Shown: positions 1-64,000 of the stretch, in pieces | Numbering within the stretch: the first letter of the stretch is position 1 | Layout: each line of letters starts with the position of its first letter | Source of the DNA: an uncultured Pelagibacteraceae bacterium | GTDB taxonomy: Bacteria; Pseudomonadota; Alphaproteobacteria; Pelagibacterales; Pelagibacteraceae | Assembly (NCBI GenBank): GCA_902562205.1 | Contig: CACESO010000003.1 | Span: 1 to 64,000 of the forward strand | Direction of reading: 5' to 3' | Length of the DNA stretch: 64,000 nucleotides | The notes under the pieces: model-generated | Seen by the model: only the letters and a program-made list of their open reading frames with translations | Told to the model about the DNA's origin: nothing | Database searches by the model: none | Translations under genes and position numbers: made by a program

Positions 1-943
1 CAAAAGTATTCCATGCGCTCCAATTAATCTTTTTTTTTGGCATAACAGTTTCATCAAAATGAATTACTGCTAAGTTTTTCTTGTATTTAAAGTTACACAA
101 AATACTTTTTTCATCATCAGAGGGCTCATCGATTATTGATAAAGCTTCATCTGCATGTGTAGCAATCACAACTTTATCGTATTCAAAATATTCGCTTTCC
201 CCTCCATAAAAGACGCGCGCAGAGTTACTAGATCTTGTAACTTTATTAATTTTATAATTTTTAAAGTGCTCCCCACTAATTTTTTTTATTACTTCGTTTA
301 CATATTCAATACTTCTATTTTTCACAGTGTACCATTGAGGTCTGTTTTTTAACTTGAATAATCCATGATTTTGAAAAAACTTTAAAAAAAACTTAATAGG
401 CATATTTTTTGCATTATCAGGTGGCATTGACCATATAGCTGATACCATTGGTAAAATGTGATAATTAATAAAAAAATCTGACATTTTTTCTTTTTGAAGA
501 AATGTTCCAAGATTTAAATTTTCATCTATATCATTCAATTTAGAACTCTTGTTATAAAACTTGATAATCTCATAAAACATTTTTAGAAAATTTAGATCAA
601 ATAAATTTTTTTTATAAGAAAATATACCTCGGACTCCTTTACCGCTATATTCTAAATTCTTTTCTTTTACCAAAAATGACAAACTCATATTACTTTTTTC
701 AATCTCTATTCCAATCTCACTAAAAAAATTAATCAAGTTTGGATAGGTATGTTTGTTAAAAACTATAAATCCAATATCTGTACGGATCTTTTTTTTACTT
801 TGAATGTCGGTTGAAATTTCCAATGTATGAGAATGTCCACCAAATCGATCTTCCTTTTCGAAAAGATCAACTTTATGTTTTTTTGATAAATAATATGCTG
901 CACTTAATCCAGAAATTCCTGACCCAATTACAGCAATTTTCAT
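1..943 (-). CDS. FAD/NAD-binding amine-oxidase-like protein (COG2907 type), 3' end cut by window
   Basis: 314 codons are visible and the C-terminus lies beyond the window edge. The protein starts with a Rossmann FAD-binding loop, G-S-G-I-S-G at residues 7-12, followed by an acidic strand end (LFEKEDRFGGHSHT) typical of flavin amine-oxidase and COG2907 proteins. Conserved-looking blocks follow (DIGFIVFN near 57, SAIWSMPP near 165, VVIATHADEAL near 262). The ATG lies 6 bp after the gcvP stop, so it may be co-transcribed with the glycine cleavage operon, though no functional link is obvious. Rhodobacter relatives of this family have been implicated in fatty-acid modification. Substrate assignment here would be inference. 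Confidence 0.75.
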   Translation of the reverse strand, partial: MKIAVIGSGISGLSAAYYLSKKHKVDLFEKEDRFGGHSHTLEISTDIQSKKKIRTDIGFIVFNKHTYPNLINFFSEIGIEIEKSNMSLSFLVKEKNLEYSGKGVRGIFSYKKNLFDLNFLKMFYEIIKFYNKSSKLNDIDENLNLGTFLQKEKMSDFFINYHILPMVSAIWSMPPDNAKNMPIKFFLKFFQNHGLFKLKNRPQWYTVKNRSIEYVNEVIKKISGEHFKNYKINKVTRSSNSARVFYGGESEYFEYDKVVIATHADEALSIIDEPSDDEKSILCNFKYKKNLAVIHFDETVMPKKKINWSAWNTF

Positions 944-949
944 TAAATT

Positions 950-3820
950 TTAAGCTGCATCTTCTTTAAATTCGTCAATACTTGGACAAGTGCAGAATAT
1001 ATTTTTATCTCCGTAAACATTATCAACTCTAGCAACAGGAGGCCAAAATTTATTTGTTTTTAAATATTTAGATGGATAAGCTGCTTCTTCTCTTGAGTAT
1101 TTGTGTTTCCATTCGTCAGAAGACAGTTCAAGATCAGTATGAGGTGCGTTCTTGATTGGATTATCTACTTTATCAAACTCGCTGGACTTAATCTTATCGA
1201 TTTCTTTTTTAATCTTAATTAAAGTTTCACAAAATCTGTCTATTTCTGTAAGGCTTTCACTTTCAGTTGGTTCTATCATCATTGTGCCAGCAACAGGCCA
1301 GGACATAGTTGGTGCATGAAAACCATAATCAATTAATCTTTTCGCAATATCTTCCTCCGTTATTCCTGTTTCTGATTTAATTTTTCTAATATCAATAATA
1401 CATTCGTGTGCCACATTGCCATTTGACCCTTTGTACAAAATCGGAAAGTGATCTTTTAATCTATGAGCTATATAATTTGCATTCAATATTGCAACTTGGG
1501 TAGCAAGCTTTAATCCAGTTGATCCCATCATTTTAATATACATCCAAGAAATTGATAAAATGCTTGAACTTCCCCAAGGGGCAGCAGAAACTGCTCCAAT
1601 TCCAGAAGTTGGCCCACAATCTTTTATTACTGGGTGGTTGGGCAAGTAAACTTGTAAATGTCTTTTACAAGCAATTGGTCCCATTCCAGGTCCTCCCCCA
1701 CCATGAGGAATACAAAACGTTTTATGTAAATTAATATGACAAACGTCTGGACCAAAATTTCCTGGTTTAGCAATTCCCACTAATGCATTTAGATTTGCAC
1801 CATCCATATAAACCTGACCACCATGTTTATGAACTAACTCACAAATATCTGATATTTTTTCTTCGAAAACTCCATGAGTGGATGGGTAAGTTACCATTAA
1901 TGCCCCAAGGTTTTCAGAATGTTGCTCTGCTTTTTTCTTTAAGTCATCGAAATCAACATTTCCTTCTTTATCACAATTAACAACAACAACTTTCATTCCA
2001 GTCATTTGTGCACTTGCCGGATTAGTACCGTGTGCTGAACTTGGAATTAAACATATATTTCTATTGGCCTCATCCCTATCTAAATGATACTTTCGTATAA
2101 CCATTAATCCCGCATATTCACCTTGAGCACCTGCATTAGGTTGAAGAGAAACACCCGAGAAACCAGTTATGGAACGCAACCAATTTTTTAGATCAGTAAA
2201 TAGATCTCTGAATCCCTCCATTTGTTCAATTGGGACAAATGGATGAGGTTCTGCAAACTCTTTCCATGAAATTGGGATCATCTCAGCGGCAGCATTTAGC
2301 TTCATTGTGCATGAACCAAGTGCAATCATTGTTCTATTCAATGCTATATCCTTATCTTCTAATCTTTTTAAGTATCTCAACATTTCAGTTTCAGAATGGT
2401 ATGAGTTGAAAACTGGATGTTCTAAATATTTTGAGGTTCTCAATAAGTTTTTTGGAAGATTAGGTAAACTTACTGAAGGATCCTCTTTTTTAATTGATTC
2501 TGCTGCGTTAAAAATTTTTAACAGTTGATTTACTCTATAAACATTCTTTCTTTCATCAAAAGAAACTGCAAGCATTTCAGAATTTACTTTACGTATATTA
2601 ACTTTTTGATTTAAAGCATTTTTATAAATTTGATCAGTTTTTTCTTTAGTAATGATTGTGACAGTATCAAAAAAATAATTAGAATAAAGTTCATATCCAG
2701 ACTGTTTTATTTTATCGGCAAAACTTTTTGCTAATTGTGAGACTCTTTCAGAAATATTCTTAATTCCATCTGGGCCATGATAAATAGAATAAGCTGCTGA
2801 TACAATTGCTAATAGAGCTTGGGCGGTGCAAATGTTGCTTGTCGCCTTGTCTCTTCTGATATGTTGCTCTCTAGTTTGCAAGGACAATCTGTATGCCTTG
2901 TTGCCGTGTCTATCAACTGACACACCGACAATTCTTCCTGGCATTGATCTTTTGTACTCATCTTTTGTTGCAAAAAAAGCTGCGTGTGGACCTCCATATC
3001 CCATTGGGATACCAAATCTTTGTGAGCTTCCAACTGCTATGTCAGCACCAAGTTCTCTTGGTGTTTTTAATTTTGCTAATGCTAGCAAATCACAAGCTAA
3101 TACAGACTTACCATTCTTTTTATGAATTTTGCTAATTGCTTCACTTGGGTCTTTAATATCTCCTAAAGTTCCAGGATATTGTAAAATTCCACAAACTAAA
3201 TCCTCTTTTAACTGGTCTAGAACCTCATCTTCTTTACCAACCAATACTTTTAAACCCAACGGTTCAGCTCTAGTTTGAATTACATTTATTGTTTGAGGGT
3301 GACAATCCTCAGATACAAAAACTAAATTACTATCTTTTTTGTTCAATCTGTGACTTAAGCCCATAGCCTCCGCTGCTGCTGTACCCTCATCTAATAAAGA
3401 GGCATTAGCTATATCCATTCCAGTAAAATCAACAATCATTTGTTGAAAATTTAATAACATCTCAAGTCTTCCTTGAGCTACTTCTGGCTGATAAGGTGTA
3501 TATGAAGTATACCAACCTGGATTTTCTAATATATTTCTTAAAATTACATAAGGTGTATAAGTTCCATAATAACCCATACCAATAAAATTTGAGTAAACTT
3601 GGTTTTTTTTTGATATTGCTCTTAATTTTCTCAAAGCTTCATATTCTGAATTTGATTCACCAATGTTTAATTCACCTCTAAACTTTATTTTTTCTGGCAC
3701 TGTGCTGTCAATTAAATCATCTAGCGATTTATAATTTAATTCTTTTAACATTTTTGATTGATCTTCTTTAGAAGGTCCAATGTGTCTCTTTAAAAAATCT
3801 TTTTCTGAATTTGGTAACAT
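950..3820 (-). CDS. gcvP: Glycine dehydrogenase (decarboxylating), P protein
   Basis: The PLP-dependent P protein decarboxylates glycine and passes the aminomethyl group to lipoyl-GcvH. At 956 aa it has the usual single-chain length (about 950-960), combining the two halves that are separate subunits in some bacteria. The N-terminus (KRHIGPS at 11-17) is typical, and the PLP lysine sits in an H-K-T-F-C-I-P-H-G-G-G-G block near residue 700. Its ATG overlaps the gcvH stop by one base (TAATG), indicating translational coupling. It is the last of the three gcv genes behind the riboswitch. The lipoamide dehydrogenase (L protein) is not in this window. Confidence 0.97.
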   Translation of the reverse strand: MLPNSEKDFLKRHIGPSKEDQSKMLKELNYKSLDDLIDSTVPEKIKFRGELNIGESNSEYEALRKLRAISKKNQVYSNFIGMGYYGTYTPYVILRNILENPGWYTSYTPYQPEVAQGRLEMLLNFQQMIVDFTGMDIANASLLDEGTAAAEAMGLSHRLNKKDSNLVFVSEDCHPQTINVIQTRAEPLGLKVLVGKEDEVLDQLKEDLVCGILQYPGTLGDIKDPSEAISKIHKKNGKSVLACDLLALAKLKTPRELGADIAVGSSQRFGIPMGYGGPHAAFFATKDEYKRSMPGRIVGVSVDRHGNKAYRLSLQTREQHIRRDKATSNICTAQALLAIVSAAYSIYHGPDGIKNISERVSQLAKSFADKIKQSGYELYSNYFFDTVTIITKEKTDQIYKNALNQKVNIRKVNSEMLAVSFDERKNVYRVNQLLKIFNAAESIKKEDPSVSLPNLPKNLLRTSKYLEHPVFNSYHSETEMLRYLKRLEDKDIALNRTMIALGSCTMKLNAAAEMIPISWKEFAEPHPFVPIEQMEGFRDLFTDLKNWLRSITGFSGVSLQPNAGAQGEYAGLMVIRKYHLDRDEANRNICLIPSSAHGTNPASAQMTGMKVVVVNCDKEGNVDFDDLKKKAEQHSENLGALMVTYPSTHGVFEEKISDICELVHKHGGQVYMDGANLNALVGIAKPGNFGPDVCHINLHKTFCIPHGGGGPGMGPIACKRHLQVYLPNHPVIKDCGPTSGIGAVSAAPWGSSSILSISWMYIKMMGSTGLKLATQVAILNANYIAHRLKDHFPILYKGSNGNVAHECIIDIRKIKSETGITEEDIAKRLIDYGFHAPTMSWPVAGTMMIEPTESESLTEIDRFCETLIKIKKEIDKIKSSEFDKVDNPIKNAPHTDLELSSDEWKHKYSREEAAYPSKYLKTNKFWPPVARVDNVYGDKNIFCTCPSIDEFKEDAA

Positions 3821-4200
3821 TATGCTGATGTCTCCTTTGCAAATTTATCGTACTCTTCTTTATTCATAAGAGTGTCAAGTTCTGATTTATCTTTTAGCTT
3901 TAATTTAAAAAACCATGCTCCACCTTCTGGGTCAGCATTGATTTTTGATGGATCGTCAACAATTGATTGATTAATTTCTACAACTTCACCACTTACTGGT
4001 GTATATACATCACTAGCAGCTTTTGTAGACTCTACCACACCTGCAGTTCCATCTTTTTCAACATTGGATCCTTTCTCAGGAAGTTCGGCAAAAACTATAT
4101 CACCTAACATTTCAGTTGCGTGTTTTGTAATTCCAATAGTTCCAACTTCTCCATCTAAAGTAATCCACTCATGTTCTTTTGAAAATTTTGTATTAGACAT
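3820..4200 (-). CDS. gcvH: Glycine cleavage system H protein
   Basis: Lipoyl carrier protein of 126 aa, the family's normal size. It shuttles the aminomethyl group between the P, T and L proteins. The lipoylated lysine is Lys60 in E-S-T-K-A-A-S-D. The sequence is collinear with the all-beta lipoyl domain from KEHEW (residues 8-12) onward. Its start lies inside the last codons of gcvT (8-bp overlap), with an AAGGAG Shine-Dalgarno embedded in the end of gcvT, so gcvT, gcvH and gcvP form one tight operon. Confidence 0.97.
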
Positions 4201-5296
4201 TAGCTTCTCCTTTTACGTAACTTTTTTTATAAAACGGTAAATCACAAATATTGGCAGGCACTTTTTTTCCTCTTACTTCTAAGTAAACTTTTGTATCTGT
4301 TTTAGAATGAGAATTTGAAATATAGCCCATCGCGATTGATGCATTAACGCTTGGTCCAAATGTTCCGCTAGTGACTTTTCCAATCTCATTGTCTTTTTCA
4401 TCAAAAATTTTCGTTGACTCTCTTGCTATAACTCTAGTCTCTGGTTTGATACCAACTCTTAATTTTGACACCCCTTCTTCAATTTGTTTTTTTATTTGAT
4501 GTGATCCTATAAAATTATCATTTATTCTATTTTTTGAAATTGCCCACTTTAAATTTGCTTCAACTGGACTGGTATTTTCGTTTATGTCATGACCGTACAA
4601 GCACAAGCCCGCCTCTAATCTTAAAGTATCTCTTGCACCCAACCCAATTAAAGTTGACCCTTTAGAAATTAATTCTTCTACAAAATAGATTGCAACATTA
4701 TTAGGTAATGATATTTCAAAGCCATCTTCACCTGTATATCCAGATCTTGTTATAAAGATTTCATTATTTTTAAAAGAAAAGTTTTCTCCATTCATGAATT
4801 TTAATTTTGATACATTTGAAACCACATTTTCAAGAATTGTTTTAGACTCTGGACCTTGTATCGCTACAAGAGACAAATTATTGTTCATGTCCAAATTTTG
4901 ATCATCCAGTTTATTTTTAATAATCTGAAGATCATTTTGTTTACAAGCAGCATTTAAAATAATCATGTACTGATCTTTCATCCTGGTGATGATAAGATCA
5001 TCATATATTCCTCCATTTTCTTTCATTAAAAACGAATACTTGCTTTGATTAATTTTTAAATTTTTAAGATCAGTTGGTAAAATTTTTTGGAGTTTGTCTG
5101 TTATTTCGTTACTGTATTTAATGAATAACTGCCCCATATGGGAAACATCGAAAATTCCAGACTTATTTCTTGTAATATTATGCTCTTTTACAATTCCCTT
5201 AGAGTATTGTATCGGCATACTATAACCAGCAAACTCAACGAACTTAGCGTTGTGCTTTTTATGTAATTCGTATAGTGCAGTTTTTTTTATATTCAT
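4193..5296 (-). CDS. gcvT: Glycine cleavage system aminomethyltransferase (T protein)
   Basis: 367 aa, the usual size. It transfers the one-carbon unit from aminomethyl-GcvH to tetrahydrofolate and releases ammonia. Visible family blocks are Y-S-M-P-I-Q-Y (25-31), D-V-S-H-M-G-Q (50-56) and G-Y-T-G-E-D-G-F-E near residue 190. It is the first gene of gcvTHP, directly downstream of a tandem glycine riboswitch. The AUG immediately follows the 3' strand of the second aptamer's P1 stem, so translation is likely controlled by glycine binding. Confidence 0.97.
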
Positions 5297-5455
5297 ATTA
5301 ACTCTCTAACCCCCTCTGTCGTGGTGCCTGAGAGATTTTAGCTCCTTCGGCGAGAATTTGTCTCTTTCCAGAGTTAATATGTACGGTCCTTTTGCCTGAG
5401 AGTTTCCGGGGTGGTTGCTCCTTCGGCGCTACTTAATGTAGTCTCTCCCGTATCA
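5297..5455 (-). promoter_or_regulatory. Tandem glycine riboswitch upstream of gcvT
   Basis: Read on the minus strand, two consecutive aptamers each carry the family signatures GCCGAAGGAGC and CTCTCAGGCA, roughly 5380-5455 (aptamer I) and 5297-5378 (aptamer II). P1 of aptamer I is TACGG paired with CCGTA. P1 of aptamer II is a 9-bp helix between 5370-5378 and 5297-5305, and its 3' strand ends at the base before the gcvT AUG. Glycine riboswitches of this class are known before gcv genes in many bacteria, including SAR11. I saw no terminator between the aptamers and gcvT, so translational control is more likely than attenuation. Confidence 0.95.
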
Positions 5456-5486
5456 GATTATATTAGCATATTTTTGATAATCGTCA

Positions 5487-6362
5487 TCAAGAAATAGTTT
5501 TTTTTTCCAGTTTAATAACATTGTAAAACTGCAGTAATACTGCTAATAATACAATTGAACCCCCAACTAAAACAATAAATGGTGGATTTTCACTCACAAA
5601 TAACCATGCCCAAAGAGGTCCAAGAATAGCTTCAGTGAGCATTATGATACCAACAATTGCCGAGGGCGTAGATCTTGCCCCAATTGTAATGAATATAAAA
5701 CCAAAACCTAATTGAAAGAAACCTGCTAGAAAACCTAAAAATATATCATATGATGAAATATTAATTTTACCTGCAACAAAATAACCGACCGACATTGCGA
5801 TTATTCCAGCAATTAATTGTAACGGTATCATGTCTACATCTGGATGTTTTCTAATAATAATAATTAAGATTGCAAATGACACTGGCATAATAAATGCTGC
5901 AATATTTCCAGACACTTGTCCTGGAGACAAAGATCCCCCAACCATTAAAATAATACCGGAGATAGCTAGTATAATTGATATTAAAGTTAATTTTGAAATT
6001 TTCTCTTTTAAAAATAAATATCCAAAGATTGCTAGGAAAATTGTTTGAGTTTGAATAATAAAATTAGCATTGGCTACTGTTGTATTATACATCGCAAAAA
6101 CATAGCCACAAAACCCTGAAGATAAAACTATACCGCCAATAAGACCGGGGAAGCCTGATTTCTTAAAAGCATAAAAAACATTTTTTTTATAAGTAATGAG
6201 TAAAAAAATTGATACAACTAAAATAAAAAAAAGAGATCTCCAAAAAAGTATCTGCCATAATGTGGCACCCTCAAAAGATTTTACAATCATGCCCCCAAAA
6301 CTTAAACTAGTGGCACCAAAAAAAACCAATAGTGGACCCGGTAATCTTGTTATAAAATTCAT
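5487..6362 (-). CDS. EamA/DMT-family permease
   Basis: 291 aa with about ten hydrophobic helices arranged as two EamA repeats (roughly 10-145 and 150-285), which is the classic drug/metabolite transporter layout. The first repeat holds G-A-T-S-L-S-F-G-G-M near residue 16, and the second ends in a short cytoplasmic tail KLEKKTIS. Its ATG overlaps the end of pxpC by 4 bp, so it is the third gene of the pxpB-pxpC-eamA transcript. That suggests transport of 5-oxoproline, glutamate or a related compound. The substrate and direction are inference. Confidence 0.85.
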   Translation of the reverse strand: MNFITRLPGPLLVFFGATSLSFGGMIVKSFEGATLWQILFWRSLFFILVVSIFLLITYKKNVFYAFKKSGFPGLIGGIVLSSGFCGYVFAMYNTTVANANFIIQTQTIFLAIFGYLFLKEKISKLTLISIILAISGIILMVGGSLSPGQVSGNIAAFIMPVSFAILIIIIRKHPDVDMIPLQLIAGIIAMSVGYFVAGKINISSYDIFLGFLAGFFQLGFGFIFITIGARSTPSAIVGIIMLTEAILGPLWAWLFVSENPPFIVLVGGSIVLLAVLLQFYNVIKLEKKTIS

Positions 6363-7306
6363 CTTATTTTATTAATTATGTTCTTAGTTTCCATAGTATA
6401 AATTTTATATAAATTTTCTGCCTCTTTAAGATTTACAATTTTAAATTTGATTTTTTCTCCAGGTGGGCATTGTGCTAACTTGTCATAATCTGCACTTATT
6501 ACAACAGCAATTTTTGGATAACCACCTATTGTTCCGTGGTCCGAAAGCATTACTATAGGGTCTCCATCAGCTGGAACTTGTATTACTCCTTTTCCTAATC
6601 CTTCAGACTTGATGTTTGTTTTTTTTAAATTCTTAATTTTAGGTCCACTCAATCTCATTCCCATTCTATCGGTAAGTTTTGAAACAATAAAATCTTTACT
6701 TGTAAAATCTTTGATTGAGTCTTCTGAGAAGTAATCAAAGTTTGTGCCCTTAATCACTCTTATAAATTCTATTTTTGAGTTTAGGTATTCTAAACTTTTT
6801 TCAATTGCGCTATCAACATCATTTAAGATTATTGTTTGACCAATCTCTATTTTTTTCCCATCATTAGGACCTACTTCTGCTCTAACAGTTGTCGAATAAC
6901 TATTACAAAATTTATTAATCTGAAAACCACCTTTGACTGTAAGGTAGCCATAGACTGACTTTTCAGTTGATATAATATCAAGACAATCTTTATTATTTAG
7001 ATTGTAAGTTCTGTAACATTCACCTTTTATTTCAGAGGCGTCTTTTTTAATTATCTTAAAATTAACGTTACCTGTGATTACAATAGAGGTTTGACTTCCA
7101 GAAAATTCAAGTAAGGGCCCTTGGTATGCAAACTCTAATACTGCATCATCTTCTCTATTAGTAATTAATGAGTTAGCGATTAGAAAATTCCTTTTATCTA
7201 TTGCTCCACTAAATGGAAGGCCTACATGATATAAGTTATCTCTTCCTAAATCTTGAAAAGTAGTATTTATACCAGGTCTTAATACTTTAAAACTATTTTT
7301 GCTCAT
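6359..7306 (-). CDS. pxpC: 5-oxoprolinase subunit C (biotin-dependent carboxyltransferase-like, KipA/YbgK family)
   Basis: 315 aa. With PxpA and PxpB it forms the prokaryotic ATP-dependent 5-oxoprolinase, which opens pyroglutamate to glutamate. Family blocks seen are F-Q-D-L-G-R (residues 17-22), L-P-F-S-G-A-I-D (30-37) and S-D-H-G-T-I-G-G-Y-P near residue 255. It overlaps pxpB by 14 bp, and the order B then C is typical. Older annotations call it urea amidolyase-related or an allophanate hydrolase subunit 2. The linked pxpA favours the 5-oxoprolinase reading. Confidence 0.9.
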   Translation of the reverse strand: MSKNSFKVLRPGINTTFQDLGRDNLYHVGLPFSGAIDKRNFLIANSLITNREDDAVLEFAYQGPLLEFSGSQTSIVITGNVNFKIIKKDASEIKGECYRTYNLNNKDCLDIISTEKSVYGYLTVKGGFQINKFCNSYSTTVRAEVGPNDGKKIEIGQTIILNDVDSAIEKSLEYLNSKIEFIRVIKGTNFDYFSEDSIKDFTSKDFIVSKLTDRMGMRLSGPKIKNLKKTNIKSEGLGKGVIQVPADGDPIVMLSDHGTIGGYPKIAVVISADYDKLAQCPPGEKIKFKIVNLKEAENLYKIYTMETKNIINKIR

Positions 7307-7970
7307 TAAATTTTGAATATTCCTTTTTTGAAATTTCGAAGAACTCTACTTCATCACCCGGATCGATTAATGTTAATTTAGTTGGATCTTTAGTAAAAAC
7401 TTTTTTAGGTGAATTACCAATAATATTCCACCCCCCTGGACTTTCAAAAGTATAGATATTACAGAATTGTTCTGTAATACCTACTGAGCCCTTAGGAACT
7501 TTAACTCTTGGAGTTTCAAGCCTATCTAATCTAATTTTTTCTTTAATATCACCAAGAAACGGCATACCAGCAATAAATCCAGTCATATAACAAAAATATT
7601 TTTGAGCTACTAGTTGATTGATTATTTCTTTTTTAGTTAAGCCCGTTTTTTTTTCAACTCTTTCTAAGTCAAGTGCAAACTCATCGTCAAAACATACAGG
7701 TATCTTTACTAGTTTTGTTTTAGCTGCTTCAAAAGTTGAAATATCTAGATTTTGTACGATATCTTTTATTTTTTTATAGTTGGTAAGCTCTAAATCAAAA
7801 TAAATAATTAATTTATTATACGAAGGTGCAATGTTTTTTATGCCAATAATATTTTTTTCTCTTATATCATTAAAATAATTTATTACTCTAAGATTAGTTT
7901 CCTTGTTTACAGTATCGCCAAAATCACAATATAAAGCTGCGTCGCCAAGATTGTATATATTTTTGATCAT
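7293..7970 (-). CDS. pxpB: 5-oxoprolinase subunit B (KipI/YbgJ family)
   Basis: 225 aa, a common length for this subunit. Visible signatures are G-D-A-A-L-Y-C-D-F near residue 9, the G-F-I-A-G-M-P-F-L-G block near 132, and S-P-G-G-W-N-I-I-G-N near 178, which is diagnostic of the KipI/PxpB fold. It is the first gene of a minus-strand operon with pxpC and a permease. Its ATG at 7970 faces the ATG of pxpA at 7998 across only 27 bp. Confidence 0.9.
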   Translation of the reverse strand: MIKNIYNLGDAALYCDFGDTVNKETNLRVINYFNDIREKNIIGIKNIAPSYNKLIIYFDLELTNYKKIKDIVQNLDISTFEAAKTKLVKIPVCFDDEFALDLERVEKKTGLTKKEIINQLVAQKYFCYMTGFIAGMPFLGDIKEKIRLDRLETPRVKVPKGSVGITEQFCNIYTFESPGGWNIIGNSPKKVFTKDPTKLTLIDPGDEVEFFEISKKEYSKFNEQK

Positions 7971-7997
7971 GCCATGTTATACTTTAACTCATAAATT
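7971..7997. promoter_or_regulatory. Very short divergent spacer between pxpB and pxpA
   Basis: Two divergent start codons are separated by 27 bp. A TATACT hexamer lies on the plus strand at 7978-7983, 14 bp before the pxpA ATG, and could be a -10 element. Any -35 element must then lie inside the opposite gene. No clear Shine-Dalgarno precedes either start, so short-leader or leaderless transcripts are possible. Confidence 0.3.
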
Positions 7998-8771
7998 ATG
8001 GAAATTAATATTAATTGTGATTTAGGTGAAAAATCCAAACACCACTCAAATAAATATGATCCTAAACTATTAGGTATAGTTAATTCTGCAAATATTGCTT
8101 GTGGTTATCATGCGGGAGATGAAGATACCATGAGAGAAACAATAAAAATATCAAAAAAAAATGGTGTAAGTATTGGAGCACACCCGTCATTTAATGATCC
8201 TGAAAATTTTGGAAGAAAAAGGATTAATCTTTCTTCAGCTGAAATAGAGAAACTTATTCAAGATCAATACAATATACTTCAAGCCATTGCACAAGAAAAT
8301 AAAGTTAGCGTATCTCATATCAAGCCTCATGGTGCGTTAAATAACATGGCATGTGAGGATATTGACTTAGCAACTATTATTGCAAAAACAATTTACAAAA
8401 TTAATAAAGATTTAATTTATTTAGTGCCAACAGGCTCAAAAATGGAAATTTCTGCAAAAAAATTAGGAATGAAGGTCGCTTGTGAAATATTTGCAGATAG
8501 AAATTATGAAGACGATGGGAATTTAGTCTCAAGAAAAAAAAGCACTGCTTTAATCACAGATCCGATTAAAGCGCAAGATCACGTTCTAAAGATGGTAAAA
8601 AACCAAGCGTTAAATTGTCTCTCTGGTAAACAAATTCCTTGTGAAATTGATTCAGTTTGTATACATGGAGATAATCTTTCATCTTTAGAAACGGCATTTA
8701 AAGTTAGAGAAAATTTAGAAAAAAACAAACTAGGCTTATTGCCATTAGATGAATTAAAGAAATTTAAATGA
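7998..8771 (+). CDS. pxpA: 5-oxoprolinase subunit A (LamB/YcsF family)
   Basis: 257 aa, the usual length. Signature blocks are N-C-D-L-G-E (residues 5-10), S-A-N-I-A-C-G-Y-H-A-G-D (31-42) and G-A-H-P-S-F-N-D near 58, followed by FGRK. With PxpBC it cleaves 5-oxoproline to glutamate at the expense of ATP. The gene is divergent from pxpBC, whereas in many genomes all three are collinear. The stop overlaps the start of the next gene (ATGATG), so the TPR protein is probably co-translated. Confidence 0.93.
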   Translation: MEININCDLGEKSKHHSNKYDPKLLGIVNSANIACGYHAGDEDTMRETIKISKKNGVSIGAHPSFNDPENFGRKRINLSSAEIEKLIQDQYNILQAIAQENKVSVSHIKPHGALNNMACEDIDLATIIAKTIYKINKDLIYLVPTGSKMEISAKKLGMKVACEIFADRNYEDDGNLVSRKKSTALITDPIKAQDHVLKMVKNQALNCLSGKQIPCEIDSVCIHGDNLSSLETAFKVRENLEKNKLGLLPLDELKKFK

Positions 8772-9271
8772 TGTTTAAAAAATTTTTAATTATTTTATTA
8801 TTTGTTTTAATTACTAGTCCAGCTTTTTCAGCAGGTGGAAGTGGTGGTTCTGGTGGCGGAGAAGAAAGCAAGCCAGTAACACAATATCAAATTGCAGAAA
8901 AAATGATAAAAAAAGCCAAAAAATTTGAAAAAAAAAATAAGACAGATAAAGCACAAAAACATTATAAAAAAGCTATAGGATATTTACTAAAGCATAACAA
9001 AAAGTTTCCTTCGGACCCTAACACACTAAATTATTTAGGCTTCACACATAGAAAAGTTGGTGATTATGAAAATGCAGAAATATACTATTCGATGGGGCTC
9101 GAATTAGATCCTAAGCATGTGGGTATAAACGAATATATGGGAGAGTTATTTGTAGTAACTAATAGATTAGACAAAGCTAAAGAAAGACTTGCTGTTCTTA
9201 AAGATTGTAACTGTAAAGAGTATAAAGAGCTTAAATTAGTAATTGAAGGAAAGAAAGAGTCTAAATACTAA
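8768..9271 (+). CDS. Exported TPR-repeat protein
   Basis: 167 aa. An N-terminal signal peptide (hydrophobic residues 6-16, likely cleavage after A-F-S) is followed by a glycine-rich linker (G-G-S-G-G-S-G-G-G) and a Lys-rich helix. Two to three tetratricopeptide units follow at about residues 65-150 (Y-L-G-F-T-H-R-K-V-G-D-Y-E-N-A-E is a clear TPR). The start is one of two adjacent ATG codons overlapping the pxpA stop. Its role is unknown. It could be a periplasmic scaffold, and its link to pxpA may be only transcriptional. It converges on dctM with a 4-bp overlap. Confidence 0.75.
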   Translation: MMFKKFLIILLFVLITSPAFSAGGSGGSGGGEESKPVTQYQIAEKMIKKAKKFEKKNKTDKAQKHYKKAIGYLLKHNKKFPSDPNTLNYLGFTHRKVGDYENAEIYYSMGLELDPKHVGINEYMGELFVVTNRLDKAKERLAVLKDCNCKEYKELKLVIEGKKESKY

Positions 9272-10578
9272 TTTATATTCTGTATCATTTTCTCAGGGAG
9301 CCACAGAGCTATTTCAGGAAATATAATAATTATAAATGTTGCTAAGACCATTAAGAGAAAAAGTGGAAAAGCACTTCTTGCTATATATCCCATATCTTTT
9401 TCTGCCATGCCTTGTAGAACAAACAAATTAAACCCAACGGGAGGAGTTATTTGTGCCATTTCAACTACAACAACTAAGAATATACCAAACCAAATCATAT
9501 CAAAACCCGCTTGTCTTATCATAGGCTCAATTATTGCCATCGTTAAAACAACTGCTGATATTCCATCCAAAAACATTCCAAGAATTATGTAAAAAATCAT
9601 TAACACAATAATTAATATGTAAGGTGAGAGCTGCATTGTGTCTATCCAAATTGCTAAATTTCTGGGTAATCCAGTAAAGCCCATTGCTAGTGAGAGAAAA
9701 GTTGATCCGGCCAGAATAAATCCAATCATACAAGAAGTTTTGGTTGCTCCTAATAAGGACTTCTTAAATGAGTCCACAGTTAAACTTTTTTGGAAAAAAG
9801 ATAATATTAATGCTCCAACTACCCCTAATGAAGCTGCTTCTGTTGCAGTGGCCAAACCTGAATAGATAGATCCTATTACAGATACAATTAACAATATTAC
9901 TGGAATTAGTTTGCCTGATTTTTTTATTTTTTCAATAAAAGGTATGTCCTCTGTCAGAATAGGCATTTTATTTTTATTCATCAACGACCAAATAACAACG
10001 TATGTCATGAAAATAATAGCAATCATTATTCCAGGAAAAATTCCAGCAATAAAAAGCTTAGCAATAGACTCTTGAACTGTTACGCCGTAAATTATTAAAA
10101 TTATAGATGGTGGTATCAACAAACCTAAAGTCCCAGACCCAGCCAAACTTCCAAGTAATATTTTTTCTGGATAATTTCTTTTACGAAGTTCAGGTATGGA
10201 CATTTTACCTACAGTCGCAACTGTTGCTGCAGAGGAACCTGAAATAGCTGCAAAAATTGCACAGCCAACAACATTTACATGAATAAGTCCACCAGGAAGC
10301 TTTTGCATCCATGGAGAAAGTCCTTCAAAAAGATTTTCAGATAATTTCGTTCTAAACAAAATTTCGCCCATCCAAACAAATAAGGGAAGTGCGGTAAGAG
10401 TCCAAGAAGATGACATTCCCCAAATTGTTGTTGCCATTGCATCTCCAACTGGTCTTGATGTAAACAGTTCCATTGCAATAGCTGAGACACCAATCATACT
10501 TAAAGCAACCCATACACCGCTACTTAAAAATAATAATAAAACTGTAATAAAAAAAATTGCTAATATAATTTCAGTCAT
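9268..10578 (-). CDS. dctM: TRAP transporter large permease (DctM)
   Basis: 436 aa with about 12 hydrophobic segments, matching DctM subunits of tripartite ATP-independent periplasmic transporters. Visible blocks include P-L-F-V-W-M-G-E, A-A-I-S-G-S-S-A-A-T-V-A-T-V-G and L-I-P-P-S-I-I-L-I-I-Y-G, all typical of the family. I chose the ATG at 10578 (M-T-E-I-I-L-A) rather than 10635, because the shorter start gives the usual 8-bp overlap with dctQ and a standard N-terminus. It forms the ion-coupled channel with DctQ and takes ligand from DctP. Confidence 0.93.
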   Translation of the reverse strand: MTEIILAIFFITVLLLFLSSGVWVALSMIGVSAIAMELFTSRPVGDAMATTIWGMSSSWTLTALPLFVWMGEILFRTKLSENLFEGLSPWMQKLPGGLIHVNVVGCAIFAAISGSSAATVATVGKMSIPELRKRNYPEKILLGSLAGSGTLGLLIPPSIILIIYGVTVQESIAKLFIAGIFPGIMIAIIFMTYVVIWSLMNKNKMPILTEDIPFIEKIKKSGKLIPVILLIVSVIGSIYSGLATATEAASLGVVGALILSFFQKSLTVDSFKKSLLGATKTSCMIGFILAGSTFLSLAMGFTGLPRNLAIWIDTMQLSPYILIIVLMIFYIILGMFLDGISAVVLTMAIIEPMIRQAGFDMIWFGIFLVVVVEMAQITPPVGFNLFVLQGMAEKDMGYIARSAFPLFLLMVLATFIIIIFPEIALWLPEKMIQNIN

Positions 10579-11053
10579 TTTTAAAAGCTTTAAAAAGATG
10601 ATGTAAAATACATATAAAAAAGATAAATGATCCAAAGGCCAAACTTGTTTGTGGTATCCAAATTAAGATTTCATCAGCCCCTTCACTTCTTTCTTGGAAC
10701 TTGTATGAAATGAATAACATTTTACTGAAATAGAAAAAAAGAAATCCAGAAAAAATAGATGAAATAGTCAAACACCAAATTTCGAATATTCTTTTTAATC
10801 GAATGCTCATTTTTTCCAAAAATAATGTAATTCTTATGTGGCCGCCTTCTGAAAATGTGTAAGCAAGTGCAAAAAAGGTTGAGGCAGCCATACAATATCC
10901 TGAGTACTCTGACAAACCTCTTATGTAAAAATCAAAAATTCTAGAAGATATTCCAATTAAAATAAAAACTGCAACAAGTATGAGAAATATAGCTGCTAAT
11001 ATACCTGAAAATTTATAAATTCGATGAAGGAAATTTTCTATTTTGATTAACAT
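10571..11053 (-). CDS. dctQ: TRAP transporter small permease (DctQ)
   Basis: 160 aa with four predicted helices, the normal layout of DctQ. It partners DctM in the membrane. It lies between dctP (upstream) and dctM (overlapping 8 bp downstream). A terminator-like hairpin sits 7 bp upstream of its ATG, which should lower expression of dctQM relative to the binding protein. No good Shine-Dalgarno is visible between hairpin and ATG. Confidence 0.88.
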   Translation of the reverse strand: MLIKIENFLHRIYKFSGILAAIFLILVAVFILIGISSRIFDFYIRGLSEYSGYCMAASTFFALAYTFSEGGHIRITLFLEKMSIRLKRIFEIWCLTISSIFSGFLFFYFSKMLFISYKFQERSEGADEILIWIPQTSLAFGSFIFFICILHHLFKAFKND

Positions 11054-11059
11054 AATTTA

Positions 11060-11088
11060 AAAAGGCCATCTTTTATAGATGGCCTTTT
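11060..11088 (-). terminator. Intercistronic terminator-like hairpin between dctP and dctQ
   Basis: An 11-bp perfect stem (11060-11070 with 11078-11088, core GGCCATC/GATGGCC) encloses a 7-nt loop. On the minus strand it is followed by a run of T, the form of a factor-independent terminator. It lies after the dctP stop and just before dctQ. Partial termination or mRNA stabilisation here would give excess binding protein over permease, a common pattern in binding-protein transport operons. Confidence 0.75.
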
Positions 11089-11099
11089 ATTTTAAATTA

Positions 11100-12068
11100 T
11101 TAATATTTTGATAAAACAGTTTGTCCTCTTGAACCAGCTTTGCTAGCCCATTCTTTAGACATTGTTTGACCGACTTTTTCAAAATGAGATTTTAAAGCAG
11201 CATTAACTTTACCGACAGTCATGCCAGCATCAGCTAAAGCTTTTTTGTCGTTTTTATTTCCCATTTTAGAAAGCTGCCAACCTTTTCTCTCAGCAATAGC
11301 TGCTTCTTTCATGATTAAATCTTGAGTCGCTTTATCTAACTTATTCCACGCCTCCTTATTAGCTATAATCATGTTTTTTGGAAACCATGCAGCAATGTCA
11401 TAAAAATATTTTACTCCATTTTCCCAAATTTTTTTGTTCTTACCAGTTGTTGGAGAGGTAATCATACTTTCAACAGCTCCTGTTGAAAATGCTTGAGATA
11501 TCTCAGCAGCTTCGATTTTAGTTGGAGCCATTCCAGTTAACTCTGCGATTCTTACAGTTGCACTGTTATAAGCTCTAAACTTAAGACCTTTTAGATCTGA
11601 TACACTATTGATTTCTTTTTTAGAGTATAGACCTTGAGCCGGCCATGGAACTGCGTATAAAAACACAAGTCCTTTTTTATCCAAATTTTTTGCAATCTCT
11701 GCTTTTGATGCTTTGTAAAGTTTCATAGCATCTGAATAGGAAGTTGCTAAAAATGGTAGTGAGTCAATTTCCAATAATGGATCTTCTTTACCTAAAGCTG
11801 ACATAAATCTTTCTCCAATTGGAGCCTGACCAGTTCTGACAGCCCTAAAAATTTCTCCCCCTTTAAATAGAGAACCACCCGGATGAGTAACTATAGTGAG
11901 TTTGCCTTTACTTTTTTTTGTTACATTATTTGCAAATTCAGTAGCATTTGCCGAATGAAAGTTTCCAGCCCCATAAGCTAGAGCCATATCCCATTTTTCA
12001 GCAGCATTTGAATGAGTAAATACAATTAGAGCAACAAAAATTGATAAAATATATTTAAATATTTTCAT
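11100..12068 (-). CDS. dctP: TRAP transporter solute-binding protein (DctP)
   Basis: 322 aa with an N-terminal signal peptide (hydrophobic residues 6-19, probable cleavage after S-N-A-A). Family blocks include G-G-S-L-F-K-G-G-E near residue 64 and S-D-L-K-G-L-K-F-R-A near 163, whose arginine corresponds to the carboxylate-clamping Arg of DctP proteins. A carboxylate ligand is therefore likely, but the exact substrate cannot be read. An unusually strong Shine-Dalgarno precedes the ATG, consistent with abundant expression of a periplasmic binding protein. Confidence 0.92.
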   Translation of the reverse strand: MKIFKYILSIFVALIVFTHSNAAEKWDMALAYGAGNFHSANATEFANNVTKKSKGKLTIVTHPGGSLFKGGEIFRAVRTGQAPIGERFMSALGKEDPLLEIDSLPFLATSYSDAMKLYKASKAEIAKNLDKKGLVFLYAVPWPAQGLYSKKEINSVSDLKGLKFRAYNSATVRIAELTGMAPTKIEAAEISQAFSTGAVESMITSPTTGKNKKIWENGVKYFYDIAAWFPKNMIIANKEAWNKLDKATQDLIMKEAAIAERKGWQLSKMGNKNDKKALADAGMTVGKVNAALKSHFEKVGQTMSKEWASKAGSRGQTVLSKY

Positions 12069-12070
12069 TT

Positions 12071-12079
12071 CTCCTCCTT
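12071..12079 (-). promoter_or_regulatory. Near-perfect Shine-Dalgarno for dctP
   Basis: Minus strand reads AAGGAGGAG two bases before the dctP ATG region (AAGGAGGAGAAATG). Most genes in this window have weak or no ribosome-binding sites, so this near-perfect match stands out and fits a highly translated binding protein. Confidence 0.6.
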
Positions 12080-12183
12080 ATTTTATTAAAGACCTATTTG
12101 ATTATGTCTCAATATTTAAATCAATATAAATTTTCACTACTTTTAATTGAATTATACTTAAAATTTTATATTATCGAGGAATT

Positions 12184-12795
12184 TTGATTGAACAATCTAT
12201 TATACTCTTACAAATTATCTTCATAGATATTATTCTTGCAGCGGACAACGCAATTATAATTGGACTAATAGCAGCTAACTTTGTTCCTAAACACCGAAAA
12301 CAAATTATATTGTGGGGTGTTGCAGGCGCTTTAATTTTTAAAGTTATTTTTGCTGTATTTGCAACATACTTGTTTAAATTTTATTTTATTAAAATTTTAG
12401 GTGGTTTGCTTTTAGTTTGGATCGTTAATGATTTAAGAAAAGATTTGTTTGAGATAAAGAAAATTAAATCTCCAACTAAGGTATCAAAACAGCCCTCATA
12501 CATACAAAGTGTATATAAAGTTCTTTTTGCGGATATTACAATCAGCTTCGATAACGTTATTGGGGTAGTTGGTGCTGCAAAAGGAAACTTTGGATTTATG
12601 GTTTTTGGTTTGGTTTTATCGGTTATTTTGACAGGTGCGCTCGCAACTTATCTTGCAAACTACATTCAAAAACATTTGTGGATTGCTTATATAGGTTTAG
12701 GCTTTATTTTAATTGTTGCTATTCAATTGATAATTGGTGGTCTTGTTGATTTAGAAATACTAAAGGTAGCTGAAGATTTTAAAAAGTATTTCTAG
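12184..12795 (+). CDS. TerC/YjbE-family integral membrane protein, putative metal exporter
   Basis: 203 aa with about seven hydrophobic helices. The paired acidic motifs I-I-L-A-A-D-N-A near residue 16 and I-T-I-S-F-D-N-V-I near 120 are the hallmark of TerC-family proteins, many of which handle Mn2+ efflux. The frame opens with TTG at 12184, preceded by GAGGA at 12176-12180, and no in-frame ATG would keep the first helix. It is divergent from dctP and overlaps the end of the MFS gene by 17 bp tail to tail. Its metal specificity is not determinable from sequence. Confidence 0.8.
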   Translation: MIEQSIILLQIIFIDIILAADNAIIIGLIAANFVPKHRKQIILWGVAGALIFKVIFAVFATYLFKFYFIKILGGLLLVWIVNDLRKDLFEIKKIKSPTKVSKQPSYIQSVYKVLFADITISFDNVIGVVGAAKGNFGFMVFGLVLSVILTGALATYLANYIQKHLWIAYIGLGFILIVAIQLIIGGLVDLEILKVAEDFKKYF

Positions 12796-13957
12796 TTTTT
12801 TTTTCAATAAATTCAGCTCTTAATATTGTAATCAATATAATTGCCATTAAAGGGATACAGATAATGTTCATTAACTTCCAATTAGTTAAGACTAATAATA
12901 TACCAGCTGATAAACTCCCTATTGCGTGTACTGAATAAACTACAAAATCATTTAAACCTTGAGCTTTAAATTTTTCGTGTTCTTTATAAGTTGTTACCAG
13001 AAGACTTGTCCCTGATATGAATAAAAAATTCCAGCCAAACCCAAGAAAAATCAGAGCAATTAAATAATTAAAAAAAGTTTGGTCAAGTAAACTTAAGACT
13101 ATTGTTACACCATAAAGTAACAGACCAACATACATAATTTTGCTATGTCCGAATTTCTTTATCAAATTTCCAGTTATTAGGGATGGTAAAAACATTGATG
13201 CAACATGCATCTGAATAACAAAACTTGTCTTATCTAATGACATATTTTCCATTACATGCATGCTTATTGGAGTAGCAGTCATCAAAAAGGTCATTATTGC
13301 ATATCCAAATGCACTTGCCACCATTGCTTGTAAAAATCTAGGTTGAGAAATAATTTCAAAATAGCCTCTTCCAATAAAACTTATATCTTTTTTTTCGATT
13401 GAATTGTTTTTGTAAAATAAAAAGAGAATAGCTGGCAGAAACATATACACAGCAAGGGATACATATGAACCAACATATAATTGTTCTGACAAAAAGTTTT
13501 TTGTTAAATTTGCTGTGCCTGGACCAATAAATGCGGAAACTATACCTCCTAAAAGAATTATTGAAATTGCTTTCGGTATTTTCTCTTTATCAACACTTTC
13601 AGCTGCAGCAAATCGATATTGATGGGTAAAAGCCATTCCAACCCCAATAAAAAAATTTGCAAAACAAAATAAAATAAAATTCTGAGACATAACTGAATAT
13701 GCGGCCAATAACGAAACTAAAGAATTAGAAATAGCTGCAATAATAAAACCTGTCCTTCTTCCAAATAAACTCATTGTTTTGGTGGCAACAATTGCTCCCA
13801 GTGCGATACCAACAACAGATATTGACATTGGTAAAGTTGATAAAGATTTCAAAGGGCTTATTTGTGATCCAATAATACCGCTTAGAAAAACTGTTACTGG
13901 TGCGGCTGTAAAGCTAAAAATTTGACTAAAAAAAAGTACGAATAAGTTTCTGTTCAT
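12779..13957 (-). CDS. Major facilitator superfamily transporter
   Basis: 392 aa with about 12 hydrophobic segments in two halves. The MFS loop 2-3 signature appears as T-K-T-M-S-L-F-G-R-R-T-G near residue 62. A YbfB/YfcJ-like or drug-efflux-like MFS carrier fits, but no substrate motif is recognisable. The central loop (around 195-205, K-K-D-I) is charged as expected. It is monocistronic or first before the GNAT-like gene, and convergent with the TerC-family gene. Confidence 0.85.
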   Translation of the reverse strand: MNRNLFVLFFSQIFSFTAAPVTVFLSGIIGSQISPLKSLSTLPMSISVVGIALGAIVATKTMSLFGRRTGFIIAAISNSLVSLLAAYSVMSQNFILFCFANFFIGVGMAFTHQYRFAAAESVDKEKIPKAISIILLGGIVSAFIGPGTANLTKNFLSEQLYVGSYVSLAVYMFLPAILFLFYKNNSIEKKDISFIGRGYFEIISQPRFLQAMVASAFGYAIMTFLMTATPISMHVMENMSLDKTSFVIQMHVASMFLPSLITGNLIKKFGHSKIMYVGLLLYGVTIVLSLLDQTFFNYLIALIFLGFGWNFLFISGTSLLVTTYKEHEKFKAQGLNDFVVYSVHAIGSLSAGILLVLTNWKLMNIICIPLMAIILITILRAEFIEKKTRNTF

Positions 13958-14016
13958 TAGTTAGATCCTTATTATAAGAATTAACTTATCAAACGTATTT
14001 CATTTGAAAAAGAACT

Positions 14017-14712
14017 TCAAACTTTTTCGTATTCAAAGTTTTGGGTGGTCTCGTTTACTTGTATTTGAACAGCTCCATTACTTAAATGAAACTTTCGAGC
14101 CATTTCTGTGAGTGGTGATAAAGTAATAAGCCGATTTAAATGATGTGTTTTTTTAATTAATTTAAATACCTCTTTTACAATTAATTTACCTCCACCTCTT
14201 TTTTTTGACCAAACTGTATATGCAATCGCTATTTTTCCTACTTGATAGTCTCTTCGAATACTTTGAAGAAAAGCATCTTTGCTCATCATATCCAATTCTT
14301 CAACACTTTTGGGAATTTCATTAGTAAAAGCAAAACACATTACAGCATGAATTTCACCTTTGTATTTTACTCCATAAATTTTTCTTCCATAACTAGTTCT
14401 AAATTTATTATCCAACTCAGGTCTTACAGGATCCTCTTTTGTATTACATTTTTTAAGTTCAATAATTTCTGCTCCTTTAATCCAGTCAAAGAGATTATCT
14501 ATATTTTTTGAGATGATCTGTTTATTTCTTCTGATTCTAGCTTTAATTCTAGGTTTAAACGTTTTAGAACTTTTCGAATTATCGTTTTTCATATATTTAG
14601 AAACTAATTGTTCTTTTACAGTTTGAAAAACTTCCTTAGTGTTTTTTGTGGCACTATTTTTAATATATTTGGAAACTAATTTTTGCTTAACATTTTTAAA
14701 AATTTGTCTCAT
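14017..14712 (-). CDS. GNAT-fold-like protein with duplicated N-terminal helix
   Basis: 231 aa. Residues about 70-225 read like a GNAT acetyltransferase: strand-helix pattern, C-F-A-F-T-N-E near 130, a putative acetyl-CoA loop K-K-R-G-G-G-K-L near 172, and a C-terminal region with R-K-F-H-L-S-N-G-A. The N-terminal 45 residues hold a tandem repeat: V-K-Q-K-L-V-S-K-Y-I-K-N (8-19) recurs as V-K-E-Q-L-V-S-K-Y-M-K-N (32-43), 24 residues apart. The gene lies 1 bp after the proC-like stop. Substrate unknown. The fold assignment is from pattern only. Confidence 0.6.
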   Translation of the reverse strand: MRQIFKNVKQKLVSKYIKNSATKNTKEVFQTVKEQLVSKYMKNDNSKSSKTFKPRIKARIRRNKQIISKNIDNLFDWIKGAEIIELKKCNTKEDPVRPELDNKFRTSYGRKIYGVKYKGEIHAVMCFAFTNEIPKSVEELDMMSKDAFLQSIRRDYQVGKIAIAYTVWSKKRGGGKLIVKEVFKLIKKTHHLNRLITLSPLTEMARKFHLSNGAVQIQVNETTQNFEYEKV

Positions 14713-14713
14713 A

Positions 14714-15484
14714 TCAATTTTTTTTCAACCTTTTTAAAATATCATTAAGAGTTTTGTCAGTCGAATTATAAAGTTTGAATTTTTTAAATAATTTAACACC
14801 TTGTTCATTTAATCCTCCAGGTGTTTGAGAATTTTTTACCAAAATTGATAAATCTTTTCCAGAATTTTTTTGTGCGTTTTCAGAAAGAGCAACAAACAAT
14901 GAAGTAATATAGTTTTGAGCATTTTCTCTTTTAATCCCTTTTAAAATAAGCCATCTTGATAAAGTATTTAAAAATTCGTAGAATGGCGCCATCATTCCGG
15001 AAGTTGACCAAAAGTTAAGAGATTTTTTTTCATTATTAATTTCAATTACTGTACCTAAATTAGAAAAAAACTGTTTCACCTTTTTATTTGGCGGAAATAT
15101 CGGAATTGGACCCTTTCTTAATGAAATTGGCGGCAAGGGAATTGCACGAACAATATCTTTATTAATTTTAGTTAATTTTTTTAATACTGGAAGTTGTATT
15201 GTAGAAATAAAACTGACAATGACTTGTTTTTTTTTGAAATTAAGTTTTCCAATAATTTGATTTCCTACTTTGGGAGTGACAGCTAAAAAGACCCAATCTG
15301 ATTTATTTATTAAGTGCTGATTATTCTTTTCAATTTGAATTTTTTTACTTTTTTTTGTTAAAGAAGCTGAAATTTTACTATTTCTTTTTGATAAATAAAT
15401 CTTTTTTATCTTTAATTTCGATCTTAAAATTCCAATAACTACAGCTTTTGTAATTTCACCTGTTCCGATAAATCCTAATTTCAT
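14714..15484 (-). CDS. Pyrroline-5-carboxylate reductase family protein (ProC-like)
   Basis: 256 aa. The N-terminal Rossmann motif G-F-I-G-T-G-E-I (residues 4-11) and S-D-W-V-F-L-A-V-T-P near 63-72 match P5C reductases. The C-terminal dimerisation region holds S-Q-T-P-G-G-L-N-E-Q, where canonical ProC has PGGTT, and R-A-I-P-L-P replaces the usual RxMPN. It may be a true but divergent ProC, the last step of proline synthesis, or a paralogue with another imine substrate. It is upstream of and nearly abutting the GNAT-like gene. Confidence 0.7.
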   Translation of the reverse strand: MKLGFIGTGEITKAVVIGILRSKLKIKKIYLSKRNSKISASLTKKSKKIQIEKNNQHLINKSDWVFLAVTPKVGNQIIGKLNFKKKQVIVSFISTIQLPVLKKLTKINKDIVRAIPLPPISLRKGPIPIFPPNKKVKQFFSNLGTVIEINNEKKSLNFWSTSGMMAPFYEFLNTLSRWLILKGIKRENAQNYITSLFVALSENAQKNSGKDLSILVKNSQTPGGLNEQGVKLFKKFKLYNSTDKTLNDILKRLKKN

Positions 15485-15540
15485 AACTATAAGATTATTA
15501 TTACCATAAAAACCAAATTATTGATGTGGTGCTAATAATT

Positions 15541-15628
15541 GAGTGTAGAGGCTTTTTTGAGGGATAGTCCTAAAAACCGGGAGCTAAAGATGGCTAGATA
15601 GGACTATCATGTTTAATATATCACACTC
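15541..15628. ncRNA. Possible structured RNA or cis-element between proC-like and the TIGR03643-type gene
   Basis: The 189-bp divergent spacer holds a perfect 10-bp stem, GATAGTCCTA (15563-15572) with TAGGACTATC (15599-15608), around a 26-nt loop that is G/C-richer than its surroundings (CCGGGAGC, GATGGCTAG). A second, outer pairing GAGTGT (15541-15546) with ACACTC (15623-15628) could close a larger domain. It ends 45 bp before the plus-strand gene at 15674, so it could be a 5' leader element, a small RNA or an operator. No terminal U-run follows the stem. I do not recognise a named RNA family. Confidence 0.35.
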
Positions 15629-15673
15629 CATAAAAATTGCATTAATCAATATTTTGATATTTATTAAATATTT

Positions 15674-15967
15674 ATGAAAAAAGGTCACAGGCCTATTACA
15701 AAAGTAAAAAATCCAGAGCCAAATTCTATGAGTCCAGATTGGGTTGTGTGGGCTGCCTGGGCGGACCGCGTCACTTTCGAAGAAATCAAAAAAAGATCTG
15801 GGTATTCTGAAAGTGACGTAATTAAATTAATGAGGAAAAAACTTAAACCCTCATCTTTTAAACTCTGGAGAAAGAGAGCGAAAAATCAAAGCATCAAACA
15901 TAGAAAAAAATTTGAATTATCTAGAAAAGAAATAAGAAGAAAAATTAAAAAAAATGATTATATATAA
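15674..15967 (+). CDS. Small conserved basic protein (TIGR03643/DUF2805-like)
   Basis: 97 aa, strongly basic in its C-terminal half. The block P-D-W-V-V-W-A-A-W-A-D-R-V-T-F-E-E-I near residues 22-40, followed by a helix-turn-helix-like K-R-S-G-Y-S-E-S-D-V and then K-P-S-S-F-K-L-W-R-K-R, matches my memory of the TIGR03643/DUF2805 family of unknown function. The HTH-like core and basic tail suggest nucleic-acid binding, as inference. The stop is 3 bp before the glutaredoxin ATG, so the two form an operon. Confidence 0.7.
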   Translation: MKKGHRPITKVKNPEPNSMSPDWVVWAAWADRVTFEEIKKRSGYSESDVIKLMRKKLKPSSFKLWRKRAKNQSIKHRKKFELSRKEIRRKIKKNDYI

Positions 15968-15970
15968 AGA

Positions 15971-16225
15971 ATGAAGAATATTATCGTTTATACAGGACCC
16001 TTTTGTAATTTTTGCGATGCTGCAAAGAGATTACTTAAGAGAAATGGATTAAGCTTTAGTGAAATCGATGTTTCCACAGGAGAAAAAATTAAAGAAGAAA
16101 TGATAAAAAAATCTAATGGCCAAAGAACAATCCCTCAAATTTTTTTTGATGATTATCATGTAGGAGGCTATACAGAACTTCGAGAATTAGAAAAATCTAA
16201 TAATTTAAAAGAAAAATTAAAATAA
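15971..16225 (+). CDS. grxC: Glutaredoxin (GrxC type)
   Basis: 84 aa, typical for glutaredoxin 3. The dithiol active site is C12-N-F-C15 (canonical CPYC, CPFC or similar, so the Pro is replaced by Asn). The cis-Pro loop R-T-I-P-Q-I-F-F (residues 51-58) and G-G-Y-T-E-L (65-70) are the glutathione-binding elements. It reduces protein disulfides or glutathione mixed disulfides in the cytoplasm. It abuts msrB tail to tail with no spacer, and both serve thiol repair. Confidence 0.92.
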   Translation: MKNIIVYTGPFCNFCDAAKRLLKRNGLSFSEIDVSTGEKIKEEMIKKSNGQRTIPQIFFDDYHVGGYTELRELEKSNNLKEKLK

Positions 16226-16594
16226 TTATTTTTCTTTAAACACCAAACATAAACCGTTATTACAATATCTTTTTCCTGTTGGTTTAGGTCCGTCCTCGAA
16301 TATGTGTCCGTGATGTCCGCCACATTTCTTACAGTGATATTCTGTTCTTGCGTAACCAATATGATGATCAGTTTTTGTTTCAAACACGTTGGGTAAAGAC
16401 TCATAAAACGAAGGCCAACCGGAACCACTTTCATATTTAGAACTTGAGTCGAATAATTTTACATCACAATTTACACAGTGATAAGATCCTTCTCTTTTTT
16501 CTTCATTTAATATACTTGAACCTGGTCTTTCAGTACCCTCTTCAAATAGAATAAATTTTTGTTCCGAAGAAAGTTTTGAATTAATTTTTTTCAT
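16226..16594 (-). CDS. msrB: Peptide-methionine (R)-S-oxide reductase
   Basis: 122 aa. Two CxxC pairs (C40-C43 and C88-C91) form the zinc site. The catalytic cysteine is C111 in R-Y-C-N-N, with the conserved Asn at 113, and C116 may help resolve the disulfide. G-S-G-W-P-S-F (57-63) is the substrate-binding tryptophan loop. I chose the ATG at 16594, which overlaps the upstream stop by 4 bp (ATGA), over 16609. It is the last gene of a minus-strand run with the deacetylase-family gene. Confidence 0.94.
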   Translation of the reverse strand: MKKINSKLSSEQKFILFEEGTERPGSSILNEEKREGSYHCVNCDVKLFDSSSKYESGSGWPSFYESLPNVFETKTDHHIGYARTEYHCKKCGGHHGHIFEDGPKPTGKRYCNNGLCLVFKEK

Positions 16595-17484
16595 AATATT
16601 GATGCACAAGATTTATGTAAAATTGCATGAAGCTCAACCAATTTTTTAAAATCTTTGTTATATCCGCCACCTAAAACCCCACATAACGGAATTTTTTTAT
16701 CAAAAAAATTAGAAATTACTAATTCCTCCCTATTTTTAATACCTTCATCTGTGATTTTTAATTTGCCTAGCCTATCATTATGATGAATGTCTACTCCAGC
16801 AATATAGAAAATCAAATCGAAGTTTTCTTTGTTTAAAATAAGTAAATTCTTTTTCAAAACATCAATATATTCCCTGTCTTCAGTATTATCTTTTAATTCA
16901 ACATCTAAATCGCTGTTTGATTTTTTTGCTGGGTAATTTGATTTACAATGCATACTAAATGTAAAAACTGATCTATCTTTTTTAAAAATTTCAGAATTTC
17001 CATTTCCTTGATGAACATCTAAGTCAATTATCAATACTTTTTTAATAGTTTTTTTTGAAAGCACATGCTTAGCTGCAACTGCGACATCATTGAAAACACA
17101 ATAACCTGCTCCTTCATCTCGTGTTGCATGATGACTTCCACCTGCTGTGTTGCACGATAAACGATTTTGTAAAGCCAATTTACTTGCTAAGACTGTTCCA
17201 CCTGTAGCTCTAAATGATCTATTAATTACACTATCATTTAAAGGAAAGCCTATTTTTTTTTGAGATTGGGTATCTAAATTCTTATTTTTAATTTTATTTA
17301 TATAGTCTACTGAATGCGCTTTACTTAATGTTTCAACAGAACAAAATTCGGGTTGTATAAATTTTTTAGTAACACCTTCACTTATCAGATATTTTGCAAG
17401 CTCACCAAATTTTTTTATGGGAAATTTATTATCGTCATTTATTTTTGCAACATAATCATCGTGATTTATTATTGGTAAGTTCAT
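16591..17484 (-). CDS. Histone deacetylase/AcuC/AphA-family hydrolase
   Basis: 297 aa. Zinc-hydrolase signatures of the class I/II deacetylase superfamily are present: G-G-S-H-H-A (catalytic His pair near 116), D-L-D-V-H-Q-G-N-G (metal-binding Asp and His near 153) and a late Y-I-A-G-V-D block near 227. Bacterial members act on acetylpolyamines, acetylated proteins or short amides, and the substrate here is unknown. It starts one base after the end of the EamA permease gene and overlaps msrB by 4 bp. Confidence 0.88.
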   Translation of the reverse strand: MNLPIINHDDYVAKINDDNKFPIKKFGELAKYLISEGVTKKFIQPEFCSVETLSKAHSVDYINKIKNKNLDTQSQKKIGFPLNDSVINRSFRATGGTVLASKLALQNRLSCNTAGGSHHATRDEGAGYCVFNDVAVAAKHVLSKKTIKKVLIIDLDVHQGNGNSEIFKKDRSVFTFSMHCKSNYPAKKSNSDLDVELKDNTEDREYIDVLKKNLLILNKENFDLIFYIAGVDIHHNDRLGKLKITDEGIKNREELVISNFFDKKIPLCGVLGGGYNKDFKKLVELHAILHKSCASIL

Positions 17485-18381
17485 TTAATTACTTATTCTC
17501 TTATTAGATATTAATATCCCACTTAAAATGAATAAAGCTCCTAATGCATGAAAAAACATAAATCTCTCATCAAAAATAATCATTGCCATTATCGCACTTA
17601 ATATTGGCATTAAGTGTAAAAAAATTCCTGATCTATTTGGACCAATTAATGAAATTCCTTTTATCCAACAAATGAATGATAATAAGCCTGGGAATAAAAC
17701 AACATAAGTAAGCGTAAGTGTAAAGGGTAAGTTAATTTCAATACGATAACCCAAAATAAACTCAAAAATATAAACTGGAATTAAAAATAGTAGACCAAAA
17801 GAAATAATTATTTGTAATAAACAAAGTTGAGATACATCGTGTTTTTTTACTTTAAGTAAGGCTGAATATGTCGCCCAAGATAGCATTGCAACCACCATAG
17901 TTAAATCACCTTTATTAAAATTTAGATTTCTTAAAACATCAAAATTAGCTTTTGTGATAATCGTGATGACACCCAAAAAAGATAATGCTACTCCAATCAG
18001 CTGAAATTTGTTAGCTTTCTCGATCTTTAATATCGAAGAGATGAACATAATCATTACTGGAATTGTCGAAATCATTAAAACACCACTAATAACTTGAGTA
18101 AAGTTCAATGAGTAATAAACTATGGAATTGAAAACTGTTACACTTGTTATTCCTAACAAAATAAAAAATTTATAATTATTTTTTATATAATCTTTGTTAA
18201 GAATAACTTCATTATATGTAAAGGGTATCAAAATAAGCCAGGCAAATAACCATCTATAAAAATTTAAAGAAAAGGGTGGAATTTGATGATAGCTCGCATA
18301 TTTTCCAACTAAAAAATTTCCAGACCAAAATAAAACTGCTAAAAATAAAAATATATAAGCAAAATTAATTTTTCTTATCAA
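17485..18381 (-). CDS. EamA/DMT-family permease
   Basis: 298 aa with ten hydrophobic helices in two EamA repeats. W-S-G-N-F-L-V-G-K-Y near residue 19 is a typical first-repeat motif, and the protein ends with the expected short basic tail. The frame begins with TTG at 18381, two bases after the dadA-like stop, and no internal ATG would preserve helix 1. Co-transcription with a D-amino-acid dehydrogenase-like gene suggests an amino-acid or metabolite carrier, as inference. Confidence 0.85.
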   Translation of the reverse strand: MIRKINFAYIFLFLAVLFWSGNFLVGKYASYHQIPPFSLNFYRWLFAWLILIPFTYNEVILNKDYIKNNYKFFILLGITSVTVFNSIVYYSLNFTQVISGVLMISTIPVMIMFISSILKIEKANKFQLIGVALSFLGVITIITKANFDVLRNLNFNKGDLTMVVAMLSWATYSALLKVKKHDVSQLCLLQIIISFGLLFLIPVYIFEFILGYRIEINLPFTLTLTYVVLFPGLLSFICWIKGISLIGPNRSGIFLHLMPILSAIMAMIIFDERFMFFHALGALFILSGILISNKRISN

Positions 18382-18383
18382 GT

Positions 18384-19619
18384 CTAATTAAACCTTACAG
18401 AACTGTAGGGTTCCAGATCTAAATTGGTTTTTTCTCCAGAAATCATTTTTGAGACTATTTTCCCCGAAATTGCACCTAAAGTCCATCCTAAATGATGATG
18501 ACCAAATGAATAATAAACATTTTTATGATTTTTTGAGCTTCCAATTATTGGTAAAAAATCTGGAAGTGTTGGTCTAAATCCTAGCCATTCATCTTCATGC
18601 TCAGGTAATCCATCAAGCATATATTTTGCATTATCTATTAAATTTTTAATTCTGGATTTTGAAAGTGGATTGTCTAATCCCCCGAATTCTACTGTTCCAA
18701 CAACTCTTAAACCCTGTTCCATTGGTGTCATACCGAAACCTCTGTTTGCAAAAACAACAGGTCTTGAAATTAAATGTTCACAGTTTTTGAAGTGAACATG
18801 ATATCCCCTTTCCGTGTCTAAAGGAATTTTTTCATTTAAATTATCAGTTAATTTTTTTGAAAACGCTCCACATGCAACAATTACTTTGTCAAAAATTATT
18901 TTTTCATTGGGGGTCTTTATGATTGGTGTGTCGCCATTGAAAATTATATTTTCTACGTTATTTTTTTTAAATTTGCCGCCTTTTTTTAAAAAAAGATCAA
19001 ATAATTTCAATAATACTTTTCTAGGATTTATTGTGTGTCTAGCATTAGGATAAAAAACTCCACCATGATAAAATTTTTTTAAATTAGGCTCTAAATCACT
19101 TATTTCTTCAGGAGTTACTAATTGTTGTTCTACACCAAGTTGATCCCTTATTTTTATTTCTAATTCTCTACTAGCTATATTTTTTTTCGTCCAGACATAC
19201 ATTATGCCATTTTTTTTTACCAAACCATCAAGATCAATTTCGTCAAATAGTTCGTCATAAGCAGGTAATGCTAAATCTAAAATTTGATGCATGTATTTTG
19301 CTGTATGCATCATTTTTTTTGTTGTGCAATTTTTAATTAATTTAAAAAACCATGGAATCATTTTTGGAACGTAATTCCATTTTAAGGCTAATGGTCCTGT
19401 TGAACTCATAAGCATTGCGGGAACGTCAGTTAGTATGTCTGGTCTATTTAGTGGTACAGATGCGTAAGGTGAAAAATGACCAGCATTTCCATAAGATGCT
19501 GCTGAACCTGGTTCTTCTCTATCAAAAAGATGTACTTCATAGTTTTTTTTTTGAAGAAATAAAGCGTTACAGACACCTTGAATACCAGCACCTACTATCC
19601 CAATTTTAGCATTACTCAT
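18384..19619 (-). CDS. FAD-dependent D-amino-acid dehydrogenase family oxidoreductase (DadA-like)
   Basis: 411 aa. The N-terminal dinucleotide-binding loop G-A-G-I-Q-G is at residues 10-15, followed by L-F-D-R-E-E-P-G-S-A-A-S-Y-G-N-A-G-H, the block typical of DadA small subunits. The C-terminal G-F-R-P-T-L-P-D-F-L-P-I-I-G and the final G-H-H-H-L-G-W-T segment also fit. It would oxidise D-amino acids (or L-hydroxyproline-type imino acids) and feed electrons to the quinone pool. It heads the dadA-eamA-hdac-msrB run, all within a few bases of each other. Confidence 0.85.
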   Translation of the reverse strand: MSNAKIGIVGAGIQGVCNALFLQKKNYEVHLFDREEPGSAASYGNAGHFSPYASVPLNRPDILTDVPAMLMSSTGPLALKWNYVPKMIPWFFKLIKNCTTKKMMHTAKYMHQILDLALPAYDELFDEIDLDGLVKKNGIMYVWTKKNIASRELEIKIRDQLGVEQQLVTPEEISDLEPNLKKFYHGGVFYPNARHTINPRKVLLKLFDLFLKKGGKFKKNNVENIIFNGDTPIIKTPNEKIIFDKVIVACGAFSKKLTDNLNEKIPLDTERGYHVHFKNCEHLISRPVVFANRGFGMTPMEQGLRVVGTVEFGGLDNPLSKSRIKNLIDNAKYMLDGLPEHEDEWLGFRPTLPDFLPIIGSSKNHKNVYYSFGHHHLGWTLGAISGKIVSKMISGEKTNLDLEPYSSVRFN

Positions 19620-19661
19620 TCTTAAAGATACAATATCAAAGTAAAAAATTATTGCGACAAA

Positions 19662-20786
19662 TTAAGCAATGAGCTGCTTTTGATAAATTTTTGTACTCAT
19701 CACAATACTAAAACCTATCATCGTTGCTAACATTGAAGAACCCCCATAAGACATTATCGGCAATGGAGAACCGACTATTGGCAACAAACCTAAAACCATA
19801 GACATATTTACAGTTATAAATACAAAAATTGATGATGCAAATCCAAAACAAAACAGTTTACCAAAAAAACTTCTAGCGTTTTTTCCTATATCTATGACTC
19901 TATAAATAATAACACCGTAAATAAATAAAAGTGCTAACGACCCAATAAAACCATGCTCTTCAGAAAATAATGTGAAAATAAAATCTGTATGTTTCTCAGG
20001 TAAAAATTCAAGGTAACCTTGTGTTCCTTTTAAAAAACCTTTTCCAGTAAGACCACCCGATCCTATAGCTATCTTAGATTGAATAATTTGATAACCGGCT
20101 CCTAAAGGATCTTTATCAGGATTAAAAAAAGTTAAAATTCTAAGTTTTTGATATGGTTTTAAAAATGCAATAACAAAAGGCATTGAAATTAATAAAAACA
20201 AACCTGAATATATAAAATATTTTAAGTTAATGCCTGCAAGCCAGAGCACTATAATTCCGCTTAATGCAATTAAAATTGAGGTACCTAAGTCAGGTTGACT
20301 GACAACTAACAATATCGGTAAAATCAATATCATCATTGGAACAAGTAAATTTTTAAAGTTGTTTATCTGATTTATCTGGGCTCTGTGGTAAAATTTTGCA
20401 AAACAAACTATAATAGCGATTTTCATCAATTCTGACGGTTGAAGATTTATAAAGTACAAATCGACCCATCTTTGAGAACCAGAAGCAGTGATTCCATAAA
20501 GAGATGCCCATATAAGTAATCCCAAAACTATAATATAAAACAAATAACCAGTTGCATGCCAAAATCTTATATTAAAGAAAGAAAGAATAATCATCATTAC
20601 AAAAAAAACTATAAATCTTAAAACATGACTTTTTGTATGGTATAAAAGTTCGCCTCCGTCGGTTGCATACATTGCTAAAGAACTTATGACACCTAATATT
20701 AAAATGCAGACTAAAAGAATATAATCTAATGATCTTAATTTTTGAAAGAATGTTGTTTGTCCGCTTAGTGCTGTTTCTTTAAACAT
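19662..20786 (-). CDS. rodA: Rod-shape SEDS glycosyltransferase RodA
   Basis: 374 aa with about ten membrane helices. It polymerises lipid II glycan strands in the elongasome together with PBP2. SEDS blocks are present: W-V-D-L-Y-F-I-N-L-Q-P-S-E-L-M-K near residue 105, E-K-H-T-D-F-I-F near 266, and the C-terminal L-P-I-M-S-Y-G-G-S-S. It abuts mrdA with no spacer and ends the mreB-mreC-mreD-mrdA-rodA operon. The paralogue FtsW is in the dcw cluster at 55693-56799. Confidence 0.95.
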   Translation of the reverse strand: MFKETALSGQTTFFQKLRSLDYILLVCILILGVISSLAMYATDGGELLYHTKSHVLRFIVFFVMMIILSFFNIRFWHATGYLFYIIVLGLLIWASLYGITASGSQRWVDLYFINLQPSELMKIAIIVCFAKFYHRAQINQINNFKNLLVPMMILILPILLVVSQPDLGTSILIALSGIIVLWLAGINLKYFIYSGLFLLISMPFVIAFLKPYQKLRILTFFNPDKDPLGAGYQIIQSKIAIGSGGLTGKGFLKGTQGYLEFLPEKHTDFIFTLFSEEHGFIGSLALLFIYGVIIYRVIDIGKNARSFFGKLFCFGFASSIFVFITVNMSMVLGLLPIVGSPLPIMSYGGSSMLATMIGFSIVMSTKIYQKQLIA

Positions 20787-22766
20787 TTATATTTCCATTA
20801 AACTTTTTTCTCTAATTTTTTCTCTTTCTTCGTGTCTATCTACAATAGTTTTAAATAGTTTTTTTGCTAAAGGTGCCGCAGCAGAACTTCCCGCTCCACC
20901 ATGTTCCACAAAAACACTTAAAGCATATCGTGGATTAACATATGGTCCAAATGCCACAAATAAAGCATGATCTCTCTCTTCATAAGGAATTTGAGATATA
21001 TCTAAATCAAGTTCTCTTTGAATCTCTGTAATTTTTTTGACCTGGGAGGTACCTGTTTTTCCTGCAAACTGGTATTTTTTATCACTTATTCTTGATGAAT
21101 AGGATGTACCCCTAACTTCATTTGTAGACGCAAACATAGCTTCAAGAACAAATTTTACATTCTCCTGGTTTCTATACAAAGGTTTATAAAGATCAGTATC
21201 GCGTTTTTTCTTTTCTAAAGAAAAGTCAACCAATGCATCGTCTTGTTGGAAGTCACTTAATAGATCAATTCTATTTTTTTCCATTTCAGCCTTTATTTTT
21301 TCATAAGAGTCACTTTTTTTGTCATAAATAATTTTAGGTTTAATTTTAAATCCTCCGTTCGCTAACTGCGCAGTCATAAGACATAGTTGAAGTGGAGTTG
21401 TCTGCATATATCCTTGGCCTATTCCAGTAATCAAAGTTTCTCCTAAAACCCATCCTCTTCCTAGTGCATTCTTTTTCCATTGTGTTGATGGTATTAATCC
21501 TTCTTTCTCTTCGTTGTAAGTCCCATTAAATACTTTTTCTCCTAAACCAAACTTTTTTGCTGTAAGATTTAATCTATCCACTCCAAGTCTTCTTGACATT
21601 TCATAAAAAAAAGTATCACAGGAAACTTTGAGAGCATCTCTTAGGTTTACTATTCCATGACCTGTATCTTTCCAACAGTGATATGTTTGCCCATACATTT
21701 CGGTTTTACCGGTGCAATTAACTTTAAACTTTGTTGAGATCACATCATTTTCAAGTGCAGAAAGTGCAACAATTGGCTTAATTGTTGATCCGGGAGGATA
21801 CAAACCTTGTATAGATCTATTTATTAAAGGTTTTTTTGGATTGTTAAGTATTTCATTCCAATTGTCATGGCTTATTCCATATAAAAATAAATTTGGATCA
21901 AAAGATGGAGAGGAGTGCATTGCAATTAATTCACCTGTATAAATGTCCATTACACATATTGATCCTGCTTTATCCTTAAGAAGTTCGTTACATTGAGCCT
22001 GTATTTCTGTATCGACTGTTAGTTTAATATTGGTTCCTTTTTTTCCTTCAACAAAATCAATTTGATTAATTCGTTTTCCATATGCGTTTACTTCATATCT
22101 TTGGATACCATTTGAGCCAATTAATTGATTTTCATAAGTTTTTTCCAAACCAATTTTACCAACTCTTAAACCAGGAACGTGACTTTTTTTAATAACTTCA
22201 TTTTCGATCAAATCTTTTTCACTTGCTTGAGCAACATATCCAAGTAAGTGTGTGAATTTTTCATCATAAGGATAATTTCTTGCAACTGAAAGAACTGGTT
22301 TGGCGCCTGATAATTCATGGAGGTAAAAATTTATTTTTGCAAATTGATCCCAGCTTAAATTCTCTGATATAATCAATGTCTCCCAAGATTTTTGCTGACT
22401 TCTTTTCTTCAAAATCTTTTTAAAAGTTTTAGAGTCTATATCTAAGATATCTCTAAGTCTTATCATCAAATATCTAAAGTCTTCAACTTGCTCAGGTACC
22501 ACATGTAATTGATAAACTTTAAGATTGCTTGCAATTTTATTACCAAAAAAATCTTCAAAATCCCCTCTGACAGGTGGTAATCTCCATTCTCTTAATCGAT
22601 TTTTATCAGATAAAGTTAAATATTTTTTATTCTCATTTATTTGAAGACTGAAAAGTCTTGTTATAATTCCACCAAATATCACTAGTTTAGCAGCAGTCAT
22701 AATGAACATTCTTCTATTTACTGTGCTAAGTTTTTTGTAGCCTGAATCTCCTCCACCATCAAACAT
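20787..22766 (-). CDS. mrdA: Penicillin-binding protein 2 (elongasome transpeptidase)
   Basis: 659 aa. One N-terminal TM helix (about residues 21-40), a dimerisation/pedestal domain, then the transpeptidase domain. The SxxK motif is S-T-I-K near residue 328 (within P-G-S-T-I-K-P), SxD/N is S-C-D near 382, and the KTG motif is in A-G-K-T-G-T-S near 577. It crosslinks peptidoglycan during side-wall growth as RodA's partner. It lies 2 bp after mreD and directly before rodA. Confidence 0.95.
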   Translation of the reverse strand: MFDGGGDSGYKKLSTVNRRMFIMTAAKLVIFGGIITRLFSLQINENKKYLTLSDKNRLREWRLPPVRGDFEDFFGNKIASNLKVYQLHVVPEQVEDFRYLMIRLRDILDIDSKTFKKILKKRSQQKSWETLIISENLSWDQFAKINFYLHELSGAKPVLSVARNYPYDEKFTHLLGYVAQASEKDLIENEVIKKSHVPGLRVGKIGLEKTYENQLIGSNGIQRYEVNAYGKRINQIDFVEGKKGTNIKLTVDTEIQAQCNELLKDKAGSICVMDIYTGELIAMHSSPSFDPNLFLYGISHDNWNEILNNPKKPLINRSIQGLYPPGSTIKPIVALSALENDVISTKFKVNCTGKTEMYGQTYHCWKDTGHGIVNLRDALKVSCDTFFYEMSRRLGVDRLNLTAKKFGLGEKVFNGTYNEEKEGLIPSTQWKKNALGRGWVLGETLITGIGQGYMQTTPLQLCLMTAQLANGGFKIKPKIIYDKKSDSYEKIKAEMEKNRIDLLSDFQQDDALVDFSLEKKKRDTDLYKPLYRNQENVKFVLEAMFASTNEVRGTSYSSRISDKKYQFAGKTGTSQVKKITEIQRELDLDISQIPYEERDHALFVAFGPYVNPRYALSVFVEHGGAGSSAAAPLAKKLFKTIVDRHEEREKIREKSLMEI

Positions 22767-22768
22767 AA

Positions 22769-23278
22769 TTATCTCGTAATATTAAATTTTGAATAATAAT
22801 CAAAAATATATGAAAAAATATAATAAAACATAAATGTAAAAATAATATTAAAAAATAGAAAATAAAAATTCATATCTATTCCAAAGAATATAATTAGAAC
22901 CATGTAAAGTATTGAATTTACTAGTGAGATAGTGAATAGAAAAAAAAGCCAATCTTTAATAAGGTTTGGTCTCAATGTGATATTTCTTAAGTATACCGCA
23001 AAACCACATATTAGCAGATATGAAAAACTGCTAATGCCCATAGGTAGCCCAACAACGACATCGTTTATCAATCCTGCAATAAAAACAAGGCCATATCCCA
23101 GCTTTTCTCCACCTTTTAAGCTCCAGTAAAAAATTAATATAAATGGAAAATTAAAAGAGAAATACTTAAAGTTAAGATAGTTAAAATCAAATTCATTAAG
23201 AACTGAGATAAATAAAATAATAATTGGTAAAGAATTAAAAATTTTACGTAAAATTGATATTTTTGAAATTTCAATCAT
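22769..23278 (-). CDS. mreD: Rod shape-determining protein MreD
   Basis: 169 aa, very hydrophobic, five to six helices, the size and position of MreD. It overlaps mreC by 8 bp and precedes mrdA by 2 bp. A recognisable block is G-L-P-M-G-I-S-S-F-S-Y near residue 78 (MreD proteins usually show G-x-P-x-G in this loop). Sequence conservation is low in this family, so the call rests largely on synteny. Confidence 0.88.
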   Translation of the reverse strand: MIEISKISILRKIFNSLPIIILFISVLNEFDFNYLNFKYFSFNFPFILIFYWSLKGGEKLGYGLVFIAGLINDVVVGLPMGISSFSYLLICGFAVYLRNITLRPNLIKDWLFFLFTISLVNSILYMVLIIFFGIDMNFYFLFFNIIFTFMFYYIFSYIFDYYSKFNITR

Positions 23279-24131
23279 TTTGTTTTACCTCTTCAAAAGA
23301 AACAATTTTTACCAAACGTAATTGCGAAAAGTCTGAATGGAATTTAACTTTTATGGTATCAAGACCAGATCCAGCATTTAAAATTGTTTTTCCAATTGGA
23401 ATTCCAGAACGGAAAATTCCACCTGATCCAGATGTGAAGATTTCAAAGTCGCTGTCTAATTGATAATCCTCTTTTATGTATTGGATTTCTCCAAATTTTG
23501 ATCCACTTCCTGAAAGTATCGATTGAACACCATTTGGTTCTATAGAGACAGGAATTTTGCTATTTAAATCAGATAATAATAAAACTCTTGAAGTTGAGTA
23601 ATTTACTTCTACAACTTTTCCTACAAGAAATTTTCCATCCAAAACTGCCATACCCAATATCACATTATCTTTACTTCCCCTGTTTACTATTACAGATCTT
23701 AAAAAAGGACTTTTTTTATCTATAATTACTTTTGCTAATAGTTCAGATGATTGTGTTGATACATCGTCAATCTTTGATTTAAGTGCCTCGTTTTCAGATT
23801 TTAAGAAGTCAGCATTTAACTTTGTAGCCTTAAGGCTTTCGTAATCCTTTTTTAGATTTTTGTAATTTGAATATAAAGAAAAATGATCATTTATTGTTTG
23901 ATAGCTGCTTATGACAAAATTTTCTGGAACAGATACAATAAACGTTGTTCTATAGACAACTTCTTTTATAGATAATTTTAAAAAGTTTATCCCTTTAAAA
24001 TTATATTTACCAAGTACTATTATAAAAATTGAAAAAAGTATGAGAGCTATTAATGAAAATCTCTGTTGGTTTCCTCTTTTAAGAAATGCAGATCTGATTG
24101 CAATAATGAAATCATCTCTGTTTGTTTGCAT
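23271..24131 (-). CDS. mreC: Rod shape-determining protein MreC
   Basis: 286 aa. A TM helix at about 22-42 is followed by a coiled coil (about 75-110: K-N-L-K-K-D-Y-E-S-L, then S-E-N-E-A-L-K) and the periplasmic beta domain, with R-G-S-K-D-N-V near 150 and V-L-L-L-S-D-L-N-S-K-I-P-V near 190. It is the bitopic scaffold that activates PBP2-RodA and links to MreB. It sits 6 bp downstream of mreB. Confidence 0.93.
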   Translation of the reverse strand: MQTNRDDFIIAIRSAFLKRGNQQRFSLIALILFSIFIIVLGKYNFKGINFLKLSIKEVVYRTTFIVSVPENFVISSYQTINDHFSLYSNYKNLKKDYESLKATKLNADFLKSENEALKSKIDDVSTQSSELLAKVIIDKKSPFLRSVIVNRGSKDNVILGMAVLDGKFLVGKVVEVNYSTSRVLLLSDLNSKIPVSIEPNGVQSILSGSGSKFGEIQYIKEDYQLDSDFEIFTSGSGGIFRSGIPIGKTILNAGSGLDTIKVKFHSDFSQLRLVKIVSFEEVKQND

Positions 24132-24137
24132 CGTTTA

Positions 24138-25172
<1,035 letters not shown>

Positions 25173-26747
25173 TTAAATTCCTTTTACTTTTTGGTGTTTA
25201 ATACTTTCGTTCATAGCTTTTTTCTCTCGCTTTATTAACATTTTATTCAGAGCATTCAAGTAAGCATTTGCTGAGGCAACAAGTGTATCAGTGTCTGCAG
25301 ATTGTCCAACAGTAGATCTGTCATTTTCCTCAATCTTGACACTTACTGTAGCCTGAGCGTCAGTGCCTTCTGTTACAGCATGGACTTGATATAATAAAAG
25401 CTTCATGTCATGAGGATATAGCGCTTTTATACACTTAAATGTCGCATCAACAGGACCATCTCCTGTCTGTGAAGTTTTTTTTACTTCACCAAAGACATCA
25501 AGTGTCATCTCAGCTTTTTGAGGTTCTCCAGTTCCTGCAAAAACTTTCAAAGATTTTAAATTTATCGCATTTATTTTGTTATCAATTATTAAGCTATCGT
25601 CTACTAACGCGATTATATCTTCATCGTAAACATGTTTTTTTTTATCAGCAAGAACTTTAAACTTTCCAAATGCTGCTTGCACAACATCATCTGTTAAGTC
25701 TGAATATCCCAGATCACCTAATTTATCCTTAAATGCGTGTCTGCCAGAATGCTTACCCATTACTAAAGATGTTTTTTTAACACCAACACTTTCTGGTGTC
25801 ATAATTTCGTAAGTTTCTCTATTTTTTAACATTCCATCTTGATGAATTCCTGATTCATGTGCAAAAGCATTTTTACCAACTATCGCTTTGTTAAATTGAA
25901 CTGGAAATCCAGTAGCATTTGAAACTATCTTTGAAGCTTTACTAATGAGTTCTGTTTTAATTCCTGTTTCATATGGCATTAAATCATTTCTTGTTTTAAT
26001 AGCCATCACAATCTCTTCTAACGCAGCGTTACCTGCTCTCTCTCCAATTCCATTGATAGTACATTCAATTTGTCTAACACCTGCTGATAGTCCTGCTAAA
26101 GCATTAGCAACAGCCAAACCTAAATCATTATGGCAATGTGCTGATATAATTGCTTTATCAATGTTTGGAACATTGTTTTTTATATGCGTTATTGTACGAG
26201 CAAACTCCTCAGGAATTGAGTATCCCACGGTATCAGGTATATTAATTGTTGTTGCACCACATTTAATTGCTAACTCAATAGTTTTACACATAAAATCTAA
26301 ATCTGTTCTTGTTCCATCTTCACAAGACCATTCTACATCGTTAGTGAATTTTCTTGCGTATGTAACACTTTCCTTTATTGCATCTAAAACTTGGTCGTTA
26401 GTCATATCAAGTTTATGTTTCATGTGGACTGGACTGGTTGAAATAAAAGTATGAATTCTAAATCTTTTTGCAAACTTAAGTGACTCATGACACGCATCTA
26501 TATCTTTTTTTAATGCTCTTGATAAACCACACGGTATAGAATTCTTCACACTTTTACTTATTTCTGAAACTGCTTCAAAATCACCAGGAGATGAAATTGG
26601 AAATCCTGCCTCAATTATATCAATTCCCATCTCATCAAACACTCGAGAAATTTGAATTTTTTCCTCAACACTCATTGAGGCGCCAGGTGACTGCTCACCG
26701 TCTCTCATTGTTGTATCGAAGATATAAACTTTTTCTTTTTCGCTCAT
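25173..26747 (-). CDS. leuA: 2-isopropylmalate synthase
   Basis: 524 aa, class I LeuA size. It condenses 2-oxoisovalerate with acetyl-CoA in the first committed step of leucine synthesis. The catalytic TIM barrel begins D-T-T-M-R-D-G-E-Q-S-P-G (11-22), the metal-binding H-C-H-N-D-L-G block is near 203, and a C-terminal LeuA allosteric domain (about 390-510) should give leucine feedback inhibition. It lies 90 bp downstream of ilvC and directly upstream of mreB with no spacer, placing branched-chain synthesis and rod-shape genes end to end. Confidence 0.96.
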   Translation of the reverse strand: MSEKEKVYIFDTTMRDGEQSPGASMSVEEKIQISRVFDEMGIDIIEAGFPISSPGDFEAVSEISKSVKNSIPCGLSRALKKDIDACHESLKFAKRFRIHTFISTSPVHMKHKLDMTNDQVLDAIKESVTYARKFTNDVEWSCEDGTRTDLDFMCKTIELAIKCGATTINIPDTVGYSIPEEFARTITHIKNNVPNIDKAIISAHCHNDLGLAVANALAGLSAGVRQIECTINGIGERAGNAALEEIVMAIKTRNDLMPYETGIKTELISKASKIVSNATGFPVQFNKAIVGKNAFAHESGIHQDGMLKNRETYEIMTPESVGVKKTSLVMGKHSGRHAFKDKLGDLGYSDLTDDVVQAAFGKFKVLADKKKHVYDEDIIALVDDSLIIDNKINAINLKSLKVFAGTGEPQKAEMTLDVFGEVKKTSQTGDGPVDATFKCIKALYPHDMKLLLYQVHAVTEGTDAQATVSVKIEENDRSTVGQSADTDTLVASANAYLNALNKMLIKREKKAMNESIKHQKVKGI

Positions 26748-26837
26748 AAAATAACAATTTTAATTATTGAGATAATACATTCTCTAGCACAGATTGCAAA
26801 TTAAAGAGTTCTCAATTTTTAAAAATAAGGATTTTAT

Positions 26838-27875
<1,038 letters not shown>

Positions 27876-28424
27876 TTATTTAAAAACTTCAGCCCCTCTA
27901 GTCATTGCTACAGCACCAGTTCTCGATACACTCACTAGACCAGTCTTTTTAAGATCATTCATTATAGTATCTATCTCTCTTCTTAAAGCGGTAATTTGTA
28001 TTACTACTGATTTGTTTGTTTTATCTAATACAACAGGATGAAATTTTTTGCAAAACTTAATAGCTTTCTTTCTTTTTACGTTGTTTCCGACAATCTTAAG
28101 CAAAGCCATTTCTTTAAAAATGATTTTCTTATCACCTCTCATAAAATCAGCAACTTTATGAACAGGCACTAATTTTCCTAATTGGAGTTTAATCTGTTCT
28201 ATTACCTGGGGTGTACCTGTTGTAACTATCGTAATTCTTGAAATATTTAATTTTGGATCTACTTCAGCAACTGCTAAAGACTCGATGTTGTATCCTCTTC
28301 CAGAAAATAAACCTACAACTCTTGCTAAAACACCGGCTTCATTATCAACCCAAACAACAATAACATGTGTATCATTTTTTTGTTTTTTTCCAGGGATGCT
28401 ATAAGCTGATTTAGGTTTCGACAT
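27876..28424 (-). CDS. ilvN: Acetolactate synthase small (regulatory) subunit
   Basis: 182 aa, also named ilvH in many alphaproteobacteria. The N-terminal ACT domain (about residues 20-95, V-D-N-E-A-G-V-L-A-R-V and F-S-G-R-G-Y-N-I-E-S-L) binds valine for feedback control, and a C-terminal ferredoxin-like domain follows. Its ATG overlaps the last base of ilvI (TAATG), so the two subunits are translationally coupled. Confidence 0.95.
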   Translation of the reverse strand: MSKPKSAYSIPGKKQKNDTHVIVVWVDNEAGVLARVVGLFSGRGYNIESLAVAEVDPKLNISRITIVTTGTPQVIEQIKLQLGKLVPVHKVADFMRGDKKIIFKEMALLKIVGNNVKRKKAIKFCKKFHPVVLDKTNKSVVIQITALRREIDTIMNDLKKTGLVSVSRTGAVAMTRGAEVFK

Positions 28425-30190
28425 TAAACTAAAGTTTTTCCTTTTCCGGTAATCTTATTTTCTTTTTGATCATTTGGACCTAACAACATTTGGTTATGTG
28501 GTTTACCAGATGGTATCATTGGAAAACAATTTTCTTCTTTGTCAACTAGACAATCAAAAATAACTGGTTTGTTTACATTTATCATTTCTTTAATTTTTTC
28601 ATCAAGTTCATCAGGAGTTTTGGCTCTTATACCAACACATCCATAAGCTTCAGCTAGTTTTACAAAATCTGGAAGCGCTGCAGTATAACTTTCTGAATAA
28701 TTTTTTTCGTGAAGAAGTTCCTGCCATTGCCTTACCATTCCCATATACTCGTTGTTTAAAATAAAAATTTTAATAGGTAAATTATATTGAACTGCTGTCG
28801 ACATTTCTTGTATTGTCATTAGTACAGAGGCCTCTCCTGCTATATCAACTACTAATTTATCAGGATGAGCAATTTGAACACCAACTGCCGCGGGCAAACC
28901 GTATCCCATTGTTCCCAAACCTCCAGACGTCATCCATCTGTTTGGTTTATTAAATTTATAATGTTGCGCTGCCCACATCTGATGTTGGCCTACTTCAGTA
29001 GTTATATAAGTATCTTTGTCTTTTGTAAGTTCATACAATCTTTGAATAGCGTGTTGTGGTTTAATAGTTTTATCACTGTTTATAAAATTAAGTGAGTTCA
29101 CCGATCTCCATTCAGAAATTTTCTCCCACCATTTTGAAGTTTTTTCTTTATTAGAACTTGCAAAATTTGAATTTTTTTTCTTTAGAGTTTTTATTACCGA
29201 AAGCATCACCTCAGAAACATCACCGACAATTGGTAAATCAACTTTTACATTTTTATTGATAGATGATGGATCGATATCTATATGAACTTTTTTCGATTTT
29301 GGTGAAAACTCATCTATCTTTCCAGTTATTCTATCATCAAACCTTGCACCAATGTTAATCATCAAATCACAATCATGCATTGCATTGTTTGCTTCATAAG
29401 TTCCGTGCATACCAAGCATTCCTAAAAATTGATTATCATCACCAGGATATGATCCTAAGCCCTGCAAAGTAGAAGTTATTGGAAAACCTGTAAGTGATAC
29501 TAGTTCTCTTAATAACTCGCTAGCTTTTGGTCCAGAATTAATTACACCTCCGCCAGTATATAATATTGGTCTTGATGAATTTACCATTAACTTTACAAGT
29601 TGATCAATTTCACTTTGATTAAATTTGTTATGAATTTTGCCATTTAGTTTTTTTCTTTTGATTGAACTAACATATTTTGTTTTTTGAAACTGAATATCTT
29701 TTGGTATATCGACCAATACAGGCCCTGGTCTTCCAGTTGTTGCAACTTCAAAAGCTTTGTGCATAATTTTTGACAAGTCTTTAACATCCTTTACAAGCCA
29801 ATTATGTTTTGTGCATGGTCTTGTTATTCCTGTTGTATCACATTCCTGAAATGCATCTGTCCCGATTAAATGAGTGGGAACTTGTCCTGATATGCAAACT
29901 AATGGAATGGAATCCATGTAAGCATCTGTTAAAGCTGTAACAGCATTTGTTGCACCTGGTCCAGAAGTAACTAATACTACACCGGGCTTACCTGAAGATC
30001 TTGCGTACCCTTCTGCAGCATGTCCCGCACCTTGTTCATGTCTTACTAAAATATGTTTTATACTTTCGTGATTTTTTAATTCATCGTAAATTGGAAGAAC
30101 CGCTCCACCAGGATAACCAAATATATATTCAACATCTTGATCCTCAAGACATTTGAAAACAATTTCTGCACCTGAATATAATTTGGACAT
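28424..30190 (-). CDS. ilvI: Acetolactate synthase large (catalytic) subunit
   Basis: 588 aa. This ThDP enzyme makes acetolactate and acetohydroxybutyrate. The catalytic glutamate is in V-R-H-E-Q-G-A-G-H (near 49-57), the FAD region follows, and the ThDP-binding region has D-I-A-G-E-A-S-V-L-M near 447, where the usual G-D-G is replaced by A-G-E. The N-terminus M-S-K-L-Y-S-G-A-E-I fits related proteins and supports the ATG at 30190. A 36-nt inverted repeat abuts that ATG, leaving no room for a normal Shine-Dalgarno. Confidence 0.95.
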   Translation of the reverse strand: MSKLYSGAEIVFKCLEDQDVEYIFGYPGGAVLPIYDELKNHESIKHILVRHEQGAGHAAEGYARSSGKPGVVLVTSGPGATNAVTALTDAYMDSIPLVCISGQVPTHLIGTDAFQECDTTGITRPCTKHNWLVKDVKDLSKIMHKAFEVATTGRPGPVLVDIPKDIQFQKTKYVSSIKRKKLNGKIHNKFNQSEIDQLVKLMVNSSRPILYTGGGVINSGPKASELLRELVSLTGFPITSTLQGLGSYPGDDNQFLGMLGMHGTYEANNAMHDCDLMINIGARFDDRITGKIDEFSPKSKKVHIDIDPSSINKNVKVDLPIVGDVSEVMLSVIKTLKKKNSNFASSNKEKTSKWWEKISEWRSVNSLNFINSDKTIKPQHAIQRLYELTKDKDTYITTEVGQHQMWAAQHYKFNKPNRWMTSGGLGTMGYGLPAAVGVQIAHPDKLVVDIAGEASVLMTIQEMSTAVQYNLPIKIFILNNEYMGMVRQWQELLHEKNYSESYTAALPDFVKLAEAYGCVGIRAKTPDELDEKIKEMINVNKPVIFDCLVDKEENCFPMIPSGKPHNQMLLGPNDQKENKITGKGKTLV

Positions 30191-30226
30191 TTGGCCAATC
30201 TAGCTGAAGTTGAGCTAATTGGTCAA
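30191..30226. promoter_or_regulatory. Imperfect inverted repeat abutting the ilvI start codon
   Basis: Arms 30191-30205 and 30213-30226 form 14 base pairs (one G-U, one bulged C) around a 7-nt loop. The hairpin fills most of the 49-bp gap between the miaA stop and the ilvI ATG and touches the ATG. It has no trailing U-run in the ilvI direction, so it is not a standard terminator. It could act as an operator (DNA dyad) or as an RNA hairpin limiting ilvI translation. Confidence 0.45.
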
Positions 30227-30239
30227 GTTTTAGCAGAAA

Positions 30240-31151
30240 TTATTTTAGAATTTTTTTGAATGGATTTTTTGATTTTGGATCAATTTTGTGCCAATTAATC
30301 ATATGACCTCGAGACCAAGTGCTCTGTCTTTTGGCGTATTGTCTAGTTTTTATTAATATCTGTTCTTTAATATCGTTCAATTCAGCTTTTTTACTTAAAA
30401 AAGAGTTTATCTCTTTTATACCAATCACATGATTGACGCTATTCAGTTTATTGATTTTAATGAGATTAAATTTCTTAACTTCTTTTATGGCTCCTAAATC
30501 AAACATCCTTTCTATTCTTTTTTTGATATTCTTTATTAATTTGTCTCTTGGATAATCCACATAAGTCATCACAAACTCACTCTTATCGAAAAAGGTTTTT
30601 GTTTCTTTAAACCATTTGTATAACGATTTTTTTGTAAGTTTTTTTACTTCGTATGCTCTAATTGATCTATTAACATCATTTGAATTAATAAATTTTTTAG
30701 AGTCAGGATCTAATTTGACTAATTTTTTATAAAATTGCTTTTGGCCCAATTTTTTATGAAGCTTAAGTATCTTGTTTTTTTCTGAAAGTTTGAACTTTGG
30801 AATGCTTACTAGCCCATCTACTAAAGCTTTAAAATAAAGGCCAGTTCCACCAACGATAATTGGAGTTTTATTTTTTTTTCTAATTAAATTTATTATTTTG
30901 ATACATTCTTTAAGCCATTGACCTGTTGAAAATCTTTTCCGTACATCAATGATGCCAAATAAATGGTGTTTAATAGTTTTTTGATCTTTTTCTGAAGGTC
31001 TTACTGTTAGAATTTTAAGTTGTTTATAAACTTGCATGCTGTCAGCATTAACAATTTCTCCATTAATTTTTTTCGCTAAGTTGATTGCTATTTTTGATTT
31101 TCCAGAAGCTGTGGGACCGGCAATAAGAATGATTTTGGACTTGTAGTCCAT
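30240..31151 (-). CDS. miaA: tRNA dimethylallyltransferase
   Basis: 303 aa. It adds a dimethylallyl group to A37 of tRNAs that read UNN codons. The P-loop is G-P-T-A-S-G-K-S (11-18), followed by D-S-M-Q-V-Y-K (37-43) and G-G-T-G-L-Y-F near 101, the dimethylallyl-PP and tRNA-binding signatures. The C-terminal R-Q-Y-A-K-R-Q-S-T-W block (near 277) is also typical. It is 1 bp downstream of the DegP-type protease gene, within an hflKC-associated group as in many proteobacteria. Confidence 0.95.
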   Translation of the reverse strand: MDYKSKIILIAGPTASGKSKIAINLAKKINGEIVNADSMQVYKQLKILTVRPSEKDQKTIKHHLFGIIDVRKRFSTGQWLKECIKIINLIRKKNKTPIIVGGTGLYFKALVDGLVSIPKFKLSEKNKILKLHKKLGQKQFYKKLVKLDPDSKKFINSNDVNRSIRAYEVKKLTKKSLYKWFKETKTFFDKSEFVMTYVDYPRDKLIKNIKKRIERMFDLGAIKEVKKFNLIKINKLNSVNHVIGIKEINSFLSKKAELNDIKEQILIKTRQYAKRQSTWSRGHMINWHKIDPKSKNPFKKILK

Positions 31152-31152
31152 G

Positions 31153-32550
31153 TTATTTTAATTTGACACCTATATATCTTTTTTGATTTTGATCATTAAT
31201 TACAGCTATTAAAATTGTTTTACTTGATGTTTTTAAAGCTGCATTTACTAGATTATTTAGTTCTGTTGCGCTCTTTATATTTCTTTTTTGAGCTTCAACT
31301 ATTAAATCACCAACTTTTAAGTAGTTTATAGGACTTTCTGTATCTATCTTTGTGATTACGACTCCAGTTGTGTTTAAAGGAATTTTTTTCTCTACCAGGT
31401 CATCTCTTGTTATTTTTCTTACTTCAATTTTCAAACCGTCTATGAAAGTCGCTTTAGGTTTTGTTGGTTTTTCTGCTTTAAAGTCCTCAGAAGTTTCTAA
31501 TCTTCCTAAAGTAATTTTTTTTGTAATTTCTTTTTTATTTCTCCAAATTTTTACATTAACGACTTTTCCAACTTTTGTTTGTGCAACAATTAATGGAAGT
31601 TCTTGCATCTCATTAATCTTTTTACCGTCAAACTCTAGAATTATATCGCCATCCTTTATCCCAGCTTTATCTGATGGACTACCCGGTGCAACACTCGCAA
31701 CTAATGCACCTCGAGCTTTTTTCAATTTTTCTATATCTGCTATTTCTTTTGTAACTGTTTGAATTCTTACCCCTAACCAACCTCTTTTTGTTTCACCAAA
31801 TTCTAAAAGTTGATCTATTACTAATTTGGCACTATTTGATGGTATAGCAAATCCAATACCGATGGATCCTGATTGACCTAATATAGCAGTATTAATTCCT
31901 ACCACTTCTCCATTCATGTTAAATAAAGGTCCTCCAGAATTTCCAGAATTTATCGACGCATCTGTTTGAATAAAATCCTCATAACGAGCCATGCCAATAT
32001 TTCTATTTCTTGCTGAAACTATTCCTGCGGTTACTGTTCCACCTAATCCAAAAGGATTTCCAATTGCTATGACCCAATCTCCAATTCTTGCAGTATCTGA
32101 ATTTCCAAATTTTACTGTTTCAAATTTATCATCAGTAATAATTTGTAAAACTGCAACATCAGACAAAGGATCGGTTCCTAAAATTTTTGCTTTATATTCC
32201 TTATTCTCATTTGTTCTAATAAATATATCTTCTGCACCTTGAATTACGTGGTTGTTAGTTATAACAATTCCTTTTTTATCAATTATAAAACCTGAGCCTA
32301 GTGCGCTTGATTTTCTTTTTTGAGGTGTTCCAAACTCTTTAAACATATCTTCAAAAGGTGATCCTGGTGGGAATTCAAATGGAAAAGGATTTACGTTTTT
32401 AACAACGGTTGTAGATGTTGAAATGTTTACAACGGCAGACATTAACTTTTCAGTTAAATCAGCAAACGAAGCGGGTCTTTCTTGTGAAATTGCTGAATGA
32501 CTAAATAATATAAAAATTATAATTGAAAATATTGATCTTAGAGCCCTCAT
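31153..32550 (-). CDS. Periplasmic Do/DegP-family serine protease
   Basis: 465 aa. A signal peptide (residues 1-22, ending S-A-I-S) precedes a trypsin-like domain with the catalytic triad in T-N-N-H-V-I (His near 111), D-P-L-S-D-V-A (Asp near 141) and G-N-S-G-G-P-L (Ser near 212). Two PDZ domains follow (about 250-340 and 365-460). This is the HtrA/DegP/DegQ layout for periplasmic quality control. Which of the paralogues it equals cannot be settled. The gene sits between DUF2065 and miaA. Confidence 0.92.
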   Translation of the reverse strand: MRALRSIFSIIIFILFSHSAISQERPASFADLTEKLMSAVVNISTSTTVVKNVNPFPFEFPPGSPFEDMFKEFGTPQKRKSSALGSGFIIDKKGIVITNNHVIQGAEDIFIRTNENKEYKAKILGTDPLSDVAVLQIITDDKFETVKFGNSDTARIGDWVIAIGNPFGLGGTVTAGIVSARNRNIGMARYEDFIQTDASINSGNSGGPLFNMNGEVVGINTAILGQSGSIGIGFAIPSNSAKLVIDQLLEFGETKRGWLGVRIQTVTKEIADIEKLKKARGALVASVAPGSPSDKAGIKDGDIILEFDGKKINEMQELPLIVAQTKVGKVVNVKIWRNKKEITKKITLGRLETSEDFKAEKPTKPKATFIDGLKIEVRKITRDDLVEKKIPLNTTGVVITKIDTESPINYLKVGDLIVEAQKRNIKSATELNNLVNAALKTSSKTILIAVINDQNQKRYIGVKLK

Positions 32551-32555
32551 TATCG

Positions 32556-32741
32556 TTATCCTTTAATAGACCATATTATAAAGAAACCAATTAAAGCGAA
32601 TATAATTCCACATGTTCTTAATTGTTTGTCATTAATCATTTTTAGTTTTTCTAACATACTTTTCATTTTTGAAGGAAATAAGGCATAAAGAATTCCCTCT
32701 ATAAAGAGAAATAAACCTAAAGCGACAATTAAGTCGTCCAT
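32556..32741 (-). CDS. DUF2065 small membrane protein
   Basis: 61 aa with two hydrophobic helices (about 3-22 and 43-58) joined by a basic loop. It fits DUF2065 in size, in the E-G-I-L-Y-A-L-F-P block near 15-23, and in its position next to hflC, which is where DUF2065 genes occur widely in proteobacteria. Function unknown. The stop is 5 bp before the protease ATG and the start 4 bp after the hflC stop. Confidence 0.8.
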   Translation of the reverse strand: MDDLIVALGLFLFIEGILYALFPSKMKSMLEKLKMINDKQLRTCGIIFALIGFFIIWSIKG

Positions 32742-32745
32742 TATG

Positions 32746-33612
32746 CTATTGTTTAATTTGCGCTTTTACGTTTCCAAAGAATTTGAAAAACTCACTGTCA
32801 GGTGACATTATAAGAGAGGTTTCACCACCTATTAATGCTCTTTCATAAGCTTGCATCGCTCTATAGAAAGCGAAGAATTCTGCATCTTTCCCGAAGGCAT
32901 CAGCGAATATTTTATTACGCTGACCATCACCTTCACCCTTCATGATCTCTGATTTTTTTTGTGCTTCTGCAAGAATTACTGTCACCTCTTTATCAGCTGT
33001 TGAAGTAATTGTTACAGCCATCTCAGCTCCTTTTGCTCTAAATTCTTTTGCTTCTCTTTCTCTTTCAGTTTGCATTCTTCTATAAATCGCATCACTGTTT
33101 GCTTGAGGTAAGTCTGCTCTTTTAATTCTTACATCAACTATTTTTATTCCAAAGTTTTCCGCTTCTTTATTTACACCGTCTTGAATAAGAGCCATTTGTT
33201 TGTTTCTATCTTCAGATAATAAAGTCTGAAGTCTTTGAGTACCTAAAACACTTCTTATCCTTGAGTTAATAATCGTTGATAACCTAGATCTTGCAACTCT
33301 TTCATTGCCTACAGAGATATAAAATTTTAAAGGATCAATAATTTGAAACCTTGCAAAGGCATCAACAATTAGTCTTTTCTGGTCTGATGCAATTACTTCT
33401 TCTGGTGGAGCATCTAGATTTAAAATTCTTTTATCAAGAAATACTACGTTTTGTATAAATGGAAGTTTAAAATTCAAACCTGGTTTAAGTATAATTCTTT
33501 TGGGATCACCGAATTGAAGAACAATAGCTTGATTTACTTCTTTAACAATGAATATTGAAAAGAATGCAGTTAATGCAATAACCCCGATAATTGGCAAAAT
33601 AAATTTTTTCAT
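32746..33612 (-). CDS. hflC: HflC, SPFH-domain regulator of FtsH protease
   Basis: 288 aa. An N-terminal membrane anchor (about 4-22) is followed by the SPFH/band-7 domain (F-G-D-P-K-R-I-I-L-K-P-G near 34) and a long alpha-helical tail rich in R, E and A (about 170-240). With HflK it forms the periplasmic cage around FtsH. It overlaps hflK by one base. The helical region has I-Y-R-R-M-Q-T-E-R-E-R-E, conserved in HflC. Confidence 0.95.
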   Translation of the reverse strand: MKKFILPIIGVIALTAFFSIFIVKEVNQAIVLQFGDPKRIILKPGLNFKLPFIQNVVFLDKRILNLDAPPEEVIASDQKRLIVDAFARFQIIDPLKFYISVGNERVARSRLSTIINSRIRSVLGTQRLQTLLSEDRNKQMALIQDGVNKEAENFGIKIVDVRIKRADLPQANSDAIYRRMQTEREREAKEFRAKGAEMAVTITSTADKEVTVILAEAQKKSEIMKGEGDGQRNKIFADAFGKDAEFFAFYRAMQAYERALIGGETSLIMSPDSEFFKFFGNVKAQIKQ

Positions 33613-34712
33613 TAGTTAGTTTTCTTTTTTAATTCTGGAAGTGGCAAGTAAGGAACAACCCCTGAACCTGCGTTCTTCTCTATTATTACTTTATCTATAT
33701 CTGCTAAAACTTTTTCCATTGTTTCAAGATACATTCTTTCTTGTGTAACTTGTTTTGCATTTTGATACTCATTAAAAATTGCGGTAAATCTACTTGCTTC
33801 ACCCTCTGCTTTTGCAACAACTTCTTTTTTATATGCCTCAGCGGCTTGTAAAATTTTTTCAGCTTCACCCCGTGCTCTTGGGATTACGTCATTAGCATAA
33901 GCCTCAGCTTCGTTTTTGGATCTTTCCATGTCAGCTCTTGCAGCCTGTACGTCTCTAAATGCGTCGATTACTTGGTCTGGTGGGTCTGCTTTTTGTGTTT
34001 GTACCTGTGTTATTTGTATTCCGCTCTGATACTCATCTAAAATATCTTGAATTATCTCGCTTGCATCAATCTCTATTTGTGATCTTCCCTCAGTCAAAAT
34101 TGGTTGAATGTTGCTTCTTGCTATAACTTCTCTCATTGCTGTCTCTGCTGCAGCTTTAACTGTTCCCTCGGGATCTTGAATCTTAAATAAAAAGTTTCCC
34201 GCATCCTTAATCACCCAGAAAACAGAAAAGTCTATGTTCACAATGTTTTCGTCTCCAGTTAACATTAAACTCTCTTCGGGAACATCAGCCACAACACCTG
34301 ATGTAAAACCTGTATCTCTCTCTGATCTGAAACCAATATCAATTCTATTAACTTTTGTAACTTTTGGAGTTAAAACGCTCTCAACTGGAAAAGGAATATG
34401 ATAGTTTAATCCGGGCTGTGTTGTTGAAACAAATTTTCCAAATCTTAAGACTACACCCTGTTCATCTGGTAAAACTCTATAAAGTCCGCTTAGTGCCCAT
34501 ACAATAACTAAAATTGTAAGACCAAGAATAATTGGTTTTCCTCCACCAGAAGCTCCGCCTGGAAGAAATTTATTAATTTTATCTTGAAGATTTTTTATTA
34601 ATTCATCTATATTCGGTGGAGTTGGACCTCTTCTGCCAGATCCATTTCCTGAGCCTCCTCCAGGGGGTGATCCCCACGGACTTCCACCTCTGCCTCTAAA
34701 ATCATCAACCAT
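33612..34712 (-). CDS. hflK: HflK, SPFH-domain regulator of FtsH protease
   Basis: 366 aa. The family's Gly/Pro-rich N-terminus (about 4-32) is followed by a TM helix (about 62-80), a band-7 domain (R-F-G-K-F-V-S-T-T-Q-P-G-L-N near 90) and a helical C-terminus. It partners HflC. It heads a tight minus-strand group hflK-hflC-DUF2065-protease-miaA. Its ATG lies 7 bp after a TATATA hexamer, so a leaderless transcript is possible. Confidence 0.95.
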   Translation of the reverse strand: MVDDFRGRGGSPWGSPPGGGSGNGSGRRGPTPPNIDELIKNLQDKINKFLPGGASGGGKPIILGLTILVIVWALSGLYRVLPDEQGVVLRFGKFVSTTQPGLNYHIPFPVESVLTPKVTKVNRIDIGFRSERDTGFTSGVVADVPEESLMLTGDENIVNIDFSVFWVIKDAGNFLFKIQDPEGTVKAAAETAMREVIARSNIQPILTEGRSQIEIDASEIIQDILDEYQSGIQITQVQTQKADPPDQVIDAFRDVQAARADMERSKNEAEAYANDVIPRARGEAEKILQAAEAYKKEVVAKAEGEASRFTAIFNEYQNAKQVTQERMYLETMEKVLADIDKVIIEKNAGSGVVPYLPLPELKKKTN

Positions 34713-34794
34713 GACAATGTATATAGTGTCTTTGATGTGAAAAACAAGTTAAGTATGCTAAAACATTGTTATAAATAGTGGACTTAATGAAGCA
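34713..34794. promoter_or_regulatory. Divergent promoter region between hflK and mrp
   Basis: Plus strand: TTGATG at 34732-34737 and TATGCT at 34754-34759 with 16-bp spacing, a sigma70-like pair placed about 35 bp before the mrp ATG. Minus strand: TTGTTT upstream of TATATA (34720-34725) with 16-bp spacing, only 7 bp before the hflK ATG. Both are pattern matches in AT-rich DNA and could arise by chance. Confidence 0.3.
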
Positions 34795-35592
34795 ATGATA
34801 GAAAAACCAAGAGCAAAAACCTTTATAAAAAACCCAATAATTGGGACCAAATTCACAATAGCTGTATCAAGCGCGAAAGGTGGAGTTGGTAAATCTACTT
34901 TTGCATCGAATCTTGCTTTAGCTTTAAAAAAGCAAGGATGCAAAGTTGGTTTATTGGACGCTGATATTTATGGCCCATCATTACCAAAATTATTCGATAT
35001 AGAAGAAAAACCAGAAAGCGATGGTCAAAGATTAATTCCAATTTTAAAATATGATATTCAGTGTATGTCCATTGGATTCCTCACTGACGAACAAACCCCT
35101 ATGATTTGGAGGGGACCGATGGTCACTAGTGCAATAAAAACATTTACTCAAAAAGTCGCTTGGAAAGATCTAGATTTTATTATTGTCGATATGCCGCCTG
35201 GAACTGGGGATACACAGCTTACTTTCACACAGGAAGTAAAAATGGATGGCGTAATAATAATTTCAACACCCCAGGAGATAGCCTTACAGGATGTAAAGAG
35301 AGGTATAAAAATGTTTGATAAGCTTGGAACAAAAATAATTGGATTAATTGACAATATGAGTTTTTTTAAGGGAGATGATGGAAAAAAATATCAAATATTC
35401 GGAGAGGGTGGTGTTAAAAAAACCGCAGAAGAATTTAAAAAAGATTTTTTATGTGAGATACCACTTGATCCTGAGGTTGGTAAACAAGGTGATAAAGGAG
35501 TTCCTATTGTTGAGAGCAATCCAAACAATGATGTATCTAAGATTTATTTAGAATTAGCTTCTAAAATTAAATCAATTTATCTTTTAAATTAA
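34795..35592 (+). CDS. mrp: Mrp/NBP35-family P-loop ATPase, short form
   Basis: 265 aa. A deviant Walker A, K-G-G-V-G-K-S (28-34), together with D-A-D-I-Y-G-P-S and D-M-P-P-G-T-G-D blocks identify the Mrp/ApbC iron-sulfur carrier family. Two usual parts are missing: the N-terminal DUF59/MIP18 domain of about 90 aa, and the CxxC cluster-binding pair after N-M-S, where F-F-K-G-D-D-G-K-K occurs instead. Its role as an Fe-S carrier is therefore uncertain. It is convergent with thyX, overlapping by 26 bp. Confidence 0.85.
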
Positions 35593-36514
35593 AAGCCTCC
35601 ATTAATTCATTCCACTCTCTTTTAGACAACCCAGAACTTTCTATTTCAATCTTTTCTCCTTTAATTAATCTTTGAATTAAATGTTTACCTTTTGATGAAA
35701 CTTCTGTTCCTCCAACTCTATAGTCTAAAAAAGCATCGTAAGTAATTGGCACCCAATTTTTTAATGTATCCAACATTGCATCAGCATATGCTCTTATTTC
35801 ATATTGCGCATGGCTGTCTGCTCTCAATCTTAAAAAATTCATTAAATTTAGTAGATCAGTTTTCCAGTACCACTGGGTATAAGTATTTAGTGTTAAATTC
35901 ATTCTTGCCAATTCTCTTGCAAGACCAGGCTCATTCTCATCGACAACCGATCCATCATATCTTTCATTAAGCATTGTTTCATAATTATCATAAGTTCTTT
36001 CAGCATCATCCTTCAGTAAAGACAAAACTTTATTAGCTTGTCCGCCCTCAAGCACTTGTCCCCTGCCTTGTCTGTTATTTTTTGATTGGGCTGCTAGATG
36101 TTCTTTTTTCGGTAAGTAAAATTCTTTATCCAAAATTGAATATCTAGCTGAATACTCATTAACATTTGCAGTTCTATGTCTTATCCATTGTCTAGCAATA
36201 AAGATTGGTAATTTAACATGGTATTTTATTTCACACATTTCGAAAGGTGTACTATGCCAATGCCTCATCAAATATTTAATTAAACCACTGTCTGTAGAAA
36301 CTTGTTTAGTTCCCTTACCGTAGGATACACGAGCTGCTTGGACTATTGATGTGTCGTTACCCATGTAATCAATTACCCTTATGAATCCATGATCCAATAT
36401 TGGTATTGCTTCATATAAAATTTTTTCTAAATTTGGAGCTGTTACTCTTTTTGTTTCATTTTTTTGTGATTGAAGATCACGAATTTCTTGGGTTTGTTCT
36501 TTGGTAAGCTTCAT
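35567..36514 (-). CDS. thyX: Flavin-dependent thymidylate synthase
   Basis: 315 aa. It methylates dUMP using FAD and methylenetetrahydrofolate. The ThyX signature RHRx7S is present as R112-H-R114 to S122. I placed the start at the ATG at 36514 (M-K-L-T-K-E-Q). The open frame runs on to 36637, but that extension would be antisense to the tmRNA acceptor piece and is not protein-like. It is divergent from the tmRNA gene. Confidence 0.95.
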
Positions 36515-36551
36515 GAATTTTATTGAATCTTTATGTATAACTTTTATATTA

Positions 36552-36815
36552 ATAGTGTTGGTTTTCCAACTATGACGATAAACGAATTTCGTAATAAACA
36601 TTACGGACGTGGGGGCAGTACCCACCACCTCCACCATTTACAACTTATGGGGGTGAACTAGGATCGACGGATGTCTAAAGGCTATTTTTTCGTTCGGAAT
36701 TGTTCCACCGTAACGGGCTATTTATAATTGCAAATGATAAATTTGCTCTTGCTGCTTAATTAATTTATTAGTTAAGTAACGGGGTTTTGGGGCACCTGGC
36801 AACAGAACGCCCCCT
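36552..36815 (+). ncRNA. ssrA: Two-piece (circularly permuted) tmRNA
   Basis: The acceptor piece comes first and ends in CCACCTCCACCA at 36636. It has a T-arm GTGGG/CCCAC with loop GGCAGTA. After a 12-nt spacer (36637-36648) the coding piece starts with GGGGGTGAACTAGGATCGAC (36649 on). GGGGGTG pairs with CACCTCC in 7 bp and places G-U at the third pair, the alanine identity element. The tag frame 36730-36759 encodes A-N-D-K-F-A-L-A-A and stop, giving (A)ANDKFALAA after tRNA-like charging. A hairpin with a GCAA loop (36789-36813) ends the coding piece. This gene order is known for alphaproteobacterial tmRNA. The 5' end of the acceptor piece is approximate. Confidence 0.93.
36789..36813 (+). 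repeat. tmRNA coding-piece terminal hairpin, copy A
   Basis: GGGGC (36789-36793) pairs with GCCCC (36809-36813), and CTG-GCAA-CAG forms an inner stem with a GNRA loop. The core GGCACCTGGCAACAGAACGC recurs 444 bp downstream as a decayed copy B. Confidence 0.7.
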
Positions 36816-36831
36816 ATGTAATATACTGAAT

Positions 36832-37220
36832 ATGAAAATTAAAAATATTTTTAGAAAATTAGTTTTAATTGAACTGGCTTTGGCTATATCAATTTTTATA
36901 TCTATTTTTTTTCAGAGCCAAGAAGTTATCAACTTTAATGAAAATTATCAAAAATCTATAAGTGAGACTTTTGATATAATAGCTTTTTTTGTTGTTTTAG
37001 TAGGCTATCCTGTGGTTTTCTATTTGCTATATAATTTTAAATCCTTTGGAAACAATTATATTTAATCTTAACTACATTCGGTTTGGTATTTTCTATGTTT
37101 TCGGGACCAGTTGCTACTGATCCATTGCTTTATATTATTGATATATTAGGTTGTGCAACTACAGGTGCTATACTTGTATTATTATATTTTAGTTCTATAA
37201 GTAAAGAATTTGATAAATAA
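36832..37220 (+). pseudogene. Small membrane protein ORF broken by a frameshift
   Basis: The first frame (ATG at 36832, 77 codons, stop 37063-37065) encodes two hydrophobic helices. A second frame, shifted by -1, is open from 37041 to the TAA at 37218-37220 and continues with two more helices (T-F-G-L-V-F-S-M-F-S-G-P, then G-A-I-L-V-L-L-Y-F). Joined near 37041-37062 they give about 129 aa with four helices. An A/T-rich slippage or indel is the likely cause. Programmed -1 frameshifting or two separate small genes are alternatives. I recognise no family. It follows the tmRNA by 16 bp. Confidence 0.55.
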
Positions 37221-37232
37221 TATTTTCTTTTC

Positions 37233-37255
37233 GCGGCACATGGCAACAGACGCTC
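37233..37255 (+). repeat. Decayed second copy of the tmRNA terminal hairpin, copy B
   Basis: GGCACATGGCAACAGACGC (37235-37253) matches copy A at 36791-36810 with one substitution and one missing base. Pairing of the outer and inner stems is weakened here, so it is probably not functional. The copies flank the frameshifted ORF and resemble an attachment-site duplication at a tmRNA 3' region. Confidence 0.6.
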
Positions 37256-37280
37256 CTTTTCTAAAAAATATGTAACTAAA

Positions 37281-38345
37281 ATGTATAATATCTTCTACCA
37301 TAAAAGTGAAACACCAAATTTAAATACTACTTTTTTTAAAAAGGACAGAAACAAATTAAAAAAAATATCAAAAACGTTAATTATTTCTGGTGGATCAAGA
37401 AATGGAAATCATCTAATCTGGTCTTTACTTGATGGAAATAGCAATCTTCCATATTTACCGGGCGAAGATAAATTTCTAAGTCAAATATTTAAAAGAAATT
37501 TAAGATCATCAAAAATTTTTGAGAAAAATCTTATAAAAGAAAAGGCATCATTTTTAAGAAAGATGAGTGGTGAAAGATCCGATAAATGGATTAAAATATT
37601 TAAAAAAAAAATTAATAAAAATATTTGGGCGGGAGCAGGAAAAGGAAAAAATGATTATTCGAATTCACCTCCCTTAGAATTCCCAAAAAATGTTCAAGAA
37701 ATAAATTATCCTGCTTATAAAAATTATTTAGACAAAAACTTTAAAAACAGTCATAGCTTTTATCAAATATGGAAATTATATCTTCAAGCACAAAAATTGT
37801 TATCAAACAGTCTGAGAAAAAGAAACAAATTTGATTATATTTACGCTGAATCTGGTTTAAGAAGAGAGTTGTTATATCTTGCAAATAATAAATTTAATTT
37901 TATTTGTGTTGTACCTGTAAGGAAATTTGAAACATTTTATTTTTCTAAAGTAAAAGCTAAGTTTAATAGTACGAAGATAAATAAAAAATTTCTAAAAGAA
38001 GCATGGGAACAATGGTTTCATAAAACTTGTGATTATTTTTATTTAAAAAAAAGATATTCAAAAAAGTTTGTGTTAGTTCCGTATGAGGATTTTGAAAATT
38101 CCAAAAAAAGAAAAAGGTCCATGAAAAAATTATGTAAATTTTTAAATATAAAATTTGAAAAGATAAATTTAATAAATACTCATTCCAATAAGAAAGTTCT
38201 ACCAAATTCATCATTTCCAAGAAAGGTCAATTTATATGAAAAGGGGGGTAAATATCACTCTGCTGGCTATAAATTCCCTAAGAAAAAAATACCTAAGCAA
38301 TATTTTGATCTTTACACCAGTTTAAAAAAGTATTTCTACAAATAA
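37281..38345 (+). CDS. Sulfotransferase-like protein
   Basis: 354 aa, very Lys-rich. A possible PAPS 5'-phosphosulfate loop, S-G-G-S-R-N-G-N-H-L (residues 33-42), opens the domain. A candidate 3'-phosphate-binding segment, V-V-P-V-R-K-F-E-T-F-Y-F-S-K, is near residue 213, followed by V-P-Y-E-D-F near 264, as in many bacterial sulfotransferases. It may sulfate a surface glycan or a small molecule. It lies in the accessory stretch after the tmRNA, 51 bp ahead of an FkbM methyltransferase on the same strand. The fold assignment is moderately secure and the substrate unknown. Confidence 0.65.
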   Translation: MYNIFYHKSETPNLNTTFFKKDRNKLKKISKTLIISGGSRNGNHLIWSLLDGNSNLPYLPGEDKFLSQIFKRNLRSSKIFEKNLIKEKASFLRKMSGERSDKWIKIFKKKINKNIWAGAGKGKNDYSNSPPLEFPKNVQEINYPAYKNYLDKNFKNSHSFYQIWKLYLQAQKLLSNSLRKRNKFDYIYAESGLRRELLYLANNKFNFICVVPVRKFETFYFSKVKAKFNSTKINKKFLKEAWEQWFHKTCDYFYLKKRYSKKFVLVPYEDFENSKKRKRSMKKLCKFLNIKFEKINLINTHSNKKVLPNSSFPRKVNLYEKGGKYHSAGYKFPKKKIPKQYFDLYTSLKKYFYK

Positions 38346-38396
38346 ATATCTGATATAAATATATCTAGTTTGTACATCAGACTGCCTACTTTATAA

Positions 38397-39074
38397 ATGA
38401 CTATAATTGAAAAAATATTTAATCCACTTAGCTCTTTTCACCATAAAAGAATTTTTAGATATTTGCGTGAGCTTGATATTGATAAGATTATCGATATTGG
38501 TGCTCATAAAGGTGAATTTCTTGAAAAGATGTTGAAAATTGAAAAGGTCAACTTCTTTTATGCATTTGAGCCTCAAAAGATTGTCTTTAAAGAATTAAAT
38601 GAAAAATTTTCTAGGAATAAAAGGATAAAGTTATTTAATTATGCGATTGATAAAGAAATTACGAATAAAAAATTAAAGATAAACAAGCTCAGTATGACTT
38701 CATCTTTAGCAGAAATTAATGACAAATCATTTTATTTAAGATTTAAAAATTTCTTGACACGCACAAAATCAAACTTCGAAGATGAATATGAAGTTCAAAC
38801 AAATACAATAGACAAAATTTTTGAAGGTGTAAAATTACAAAAAACTTTACTTAAAATTGATGTAGAGGGTTTTGAGATAAATGTAATTAAGGGATCTTTA
38901 GTGAAACTCAAAGAGATTCCCTTTATTCTGCTTGAAAATCAGTTTGGAAATCATTATAAAAACAATGACTTTAATGAGGTCATAAAACTGCTCTCAGAAA
39001 AAAATTTTAGAATCTGCAAAAAATTTCTATTCCCAACAATGCATTATCAGGATGTTTTATTTGAAAAAATTTAA
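38397..39074 (+). CDS. FkbM-family methyltransferase
   Basis: 225 aa. The SAM-binding motif I is I-D-I-G-A-H-K-G-E-F (residues 33-42), acidic motif A-F-E-P near 60, and the family-specific L-L-K-I-D-V-E-G-F-E near 150. FkbM proteins O-methylate sugars or small molecules and often occur in surface-polysaccharide islands. With the upstream sulfotransferase-like gene it forms a two-gene modification cassette, likely variable between strains. It is convergent with the MazG-like gene, with one base between them. Confidence 0.85.
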   Translation: MTIIEKIFNPLSSFHHKRIFRYLRELDIDKIIDIGAHKGEFLEKMLKIEKVNFFYAFEPQKIVFKELNEKFSRNKRIKLFNYAIDKEITNKKLKINKLSMTSSLAEINDKSFYLRFKNFLTRTKSNFEDEYEVQTNTIDKIFEGVKLQKTLLKIDVEGFEINVIKGSLVKLKEIPFILLENQFGNHYKNNDFNEVIKLLSEKNFRICKKFLFPTMHYQDVLFEKI

Positions 39075-39075
39075 A

Positions 39076-39447
39076 TTATTTTAAAAATTGATTTAAATTT
39101 GGTTTGAAATAGTTAGGCCCCTTCATAACTTTGCCGTTTTCATTGAATATGGGTTTGCCATCTCCACCTAACTTGCTCATGTTAGAGTTTTGAACTTCCT
39201 CAAAACATTTGTCCAAATTTACACCAAAGGCATGTCCTGCTCCATAAGTGACATAAAGAATATCTGTTAAAGCATCTACTGTTTCTTTTAGATCTTTTTT
39301 ATTAACTGCATCCTTGAGTTCTTCGAGTTCCTCCTCAATAAGATCAATTCTTAATTTGTTAATCTTGTCCGATGAAAAACTGGCTCTTGTTTTTACTTGC
39401 TGTCCAAATGTTTTCATAAATAAACCCACTTTTTCAAAATTTGTCAT
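39076..39447 (-). CDS. MazG-like NTP pyrophosphohydrolase
   Basis: 123 aa, all-alpha. The Mg-binding helices carry E-E-E-L-E-E-L (near 38-44) and D-A-L-T-D-I-L-Y (near 61-68), the EExxE...ExxD arrangement of the MazG/PRA-PH superfamily. It probably hydrolyses a non-canonical or excess nucleoside triphosphate. The C-terminal N-S-N-M-S-K-L-G-G-D-G-K-P is common in the phage and bacterial short forms. It marks the return to core-type genes after the accessory stretch and is divergent from fumC. Confidence 0.8.
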   Translation of the reverse strand: MTNFEKVGLFMKTFGQQVKTRASFSSDKINKLRIDLIEEELEELKDAVNKKDLKETVDALTDILYVTYGAGHAFGVNLDKCFEEVQNSNMSKLGGDGKPIFNENGKVMKGPNYFKPNLNQFLK

Positions 39448-39504
39448 AATGCTCCTATATGATTCTGATAACTTTTAATGTATAATATATAATATTTAAT
39501 CCAA

Positions 39505-40893
39505 ATGAAATTTAGAAAAGAAAATGATAGCATGGGAACTATTAATGTTGCCGATGACAAATACTGGGGCGCATCAACAGAAAGATCCAAAAAATATTTT
39601 GATATAGGAAAAATATTAGTAAGCAAAACTCTGATAAACGCAATTGCTATAATAAAACTTGCTGCTGCTAAAGTTCACAAAAATGATAAACAAATTGATG
39701 CAAAAATTAGTGATGCAATTGTAAAAGCTTCAAAAGAAATAATCGCAGGTAAGTTGGATGGTAATTTTCCATTAAAGGTATGGCAAACTGGATCTGGTAC
39801 GCAAACAAATATGAATGTAAATGAGGTAATCGCTAACAGAGCTATTCAAATTTTAGGTGGAAAAAAAGGTTCAAAAAAACCAGTTCATCCAAATGATCAT
39901 GTAAATAAATCTCAATCTACCAATGATGTTTTTCCTACCGCTATGCACATTGCAATTGCTATGGAAACTAAAAAAAAACTAATACCCTCTTTGAAAAATC
40001 TCAGTAAAGAATTAAAAGCAAAAATCAGTAAATTTAAAAAAATCGTAAAAGTTGGAAGGACACATCTTCAGGATGCAACCCCACTAACTTTAGGGCAAGA
40101 ATTTTCTGGTTATTATTCACAGTTGAATGATTGCATTTTAAGAATTGAAAATTCTTTGAAAGAAATATTCTTTCTTGCTCAAGGTGGTACAGCCGTTGGA
40201 ACAGGGATTAATTCAAAGAAAAACTTTGATTTAAAAATTTGCAGAGAAATTAGTAAATTAACGAAAATAAGATTTTATCCTGCAAAAAATAAATTTGCTG
40301 CACTTGCTGCCCATGATGCAATAGTAAATTTCTCTGGTACTTTGAATACAACAGCAGTTTGCCTTATGAAAATTGCAAATGATATTCGCTTTTTAGGCTC
40401 TGGTCCTAGAGCAGGTTATGGAGAATTAATATTACCTGCTAATGAACCTGGTTCATCAATAATGCCAGGGAAAATAAATCCCACACAATGCGAGGCTGTC
40501 ACAATGGTATGTGTAAAAGTTATAGGTAACCATACTGGAATTACATTAGCAGGTTCCCAAGGACAGTTTGAATTAAACGTTTTTAAACCTCTCATTGCAC
40601 ACAATATTCTTCAGTCTATTGATCTTTTGTCAGATAGTTCAAAAAACTTTTCTCAATATTGTATAAAAGGTATCAAAGCAAATCTTAAAAAAATTAAAGA
40701 TGATTTAAATAACTCATTAATGTTAGTAACAGCATTAGCTCCGAAGATAGGTTATGATAATGCGGCAAAAATTGCAAAATCTGCTCTTAAAAATAACACC
40801 ACATTAAAGTTTGAAGCCACGAAAACTGGTCTTATTTCTGATAAAGAATTTGACAAAATTGTGGACCCAAAAAAGATGACTTACCCAGAGTAG
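39505..40893 (+). CDS. fumC: Fumarate hydratase, class II
   Basis: 462 aa, standard for the class II tetramer. It interconverts fumarate and malate in the TCA cycle. The superfamily signature [11 protein letters not shown] is near residue 316, with [12 protein letters not shown] near 95 and T-H-L-Q-D-A near 188 as the other active-site segments. It overlaps the end of the AsmA-like gene by 13 bp tail to tail. Confidence 0.97.
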
Positions 40894-42446
40894 CTTGAAA
40901 AAATTTTATTTATAAAACTCCTCAAACTAATCCAATTATTAATTGTAATAGATTTGTTATTAAAACTATAAATCAAATTATCAAGATTGTCATTTAGATC
41001 TTGTTTGTCCTCATTTAGTGAGATGAAAAATATTTTAGCATCTAATTTGGATAAGTTATAAATTAATCCAAAATAAATTTTTTCTAAATCTTTTTGATTT
41101 TTTTTTGAAACTAAAAATTTTCTGTAAAATCGATTTTTATCAAAAATTTCAAAACTAAATTTACCTTTAAAGAGTATATCATTTTCCTCTAAATAAATAT
41201 TTCCATAATCTAAGTTTAAACTTCCTATCTTTTTGTTTATCAATTTCGAATTACTTAATTCGATTTTTTCACCTACATAATTTGATTTAATCAAAATTTT
41301 GTTAAAGATACCTCCGTTGTTTAAGTTGTCACTTTTAATTGTCAGCCTTCCATTAAAATTTTCATTCAGTAAGAATTCCTGAGAAAAAATTTCGCTAAGA
41401 ATACTCTCATCTGGTAAAATTTTTTTAAGATCGAGTCTTTGAATGTTTGAGTCGATTTGGAAATCGAATGGGTCTAAATTTATTTTTCCATTATAATCAA
41501 ATTTATTTGTGCCAAGAAATGAAGTGTTAGACTTTATAATTATTGAGTCTTGTTCGAGGAAATAATTTGTATTTAACTTAGATCTTTTAAAATTTATCTT
41601 AAGATTTTTAATTTTGTCATTTTTTTTCGACTTATTCAAAAAAACTAACTTTAAGGGATTTAATCTTACTTTAGTAATTTTCTCATTTGCACTCTCGTCA
41701 TTTTTCCAATTCAGAGTAAAGGGGATATTAAAAATTTTTCCTTTAGAAATCAAAGAGTTTTCTTTCTTAAGCTCATCATAGTAAATCAACATATTTTCAA
41801 GTGTAAAAAATGAAACAATTTGACTTTCATTATTTTTATAAAAAATTTTGCTTTTTAAAACTTTGATGGAATTTTTTGAAAATTGATTATTTAAAAAATC
41901 ATCAATGAAATTGAAATCAGTTTTTTCAATAAAAAAATTAGCGTTTTTTATCTCAATTTTTTTTATTACATTATTCATCTTAAAAAAATTATTTTGATTA
42001 ATAAAAATTCTTAATTTTTTAATTTGACTAAACTCTTTCTGATACCCTTTTTTTTCTGTAAATATCACTACATCTTTTATGGCGTAATGTGGTTTTGGAA
42101 GAATCGAATAATCAATATCAGGAGAGAGTGCAAAGTCTAAGTTGTATTCCTTTTTTAATTTTTTTTCTAATTCATTTTGTATGTTTTCATTGATGATTAT
42201 CCCTGGAATAGACAGATAAAGAAGATACAAAAAAAATACAATACTGAGTACAAATAATGCATAATTTAACTGAAATTTTTCAGATAAATAATTTTCTATG
42301 TTTTTTTTCTTAAATTGGTTAAAGCTAGTCTTCCATGTGCTCTTAGACATATTGAATAATGTGAAAAATTTACTAAACAATTTATTTAGTATATTTTTCT
42401 TAAAAAAACCTTTTTGAAAGAATGATTGAATTTTAAATTTTTTCAT
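40881..42446 (-). CDS. AsmA-like inner-membrane/periplasmic protein
   Basis: 521 aa from the ATG at 42446. The longer frame to 42554 would run into the helicase start and is rejected. A basic N-terminal segment of about 60 aa precedes one TM helix (near 67-85, [12 protein letters not shown]). The rest is a long beta-rich periplasmic region with [14 protein letters not shown], which is typical of AsmA N-terminal domains. AsmA-family proteins are implicated in lipid transfer and envelope assembly. The extended cytoplasmic tail before the TM is somewhat unusual. Confidence 0.65.
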
Positions 42447-42481
42447 TATTCTATAAAATGACTTATAGTGATTTAAAATAA

Positions 42482-44512
42482 ATGATAAACTCTGAATATC
42501 TAAAAAATTTGAATAATTTTCAAAAAGAGGCTGTTTTACATACAACGGGGCCACTCTTAATCGTTGCTGGGGCTGGTTCTGGAAAGACTAAAGTTCTTAC
42601 ATCACGTATTGCAAATATAATAGAAAAAAATCTCGCCTTTCCTAATGAAATACTAGCTGTGACTTTTACTAACAAAGCAGCGAGAGAAATGCAAAATAGG
42701 ATTGGTTTTTTACTTAAAAAGAAAGCAGTAGGTATTCCGTGGCTTGGCACTTTTCATTCTATTTGTGCAAAGATAGTTAGAAAGCATGCCAAAGCAGTCA
42801 ATTTAACACAAAATTTTACGATAATAGATCAAGATGATCAGCAAAGATTAATTAAGAATATTTGCAAAAGTAAAAACATTGATATTAAGAAAATTTCTCC
42901 AAATTTTGTTTTAGCTCTAATTAACAAATGGAAAAATTCTGGTTGGTATCCAAATAATGTTAAAATTTCTAAAGGACAAATATTAGAGAAAAATATGTTA
43001 GAAGTTTACAAGGTATATCAAGAAAAACTTCTTGATCTTAATGCGTGTGATTTTGGTGATTTAATTCTTCATTGTGTAAAAATTTTTGAGGAAAATCAGG
43101 ATATAAACAAAATTTATTCAAAAAAGTTTAAATATATTCTGGTAGATGAATACCAGGATACAAACTATATACAAAGCAAATGGTTAAAGCATTTAACCTT
43201 ATTACATAATAATATTTGTTGTGTTGGTGATGATGATCAGTCAATTTATAGTTGGCGGGGTGCAGAAATCAAAAATTTTTTAGAATTTGATAAAGTTTAC
43301 GAGAATACAAAGATTATAAGACTAGAAGATAATTATAGATCAACTCAAAATATTTTAAATGTTGCGTCTCATTTGATTTCTTATAATGAAAATAGGCTAG
43401 GAAAAAAATTAAATTCAAACAAATCTGAAGGTGATAAAATTAAATTAAATTGTTTTAGAAATGGAAAAGATGAGGCTATAGGTGTATCAGATATAATTGA
43501 AAACGAACTTAAGAAAAAATATTCATATAATAGCATTGCTATTCTTGTTAGAGCGATTTTTCAGACAAGGGAGTTTGAGGAAAGATTTTTAAAAATAGGT
43601 CTGCCATACAGGATACTAGGTGGAACTAAATTCTACGAAAGAGCTGAAATTAAAAATTGTATTTCTTATTTACGGATCATTCAACATGAAAAAGATGACC
43701 TTGCTTTTGAAAGAATAGCAAATGTTCCTAAAAGATCTATAGGAGAGAGTTCATTTAAACAAATAAATGAATATGCTAGAAAAAATAATTTATCATTAGA
43801 AACTTCTTCCGAAAATTTGATTAATCAAAACTTAATCAAACCTAAGACTAAATTAGGACTTTTGTCATTTTTAAATATGATCAAGAAATGGAGAAATGAT
43901 CACTTTGTCAAAAAAATTAATCATGTAAAACTTTTGCAAATTATATTAGATGAGTCTGGTTATTCAGCCTCTTTAAAAGATAAAAAAGATTTAGAGAATG
44001 AAAATAGACTTGAAAATATTAAAGAGCTTTTGAGTGCAATGAAAGAATTTGATAACTTAGAAAGTTTTCTTGAGCATGTTTCTTTAGCAACATCTATTGA
44101 TCAGCAGTGGGAAGGTGAAAAAATAAATTTGATGACTATGCACGCATCAAAAGGTTTAGAATTTGATGCTGTATTTTTACCTTGTTGGGAAGAAGGCATG
44201 TTTCCGCATCAGAAATCTATAGATGAAAAAGGTCAAAATGGTCTTGAAGAGGAAAGACGTCTCGCTTACGTTGGTATTACACGGGCAAGAGATTTAAGTT
44301 TTATATCTTTTTCTTTAAATAGATTTTACCAGGGTGATTGGATAGATAGTTTGTCATCAAGATTTGTTGATGAACTCCCAGAAAAATACATCGACAAGAA
44401 TAATAATTTGGAAAGAGATGATCAAGATTTCGAATTTAATCAAGATATAGATAATGAAAATGAGAATTTTAGAAGTCCAGGATGGATCAGATATCAAAAA
44501 AGATTAAAATGA
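42482..44512 (+). CDS. uvrD: UvrD/PcrA-type SF1 DNA helicase
   Basis: 676 aa. Motif I A-G-A-G-S-G-K-T (29-36), motif Ia T-F-T-N-K-A-A, motif II V-D-E-Y-Q-D-T-N near 222, motif III G-D-D-D-Q-S-I-Y-S-W-R near 250, and motif VI E-E-R-R-L-A-Y-V-G-I-T-R-A near 590 are all visible. It unwinds DNA 3'-5' in nucleotide-excision and mismatch repair. The usual C-terminal Tudor-like extension is short or absent, so a Rep- or PcrA-like role is possible. The start is 35 bp from the divergent AsmA-like gene. Confidence 0.93.
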   Translation: MINSEYLKNLNNFQKEAVLHTTGPLLIVAGAGSGKTKVLTSRIANIIEKNLAFPNEILAVTFTNKAAREMQNRIGFLLKKKAVGIPWLGTFHSICAKIVRKHAKAVNLTQNFTIIDQDDQQRLIKNICKSKNIDIKKISPNFVLALINKWKNSGWYPNNVKISKGQILEKNMLEVYKVYQEKLLDLNACDFGDLILHCVKIFEENQDINKIYSKKFKYILVDEYQDTNYIQSKWLKHLTLLHNNICCVGDDDQSIYSWRGAEIKNFLEFDKVYENTKIIRLEDNYRSTQNILNVASHLISYNENRLGKKLNSNKSEGDKIKLNCFRNGKDEAIGVSDIIENELKKKYSYNSIAILVRAIFQTREFEERFLKIGLPYRILGGTKFYERAEIKNCISYLRIIQHEKDDLAFERIANVPKRSIGESSFKQINEYARKNNLSLETSSENLINQNLIKPKTKLGLLSFLNMIKKWRNDHFVKKINHVKLLQIILDESGYSASLKDKKDLENENRLENIKELLSAMKEFDNLESFLEHVSLATSIDQQWEGEKINLMTMHASKGLEFDAVFLPCWEEGMFPHQKSIDEKGQNGLEEERRLAYVGITRARDLSFISFSLNRFYQGDWIDSLSSRFVDELPEKYIDKNNNLERDDQDFEFNQDIDNENENFRSPGWIRYQKRLK

Positions 44513-46206
44513 TCACTCAAAAACTAAAAGAACTAAAAAATAAATTTTATCATCATGAGATAGATGGTTATTTAGTGCCTAAGAATGACGAGTATTTTTC
44601 TGAATTTGCTCAAAATGATAAACTTAAAACCATTACAGGTTTTAATGGATCATTTGGATTAGCGATAATATTAAAGAAAAAAAATTTTCTTTTTGTTGAT
44701 GGAAGATATGTTGAGCAAGCTAAAATTCAGGTTGGTAAAAGGTTCAAAATACTGGAAATACCAAAAAAACTTCCTCATCAAATTTTAAGCCCGAAATTAA
44801 ATTTAGGATTCGATCCAATGGTTTTTACTTCTAAAAGTTTAAATTATTTTTTTAGAAATAAAATTAAACTAACTCCTATAACTAAAACGATAGTTAAATC
44901 AGATATTTTAAAGGATCATAAATCTAAAAATTTCTACTCTTTAAACTCAAAGGTAGTTGGAGAAACAGTAAACAGTAAGATTAGAAGATTAATACAAATT
45001 TTAAAAAAGGATGGATCAGATCATATTTTAATATCGGCACCTGAAAATGTTGCTTGGCTTTTAAATATAAGAGGAAGTGACAATCCTTTCAGCCCTATAC
45101 CTAATTGCAGAATAATACTTAATACTAGAGGGAAAATAAGTTTTTTTTCAGACATAAAAAAATTATCTAACATTCTTTATAAGAAAGGTTTTTCGAAAAT
45201 ATCTTTTTTCAAAGAAAATCAAATTGAAAATTTTTTAAGAAAGTTAAATGCAAAAAAATTTATAATCGACAAAAATTCTTGCTCTATTTTATTTGAGAAT
45301 TTAATAAGTTCAAAATTTGAAGTTTCTAAGATCGGGGATCCTCTATATTTAATGAAATCAATAAAAAACAAAGTAGAAATAAATAAAACAATTAAATGTC
45401 ATGTTAATGATGGAGTTGCGGTTACAAAATTTTTATACTGGATAAAAAAAAATCAAGATAAGAAAATTTCCGAAATTGATGCTGAAAAAAAATTAGAGTC
45501 TTTAAGAAAACAAAATAAAAATTATCTTTTTCCAAGCTTCAACACTATATCAGCAACTGGAAAGAATGGATCAATCATTCATTACCGCGCCTCAAACAAG
45601 ACATGCAGAGAAATAAAACCAAATGATATATACCTTTGTGACTCTGGAGGACAATACACATATGGAACGACTGATGTTACAAGAACTATTTCTTTCAAAG
45701 AACAACCCAAAAATATTAAAGATACTTTCACAAGAGTTTTAAAAGGACATATTGCTGTAGCTACTGCTAACATTTCAAAACAAAAAACTGGATCAAATAT
45801 TGACAAGCTAGCAAGAAAGTACCTCAAGAAAGTTAAAAAGGATTTTAGTCATGGCACTGGACATGGGGTAGGTTTTTTTTTAAATGTTCATGAGGGTCCT
45901 CAAGCAATTTCAAAGAGGAATAACATTAAGTTAAGAGAAGGAATGATATTAAGTAATGAGCCAGGATTTTACTTACGAGGAAAGTATGGAATTAGAATTG
46001 AAAATTTAGTTTATATAAAAAAGGAAAGAAAAACGCTAGTTTTTAAAAATCTTACATTGGCACCAATCGATATTAGTTTAGTAAATTTCAAGTTATTATC
46101 TTCTCAAGAAAAAAAATATTTAATAAATTACCACTTCGAAGTATATTCTAAAATTAGTAAATTTTTGTCTTTGAGTGAAAAAAAGTGGCTCATTAAATCA
46201 ATTTAA
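44509..46206 (+). CDS. pepP: Xaa-Pro aminopeptidase (M24B, long form)
   Basis: 565 aa from the ATG at 44509, which overlaps the helicase stop by 4 bp (ATGA). Two creatinase-N-like domains are followed by the pita-bread catalytic domain. The metal ligands are D-S-G-G-Q-Y and T-T-D-V-T-R (Asp pair near 384-395), G-T-G-H-G-V-G (His near 455), S-N-E-P-G-F-Y (Glu near 486) and R-I-E-N (Glu near 500). It removes N-terminal residues preceding proline. Confidence 0.92.
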   Translation: MITQKLKELKNKFYHHEIDGYLVPKNDEYFSEFAQNDKLKTITGFNGSFGLAIILKKKNFLFVDGRYVEQAKIQVGKRFKILEIPKKLPHQILSPKLNLGFDPMVFTSKSLNYFFRNKIKLTPITKTIVKSDILKDHKSKNFYSLNSKVVGETVNSKIRRLIQILKKDGSDHILISAPENVAWLLNIRGSDNPFSPIPNCRIILNTRGKISFFSDIKKLSNILYKKGFSKISFFKENQIENFLRKLNAKKFIIDKNSCSILFENLISSKFEVSKIGDPLYLMKSIKNKVEINKTIKCHVNDGVAVTKFLYWIKKNQDKKISEIDAEKKLESLRKQNKNYLFPSFNTISATGKNGSIIHYRASNKTCREIKPNDIYLCDSGGQYTYGTTDVTRTISFKEQPKNIKDTFTRVLKGHIAVATANISKQKTGSNIDKLARKYLKKVKKDFSHGTGHGVGFFLNVHEGPQAISKRNNIKLREGMILSNEPGFYLRGKYGIRIENLVYIKKERKTLVFKNLTLAPIDISLVNFKLLSSQEKKYLINYHFEVYSKISKFLSLSEKKWLIKSI

Positions 46207-48216
46207 CATTTCATCTAATGTTTTTTGATTAATTACCTTTATTTTGTTTTTTTTTGCCAAATCTACTTTTTTATTTGTAGGCTTTTCACCTATTACCAAA
46301 TAATCTAGTTTTTTAGTTACATTACTTACAATTTTACCTCCGTTACTTTCGATCAGTGATTTTGCCTCCGCTCTTGAAATATTATTAAGTTTTCCAGTAA
46401 ACATAAAGACCTGGCCTTTAAGTTTTCCTATACCTGTATTTTCTTTAAAACTTTGAATATCTAATGATTTTGATAAATTTAAAATAACATCTAAATTTAC
46501 TTTCTCATCAAAAAATATCTTTAAGGAATTTATTTGGGTATCACCTATTCCATCTATGTTGATAAGTTCCTGGATGTAATTTTGATTTTTTAATCGAAAA
46601 AAATTTTCTTTTTTCTTTAAAAATTCACTCAAAAGCTTTGCATTTTCTTGACCAATATGTCTTATACCAAGTGAAAATATAAATTTATCAAGTGAAATTT
46701 TTTTTGCTTTTTGAATAGATTTTTTTAAATTATTAACTGACAAGGTGCCCCAACCATCTAATTTTGATATTCTCTCAAAATCTAAACTAAATATATCATG
46801 TGGTAATTTTATAAGACCGATTTCCCAGAAATTTTGGACTATCTTTTTTCCAAAACCATCGATGTTAAGTGCATCTTTTGACACAAAATGCTTTATTTTT
46901 TCGATAGAGATTTTTTCACATTTGAAACCTTCGCTTGTACATCTTCTAACAGCATCATGTTTTTTTGTTTGAGAATTATATTCTTTAATAGTTTTTGATC
47001 CACAGGATGGGCAATTTAAGGGAAATGTAAATTTTTTAGAACCCTTTTTTCTTCTAGATAAATCAACTGAGATTACATGAGGAATTACATCCCCTGCTCT
47101 CTCAATTTTTACTGTATCTCCAATCCTAATATCTTTTCTTAAAATTTCTTCTTCATTATGAAGGGTGGCATTTGAAACTACTACCCCACCTATATTTACA
47201 GGTTTCACTTTTGCTACTGGTGTTAGTGCCCCAGTCCGACCGACCTGTATATCAATACTTAAAATTTCACTAACTGAGTTGCTTGCAGAAAATTTATGAG
47301 CTATTGCCCACCTTGGTGCATTCGTCACAAATCCTAGTCTTTTTTGAAGTTTAAAATCGTTAATTTTATAAACGATACCATCAATATCATAACTTAATTC
47401 AAATCTTTTTTTTTCTATATTTTGGTGATTAGACAATAGGTTTTTAATGCCTGAGATTTTTTTATTTAATTCTGAGGTTTTAAAACCCCATTTTTTTAAT
47501 TTTATCAAAAAATTTGTTTGCTTATCGAAAGTATCATCTGAAGAAAATCCAAATGTGTAAGCAACGAATTTTAAGGGAATCTTTGAAGTTTTTTTTGGAT
47601 CTTTTTGTCTGAGAGAACCAGAGGCTGCATTTCTTGGATTTGCGAAACTATCTTTTATTTTCTCAAAATCATTATTTTGAATGAAAACTTCTCCTCTTAT
47701 ATCGATGTCATCAGGAAAATCTGTTTGATCTATATACTGTGGAATGTCGGATATTGTTTTTAAATTTAAGGTAATATCCTCACCTTCTTCCCCATTTCCT
47801 CTTGATAGACCTCTTATAAATTTTCCAGACTTATAGGTTAAAGATGCCGATATACCATCAATTTTAGGCTCCGCACTATATTCGAACATAAAGTTTTTAT
47901 TAAGATTTAAAAAATTTATTATTTTTTTTTCAAAATTTATCAGATCTTCTTCATCAAATGCATTTGCTAATGAAAGCATTTTTACTCTATGCGGATGTTT
48001 TTCAAAATTTTTGGAAGGTGAAAAACCTAATGTATTTGAAGGGGAGTCTTTGTCACTAAAATTAAACTTTTTTTCAATATCTAATATTTCTTTTCTTAAT
48101 AAATCAAAATCTTGATCAGTTACTATTGGTGAATTATCTTCAAAGTATTTTTTGCTGTATTTTTTATATCTTTTTATTTTTTCTTTGTATTCCTTTTTGG
48201 CTGAACTTTTTAACAT
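46198..48216 (-). CDS. ligA: NAD-dependent DNA ligase LigA
   Basis: 672 aa, standard length. The adenylated lysine is in E-P-K-I-D-G (KxDG near 119), then the OB fold, a Cys4 zinc finger beginning C-P-S-C-G-S-K (near 402), HhH repeats, and a C-terminal BRCT domain (about 593-670, F-T-G-K-L). I chose the ATG at 48216, one base after the bamD stop, over an upstream TTG at 48225. It converges with pepP (9-bp overlap). In alphaproteobacteria ligA often follows bamD at the end of the dcw region, as here. Confidence 0.96.
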   Translation of the reverse strand: MLKSSAKKEYKEKIKRYKKYSKKYFEDNSPIVTDQDFDLLRKEILDIEKKFNFSDKDSPSNTLGFSPSKNFEKHPHRVKMLSLANAFDEEDLINFEKKIINFLNLNKNFMFEYSAEPKIDGISASLTYKSGKFIRGLSRGNGEEGEDITLNLKTISDIPQYIDQTDFPDDIDIRGEVFIQNNDFEKIKDSFANPRNAASGSLRQKDPKKTSKIPLKFVAYTFGFSSDDTFDKQTNFLIKLKKWGFKTSELNKKISGIKNLLSNHQNIEKKRFELSYDIDGIVYKINDFKLQKRLGFVTNAPRWAIAHKFSASNSVSEILSIDIQVGRTGALTPVAKVKPVNIGGVVVSNATLHNEEEILRKDIRIGDTVKIERAGDVIPHVISVDLSRRKKGSKKFTFPLNCPSCGSKTIKEYNSQTKKHDAVRRCTSEGFKCEKISIEKIKHFVSKDALNIDGFGKKIVQNFWEIGLIKLPHDIFSLDFERISKLDGWGTLSVNNLKKSIQKAKKISLDKFIFSLGIRHIGQENAKLLSEFLKKKENFFRLKNQNYIQELINIDGIGDTQINSLKIFFDEKVNLDVILNLSKSLDIQSFKENTGIGKLKGQVFMFTGKLNNISRAEAKSLIESNGGKIVSNVTKKLDYLVIGEKPTNKKVDLAKKNKIKVINQKTLDEMLN

Positions 48217-48217
48217 T

Positions 48218-49051
48218 TTAATCAAAAATTTTTTTGAATTTTTTTAGAATCCCTTTTTTCTCTTTTTTTAATTCTAATTTTGTTTTATATTTTTTGTTAA
48301 ATATCTTGTAAGATTTTTCATACCATTTGCTTGATTGGTAGTTGTAACCTAACAATGATGCGTACTTTTGAGATTCATTTTCTAGACCAATTGTATAATA
48401 TAACTCAACTAATCTATGTAAAGCTTCTTCAACATAAATTGTTTTTTCATATTTCTCTACTACTGTTTTATATCTGTTGATTGATGCAATCCATTTTTTT
48501 TTTTTTAAATAATGCATAGCAATATACATTTCTTTTGAAGCTAAATATTCTTGAATAAGATCAAGTTTATATTCTGCATCTAAAGCATAATCTGAGTCAG
48601 GATAATTTTTAATAACAAAATTAAATTTTTCCTGTGCTTGAAGCAATGGTCCTAAATCTTTTTTTTCATCTACAATTTGTTCGTAATAACACATTGCGAG
48701 TAGAAAGTGGGCATAGTTCAAATCAGGACTTTTAGGATAAGTTTTAATAAACCTGTTAAGCTCGAACTGTGCATCAAAATAATAATCATCAGCATAATAT
48801 ACATATGCTGCCATCAACGCTGCTTTAGGGGCCCATGATGACTGGGGAAACAATAATTCAGCTTCATTAAATTTTTTTGCAGCAAAAAGAGAGTCGCCTA
48901 AATTAAATTCCTCGTAGCCTTCTCTGAAAGCTCGTATCATTTGTGACTCTACATCTTCTTCAACAACTAAAGACGTTTTTTCTTTTTTTGTACAATTTGT
49001 AAGAAAAAAAGATACTAAAAAAAATGTTATTAAAATCTTTAAAAAATTCAT
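48218..49051 (-). CDS. bamD: Outer-membrane assembly lipoprotein BamD
   Basis: 277 aa. The lipoprotein signal ends in the lipobox-like F-L-T-N-C (Cys at 20). Five TPR-like repeats follow, for example E-A-E-L-L-F-P-Q-S-S-W-A near 65 and P-K-S-P-D-L-N-Y-A near 105. It is an essential part of the BAM complex for beta-barrel insertion. The C-terminus is strikingly Lys-rich. It lies 36 bp downstream of lpxC, the usual alphaproteobacterial order. Confidence 0.9.
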   Translation of the reverse strand: MNFLKILITFFLVSFFLTNCTKKEKTSLVVEEDVESQMIRAFREGYEEFNLGDSLFAAKKFNEAELLFPQSSWAPKAALMAAYVYYADDYYFDAQFELNRFIKTYPKSPDLNYAHFLLAMCYYEQIVDEKKDLGPLLQAQEKFNFVIKNYPDSDYALDAEYKLDLIQEYLASKEMYIAMHYLKKKKWIASINRYKTVVEKYEKTIYVEEALHRLVELYYTIGLENESQKYASLLGYNYQSSKWYEKSYKIFNKKYKTKLELKKEKKGILKKFKKIFD

Positions 49052-49087
49052 AAGTAAGTAACTTTAAGATAATTTATAAAATTAATC

Positions 49088-50008
49088 TTATGCTATAGAT
49101 TTTAGAATATTCTTGTTCAAAAAGGAATGCGGAATATTTTTCTCTTTTAGCTCAATAATCGAGAAATTTTCATTTTTACTTAGTAATTTTCTCAGACCTT
49201 GATTGGTGATATTATGACCGCCTTGACAAGAAGTGATTTTACCAACTATTTTAAAACCTGATAAATATAGATCTCCGAGACAATCTAATATCTTGTGATT
49301 TACAAATTCTTTTTCATTTCTAAGCTTTTCTTTATTAAGTATTTTGTTTTCTTTTACGACTATTGCGTTATCTAAAGAACCACCTTTTGCAAGATTTAAA
49401 TTTTTAAGTTTTTCTATGTCCTCGTATAAGCAAAATGTTCTTGAATTATACATGTCTGACAAATCATCCATATAAATGTTAATTTTGTTTTTTTGATTAT
49501 TGATTAATTTGTTATTAAAATTTATTTCAAAATCAATTTCTAAACTTATTTTGCTTGGCTGAAAAGAAATTGATTTTTCCCCTTCTTTGTAAATGATTTC
49601 TTTATCGATAGTTATAATCTTTATTGGTTGGTCACTTATTTCAAAACCAGCTGAGTCAATTGCCTCAACAAAATTCTTTGAAGATCCGTCTAGTATTGGC
49701 ACCTCTTCAGCATCTATTTCTATTAATAAATTATCTATACCTTTTCCATATAATGCTGCCATTAAATGCTCAATAGTTGAGACAGACACACCATGTTCAT
49801 TTGAAATCTTTGTGCAGTACAAGGCACTCGAAACATTGAATACACTTGGATAAACTATATTATTCGAAACTAAATCAGTTCTTTTAAAATATATTCCAAT
49901 ATTTGGTTTCTGGGGAACTAACTTAAGATTTACTTTTCTACCCGAGTGTAGACCAACGCCTGATAGCTTTATAATGTTTTTAATCGTTTTTTGCTTTAAA
50001 ATAGACAT
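49088..50008 (-). CDS. lpxC: UDP-3-O-acyl-N-acetylglucosamine deacetylase
   Basis: 306 aa. It carries out the committed step of lipid A synthesis. Zinc ligands are in T-I-E-H-L-M-A-A (His near 78) and H-K-I-L-D-C-L-G-D (His and Asp near 234-238). The N-terminal G-V-G-L-H-S-G is diagnostic. In most alphaproteobacteria lpxC follows ftsZ. Here the gene directly upstream is the truncated FtsA-like protein, 67 bp away. Confidence 0.96.
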   Translation of the reverse strand: MSILKQKTIKNIIKLSGVGLHSGRKVNLKLVPQKPNIGIYFKRTDLVSNNIVYPSVFNVSSALYCTKISNEHGVSVSTIEHLMAALYGKGIDNLLIEIDAEEVPILDGSSKNFVEAIDSAGFEISDQPIKIITIDKEIIYKEGEKSISFQPSKISLEIDFEINFNNKLINNQKNKINIYMDDLSDMYNSRTFCLYEDIEKLKNLNLAKGGSLDNAIVVKENKILNKEKLRNEKEFVNHKILDCLGDLYLSGFKIVGKITSCQGGHNITNQGLRKLLSKNENFSIIELKEKNIPHSFLNKNILKSIA

Positions 50009-50075
50009 CGATGAAACTTATATTCACACGAGAAATTAAAGAAAAAACAACTAATGTTACAAAACAATACAAGAT

Positions 50076-50780
50076 TTAACCAAAAAAATTGAACATTTTT
50101 TCAAATAAACCCTGCGTTTTAGCCTTTAAATTATGTATTTTAACCTCTAACGGGTTAATACCATCAATCACTTTCTTAGCAGCATCACAAGGACTTTGAT
50201 CTTTTTTGTCTGCAAACCTACTTGAGTATTGATGACTTACAATTTTTTTTACCTCAATATTGCAATCTTTAAGAATTCTATTCAACATTTTGACAGTTGA
50301 ACTATTAATTGTAATGAAGCTAACGTCTAAAATAAATTCTTTATAGTCAAGATTTTCCGGAAACTCAAAATATTTTTTACCATCAATAGTATATTGATCG
50401 ACTAATACATGTAATATATGGCAGTTTTTATTATTTCTCATAATAAGTTGTTTAGCATCATTTATTAATCTAACAATATCAGTCTCCTTTATTTGATTAG
50501 AGCTGTGTTTACTTTTTAAACTTAAGGAGAATTGATTATACTTTGCATCTGTAATTACATTTACTTCTTCAATAAAACTTCCTACATCTTTTTCAAAATC
50601 TTTAACTTTTTCTAAAATGAATTTTGTTAAAATAGTTAAATTTAAGTTGTCATCTAAAGGATCTGGCATTAAATATTTTTTTTGATGATTGGAATTGTCC
50701 TCTTCAGAATCAAAATAACTTAGATGAAGGCTATGATCAACTATCGCGAGATAAAAAGATTGAGATTCCTTATTAGTCAT
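50076..50780 (-). CDS. Reduced FtsA-like protein: 1C/SHS2 domain and C-terminal amphipathic helix only
   Basis: 234 aa at the usual ftsA position, overlapping ftsQ by 8 bp. Residues about 70-188 align by eye with the FtsA 1C region: H-I-L-H-V-L-V-D-Q-Y-T-I-D against E. coli H-V-I-P-Q-E-Y-A-I-D, then F-I-L-D-V-S-F-I-T and C-N-I-E-V-K-K-I-V. The N-terminal strand (L-A-I-V-D-H-S-L-H-L) has lost the phosphate-1 G-T. The rest of 1A, 2A and 2B is absent, including D-I-G-G-G-T and the adenosine motif. Full FtsA has about 410-420 aa. The last residues (L-F-E-K-M-F-N-F-F) could be the membrane-targeting helix. It probably links FtsQ, FtsN or similar proteins to the membrane without ATPase activity. 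Confidence 0.75.
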   Translation of the reverse strand: MTNKESQSFYLAIVDHSLHLSYFDSEEDNSNHQKKYLMPDPLDDNLNLTILTKFILEKVKDFEKDVGSFIEEVNVITDAKYNQFSLSLKSKHSSNQIKETDIVRLINDAKQLIMRNNKNCHILHVLVDQYTIDGKKYFEFPENLDYKEFILDVSFITINSSTVKMLNRILKDCNIEVKKIVSHQYSSRFADKKDQSPCDAAKKVIDGINPLEVKIHNLKAKTQGLFEKMFNFFG

Positions 50781-51447
50781 AAGTGATTACCTTATTAGGA
50801 ATTCTTAAATCTATAATTTTTGACGCATTAAATAATTCATCTTCAATAAGCTGTAAGCTCAAATTTAAATTATCAATTGTTAAATTAATTGGAAATCTGA
50901 TTTTTTTTTTATTTTTCAAAATTATATCTATCCTGTCACTTGGAAAAAAAATTATTTTTTTTATGTTTCTAATATTGAAGTTAGATTTATTTATAATTTT
51001 AATAGTTTCAAAAACTTTTTTAATATCATTGGTTCCGTTAACTTCAGGCACGTTTGATGGTAAACTTTTTAAGTCAATTATTTTTCCATTATTTCCTAAA
51101 ATAACTAATTCATTTAAATATTTTATAACACTGATAGCCACAGCTGATTCAATATAAACTTTTATGTGATTTGGATATATTTTTTTTATGTTGTATTTGC
51201 TTATTAAATTTTCAGATTTTATAAATTTAAAAGACTCTTTATTAATTGTGAAAATATTTGATCCAACTAAATCCTTTAATTTTTTTTCTAAAAGTAAATT
51301 ATCTCTTTCATCTAAACCAACAACCTCAACTTTCTTAACAATGAAAAAATTGTTATATTTTAAATTTAAATTATGTGTTGATGAAAAGATTAGAAAAATA
51401 ATTAAATAAAAAAAAATATATTTTTTCTTATCTATTTTTTGAAGCAT
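50773..51447 (-). CDS. ftsQ: Cell division protein FtsQ
   Basis: 224 aa from the ATG at 51447 (a TTG at 51465 would add six residues). One TM helix (about 10-25), then a POTRA domain (F-F-I-V-K-K-V-E-V-V-G near 34-44) and the beta domain (G-N-N-G-K-I-I-D-L near 118). It bridges early and late divisome proteins. It is short but has all main parts. It overlaps ddl by 20 bp and the FtsA-like gene by 8 bp. Confidence 0.88.
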   Translation of the reverse strand: MLQKIDKKKYIFFYLIIFLIFSSTHNLNLKYNNFFIVKKVEVVGLDERDNLLLEKKLKDLVGSNIFTINKESFKFIKSENLISKYNIKKIYPNHIKVYIESAVAISVIKYLNELVILGNNGKIIDLKSLPSNVPEVNGTNDIKKVFETIKIINKSNFNIRNIKKIIFFPSDRIDIILKNKKKIRFPINLTIDNLNLSLQLIEDELFNASKIIDLRIPNKVITYD

Positions 51448-52339
51448 CTTTAATAATCCAGTCAATTAACGAAAAAAAATTCATTCCATGATATAATGCT
51501 ATTTCTGGAACTAATGAAAGATTAGTCATTCCCGGCTGAGTATTAGTTTCCAAAAGATAAAACTTTCCGTTGTGAAATTTAAAATCAGATCTGGTTACTC
51601 CCCTACACTTTAAAACTCTATGTGCTTTTAAGGCTATGTTCATCACACTTTGATATTCTTTTGCTTTAAGATTTACTGGAATAATATGTTTTGTTTTAGC
51701 CTTAGAACTATACTTGGCCTTATAATCATAAAACTTTCTTTTTGGTTTTAACTCTATGGCACCTAGTTTTTTTTTACCTAGTATTACAACTTGAATTTCT
51801 CGTCCTGGTATAAATTCTTCCACTAAAATTTCATCATAAGCTTTAAGCTTTTTTAAATTTTTAATAATATTTTTTTCATTACAAATAAAAACACCTAAAC
51901 TTGATCCTTCGTTTATTGGTTTAATAACTGCAGGAAAATTAATTTTTTTTTTTAACAATTTCATAACTTCTTTTTTATTAAGATTTGTTCTTATTTTTTT
52001 AAATTTCGGTGTTAAAATTTTATTTTTAATAAATAATTTTTTTGAAATTTCTTTATCCATTGCCATCATAGAAGATAAAACCCCTGAATGGGTGTACCTA
52101 ACTCCTTTACCCTCTAAATAAGTTTGGATGAAACCATCTTCACCAAATCTTCCATGTAAAGCGTTAAAAACGACATGGGGAGAAAACCTGTCAATATTTG
52201 TCGTCAAATTTTCGTCAGGTTCAACTATTCTACAATTATATTTTTTTTTAATACTGTTCTTTACAGCTTTTGCAGTTTTGAGACTAATAGATCTTTCTCC
52301 TGAGATACCACCTCCAAGAATAAGAATTCTTTTTTTCAT
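51428..52339 (-). CDS. ddl: D-alanine--D-alanine ligase
   Basis: 303 aa, ATP-grasp fold. G-G-G-I-S-G-E-R-S-I-S (8-18) is the N-terminal signature, N-E-G-S-S-L-G-V (near 142-149) the ATP-grasp loop, and L-E-T-N-T-Q-P-G-M-T (near 267-276) the Mg/substrate site. It makes the D-Ala-D-Ala terminus of the peptidoglycan stem. Its ATG follows the murB stop with no spacer. Confidence 0.95.
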   Translation of the reverse strand: MKKRILILGGGISGERSISLKTAKAVKNSIKKKYNCRIVEPDENLTTNIDRFSPHVVFNALHGRFGEDGFIQTYLEGKGVRYTHSGVLSSMMAMDKEISKKLFIKNKILTPKFKKIRTNLNKKEVMKLLKKKINFPAVIKPINEGSSLGVFICNEKNIIKNLKKLKAYDEILVEEFIPGREIQVVILGKKKLGAIELKPKRKFYDYKAKYSSKAKTKHIIPVNLKAKEYQSVMNIALKAHRVLKCRGVTRSDFKFHNGKFYLLETNTQPGMTNLSLVPEIALYHGMNFFSLIDWIIKDASKNR

Positions 52340-53245
52340 CTATTTTATTATTTCTATCTCAAGATCTAAAGATATGCCTGTTTTTTTTTTAACCTCATCT
52401 CTTACAAAATTAATTAACTTGTTCATTTCTTTAAAAGAGGCATTTTTTGAATTAACGAAGAAATTGCTATGTTTAGATGAAATTTTAGCATCTCCAAAAC
52501 TTAAATCTTTAGGTACACTTTCACGAATAAGTTCCCAAACTTTTCTTTCAGTGCTTTTAACTGGATTTTTAAAAGTGCTCCCTCCAGTTTTGACTCTTAA
52601 AGGTTGAGATGACTCCTTTAGTTTTTTTAATCTTTCAATTTCTTTTCTTATCAATTCCTTGCTACCCTTTTTACATTCAAATGTTGCGCTTAAGAAGATT
52701 AAGTCATTAGGCAAATTGCACTCTCTATAACCAAAAATAATATCCTTTGTTCTAATGGAACTTACCTTTCCCTCAAAATCTACCACCTGAATTGAAACTA
52801 AATAGTCTTTGAATTCAGAACCGAAACATCCAGAATTCATTCTAATACCACCTCCTATAGAGCCTGGTATACAGGACAAGAATTCTAAACCAGATAAACC
52901 ATTTTCACAAGCAAAGTCAGAAACATTTTTATCCAAAGATGAACAGCCGGCAATTAATTTATTATCATCGATCAATGATATATTGCTAAAATTTCTGCCT
53001 AACTTTATAAAAATTTTTTCCCTCAAATTTTCACTTATTAAAAGATTAGATCCTGCTCCTAAAACATGTTTTTCATATTTTGGTGCTATTTTTAAAAAAC
53101 TTATTAGTTCTTTTAAATTTTCTGGTTTAAAAAAAACCTTCGCTGATCCGCCAATATTCATCCAATTTAAATTTTTTAGAGAGAAATCAAATTTTAGATT
53201 AGATTTGTTTTGATCTTGAAAGATTTTAAATTCCTGTATATCCAT
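52340..53245 (-). CDS. murB: UDP-N-acetylenolpyruvoylglucosamine reductase
   Basis: 301 aa, type I/II-like MurB. The FAD-binding segments are G-A-G-S-N-L-L (near 60-66) and I-P-G-S-I-G-G-G-I-R-M-N-S-G (near 126-139). K-T-G-G-S-T-F-K-N-P (near 220) holds the catalytic Ser region. It reduces enolpyruvyl-UDP-GlcNAc to UDP-MurNAc. It overlaps murC by one base. Confidence 0.95.
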   Translation of the reverse strand: MDIQEFKIFQDQNKSNLKFDFSLKNLNWMNIGGSAKVFFKPENLKELISFLKIAPKYEKHVLGAGSNLLISENLREKIFIKLGRNFSNISLIDDNKLIAGCSSLDKNVSDFACENGLSGLEFLSCIPGSIGGGIRMNSGCFGSEFKDYLVSIQVVDFEGKVSSIRTKDIIFGYRECNLPNDLIFLSATFECKKGSKELIRKEIERLKKLKESSQPLRVKTGGSTFKNPVKSTERKVWELIRESVPKDLSFGDAKISSKHSNFFVNSKNASFKEMNKLINFVRDEVKKKTGISLDLEIEIIK

Positions 53246-54642
53246 TATATAAGAAAACTTTTAAGTTCTTTTAGCCAGCCAGATATTGATCCAGCACCCA
53301 TTCCGATTACAATTTCATTTCCTTTTAAATTATTTTTGAAGAAATTTACAAGGTCATGTTTTTGATTAACCATAATTACTAACACTTTTGAATTTTTTGA
53401 TATATCTTTAGCAAATTTGTCATATTTAAATTTCAATTTAATTTTTTCACCTGCTTTAAAAACAGGGCATAACAACACTTGATCTGAATTTTCAAATGAT
53501 TTGCTAAAGTCAATACTTAAATCATTTAGTCTCGAAATTCTATGTGGTTGAAAAATAGATATGACTTTTTTATTTGAAAAGCTTTTTTTTACACCGTTTA
53601 AAACTTCTTTAATTTCAGTTGGATGATGAGCATAATCATCAAAAAAAGTTACACCATTAAATTCAAAAACCTTATTAAATCTTCTTTCAACACCCTGAAA
53701 ATCTTTAAGGCTTTTTTTTATTAAACTTGAAGATATTCCTATATGAGAAGTTAATGCAAATGTCGCAGCCGCATTACTTATATTATGAAATCCAATTAAA
53801 GGGATTTCTATATTGTTAACACTTATCTTTTTTTTATTGGGTATTTTTATAATTAAATCAAAAATTGATCTATTTAATTTGTACTTTATATTTGAAATTC
53901 TAAAATTAGAATCTTTGTTTACACCATAAGTGAAATAGTTTTTAACAAGATTTTTTTTAAGCAAACTTCTATTATTTATATCATCAATACACAAAAATGT
54001 TTTACCGAAAGAGGGAACGTTAGAAATAAATTTTTCAAAATACTTTTTTAAATTATCTTCAGATTTATAAAAATCCATATGCTCTCTATCGATATTAGTA
54101 ATAATAGAATAAGTGAATGGAACTTTTATAAAACTACCATCAGACTCATCAGACTCGAGTACACACCATTCGCTCTTCCCCAGTTTAGCTGAGTTGTTAA
54201 TTGAATTTATCACACCTCCATTTATTATTGTAGGATCTAATTTTGCTTTTGAAAAAACACTTGCAATCAATGAAGTTGTAGTAGTTTTTCCATGAGAACC
54301 TGCCACAACAATATTTTTTTTTAGTGAGGTCATGTGTGCAAGCATGTCTCCTCTTTTATAAATTGGTAAATCTTTTTTCTTAGCTGCGTTTAATTCAATA
54401 TTATTATTTTTAATTGCTGATGATATGACTACAATATTAGCTTTTTTTAGATTAGAAATTTTGTGTTTTGTAAAAATTTTTATCTTACTTTTTTTTAATC
54501 TTCCTATATTTTTATTTATTGTAATATCACTTCCTTGTATTTTAAATCCAAGTTGTTTCATTATTAAGGCTAATCCACTCATACCAATGCCTCCAATACC
54601 AATGAAATGGATTATTTCTTTTTTTCCTAGATTAATTTTCAT
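53245..54642 (-). CDS. murC: UDP-N-acetylmuramate--L-alanine ligase
   Basis: 465 aa. The N-terminal Rossmann loop I-G-I-G-G-I-G-M-S-G (14-23) is typical of MurC, the P-loop is G-S-H-G-K-T-T-T (near 114-121), and D-D-Y-A-H-H-P-T-E near 337 is the C-terminal domain signature. It adds the first amino acid of the stem peptide. It overlaps murG by 11 bp. Confidence 0.96.
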   Translation of the reverse strand: MKINLGKKEIIHFIGIGGIGMSGLALIMKQLGFKIQGSDITINKNIGRLKKSKIKIFTKHKISNLKKANIVVISSAIKNNNIELNAAKKKDLPIYKRGDMLAHMTSLKKNIVVAGSHGKTTTTSLIASVFSKAKLDPTIINGGVINSINNSAKLGKSEWCVLESDESDGSFIKVPFTYSIITNIDREHMDFYKSEDNLKKYFEKFISNVPSFGKTFLCIDDINNRSLLKKNLVKNYFTYGVNKDSNFRISNIKYKLNRSIFDLIIKIPNKKKISVNNIEIPLIGFHNISNAAATFALTSHIGISSSLIKKSLKDFQGVERRFNKVFEFNGVTFFDDYAHHPTEIKEVLNGVKKSFSNKKVISIFQPHRISRLNDLSIDFSKSFENSDQVLLCPVFKAGEKIKLKFKYDKFAKDISKNSKVLVIMVNQKHDLVNFFKNNLKGNEIVIGMGAGSISGWLKELKSFLI

Positions 54643-55696
54643 AAAAAGTTTTTTCTATCATATTTAAGTTTTCAGACCATGATTCTTCAAAAATAAAATT
54701 GCCCATTCTTTCTACCTTGTTATCTAACACTTTTTTGTTCTGAATATTTTCCATGTAAAATTGATAGAAATAGTTTTCAGAAATTTCATGTTCATTAATA
54801 AGCCAACCAAAATTTTTATCCACATAAAACTTTGCATTAAAATACTGATGATCATCTTTTGAAAATGGAAAAGGAATTGCTAAAAATGGGATTTTTAAAG
54901 TGACAAGTTCTGATAAAGTTGATGCTCCTGCTCGTGTAATTGCAAAGTCACATAAAGACATAATTTCATTTAATTTATCTTCAAAAGTAAAAACTTTATT
55001 CGCAATACTGTTTTCTTGGTAAAAATTTTTAAGATATTTTTGGTTAGGTTTGCTAGTTTGGTGATATATAGTTAAGTTTATTATCTTTGAGATTTTTAAA
55101 ATATCTTTAAGAAAAATAGTATCTAATTTTTTTGCCGTTTGACTTCCCCCAATTATTAAAACTTTAAATTCTTTCTCAGATGATAAAGTTTTTTTATATT
55201 TTAAAAATTCTTTTCGAACTATAGGTTTGATTACTTTAAGTTTATGGGAAAATTTTAAAGGTAAATTTTTTAAATTAGTTTCATAAGCAAATATTTTTTT
55301 GCAAAACCTTAATAATAATAAATTAGATCTTCCAATTACTAAATTTGGTTCAAAAAGGAACACTTTGATATTTAAAATTCTTGCTGCAAGACAGTGAGGA
55401 ATACTCATATATCCACCCGTAGAAAGTAGCAATTTTGGATTTTCCTTTTTTAGGAAAAGCAAAGATTTTAAAAATGAAGTAATTAAAAAAAAAGGAAATA
55501 TTAAAATACTAAAATTTTTTTTCAATTGCGGGATATGAATTTCATTTACATTGTAACGTTCTTTTTCAATAAAATTTAGACCTCTTTTATCTGAAATTAT
55601 CTTCACACTAAACTTTTCTTTAAAATAGTCATAAAATACCTTGGCTGGTATAACGTGACCTCCTGTCCCGCCAGTGCTTATTATCATAGAGCTCAT
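54632..55696 (-). CDS. murG: Lipid II synthase (UDP-GlcNAc transferase) MurG
   Basis: 354 aa, GT-B fold. G-G-T-G-G-H (8-13) near the N-terminus, I-G-G-S-Q-T-A (near 178) and the UDP-binding T-R-A-G-A-S-T-L-S-E-L (near 251) are diagnostic. It transfers GlcNAc to lipid I at the inner face of the membrane. The start at 55696 overlaps the ftsW stop by 4 bp. An alternative ATG lies three codons in. Confidence 0.95.
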   Translation of the reverse strand: MSSMIISTGGTGGHVIPAKVFYDYFKEKFSVKIISDKRGLNFIEKERYNVNEIHIPQLKKNFSILIFPFFLITSFLKSLLFLKKENPKLLLSTGGYMSIPHCLAARILNIKVFLFEPNLVIGRSNLLLLRFCKKIFAYETNLKNLPLKFSHKLKVIKPIVRKEFLKYKKTLSSEKEFKVLIIGGSQTAKKLDTIFLKDILKISKIINLTIYHQTSKPNQKYLKNFYQENSIANKVFTFEDKLNEIMSLCDFAITRAGASTLSELVTLKIPFLAIPFPFSKDDHQYFNAKFYVDKNFGWLINEHEISENYFYQFYMENIQNKKVLDNKVERMGNFIFEESWSENLNMIEKTFYEN

Positions 55697-56799
55697 TTGT
55701 TTATTTTTCTCTTTGTTAAGTTTAAAATTATTCCGATTAATATTGAAGAACCAATTATAGAAGAACCTCCATAACTTAGAAATGGCAAAGTCATTCCTGT
55801 TGTGGGTAAAAATCTAATATTTACTCCAATATGAACTAAAACTTGAAAAAGGATTAACATTACAGAGCCTACAAGTATTAATTTGAAACATTCATCTTCT
55901 ATGGTTGATACTTTTTTGAAAACTCTGAAAATAAGAAATAGAAATATTAAAATAATTCCTATTATCGATATTATTCCAAATTCCTCAGCTATAACGGCAA
56001 TAACATAATCTGTGTGTGCCTCTGGCACTCTAACATTCAGAGTGCCTTCTCCAATACCTTTTCCAAAAAAACCTCCGTTCATAATTGCTTCTGATGCTCT
56101 CTCAGACTGATAATTTCCTTTTGAGGTTATGTCAAAAAATGATTCAATCCTAAATTTTATATAATTTAATTTTGGGATAAAATTAATCATCAAAAACAGA
56201 GTGCATAAACCAATTGATATAAAAAGTATTAAAAATATAAGATTTATACCTGAAACAAATATGAGACTTAACCAAAGACATAATACTAATAATGTTTGAC
56301 CAATATCTGGCTGCAAAAATAGTAAAAGGATAATTGGAATGATTGCGAGCAAACTAAGAAGATATCTTGCATAGTTATTAGAATATTTTTCAGATGTTAG
56401 TATCATTGATAGTATTATTATTAGAAATGGTTTAAGGATTTCGATTGGTTGAAACCTTGGAAAAAAGAATATGTCTATCCATCTTTTAGAACCCTTAACC
56501 TCTACACCAAAAATTGGAACTAAAATTAGCGTACAAAATATTATCACAAAAGAAACTAATGACAGTTTATAAAGGGTTTTTTCTTCAAGTAAGGAAAAAA
56601 AGAATATTGTACCAATTCCTAACAAAGTGTAAATAAATTGCTTAAAAAAAAAATAATAACTTGTTGTCTCAAGTTTTGTAGATGCAATTAAAGAAGTTGA
56701 AACAAGTGAAAAAAAAATACCTAAAGAAATTAATAAGATTATTAAAAAAAACAAAAATTTATCTATGTCTTTCCACCAATTATATAACGAAAAATTCAT
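55693..56799 (-). CDS. ftsW: Division SEDS glycosyltransferase FtsW
   Basis: 368 aa with about ten helices. SEDS motifs are K-G-S-K-R-W-I-D (near 102), F-Q-P-I-E-I-L-K-P, E-A-H-T-D-Y-V-I-A (near 256) and T-L-P-F-L-S-Y-G-G-S-S near the C-terminus. It polymerises septal glycan with FtsI. It lies 3 bp after murD. Its retention shows that septal synthesis genes are intact although FtsA is reduced. Confidence 0.95.
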   Translation of the reverse strand: MNFSLYNWWKDIDKFLFFLIILLISLGIFFSLVSTSLIASTKLETTSYYFFFKQFIYTLLGIGTIFFFSLLEEKTLYKLSLVSFVIIFCTLILVPIFGVEVKGSKRWIDIFFFPRFQPIEILKPFLIIILSMILTSEKYSNNYARYLLSLLAIIPIILLLFLQPDIGQTLLVLCLWLSLIFVSGINLIFLILFISIGLCTLFLMINFIPKLNYIKFRIESFFDITSKGNYQSERASEAIMNGGFFGKGIGEGTLNVRVPEAHTDYVIAVIAEEFGIISIIGIILIFLFLIFRVFKKVSTIEDECFKLILVGSVMLILFQVLVHIGVNIRFLPTTGMTLPFLSYGGSSIIGSSILIGIILNLTKRKINK

Positions 56800-56802
56800 A
56801 TC

Positions 56803-58110
56803 TCATTTTTTCCTATTAATACCAATTTTTCTTATCTGAGAATTGAAATATCTTCCTCTTTCCTCAAAATTTTTGAAATTGTCAAAAGAAGCTGAAGCAG
56901 GACTAAAAAGAATAATTTTTTGCTTTAATTTCTGTTCTTTTTTAAGGTCAACCTTAATTTTCTTTATTGCGGAAATCATATTATTAAACTTTTGATAATG
57001 AACTTTATCCTTAAGTCTATTTGCGAAAAAATCAGCATTTTTTCCAAATATATAGGCTCTTAAATTAAAACAATATTTTTTACTCAAAGTAAATTTATCT
57101 CCTTTTTTTGGCAATCCTCCTAAAATCCAGAAAGTTTTCTTCTTGGTGTCTATAAGGTCTTGCGTTGAGGAAAATGAAGTCGATTTTGAATCATTTATCA
57201 CTTTAATCTTTTTATTATTAATCACAATTTCATTTCTAAATCTTAAAGCTTTAAATTTATTTAAAGTAGGTAAAATCTTTTTCAAATCAATTTTTAAAAA
57301 ATCGCAAATATTAAAAATAAAGATAAGATTTTTTCGATTTACACTGTTATTAAGGTAATTATTTTTAATTAATTTTTGAAACTTTAAATAAATTTTCTCA
57401 TCTACTCTTAAAACTTTTGAATTAATTTTTTTTTTATTTAAGATTTTATTAATAATTTTATTTTTATTTTCTATAAAAGCATGAGAACTTTTATTTTGCA
57501 TTGAGATAAGTTTAATTTTACTTTTGACATAATTCTTGAAATTGCCATGTCTTTCTAAGTGATCTATTGAAACATTTAAAATTGCTGCCAAATTAGTTTT
57601 ATAAAATTTGCTATATTCGATTTGATAAGAAGAAGCCTCAACTACAAATAATGTTTTTTTTGAAAAATGATAGTTTGATAAGATTGATTTTCCGATATTG
57701 CCTACTAATTTTGTGTGAATTCTTTGAGATTTAAGAACTTGATATAAAAGTTTGCAGGTTGTTGATTTTCCATTAGTTCCTGTAATTGTAATAAAAAAAT
57801 TTTTTGGAAAACTTTTATAAAACACATCCAAATCAGAGATAATCTTTTCCTTATTTCTTACAACTTCATTTGATAATAAGCATTTTCTATAATTTACACC
57901 AGGGCTTAATAAAATATAGTCAAAGTTGCTTACTCTATCACTGTCTCTAATAAACTTTTTGTTACGAGGAAGATTTGTTAAAGATAAATTATCGTCAAAC
58001 ACTTTTAAATTATTTTTTTTTTTCAAAAAGTTAAAAGCTGATTTGCCAGTTTTACCATATCCATAAATTAGAATTTTTTTATTCTGAAAGAATATCTTTG
58101 TAGATTTCAT
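56803..58110 (-). CDS. murD: UDP-N-acetylmuramoylalanine--D-glutamate ligase
   Basis: 435 aa from the ATG at 58110, which overlaps the mraY stop by 4 bp. The longer frame from 58164 is rejected, as it would extend into mraY. Y-G-Y-G-K-T-G-K-S (near 16) is the Rossmann loop, and I-T-G-T-N-G-K-S-T-T (near 107) the P-loop. It adds D-Glu to the stem peptide. It is divergent and Lys/Asn-rich relative to MurC. Confidence 0.93.
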   Translation of the reverse strand: MKSTKIFFQNKKILIYGYGKTGKSAFNFLKKKNNLKVFDDNLSLTNLPRNKKFIRDSDRVSNFDYILLSPGVNYRKCLLSNEVVRNKEKIISDLDVFYKSFPKNFFITITGTNGKSTTCKLLYQVLKSQRIHTKLVGNIGKSILSNYHFSKKTLFVVEASSYQIEYSKFYKTNLAAILNVSIDHLERHGNFKNYVKSKIKLISMQNKSSHAFIENKNKIINKILNKKKINSKVLRVDEKIYLKFQKLIKNNYLNNSVNRKNLIFIFNICDFLKIDLKKILPTLNKFKALRFRNEIVINNKKIKVINDSKSTSFSSTQDLIDTKKKTFWILGGLPKKGDKFTLSKKYCFNLRAYIFGKNADFFANRLKDKVHYQKFNNMISAIKKIKVDLKKEQKLKQKIILFSPASASFDNFKNFEERGRYFNSQIRKIGINRKK

Positions 58111-59192
58111 CTTAGTTTTAAAGTAGCTAAACCAATCATCGCCAAAATAAGAGATATAATCCAAAATCTTATGACTATTGTAGACTCAGCCCAACCTTTT
58201 TTTTCAAAGTGATGGTGAATTGGCGCCATCATAAAAATTCTTTTGCCTGTCAGTTTAAATGAAACAACTTGCACAATTACTGAAATTGCTTCTAAAACAA
58301 ATAGTCCACCAGTAATAGCTAACACTATCTCATGTTTTGTTGCTACCCCAACTGCACCTAAAGACCCGCCTAAAGCCAACGATCCTGTATCTCCCATAAA
58401 TATTTTAGCAGGTGGCGCATTAAACCATAAAAAACCAATTGATGCTCCGATGATTGCTCCACAAAAAACTGCAGCTTCTCCAACACCCTCTATATAAGGA
58501 ATTAATAAATAGTCTGCAAAAATTACATTTCCTGATACATAGCTTATAAAACCAAAACAGCCCGCAACAAGTATAACAGGAACGGTGGCTAATCCATCCA
58601 AACCATCAGTTAGATTTACTGCATTAGAGGATCCAACAATAACAAACAAATAAAAAGGTATAAAAAACCAACCTAAGTTAATTACTAAATTTTTAAAAAA
58701 TGGAAAATACAAATTAGTTTTAATATCAGAGTCTATAAATTTATAAAAAATAATTAATGAAATTAGACAAAGAAAAATTTGAATTGATATTTTTAATCTT
58801 GAAGAAATCCCATTTGAGTTGTTATTTTTAATTTTTTTGTAATCATCGAATGCCCCTAAAATTCCAAAGGATAAAGTGATGAATATCAATAACCAATTAT
58901 ATGGATTTAATAAATCAGCCCACAAAAAAACACCTGTGAATAGTCCTATTAATATTAAAACTCCACCCATAGTGGGTGTTCCAATTTTTTTGATCAAATG
59001 ATCTTCTGGCCCATCAGAACGAATAGGATTTGTAATTTGTTTTGATGAAAAAAAGTTTATAAACTTATCTCCTATTAAAAAAACTATGATCATTGCAGTA
59101 ATCACAGCTAGTCCCGTTCTCACAGTTAAGAAATTGAAAAAATTCAGGAACGAATATGTATCCGAATAGCTTGTAAGTATATTATATAACAT
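58107..59192 (-). CDS. mraY: Phospho-N-acetylmuramoyl-pentapeptide transferase (lipid I synthase)
   Basis: 361 aa, ten helices. Signatures are G-T-P-T-M-G-G (near 71), A-F-D-D-Y-K-K (near 114-120, catalytic Asp pair), N-L-T-D-G-L-D-G-L-A (near 193) and the M-A-P-I-H-H-H-F-E loop near 323. It transfers the UDP-MurNAc-pentapeptide to undecaprenyl phosphate. It begins 2 bp after the murE-murF fusion gene. Confidence 0.97.
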   Translation of the reverse strand: MLYNILTSYSDTYSFLNFFNFLTVRTGLAVITAMIIVFLIGDKFINFFSSKQITNPIRSDGPEDHLIKKIGTPTMGGVLILIGLFTGVFLWADLLNPYNWLLIFITLSFGILGAFDDYKKIKNNNSNGISSRLKISIQIFLCLISLIIFYKFIDSDIKTNLYFPFFKNLVINLGWFFIPFYLFVIVGSSNAVNLTDGLDGLATVPVILVAGCFGFISYVSGNVIFADYLLIPYIEGVGEAAVFCGAIIGASIGFLWFNAPPAKIFMGDTGSLALGGSLGAVGVATKHEIVLAITGGLFVLEAISVIVQVVSFKLTGKRIFMMAPIHHHFEKKGWAESTIVIRFWIISLILAMIGLATLKLR

Positions 59193-59194
59193 TT

Positions 59195-62017
59195 TTACAA
59201 ATTTTTTATTATTTTATTTAATCCTGTTGAATTAGATCCTTTTATCATTAAAAAACTGTTATTAGGTAATTGTTTTTTTATCAAATTCAAAATCTCTAAT
59301 TTATTGTTCAGTATTTTACCTCTCATTTGTGGTTTTAATTTGTTAAATGTATGTTTTGTATAATTACCATAAACATAAGTTTTATTTATGTCAGATTTAT
59401 TAATATATTTCGCAATTTTGATATGAAGTTTTTTTGAAAATTTTCCTAACTCAAGCATATTTCCAATCAAAATAAATTTTTTATTATTACCCTTATATTT
59501 TTTGTCAAATCTTTCTAATGCAAATTTAAATGAAAGTGGATTTGAATTATAACTTTCGTCAATAATAGTTAAATTTTTTTTTCCTTTTTTATACTTAATC
59601 ATTGAGCCTCTACTCTGGGAAATTTTGAAATTTAAAAATAAATTTTTAGGTAATGAATCTATATTAAAGTAATAAGTAATAATACTTAGTGTAGATAAAA
59701 TATTTTCTTTGAAATCTATTAGGTAATTTGGAATTAAAAAAAATTTTATTTCACCCTTAATCAAAAATTTACATAAAAATCTGTTTTTTATTTTTTTTTC
59801 CCCAAGGTAAACAATATCAGCTAATTTACTTTTTTTACTGAAAGTGATTATATTTAAATTTCTCAACTTTGCTTTTGAAATAAAATAATTACAGTATTTA
59901 TCGTCTTTATTTATAATCATTACTCCTGACGGAAAAATGTTGTTTATTATTTCACTCTTAGCCTTAGCAATCTCATCAAGACTCTTGAAGTTTTTGATAT
60001 GAGCGTATGAGATATTTGTAATTAAACCAAGATTAGGTCTTATTAGCTTTGTTAAAGTATCTATTTCTCCTTTTTTATCCATTCCTACTTCTAAAACTGA
60101 GAACTTTGTTGATTGTGGTGAATTTATAATACTTAAAGGCACACCGTATTTATTGTTAAATGATTTTTTTGAATAATATGTTTTATCTAATTTATTGAGA
60201 CAGAATCCAGTTAAGTCTTTAACTGATGTTTTTCCTGCAGATCCTGTTATTGCAATATAATTACTGTCTAAAGACTTTCTATAAACTGAGCTTAATTTAT
60301 TAAGTTTCTCGAGAGGATTTTTACTAAATATATTTCTAGAATTTTTAAATCTTTTATTTGTAATTGCTAAAATTGCATTATTTTTTATCGCCTCAATTCC
60401 AAATTTATTTCCATCAAATTTCTGACCCTTCACCCCAAAAAATACTGATTTTTTTTTAACTTTTTTAGAGTTTAAAGACACTGAGTTTATTATAGTTCTT
60501 TTGTTTAAAATCGTATTATTGAAAGTTTCAGTTAAGATATTTGTTTTTACTGAATTCGAAAACAAGTTGTTCTTTTTTCTTATAGCTTTAATAATCTCTA
60601 ATTTATCCGAGAAAAAAAATCTTTTTTTATATTCTTGATAATTTTCATGTCCCTTTCCAGCAACAATTAAAACATCACCTGAATTTAATTCACTGACAGC
60701 TTTTGAAATAGCGTCAGCCCGTGAGGAAATTTCAACATATTTTTTTTTCTTAATTTTCCTCTTTATCTGGTCTCTTATTACTTTAGAGTTTTCAAACCTT
60801 GGATTGTCGTCAGTTAAATATATTTTATCACAATACTTGTTTGCAATACCTCCCATTAAAGGTCTCTTACTTTTATCTCTATCCCCTCCACATCCAAATA
60901 CTAACGATATTTTACTTAAAGGATAATCTTCTTTTATACTTGATATGACTGTTTTTAAAGCATCTGGAGTATGTGCATAGTCAAGTATTACTCTTGATTT
61001 ATTCTTCAATTTGCCAATCTGCTCTAGTCTTCCGTTAACAGGTTTAATTTTACTAATATTCCTAAGAACAGTATCAATCTTTATGCCTGATAAATATGCA
61101 GCCAAAACTGCAAAAAGTAAATTTTTTATCTGAATGCTGCCAATTAGATAAGAATTGAATGAATAATCTTTCTTTAAAAGACTAAAATTGACTCTTTTTT
61201 TATCGTTTATTTTTTGTATTTTTTTCAAATTAATGAAAGAATTCTCGCTACCTATTTTATAAGTCCTCAATTTCTTTTTTTTGGAAATCTTTTTAAGTTC
61301 TTTTTCTTGAGATATTCCATTTTCAAAAATTATATTTCCTTTATTAGGCAACAATTTATTAAAAAGAATAAGTTTAGAATTCAAATAATCTTTGAATGTT
61401 TTATGATAATCAAGATGATCTCTTGAAAGGTTTGTAAACAATGCAGTTTTATAGTTTATTCCATCCAATCTATGTTGTTTTAAACCATGACTTGATGCTT
61501 CTATAATTACATTATCAATATTTAAATTTTTTAATTTCTGTAAAATTTGATGCATTTTAACGGGATCTATTGTGGTATTATTTGTTTTTAATTTTGTTTT
61601 TTTTGATAAAACGCCTAAAGTTCCGATGGCAGCAGCCTTTTTTTTGTTTAAAGACAATATTTGATAAAAAAAATTCGCTATTGAGGTTTTGCCGTTTGTA
61701 CCGGTTATTGCGATAATATTTTTAGGTTTTTTTTTATAAAAATTACTTGCTGCCTCTGCTAATAGTTTTCTTGGATTTTTACTTTTAATAAATAAAATTT
61801 TTTCTTTATTAAATCCTTCAAAATTTAGATTTGAAATAATTATTTTTGAGCCATTTCTTATAGCGTCTTTAATATAATTATTTCCGTTTAATTTATTTCC
61901 TTGGATAGAAAAAAAAATATCGTTTGTTTTACAATCTTTACTGTTAAATCTAATATTATTAAATCTTATAGATTTATAAGCTGGTTTAATATTTTTAATT
62001 AATTTGCCCAATAACAT
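59195..62017 (-). CDS. murEF: MurE-MurF fusion: UDP-MurNAc-tripeptide synthetase and D-Ala-D-Ala adding enzyme
   Basis: 940 aa in one frame. Residues about 1-478 are MurE, with P-loop I-T-G-T-N-G-K-T (about 103-111) and the D-D-N-P-R-F motif near 402, where DNPR indicates meso-diaminopimelate as the added amino acid. Residues about 485-940 are MurF, with its own N-terminal domain (G-V-K-G-Q-K-F-D-G), second P-loop I-T-G-S-A-G-K-T (about 588-596), Y-N-S-N-P and L-G-N-M-L-E-L-G blocks. The linker near 478-490 is short. In most bacteria these are adjacent separate genes. Both catalytic halves appear intact. Confidence 0.94.
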   Translation of the reverse strand: MLLGKLIKNIKPAYKSIRFNNIRFNSKDCKTNDIFFSIQGNKLNGNNYIKDAIRNGSKIIISNLNFEGFNKEKILFIKSKNPRKLLAEAASNFYKKKPKNIIAITGTNGKTSIANFFYQILSLNKKKAAAIGTLGVLSKKTKLKTNNTTIDPVKMHQILQKLKNLNIDNVIIEASSHGLKQHRLDGINYKTALFTNLSRDHLDYHKTFKDYLNSKLILFNKLLPNKGNIIFENGISQEKELKKISKKKKLRTYKIGSENSFINLKKIQKINDKKRVNFSLLKKDYSFNSYLIGSIQIKNLLFAVLAAYLSGIKIDTVLRNISKIKPVNGRLEQIGKLKNKSRVILDYAHTPDALKTVISSIKEDYPLSKISLVFGCGGDRDKSKRPLMGGIANKYCDKIYLTDDNPRFENSKVIRDQIKRKIKKKKYVEISSRADAISKAVSELNSGDVLIVAGKGHENYQEYKKRFFFSDKLEIIKAIRKKNNLFSNSVKTNILTETFNNTILNKRTIINSVSLNSKKVKKKSVFFGVKGQKFDGNKFGIEAIKNNAILAITNKRFKNSRNIFSKNPLEKLNKLSSVYRKSLDSNYIAITGSAGKTSVKDLTGFCLNKLDKTYYSKKSFNNKYGVPLSIINSPQSTKFSVLEVGMDKKGEIDTLTKLIRPNLGLITNISYAHIKNFKSLDEIAKAKSEIINNIFPSGVMIINKDDKYCNYFISKAKLRNLNIITFSKKSKLADIVYLGEKKIKNRFLCKFLIKGEIKFFLIPNYLIDFKENILSTLSIITYYFNIDSLPKNLFLNFKISQSRGSMIKYKKGKKNLTIIDESYNSNPLSFKFALERFDKKYKGNNKKFILIGNMLELGKFSKKLHIKIAKYINKSDINKTYVYGNYTKHTFNKLKPQMRGKILNNKLEILNLIKKQLPNNSFLMIKGSNSTGLNKIIKNL

Positions 62018-62029
62018 TTTTTTAAATTC

Positions 62030-63685
62030 TTAGTATTTTGTGGCTAAAATAGGTCCTATTTTTTCAATTATTTTTGCTGCTACTTCTACTGAAGTCCATC
62101 CAGCGGTATTGAAGGGTGTGCCCGTAAATGAACCTGGTTTATTTCGATATTTATAAACATAGTCTTTGGATAATTTAGTATCTTCCAACATAACAATAAA
62201 AACATACTTTGGTTCATTCATTGGAAAAATTGATGCAAAGGTATTTATTTTTTTTTTAGTATATTTTCCATTTTCAACAATAAGTGCAGTGCCTGTTTTT
62301 CCCCCAACATTATATCCTTTCACATCAGCCAAACTTGCTGTTCCCTCAGAAACGACTCTTCTTAAAATTTTATTCATTTTCAAACTTACACCTTTGCTTA
62401 AAACTCTTCTTTCTTTTGTATAACCAATATTTTTATCTTTGATTAAAGTTGGTGTAATATCATATCCACCATTTGATATTATCGCATAGCCTTTAGCAAG
62501 CTGTATGAGTGTAGTTGTAATACCATGACCAAAAGAGACAGTTAATAGTTTACACTTTCCCCAATTAAAAGGTATAGGTTTTCCAATTTCTGGAATATCA
62601 AATTTAATATCGCCTAGAATACCAATTCTAATTAAAAAATTTTTAATCTTATCGACACCTATTTTTTGACCTATCTTTACAGACCCTATATTTCCAGAAT
62701 TAATCAAGATCTCTTCAACGGATAAATTTTGTGATAAATCTTCATCATATTCAGAGATTGTTCTGCCGCCACAATTAATTTTTTTTTCAAGATTATTGAA
62801 CATATCTTTTGGTTCAATTAATTTTTCATCAAATCCTGCTGCTATTGTAAATGTCTTAAAAACTGATCCAAATTCATAGATTCCTTTAGTTGCCCTATTA
62901 ATATACTTTTTATCAGAAATATTTTTTCGCTGATTAATGTCAAAGTCAGGTAGAGATACCAACGATAATATCTCTCCACTATTGATATTCATTAAAATGC
63001 TTGCACTTCCAACATTTTTGAAAATTTTTTCAGAATTAAGAAGTTCTTGTCTAATCAAAAATTGAATTTCTTTGTCCAAAGTCATAGTTAAAGGCTTAGT
63101 ATTTGTTTTAAGATAATTATCAAAACTTTTTTCAATTCCTGAGACTCCAAAATTTTCATCATCTATTTGCCCCACAGTATGTGAAAATAAATTGTTATCT
63201 GGATAAATCCTTGTCACTTTTGGTTCAAGAACTAAAGACTTCTCACCTAATAATTTAATTTCTTCAGATTTTTGGGGAGTAAGCTTTTTTTTCAAATAAA
63301 AAAATTTATTCTTCTCAATATTATTTTCAATTTTTTCAAAGTCCAATTCAGGAAACGAATACTTTAGTTTTAACAAAAATTTTTTTTTGTCATTAATTAA
63401 TTTTGGTTTAACTCCAACATTATAAGTAATTACTGATTTACCAATAAAACGACCATTAATATCAATAATATCAGCACGATAATTTTTAATTTTGTTTGCC
63501 ATTTGATATGTTTGTATTGGAGTACTTGATCCTAAATATGCAATTTTAGTTAAATAAAGCAAAAATATAAAAAGAATTAAAAAAAACAAGAATGAAACCC
63601 TATTAAAAGAAACTATCCTTTTTTTTTCAGAAAATTTAAATTCGTCGTTATTTTCAATTATATATAATCTTTTATTATTATTCAT
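62030..63685 (-). CDS. ftsI: Division transpeptidase PBP3 (FtsI)
   Basis: 551 aa from the ATG at 63685 (a TTG at 63694 is the only upstream alternative). TM helix at about 30-50, then the pedestal and transpeptidase domains. The SxxK motif is S-V-F-K in E-F-G-S-V-F-K-T (near 271), SxN is S-G-N near 328, and K-T-G is in G-G-K-T-G-T-A near 462. It crosslinks septal peptidoglycan with FtsW. It overlaps ftsL by 8 bp. Confidence 0.94.
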   Translation of the reverse strand: MNNNKRLYIIENNDEFKFSEKKRIVSFNRVSFLFFLILFIFLLYLTKIAYLGSSTPIQTYQMANKIKNYRADIIDINGRFIGKSVITYNVGVKPKLINDKKKFLLKLKYSFPELDFEKIENNIEKNKFFYLKKKLTPQKSEEIKLLGEKSLVLEPKVTRIYPDNNLFSHTVGQIDDENFGVSGIEKSFDNYLKTNTKPLTMTLDKEIQFLIRQELLNSEKIFKNVGSASILMNINSGEILSLVSLPDFDINQRKNISDKKYINRATKGIYEFGSVFKTFTIAAGFDEKLIEPKDMFNNLEKKINCGGRTISEYDEDLSQNLSVEEILINSGNIGSVKIGQKIGVDKIKNFLIRIGILGDIKFDIPEIGKPIPFNWGKCKLLTVSFGHGITTTLIQLAKGYAIISNGGYDITPTLIKDKNIGYTKERRVLSKGVSLKMNKILRRVVSEGTASLADVKGYNVGGKTGTALIVENGKYTKKKINTFASIFPMNEPKYVFIVMLEDTKLSKDYVYKYRNKPGSFTGTPFNTAGWTSVEVAAKIIEKIGPILATKY

Positions 63686-63944
63686 TAATTTCAAACTTTT
63701 TAATATCTTTTGGATTTAATGGAAAAAATTTGTCCTCAAATAATTTATCTTTTAATCCAATCAATCTTTCTGGGTTGCTTAGATAATCATTTTCTAGAAG
63801 CAAAAAATTCAATTTTTCCTCTAAAATTTTCACTTCTTCTTCGAGTATAAATACATTTTTTTCTAATTGCCTTGTGGATGATTTAACAATTGATGTTGCG
63901 ATGATTAGACCTACTATACAGAAAAAGATTATATATTTTTTCAT
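63678..63944 (-). CDS. ftsL: Cell division protein FtsL
   Basis: 88 aa. A short cytoplasmic start, one TM helix (about 3-20), then a periplasmic coiled coil (about 28-60: L-E-K-N-V-F-I-L-E-E-E-V-K-I-L-E-E-K-L) and a tail with N-P-E-R-L-I-G-L-K-D, which resembles the conserved end of FtsL-type proteins. Size and position between rsmH and ftsI match. Its ATG overlaps the preceding stop (ATGA). Confidence 0.85.
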   Translation of the reverse strand: MKKYIIFFCIVGLIIATSIVKSSTRQLEKNVFILEEEVKILEEKLNFLLLENDYLSNPERLIGLKDKLFEDKFFPLNPKDIKKFEINE

Positions 63945-64000
63945 AATTTTTTAGAAATCTTTTCAATGTTTAATAGATTGTTAAATTTCAAAAATACGTT
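63941..64000 (-). CDS. 3' end of the gene upstream of ftsL, probably rsmH (mraW)
   Basis: Only 19 codons and a TGA (63941-63943) are visible, reading into the window edge in the frame that overlaps the ftsL ATG. The residues end N-I-E-K-I-S-K-K-L. Position alone suggests 16S rRNA m4C1402 methyltransferase RsmH, the usual neighbour. The sequence is too short to identify the family. Confidence 0.45.
   Translation of the reverse strand, partial: NVFLKFNNLLNIEKISKKL

What the first reader, a model, noticed from the sequence alone, without database searches (positions are those of the whole stretch)
59195..62017. MurE and MurF fused in one 940-aa polypeptide
Both ligases appear complete, each with its own P-loop, joined by a short linker. 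Fusion would channel UDP-MurNAc-tripeptide from step to step and fix 1:1 stoichiometry. In most proteobacteria the two are separate adjacent genes. DNPR in the MurE half points to meso-DAP.
Basis: partly seen in the sequence, partly recalled or inferred. Interest (0 to 1): 0.55.

Follow-up and report, generated by a model that had tools for sequence, protein, structure and literature searches.

The report
Fused MurE–MurF cell-wall enzyme in SAR11
In this ocean bacterium two consecutive cell-wall enzymes, MurE and MurF, are made as one 940-residue protein; the fusion is real and shared by one branch of the SAR11 group, but the same kind of fusion is already known in other bacteria.

Summary
Window 59195-62017 (-) is one open frame of 940 codons holding a complete MurE and a complete MurF, in the ftsI-murEF-mraY-murD-ftsW-murG-murC-murB-ddl cluster. 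It is no missed stop or frameshift: 149 of 150 listed matches in the same genus run through the junction without a stop, and the junction codons are under purifying selection. The assembly holds no second MurE or MurF.

The fusion is found in one clade of Pelagibacteraceae (genera g1, g8, g9, g10), not in its sister clade or the other family, and arose once on an RpoB tree. Unfused relatives show likely precursors: ATGA-overlapping genes, or genes in one frame parted only by TAA before ATG. The junction is no added domain, only MurE's last helix, about six residues and MurF's first helix.

The kind is known: NCBIfam has a bifunctional model, and the Bordetella pertussis fusion has been purified, assayed and solved. 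There, coupling gave no rate advantage, so channelling is not supported. Meso-DAP specificity is supported. New, as far as my searches reach, are the SAR11 fusion, its dating and its in-frame precursors. Verdict: real, ordinary biochemistry, a new member of a known kind.

The parts
59195..62017 (-). murE-murF fusion gene, 940 codons plus stop
60569..62017 (-). MurE half (residues 1-483): UDP-MurNAc-L-Ala-D-Glu:meso-DAP ligase
   Evidence: TIGR01085 18-478; model aligns to E. coli MurE 1e8c_A over 1-481, Z 43.4, rmsd 2.3
60551..60568 (-). link between the last MurE helix (471-483) and the first MurF helix (490-499): residues 484-489
   Evidence: secondary structure and pLDDT of the predicted model; purifying selection on residues 478-510
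59195..60550 (-). MurF half (residues 490-940 and stop): D-Ala-D-Ala adding enzyme
   Evidence: TIGR01143 516-940; model aligns to A. baumannii MurF 4qf5_B over 489-940, Z 39.4, rmsd 3.2
61685..61702 (-). P-loop GTNGKT (106-111) of the MurE half
   Evidence: G106, T107, G109, K110 invariant in 51 rows, N108 nearly so
60227..60244 (-). P-loop GSAGKT (592-597) of the MurF half
   Evidence: G592, S593, G595, K596, T597 invariant in 51 rows
60797..60808 (-). DNPR (404-407), meso-DAP recognition motif
   Evidence: invariant in 51 rows; aligned with DNPR of E. coli MurE
62030..63694 (-). upstream neighbour, FtsI-type transpeptidase (12 bases between the genes)
   Evidence: best family matches are penicillin-binding proteins, all below their cut-offs
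58107..59192 (-). downstream neighbour mraY (2 bases between the genes)
   Evidence: TIGR00445, over cut-off

Best explanation
A genuine bifunctional MurE-MurF ligase, the only MurE and the only MurF found in its assembly. The N-terminal half adds meso-diaminopimelate to UDP-MurNAc-L-Ala-D-Glu; the C-terminal half adds D-Ala-D-Ala to the product (inferred from family, fold and conserved residues; not assayed). It arose once, on the stem of one Pelagibacteraceae clade, most simply when tandem genes lying in one frame lost the single stop between them (shown: tree, frame and length of the junction; inferred: that exact step). It then stayed fixed. The two sites probably work as independent active sites tied at a 1:1 ratio, without kinetic channelling, as in the Bordetella fusion. 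Streamlining of an already tight operon, or assembly with MurG/MraY, are the likeliest reasons for its retention (inference).
For: Open frame and two complete ligases. Only four Mur_ligase_M places in the whole assembly: the two halves, MurC and MurD. Predicted model: mean pLDDT 91.9, pTM 0.86; halves match solved MurE and MurF. 149 of 150 listed same-genus matches have no stop. RpoB tree: fused genomes one clade, 100/100; MurE+MurF gene tree agrees, SH-aLRT 99. All 9 genomes of the sister genera g5, g6, g7 in the sample have two genes; of 23 separate junctions read in the order, 13 are ATGA overlaps and 6 lie in one frame with one stop. GKGHE to MurF-motif distance is 180-195 nt in the fused loci measured and 146-185 nt in the separate ones, so little sequence was added. 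Met is depleted in the junction, 2 seen against 21.9 expected in 44 rows, so no ATG for a separate MurF is kept in 42 of 44. Coupled assay without advantage in the Bordetella fusion.
Against: No protein evidence. TTG at codon 485 and GTG at 513 are possible internal starts in the window. The AF2 model has an ordered junction and pTM 0.86, which may mean a defined arrangement of the halves rather than the flexible one of Bordetella, so absence of channelling cannot simply be carried over. Two fused-clade genomes (G220, G301) show the frame broken just after the junction, next to homopolymers; G290 is broken inside MurE and G023 near its start.
Confidence: 0.87

Rival explanations
1. The fusion channels UDP-MurNAc-tripeptide from the MurE to the MurF site. 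The short, ordered junction of the SAR11 protein holds the two sites in a fixed relation.
For: Junction of about six residues between two helices, mean pLDDT 93, 91 and 80 for 481-490, 491-500 and 501-510, pTM 0.86; a review proposes channelling from such fusions (PMC4929429, passage).
Against: B. pertussis fusion: no increase in overall rate in the coupled assay, sites about 35 A apart. The model does not superpose as a whole on the solved fusion 8f5d (rmsd 24.1 over 727 residues), so the predicted arrangement is not the one solved there.
Confidence: 0.1
2. Assembly artefact: a missed stop or frameshift near codon 480 joins two genes.
For: Many long A runs in this A+T-rich gene (15 runs of 7 or more).
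Against: Same open frame in 149 of 150 listed matches of the genus, including single-contig genomes G012, G042, G043, and in g8, g9, g10 where read; dN/dS 0.13 across the junction.
Confidence: 0.01
3. One gene but two proteins: an internal start in the junction, or proteolysis, yields some free MurF or MurE.
For: Non-ATG codons TTG 485 and GTG 513; relatives make MurF from an ATG at about this place.
Against: Met is depleted in the junction (2 seen against 21.9 expected; the rows are related, so this is no formal test). Residue 485 is Leu in five of six close species and Val in one (codons there not checked). The model shows an ordered junction.
Confidence: 0.07
4. The fusion came in by horizontal transfer from another fused lineage.
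For: Fused ORFs exist in other alphaproteobacteria (10 genomes read in families f75, f92, f72, f107), Pararhizobium and Desulfobacterales.
Against: In the MurE+MurF tree the SAR11 fusions sit inside their own order, sister to the unfused genera; starred branches force at least 4 changes of state.
Confidence: 0.02

Closest known systems
Bordetella pertussis MurE-MurF (PMC6420597; PDB 8f5d, 'Architecture of the MurE-MurF ligase bacterial cell wall biosynthesis complex', title seen; that 8f5d is the Bordetella protein is recalled)
   Same: MurE then MurF in one chain of about 940-945 residues in the mur cluster; both activities of the Bordetella protein shown by assay
   Different: Junction there about 20 residues and the molecule elongated and flexible; here about six residues between helices and predicted ordered; whole-chain superposition on 8f5d fails (rmsd 24.1)
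NCBIfam PRK11929.1 / NF008896, bifunctional MurE/MurF
   Same: Matches over 20-939 with 844.9 bits, more than any single-enzyme model
   Different: Below the curated cut-off of 1023, as are all class members sampled (0 of 385 over it); so this model's name would not be applied by its cut-off
Separate MurE and MurF of the sister genera g5, g6, g7
   Same: Homologous genes in the same order, next to each other
   Different: Two genes: ATGA overlap, TAAAATG, or in one frame as TAA-ATG

Membership tests
MurE (UDP-MurNAc-dipeptide:meso-DAP ligase) | curated family model over cut-off | tested here: met
   TIGR01085 486.9 bits against 257.3; PRK00139.1-2 567.1 against 476
MurE (UDP-MurNAc-dipeptide:meso-DAP ligase) | three-domain Mur ligase fold | tested here: met
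   residues 1-481 on E. coli MurE 1e8c_A, Z 43.4, rmsd 2.3, 473 aligned
MurE (UDP-MurNAc-dipeptide:meso-DAP ligase) | DNPR motif for meso-DAP and a DAP supply | tested here: met
   DNPR 404-407, aligned with E. coli; DapF 238.3 bits, over cut-off. That DNPR marks meso-DAP is recalled
MurF (D-Ala-D-Ala adding enzyme) | curated family model over cut-off | tested here: met
   TIGR01143 410.3 bits against 288.6, positions 2-418 of 418
MurF (D-Ala-D-Ala adding enzyme) | MurF fold | tested here: met
   residues 489-940 on 4qf5_B, Z 39.4, rmsd 3.2, 434 aligned
bifunctional MurE/MurF fusion | both complete ligases in one open frame, MurE first | tested here: met
bifunctional MurE/MurF fusion as curated in PRK11929.1 | score over the curated cut-off | tested here: not met
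   844.9 against 1023; 1 of 398 genomes of the phylum passes it. So it is a MurE-MurF fusion, but not a member of PRK11929.1 as curated
bifunctional MurE/MurF fusion | both activities in one polypeptide | not testable with these tools
   needs protein

The most novel reading that the evidence does not exclude
The SAR11 fusion, unlike Bordetella's, joins the two ligases by an ordered helix-turn-helix of about six residues that fixes their relative position, giving a compact two-site enzyme with real transfer of the tripeptide or a shared control of domain closure; its retention throughout one SAR11 clade would then be selective and not a side effect of streamlining.
Probability: 0.1. Interest if true: 0.5.

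Novelty: new member of a known kind. Interest (0 to 1): 0.25.

Why it matters
It dates a gene fusion in an abundant marine group to one branch and shows living stages on either side of it: overlapping genes, genes in one frame with one stop between, one gene. It also warns annotators: the curated bifunctional model does not pass its cut-off on these proteins, so such genomes can be read as lacking MurF or MurE.

Tried and rejected
Artefact (missed stop, frameshift): rejected. A second MurE or MurF elsewhere in the genome: none at E 0.001, though the assembly is about 89% complete. Fission in the fused clade: the odd rows were fetched (22 genomes). Most are cut by contig ends (contig lengths, ORFs); G220 and G301 have the frame broken next to homopolymer runs just after the junction; G290 is broken inside MurE. 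None shows two genes parted by a stop in the junction. Horizontal transfer: rejected. An added linker domain: rejected, in which five fused or frame-broken loci and six separate ones gave no motif and were not measured. Distance between the active sites by comparison with 8f5d: the superposition fails and I had no coordinates.

Rows dropped: the careful RpoB tree used 24 of the 27 rows of the quick tree; G055, G305 and G115 were left out as short. 3 of 30 genomes gave no RpoB at the threshold. In one search, 28 of 297 genomes had no match; I take this as incompleteness (144 of 150 genomes of at least 90% completeness match) but did not check them. By my count of its table 181 genomes of the window's genus (own included) have a match, of which 150 matches are listed. 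Of g8, g9, g10 (34 genomes matched) 12 junctions were read (g8 7, g9 4, g10 1; 11 fused, one of them cut later in MurF, and G301 broken by a shift); 3 more g8 genomes (G211, G216, G218) were cut short of the junction and 19 were not read. Of the second family, 14 of 45 matched genomes had their junction read. One search listed only matches at 1e-170 or better, so weaker fusions could be missed.

Literature: no paper on a MurE-MurF fusion in SAR11 was found by the searches (open-licence full texts only). The paper behind 8f5d was not found; a guessed DOI led to an unrelated paper.

Full report
WHAT IS THERE. The ORF is as described: 59195-62017 on the minus strand, 940 aa, ATG start, 107.4 kDa. 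NCBIfam and Pfam find a complete MurE in residues 18-478 and a complete MurF in 516-940. The bifunctional model PRK11929.1 scores highest of all models (844.9 bits over 20-939) but stays below its cut-off of 1023. The gene lies 12 bases after an FtsI-type transpeptidase gene and 2 bases before mraY, followed by murD, ftsW, murG, murC, murB and ddl (the FtsI-type, FtsW and MurG matches are below their models' cut-offs). In the whole assembly only four Mur_ligase_M places were found: the two halves, MurC and MurD. Among the named loci the closest MurE by score is that of AG-435-I03, whose contig ends inside the gene (L118).

IS IT REAL. In the order-wide search 269 of 297 genomes match. The 150 listed matches are all from the window's genus; 149 cross from one half into the other without a stop, the exception (G290) being broken inside MurE. 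Among named contigs, 23 of 24 Pelagibacteraceae or Pelagibacterales loci are fused; the last is cut by its contig end. Across the junction (residues 467-515) dN/dS is 0.13 in six species at 90% identity or more, the same as in the halves (0.12, 0.14); in ten species at 64-71% identity to the window it is 0.29 against 0.15 and 0.18. So the junction is translated and constrained, less tightly than the domains.

ANATOMY. The predicted structure (51 sequences, mean pLDDT 91.9, pTM 0.86) has MurE's last helix at 471-483 and MurF's first helix at 490-499. The halves match solved MurE and MurF. The distance from MurE's GKGHE to MurF's first conserved motif is 180-195 nt in the fused loci that could be measured and 146-185 nt in the separate ones: the junction is MurE's own tail joined to MurF's own head. 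Met is nearly absent from it (2 seen, 21.9 expected from overall use, 44 related rows), as expected if MurF's start is no longer used. In the window, TTG 485 and GTG 513 remain as possible but unsupported starts.

ORIGIN. By group codes, genera g1, g8, g9 and g10 of the family are fused where read; g5, g6 and g7 of the same family (9 of 9 genomes in the sample) and the second family (where read) have two genes. On an RpoB tree the fused genomes are one clade with 100/100 support and the unfused genera g5, g6, g7 are its sister. The MurE+MurF tree agrees. Of 23 separate junctions read (9 in the family, 14 in the second family), 13 are ATGA overlaps, 6 lie in one frame with a single stop (TAA-ATG in three of four g7 genomes and in one of three g6; ATG six bases after the first base of the stop in two of three g3), 2 are TAAAATG, and 2 others have offsets of -5 and +11. 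A single change of the stop in a TAA-ATG arrangement would make a fusion of about the observed length. That this was the path is inference: the ancestor's junction is not known. From genome lengths that I recall, g5, g6 and g7 may hold HIMB114, Fonsibacter LSUCC0530 and IMCC9063; this is a lead, not a result.

HOW COMMON. In 385 genomes of the class, ten outside this order were read as fused, in four families (f75, f92, f72, f107); two more (G481, G366) are listed without a stop but were not read. Several with long matches are in fact two genes in one frame parted by a stop (L066, L074, L079, L080, L081, L083). In 398 genomes of the phylum four fused ORFs were read, the window's included. Starred branches of the gene tree force at least four changes of state, so the state has changed repeatedly. 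Desulfobacterales loci are fused too (L106, L113, L117, L128), in line with PMC6420597, which lists Desulfobulbus and Desulfobacula, there called archaea (passage).

HOW IT WORKS. Catalytic parts are conserved in both halves in 51 rows: in MurE the P-loop, K215, DNPR and GKGHE; in MurF the P-loop, K687, the NN..G, DESYN.NP and GDMLELG stretches with a few substitutions (their roles are recalled). The order of reactions follows from the families. For channelling the one direct test that I found is on the Bordetella fusion: the coupled assay showed no increase in rate and the authors found no apparent advantage (section 9 read). An earlier review had proposed channelling and had noted such fusions in proteobacteria and bacteroidetes (PMC4929429, passages). 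I therefore hold independent sites as likelier, with the caveat that the SAR11 junction is shorter and predicted to be ordered, and that the model does not superpose as a whole on 8f5d (rmsd 24.1 over 727 residues).

NOVELTY. The kind is known. I found no paper that reports it in SAR11. A SAR11 table lists a core 'Mur ligase MurE' cluster numbered between FtsI and MurD (PMC3686209, passage), which may be this gene under half its name.

Noticed in passing
L050 (G179, single contig of 1,284,727 bases), about 2884-3678: In this g7 genome the murF frame breaks off after about 265 codons and goes on in another frame: sequence error or a damaged essential gene.
   Followed up: no
L199 about 3055-3080; L051 about 3057-3080: Two fused genes are broken just after the junction next to homopolymer runs; such runs make this gene prone to false splits in assemblies.
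   Followed up: partly
window 36519-36817 (+): Alphaproteobacterial tmRNA (RF01849, 241.6 bits); ARAGORN calls it at 36541-36850 with tag ANDKFALAA.
   Followed up: no
window 5374-5460 (-) and 15545-15626 (-): Glycine riboswitch aptamer and an rhtB sRNA match.
   Followed up: no
L066, L074, L079, L080, L081, L083, L107: In other alphaproteobacteria murE and murF can lie in one frame with a single stop between them; whether any of these stops is read through is untested.
   Followed up: no
window 58107-58164: The murD ORF from its first TTG overlaps mraY by 58 bases; the true start is probably further in (TIGR01087 begins at residue 30).
   Followed up: no
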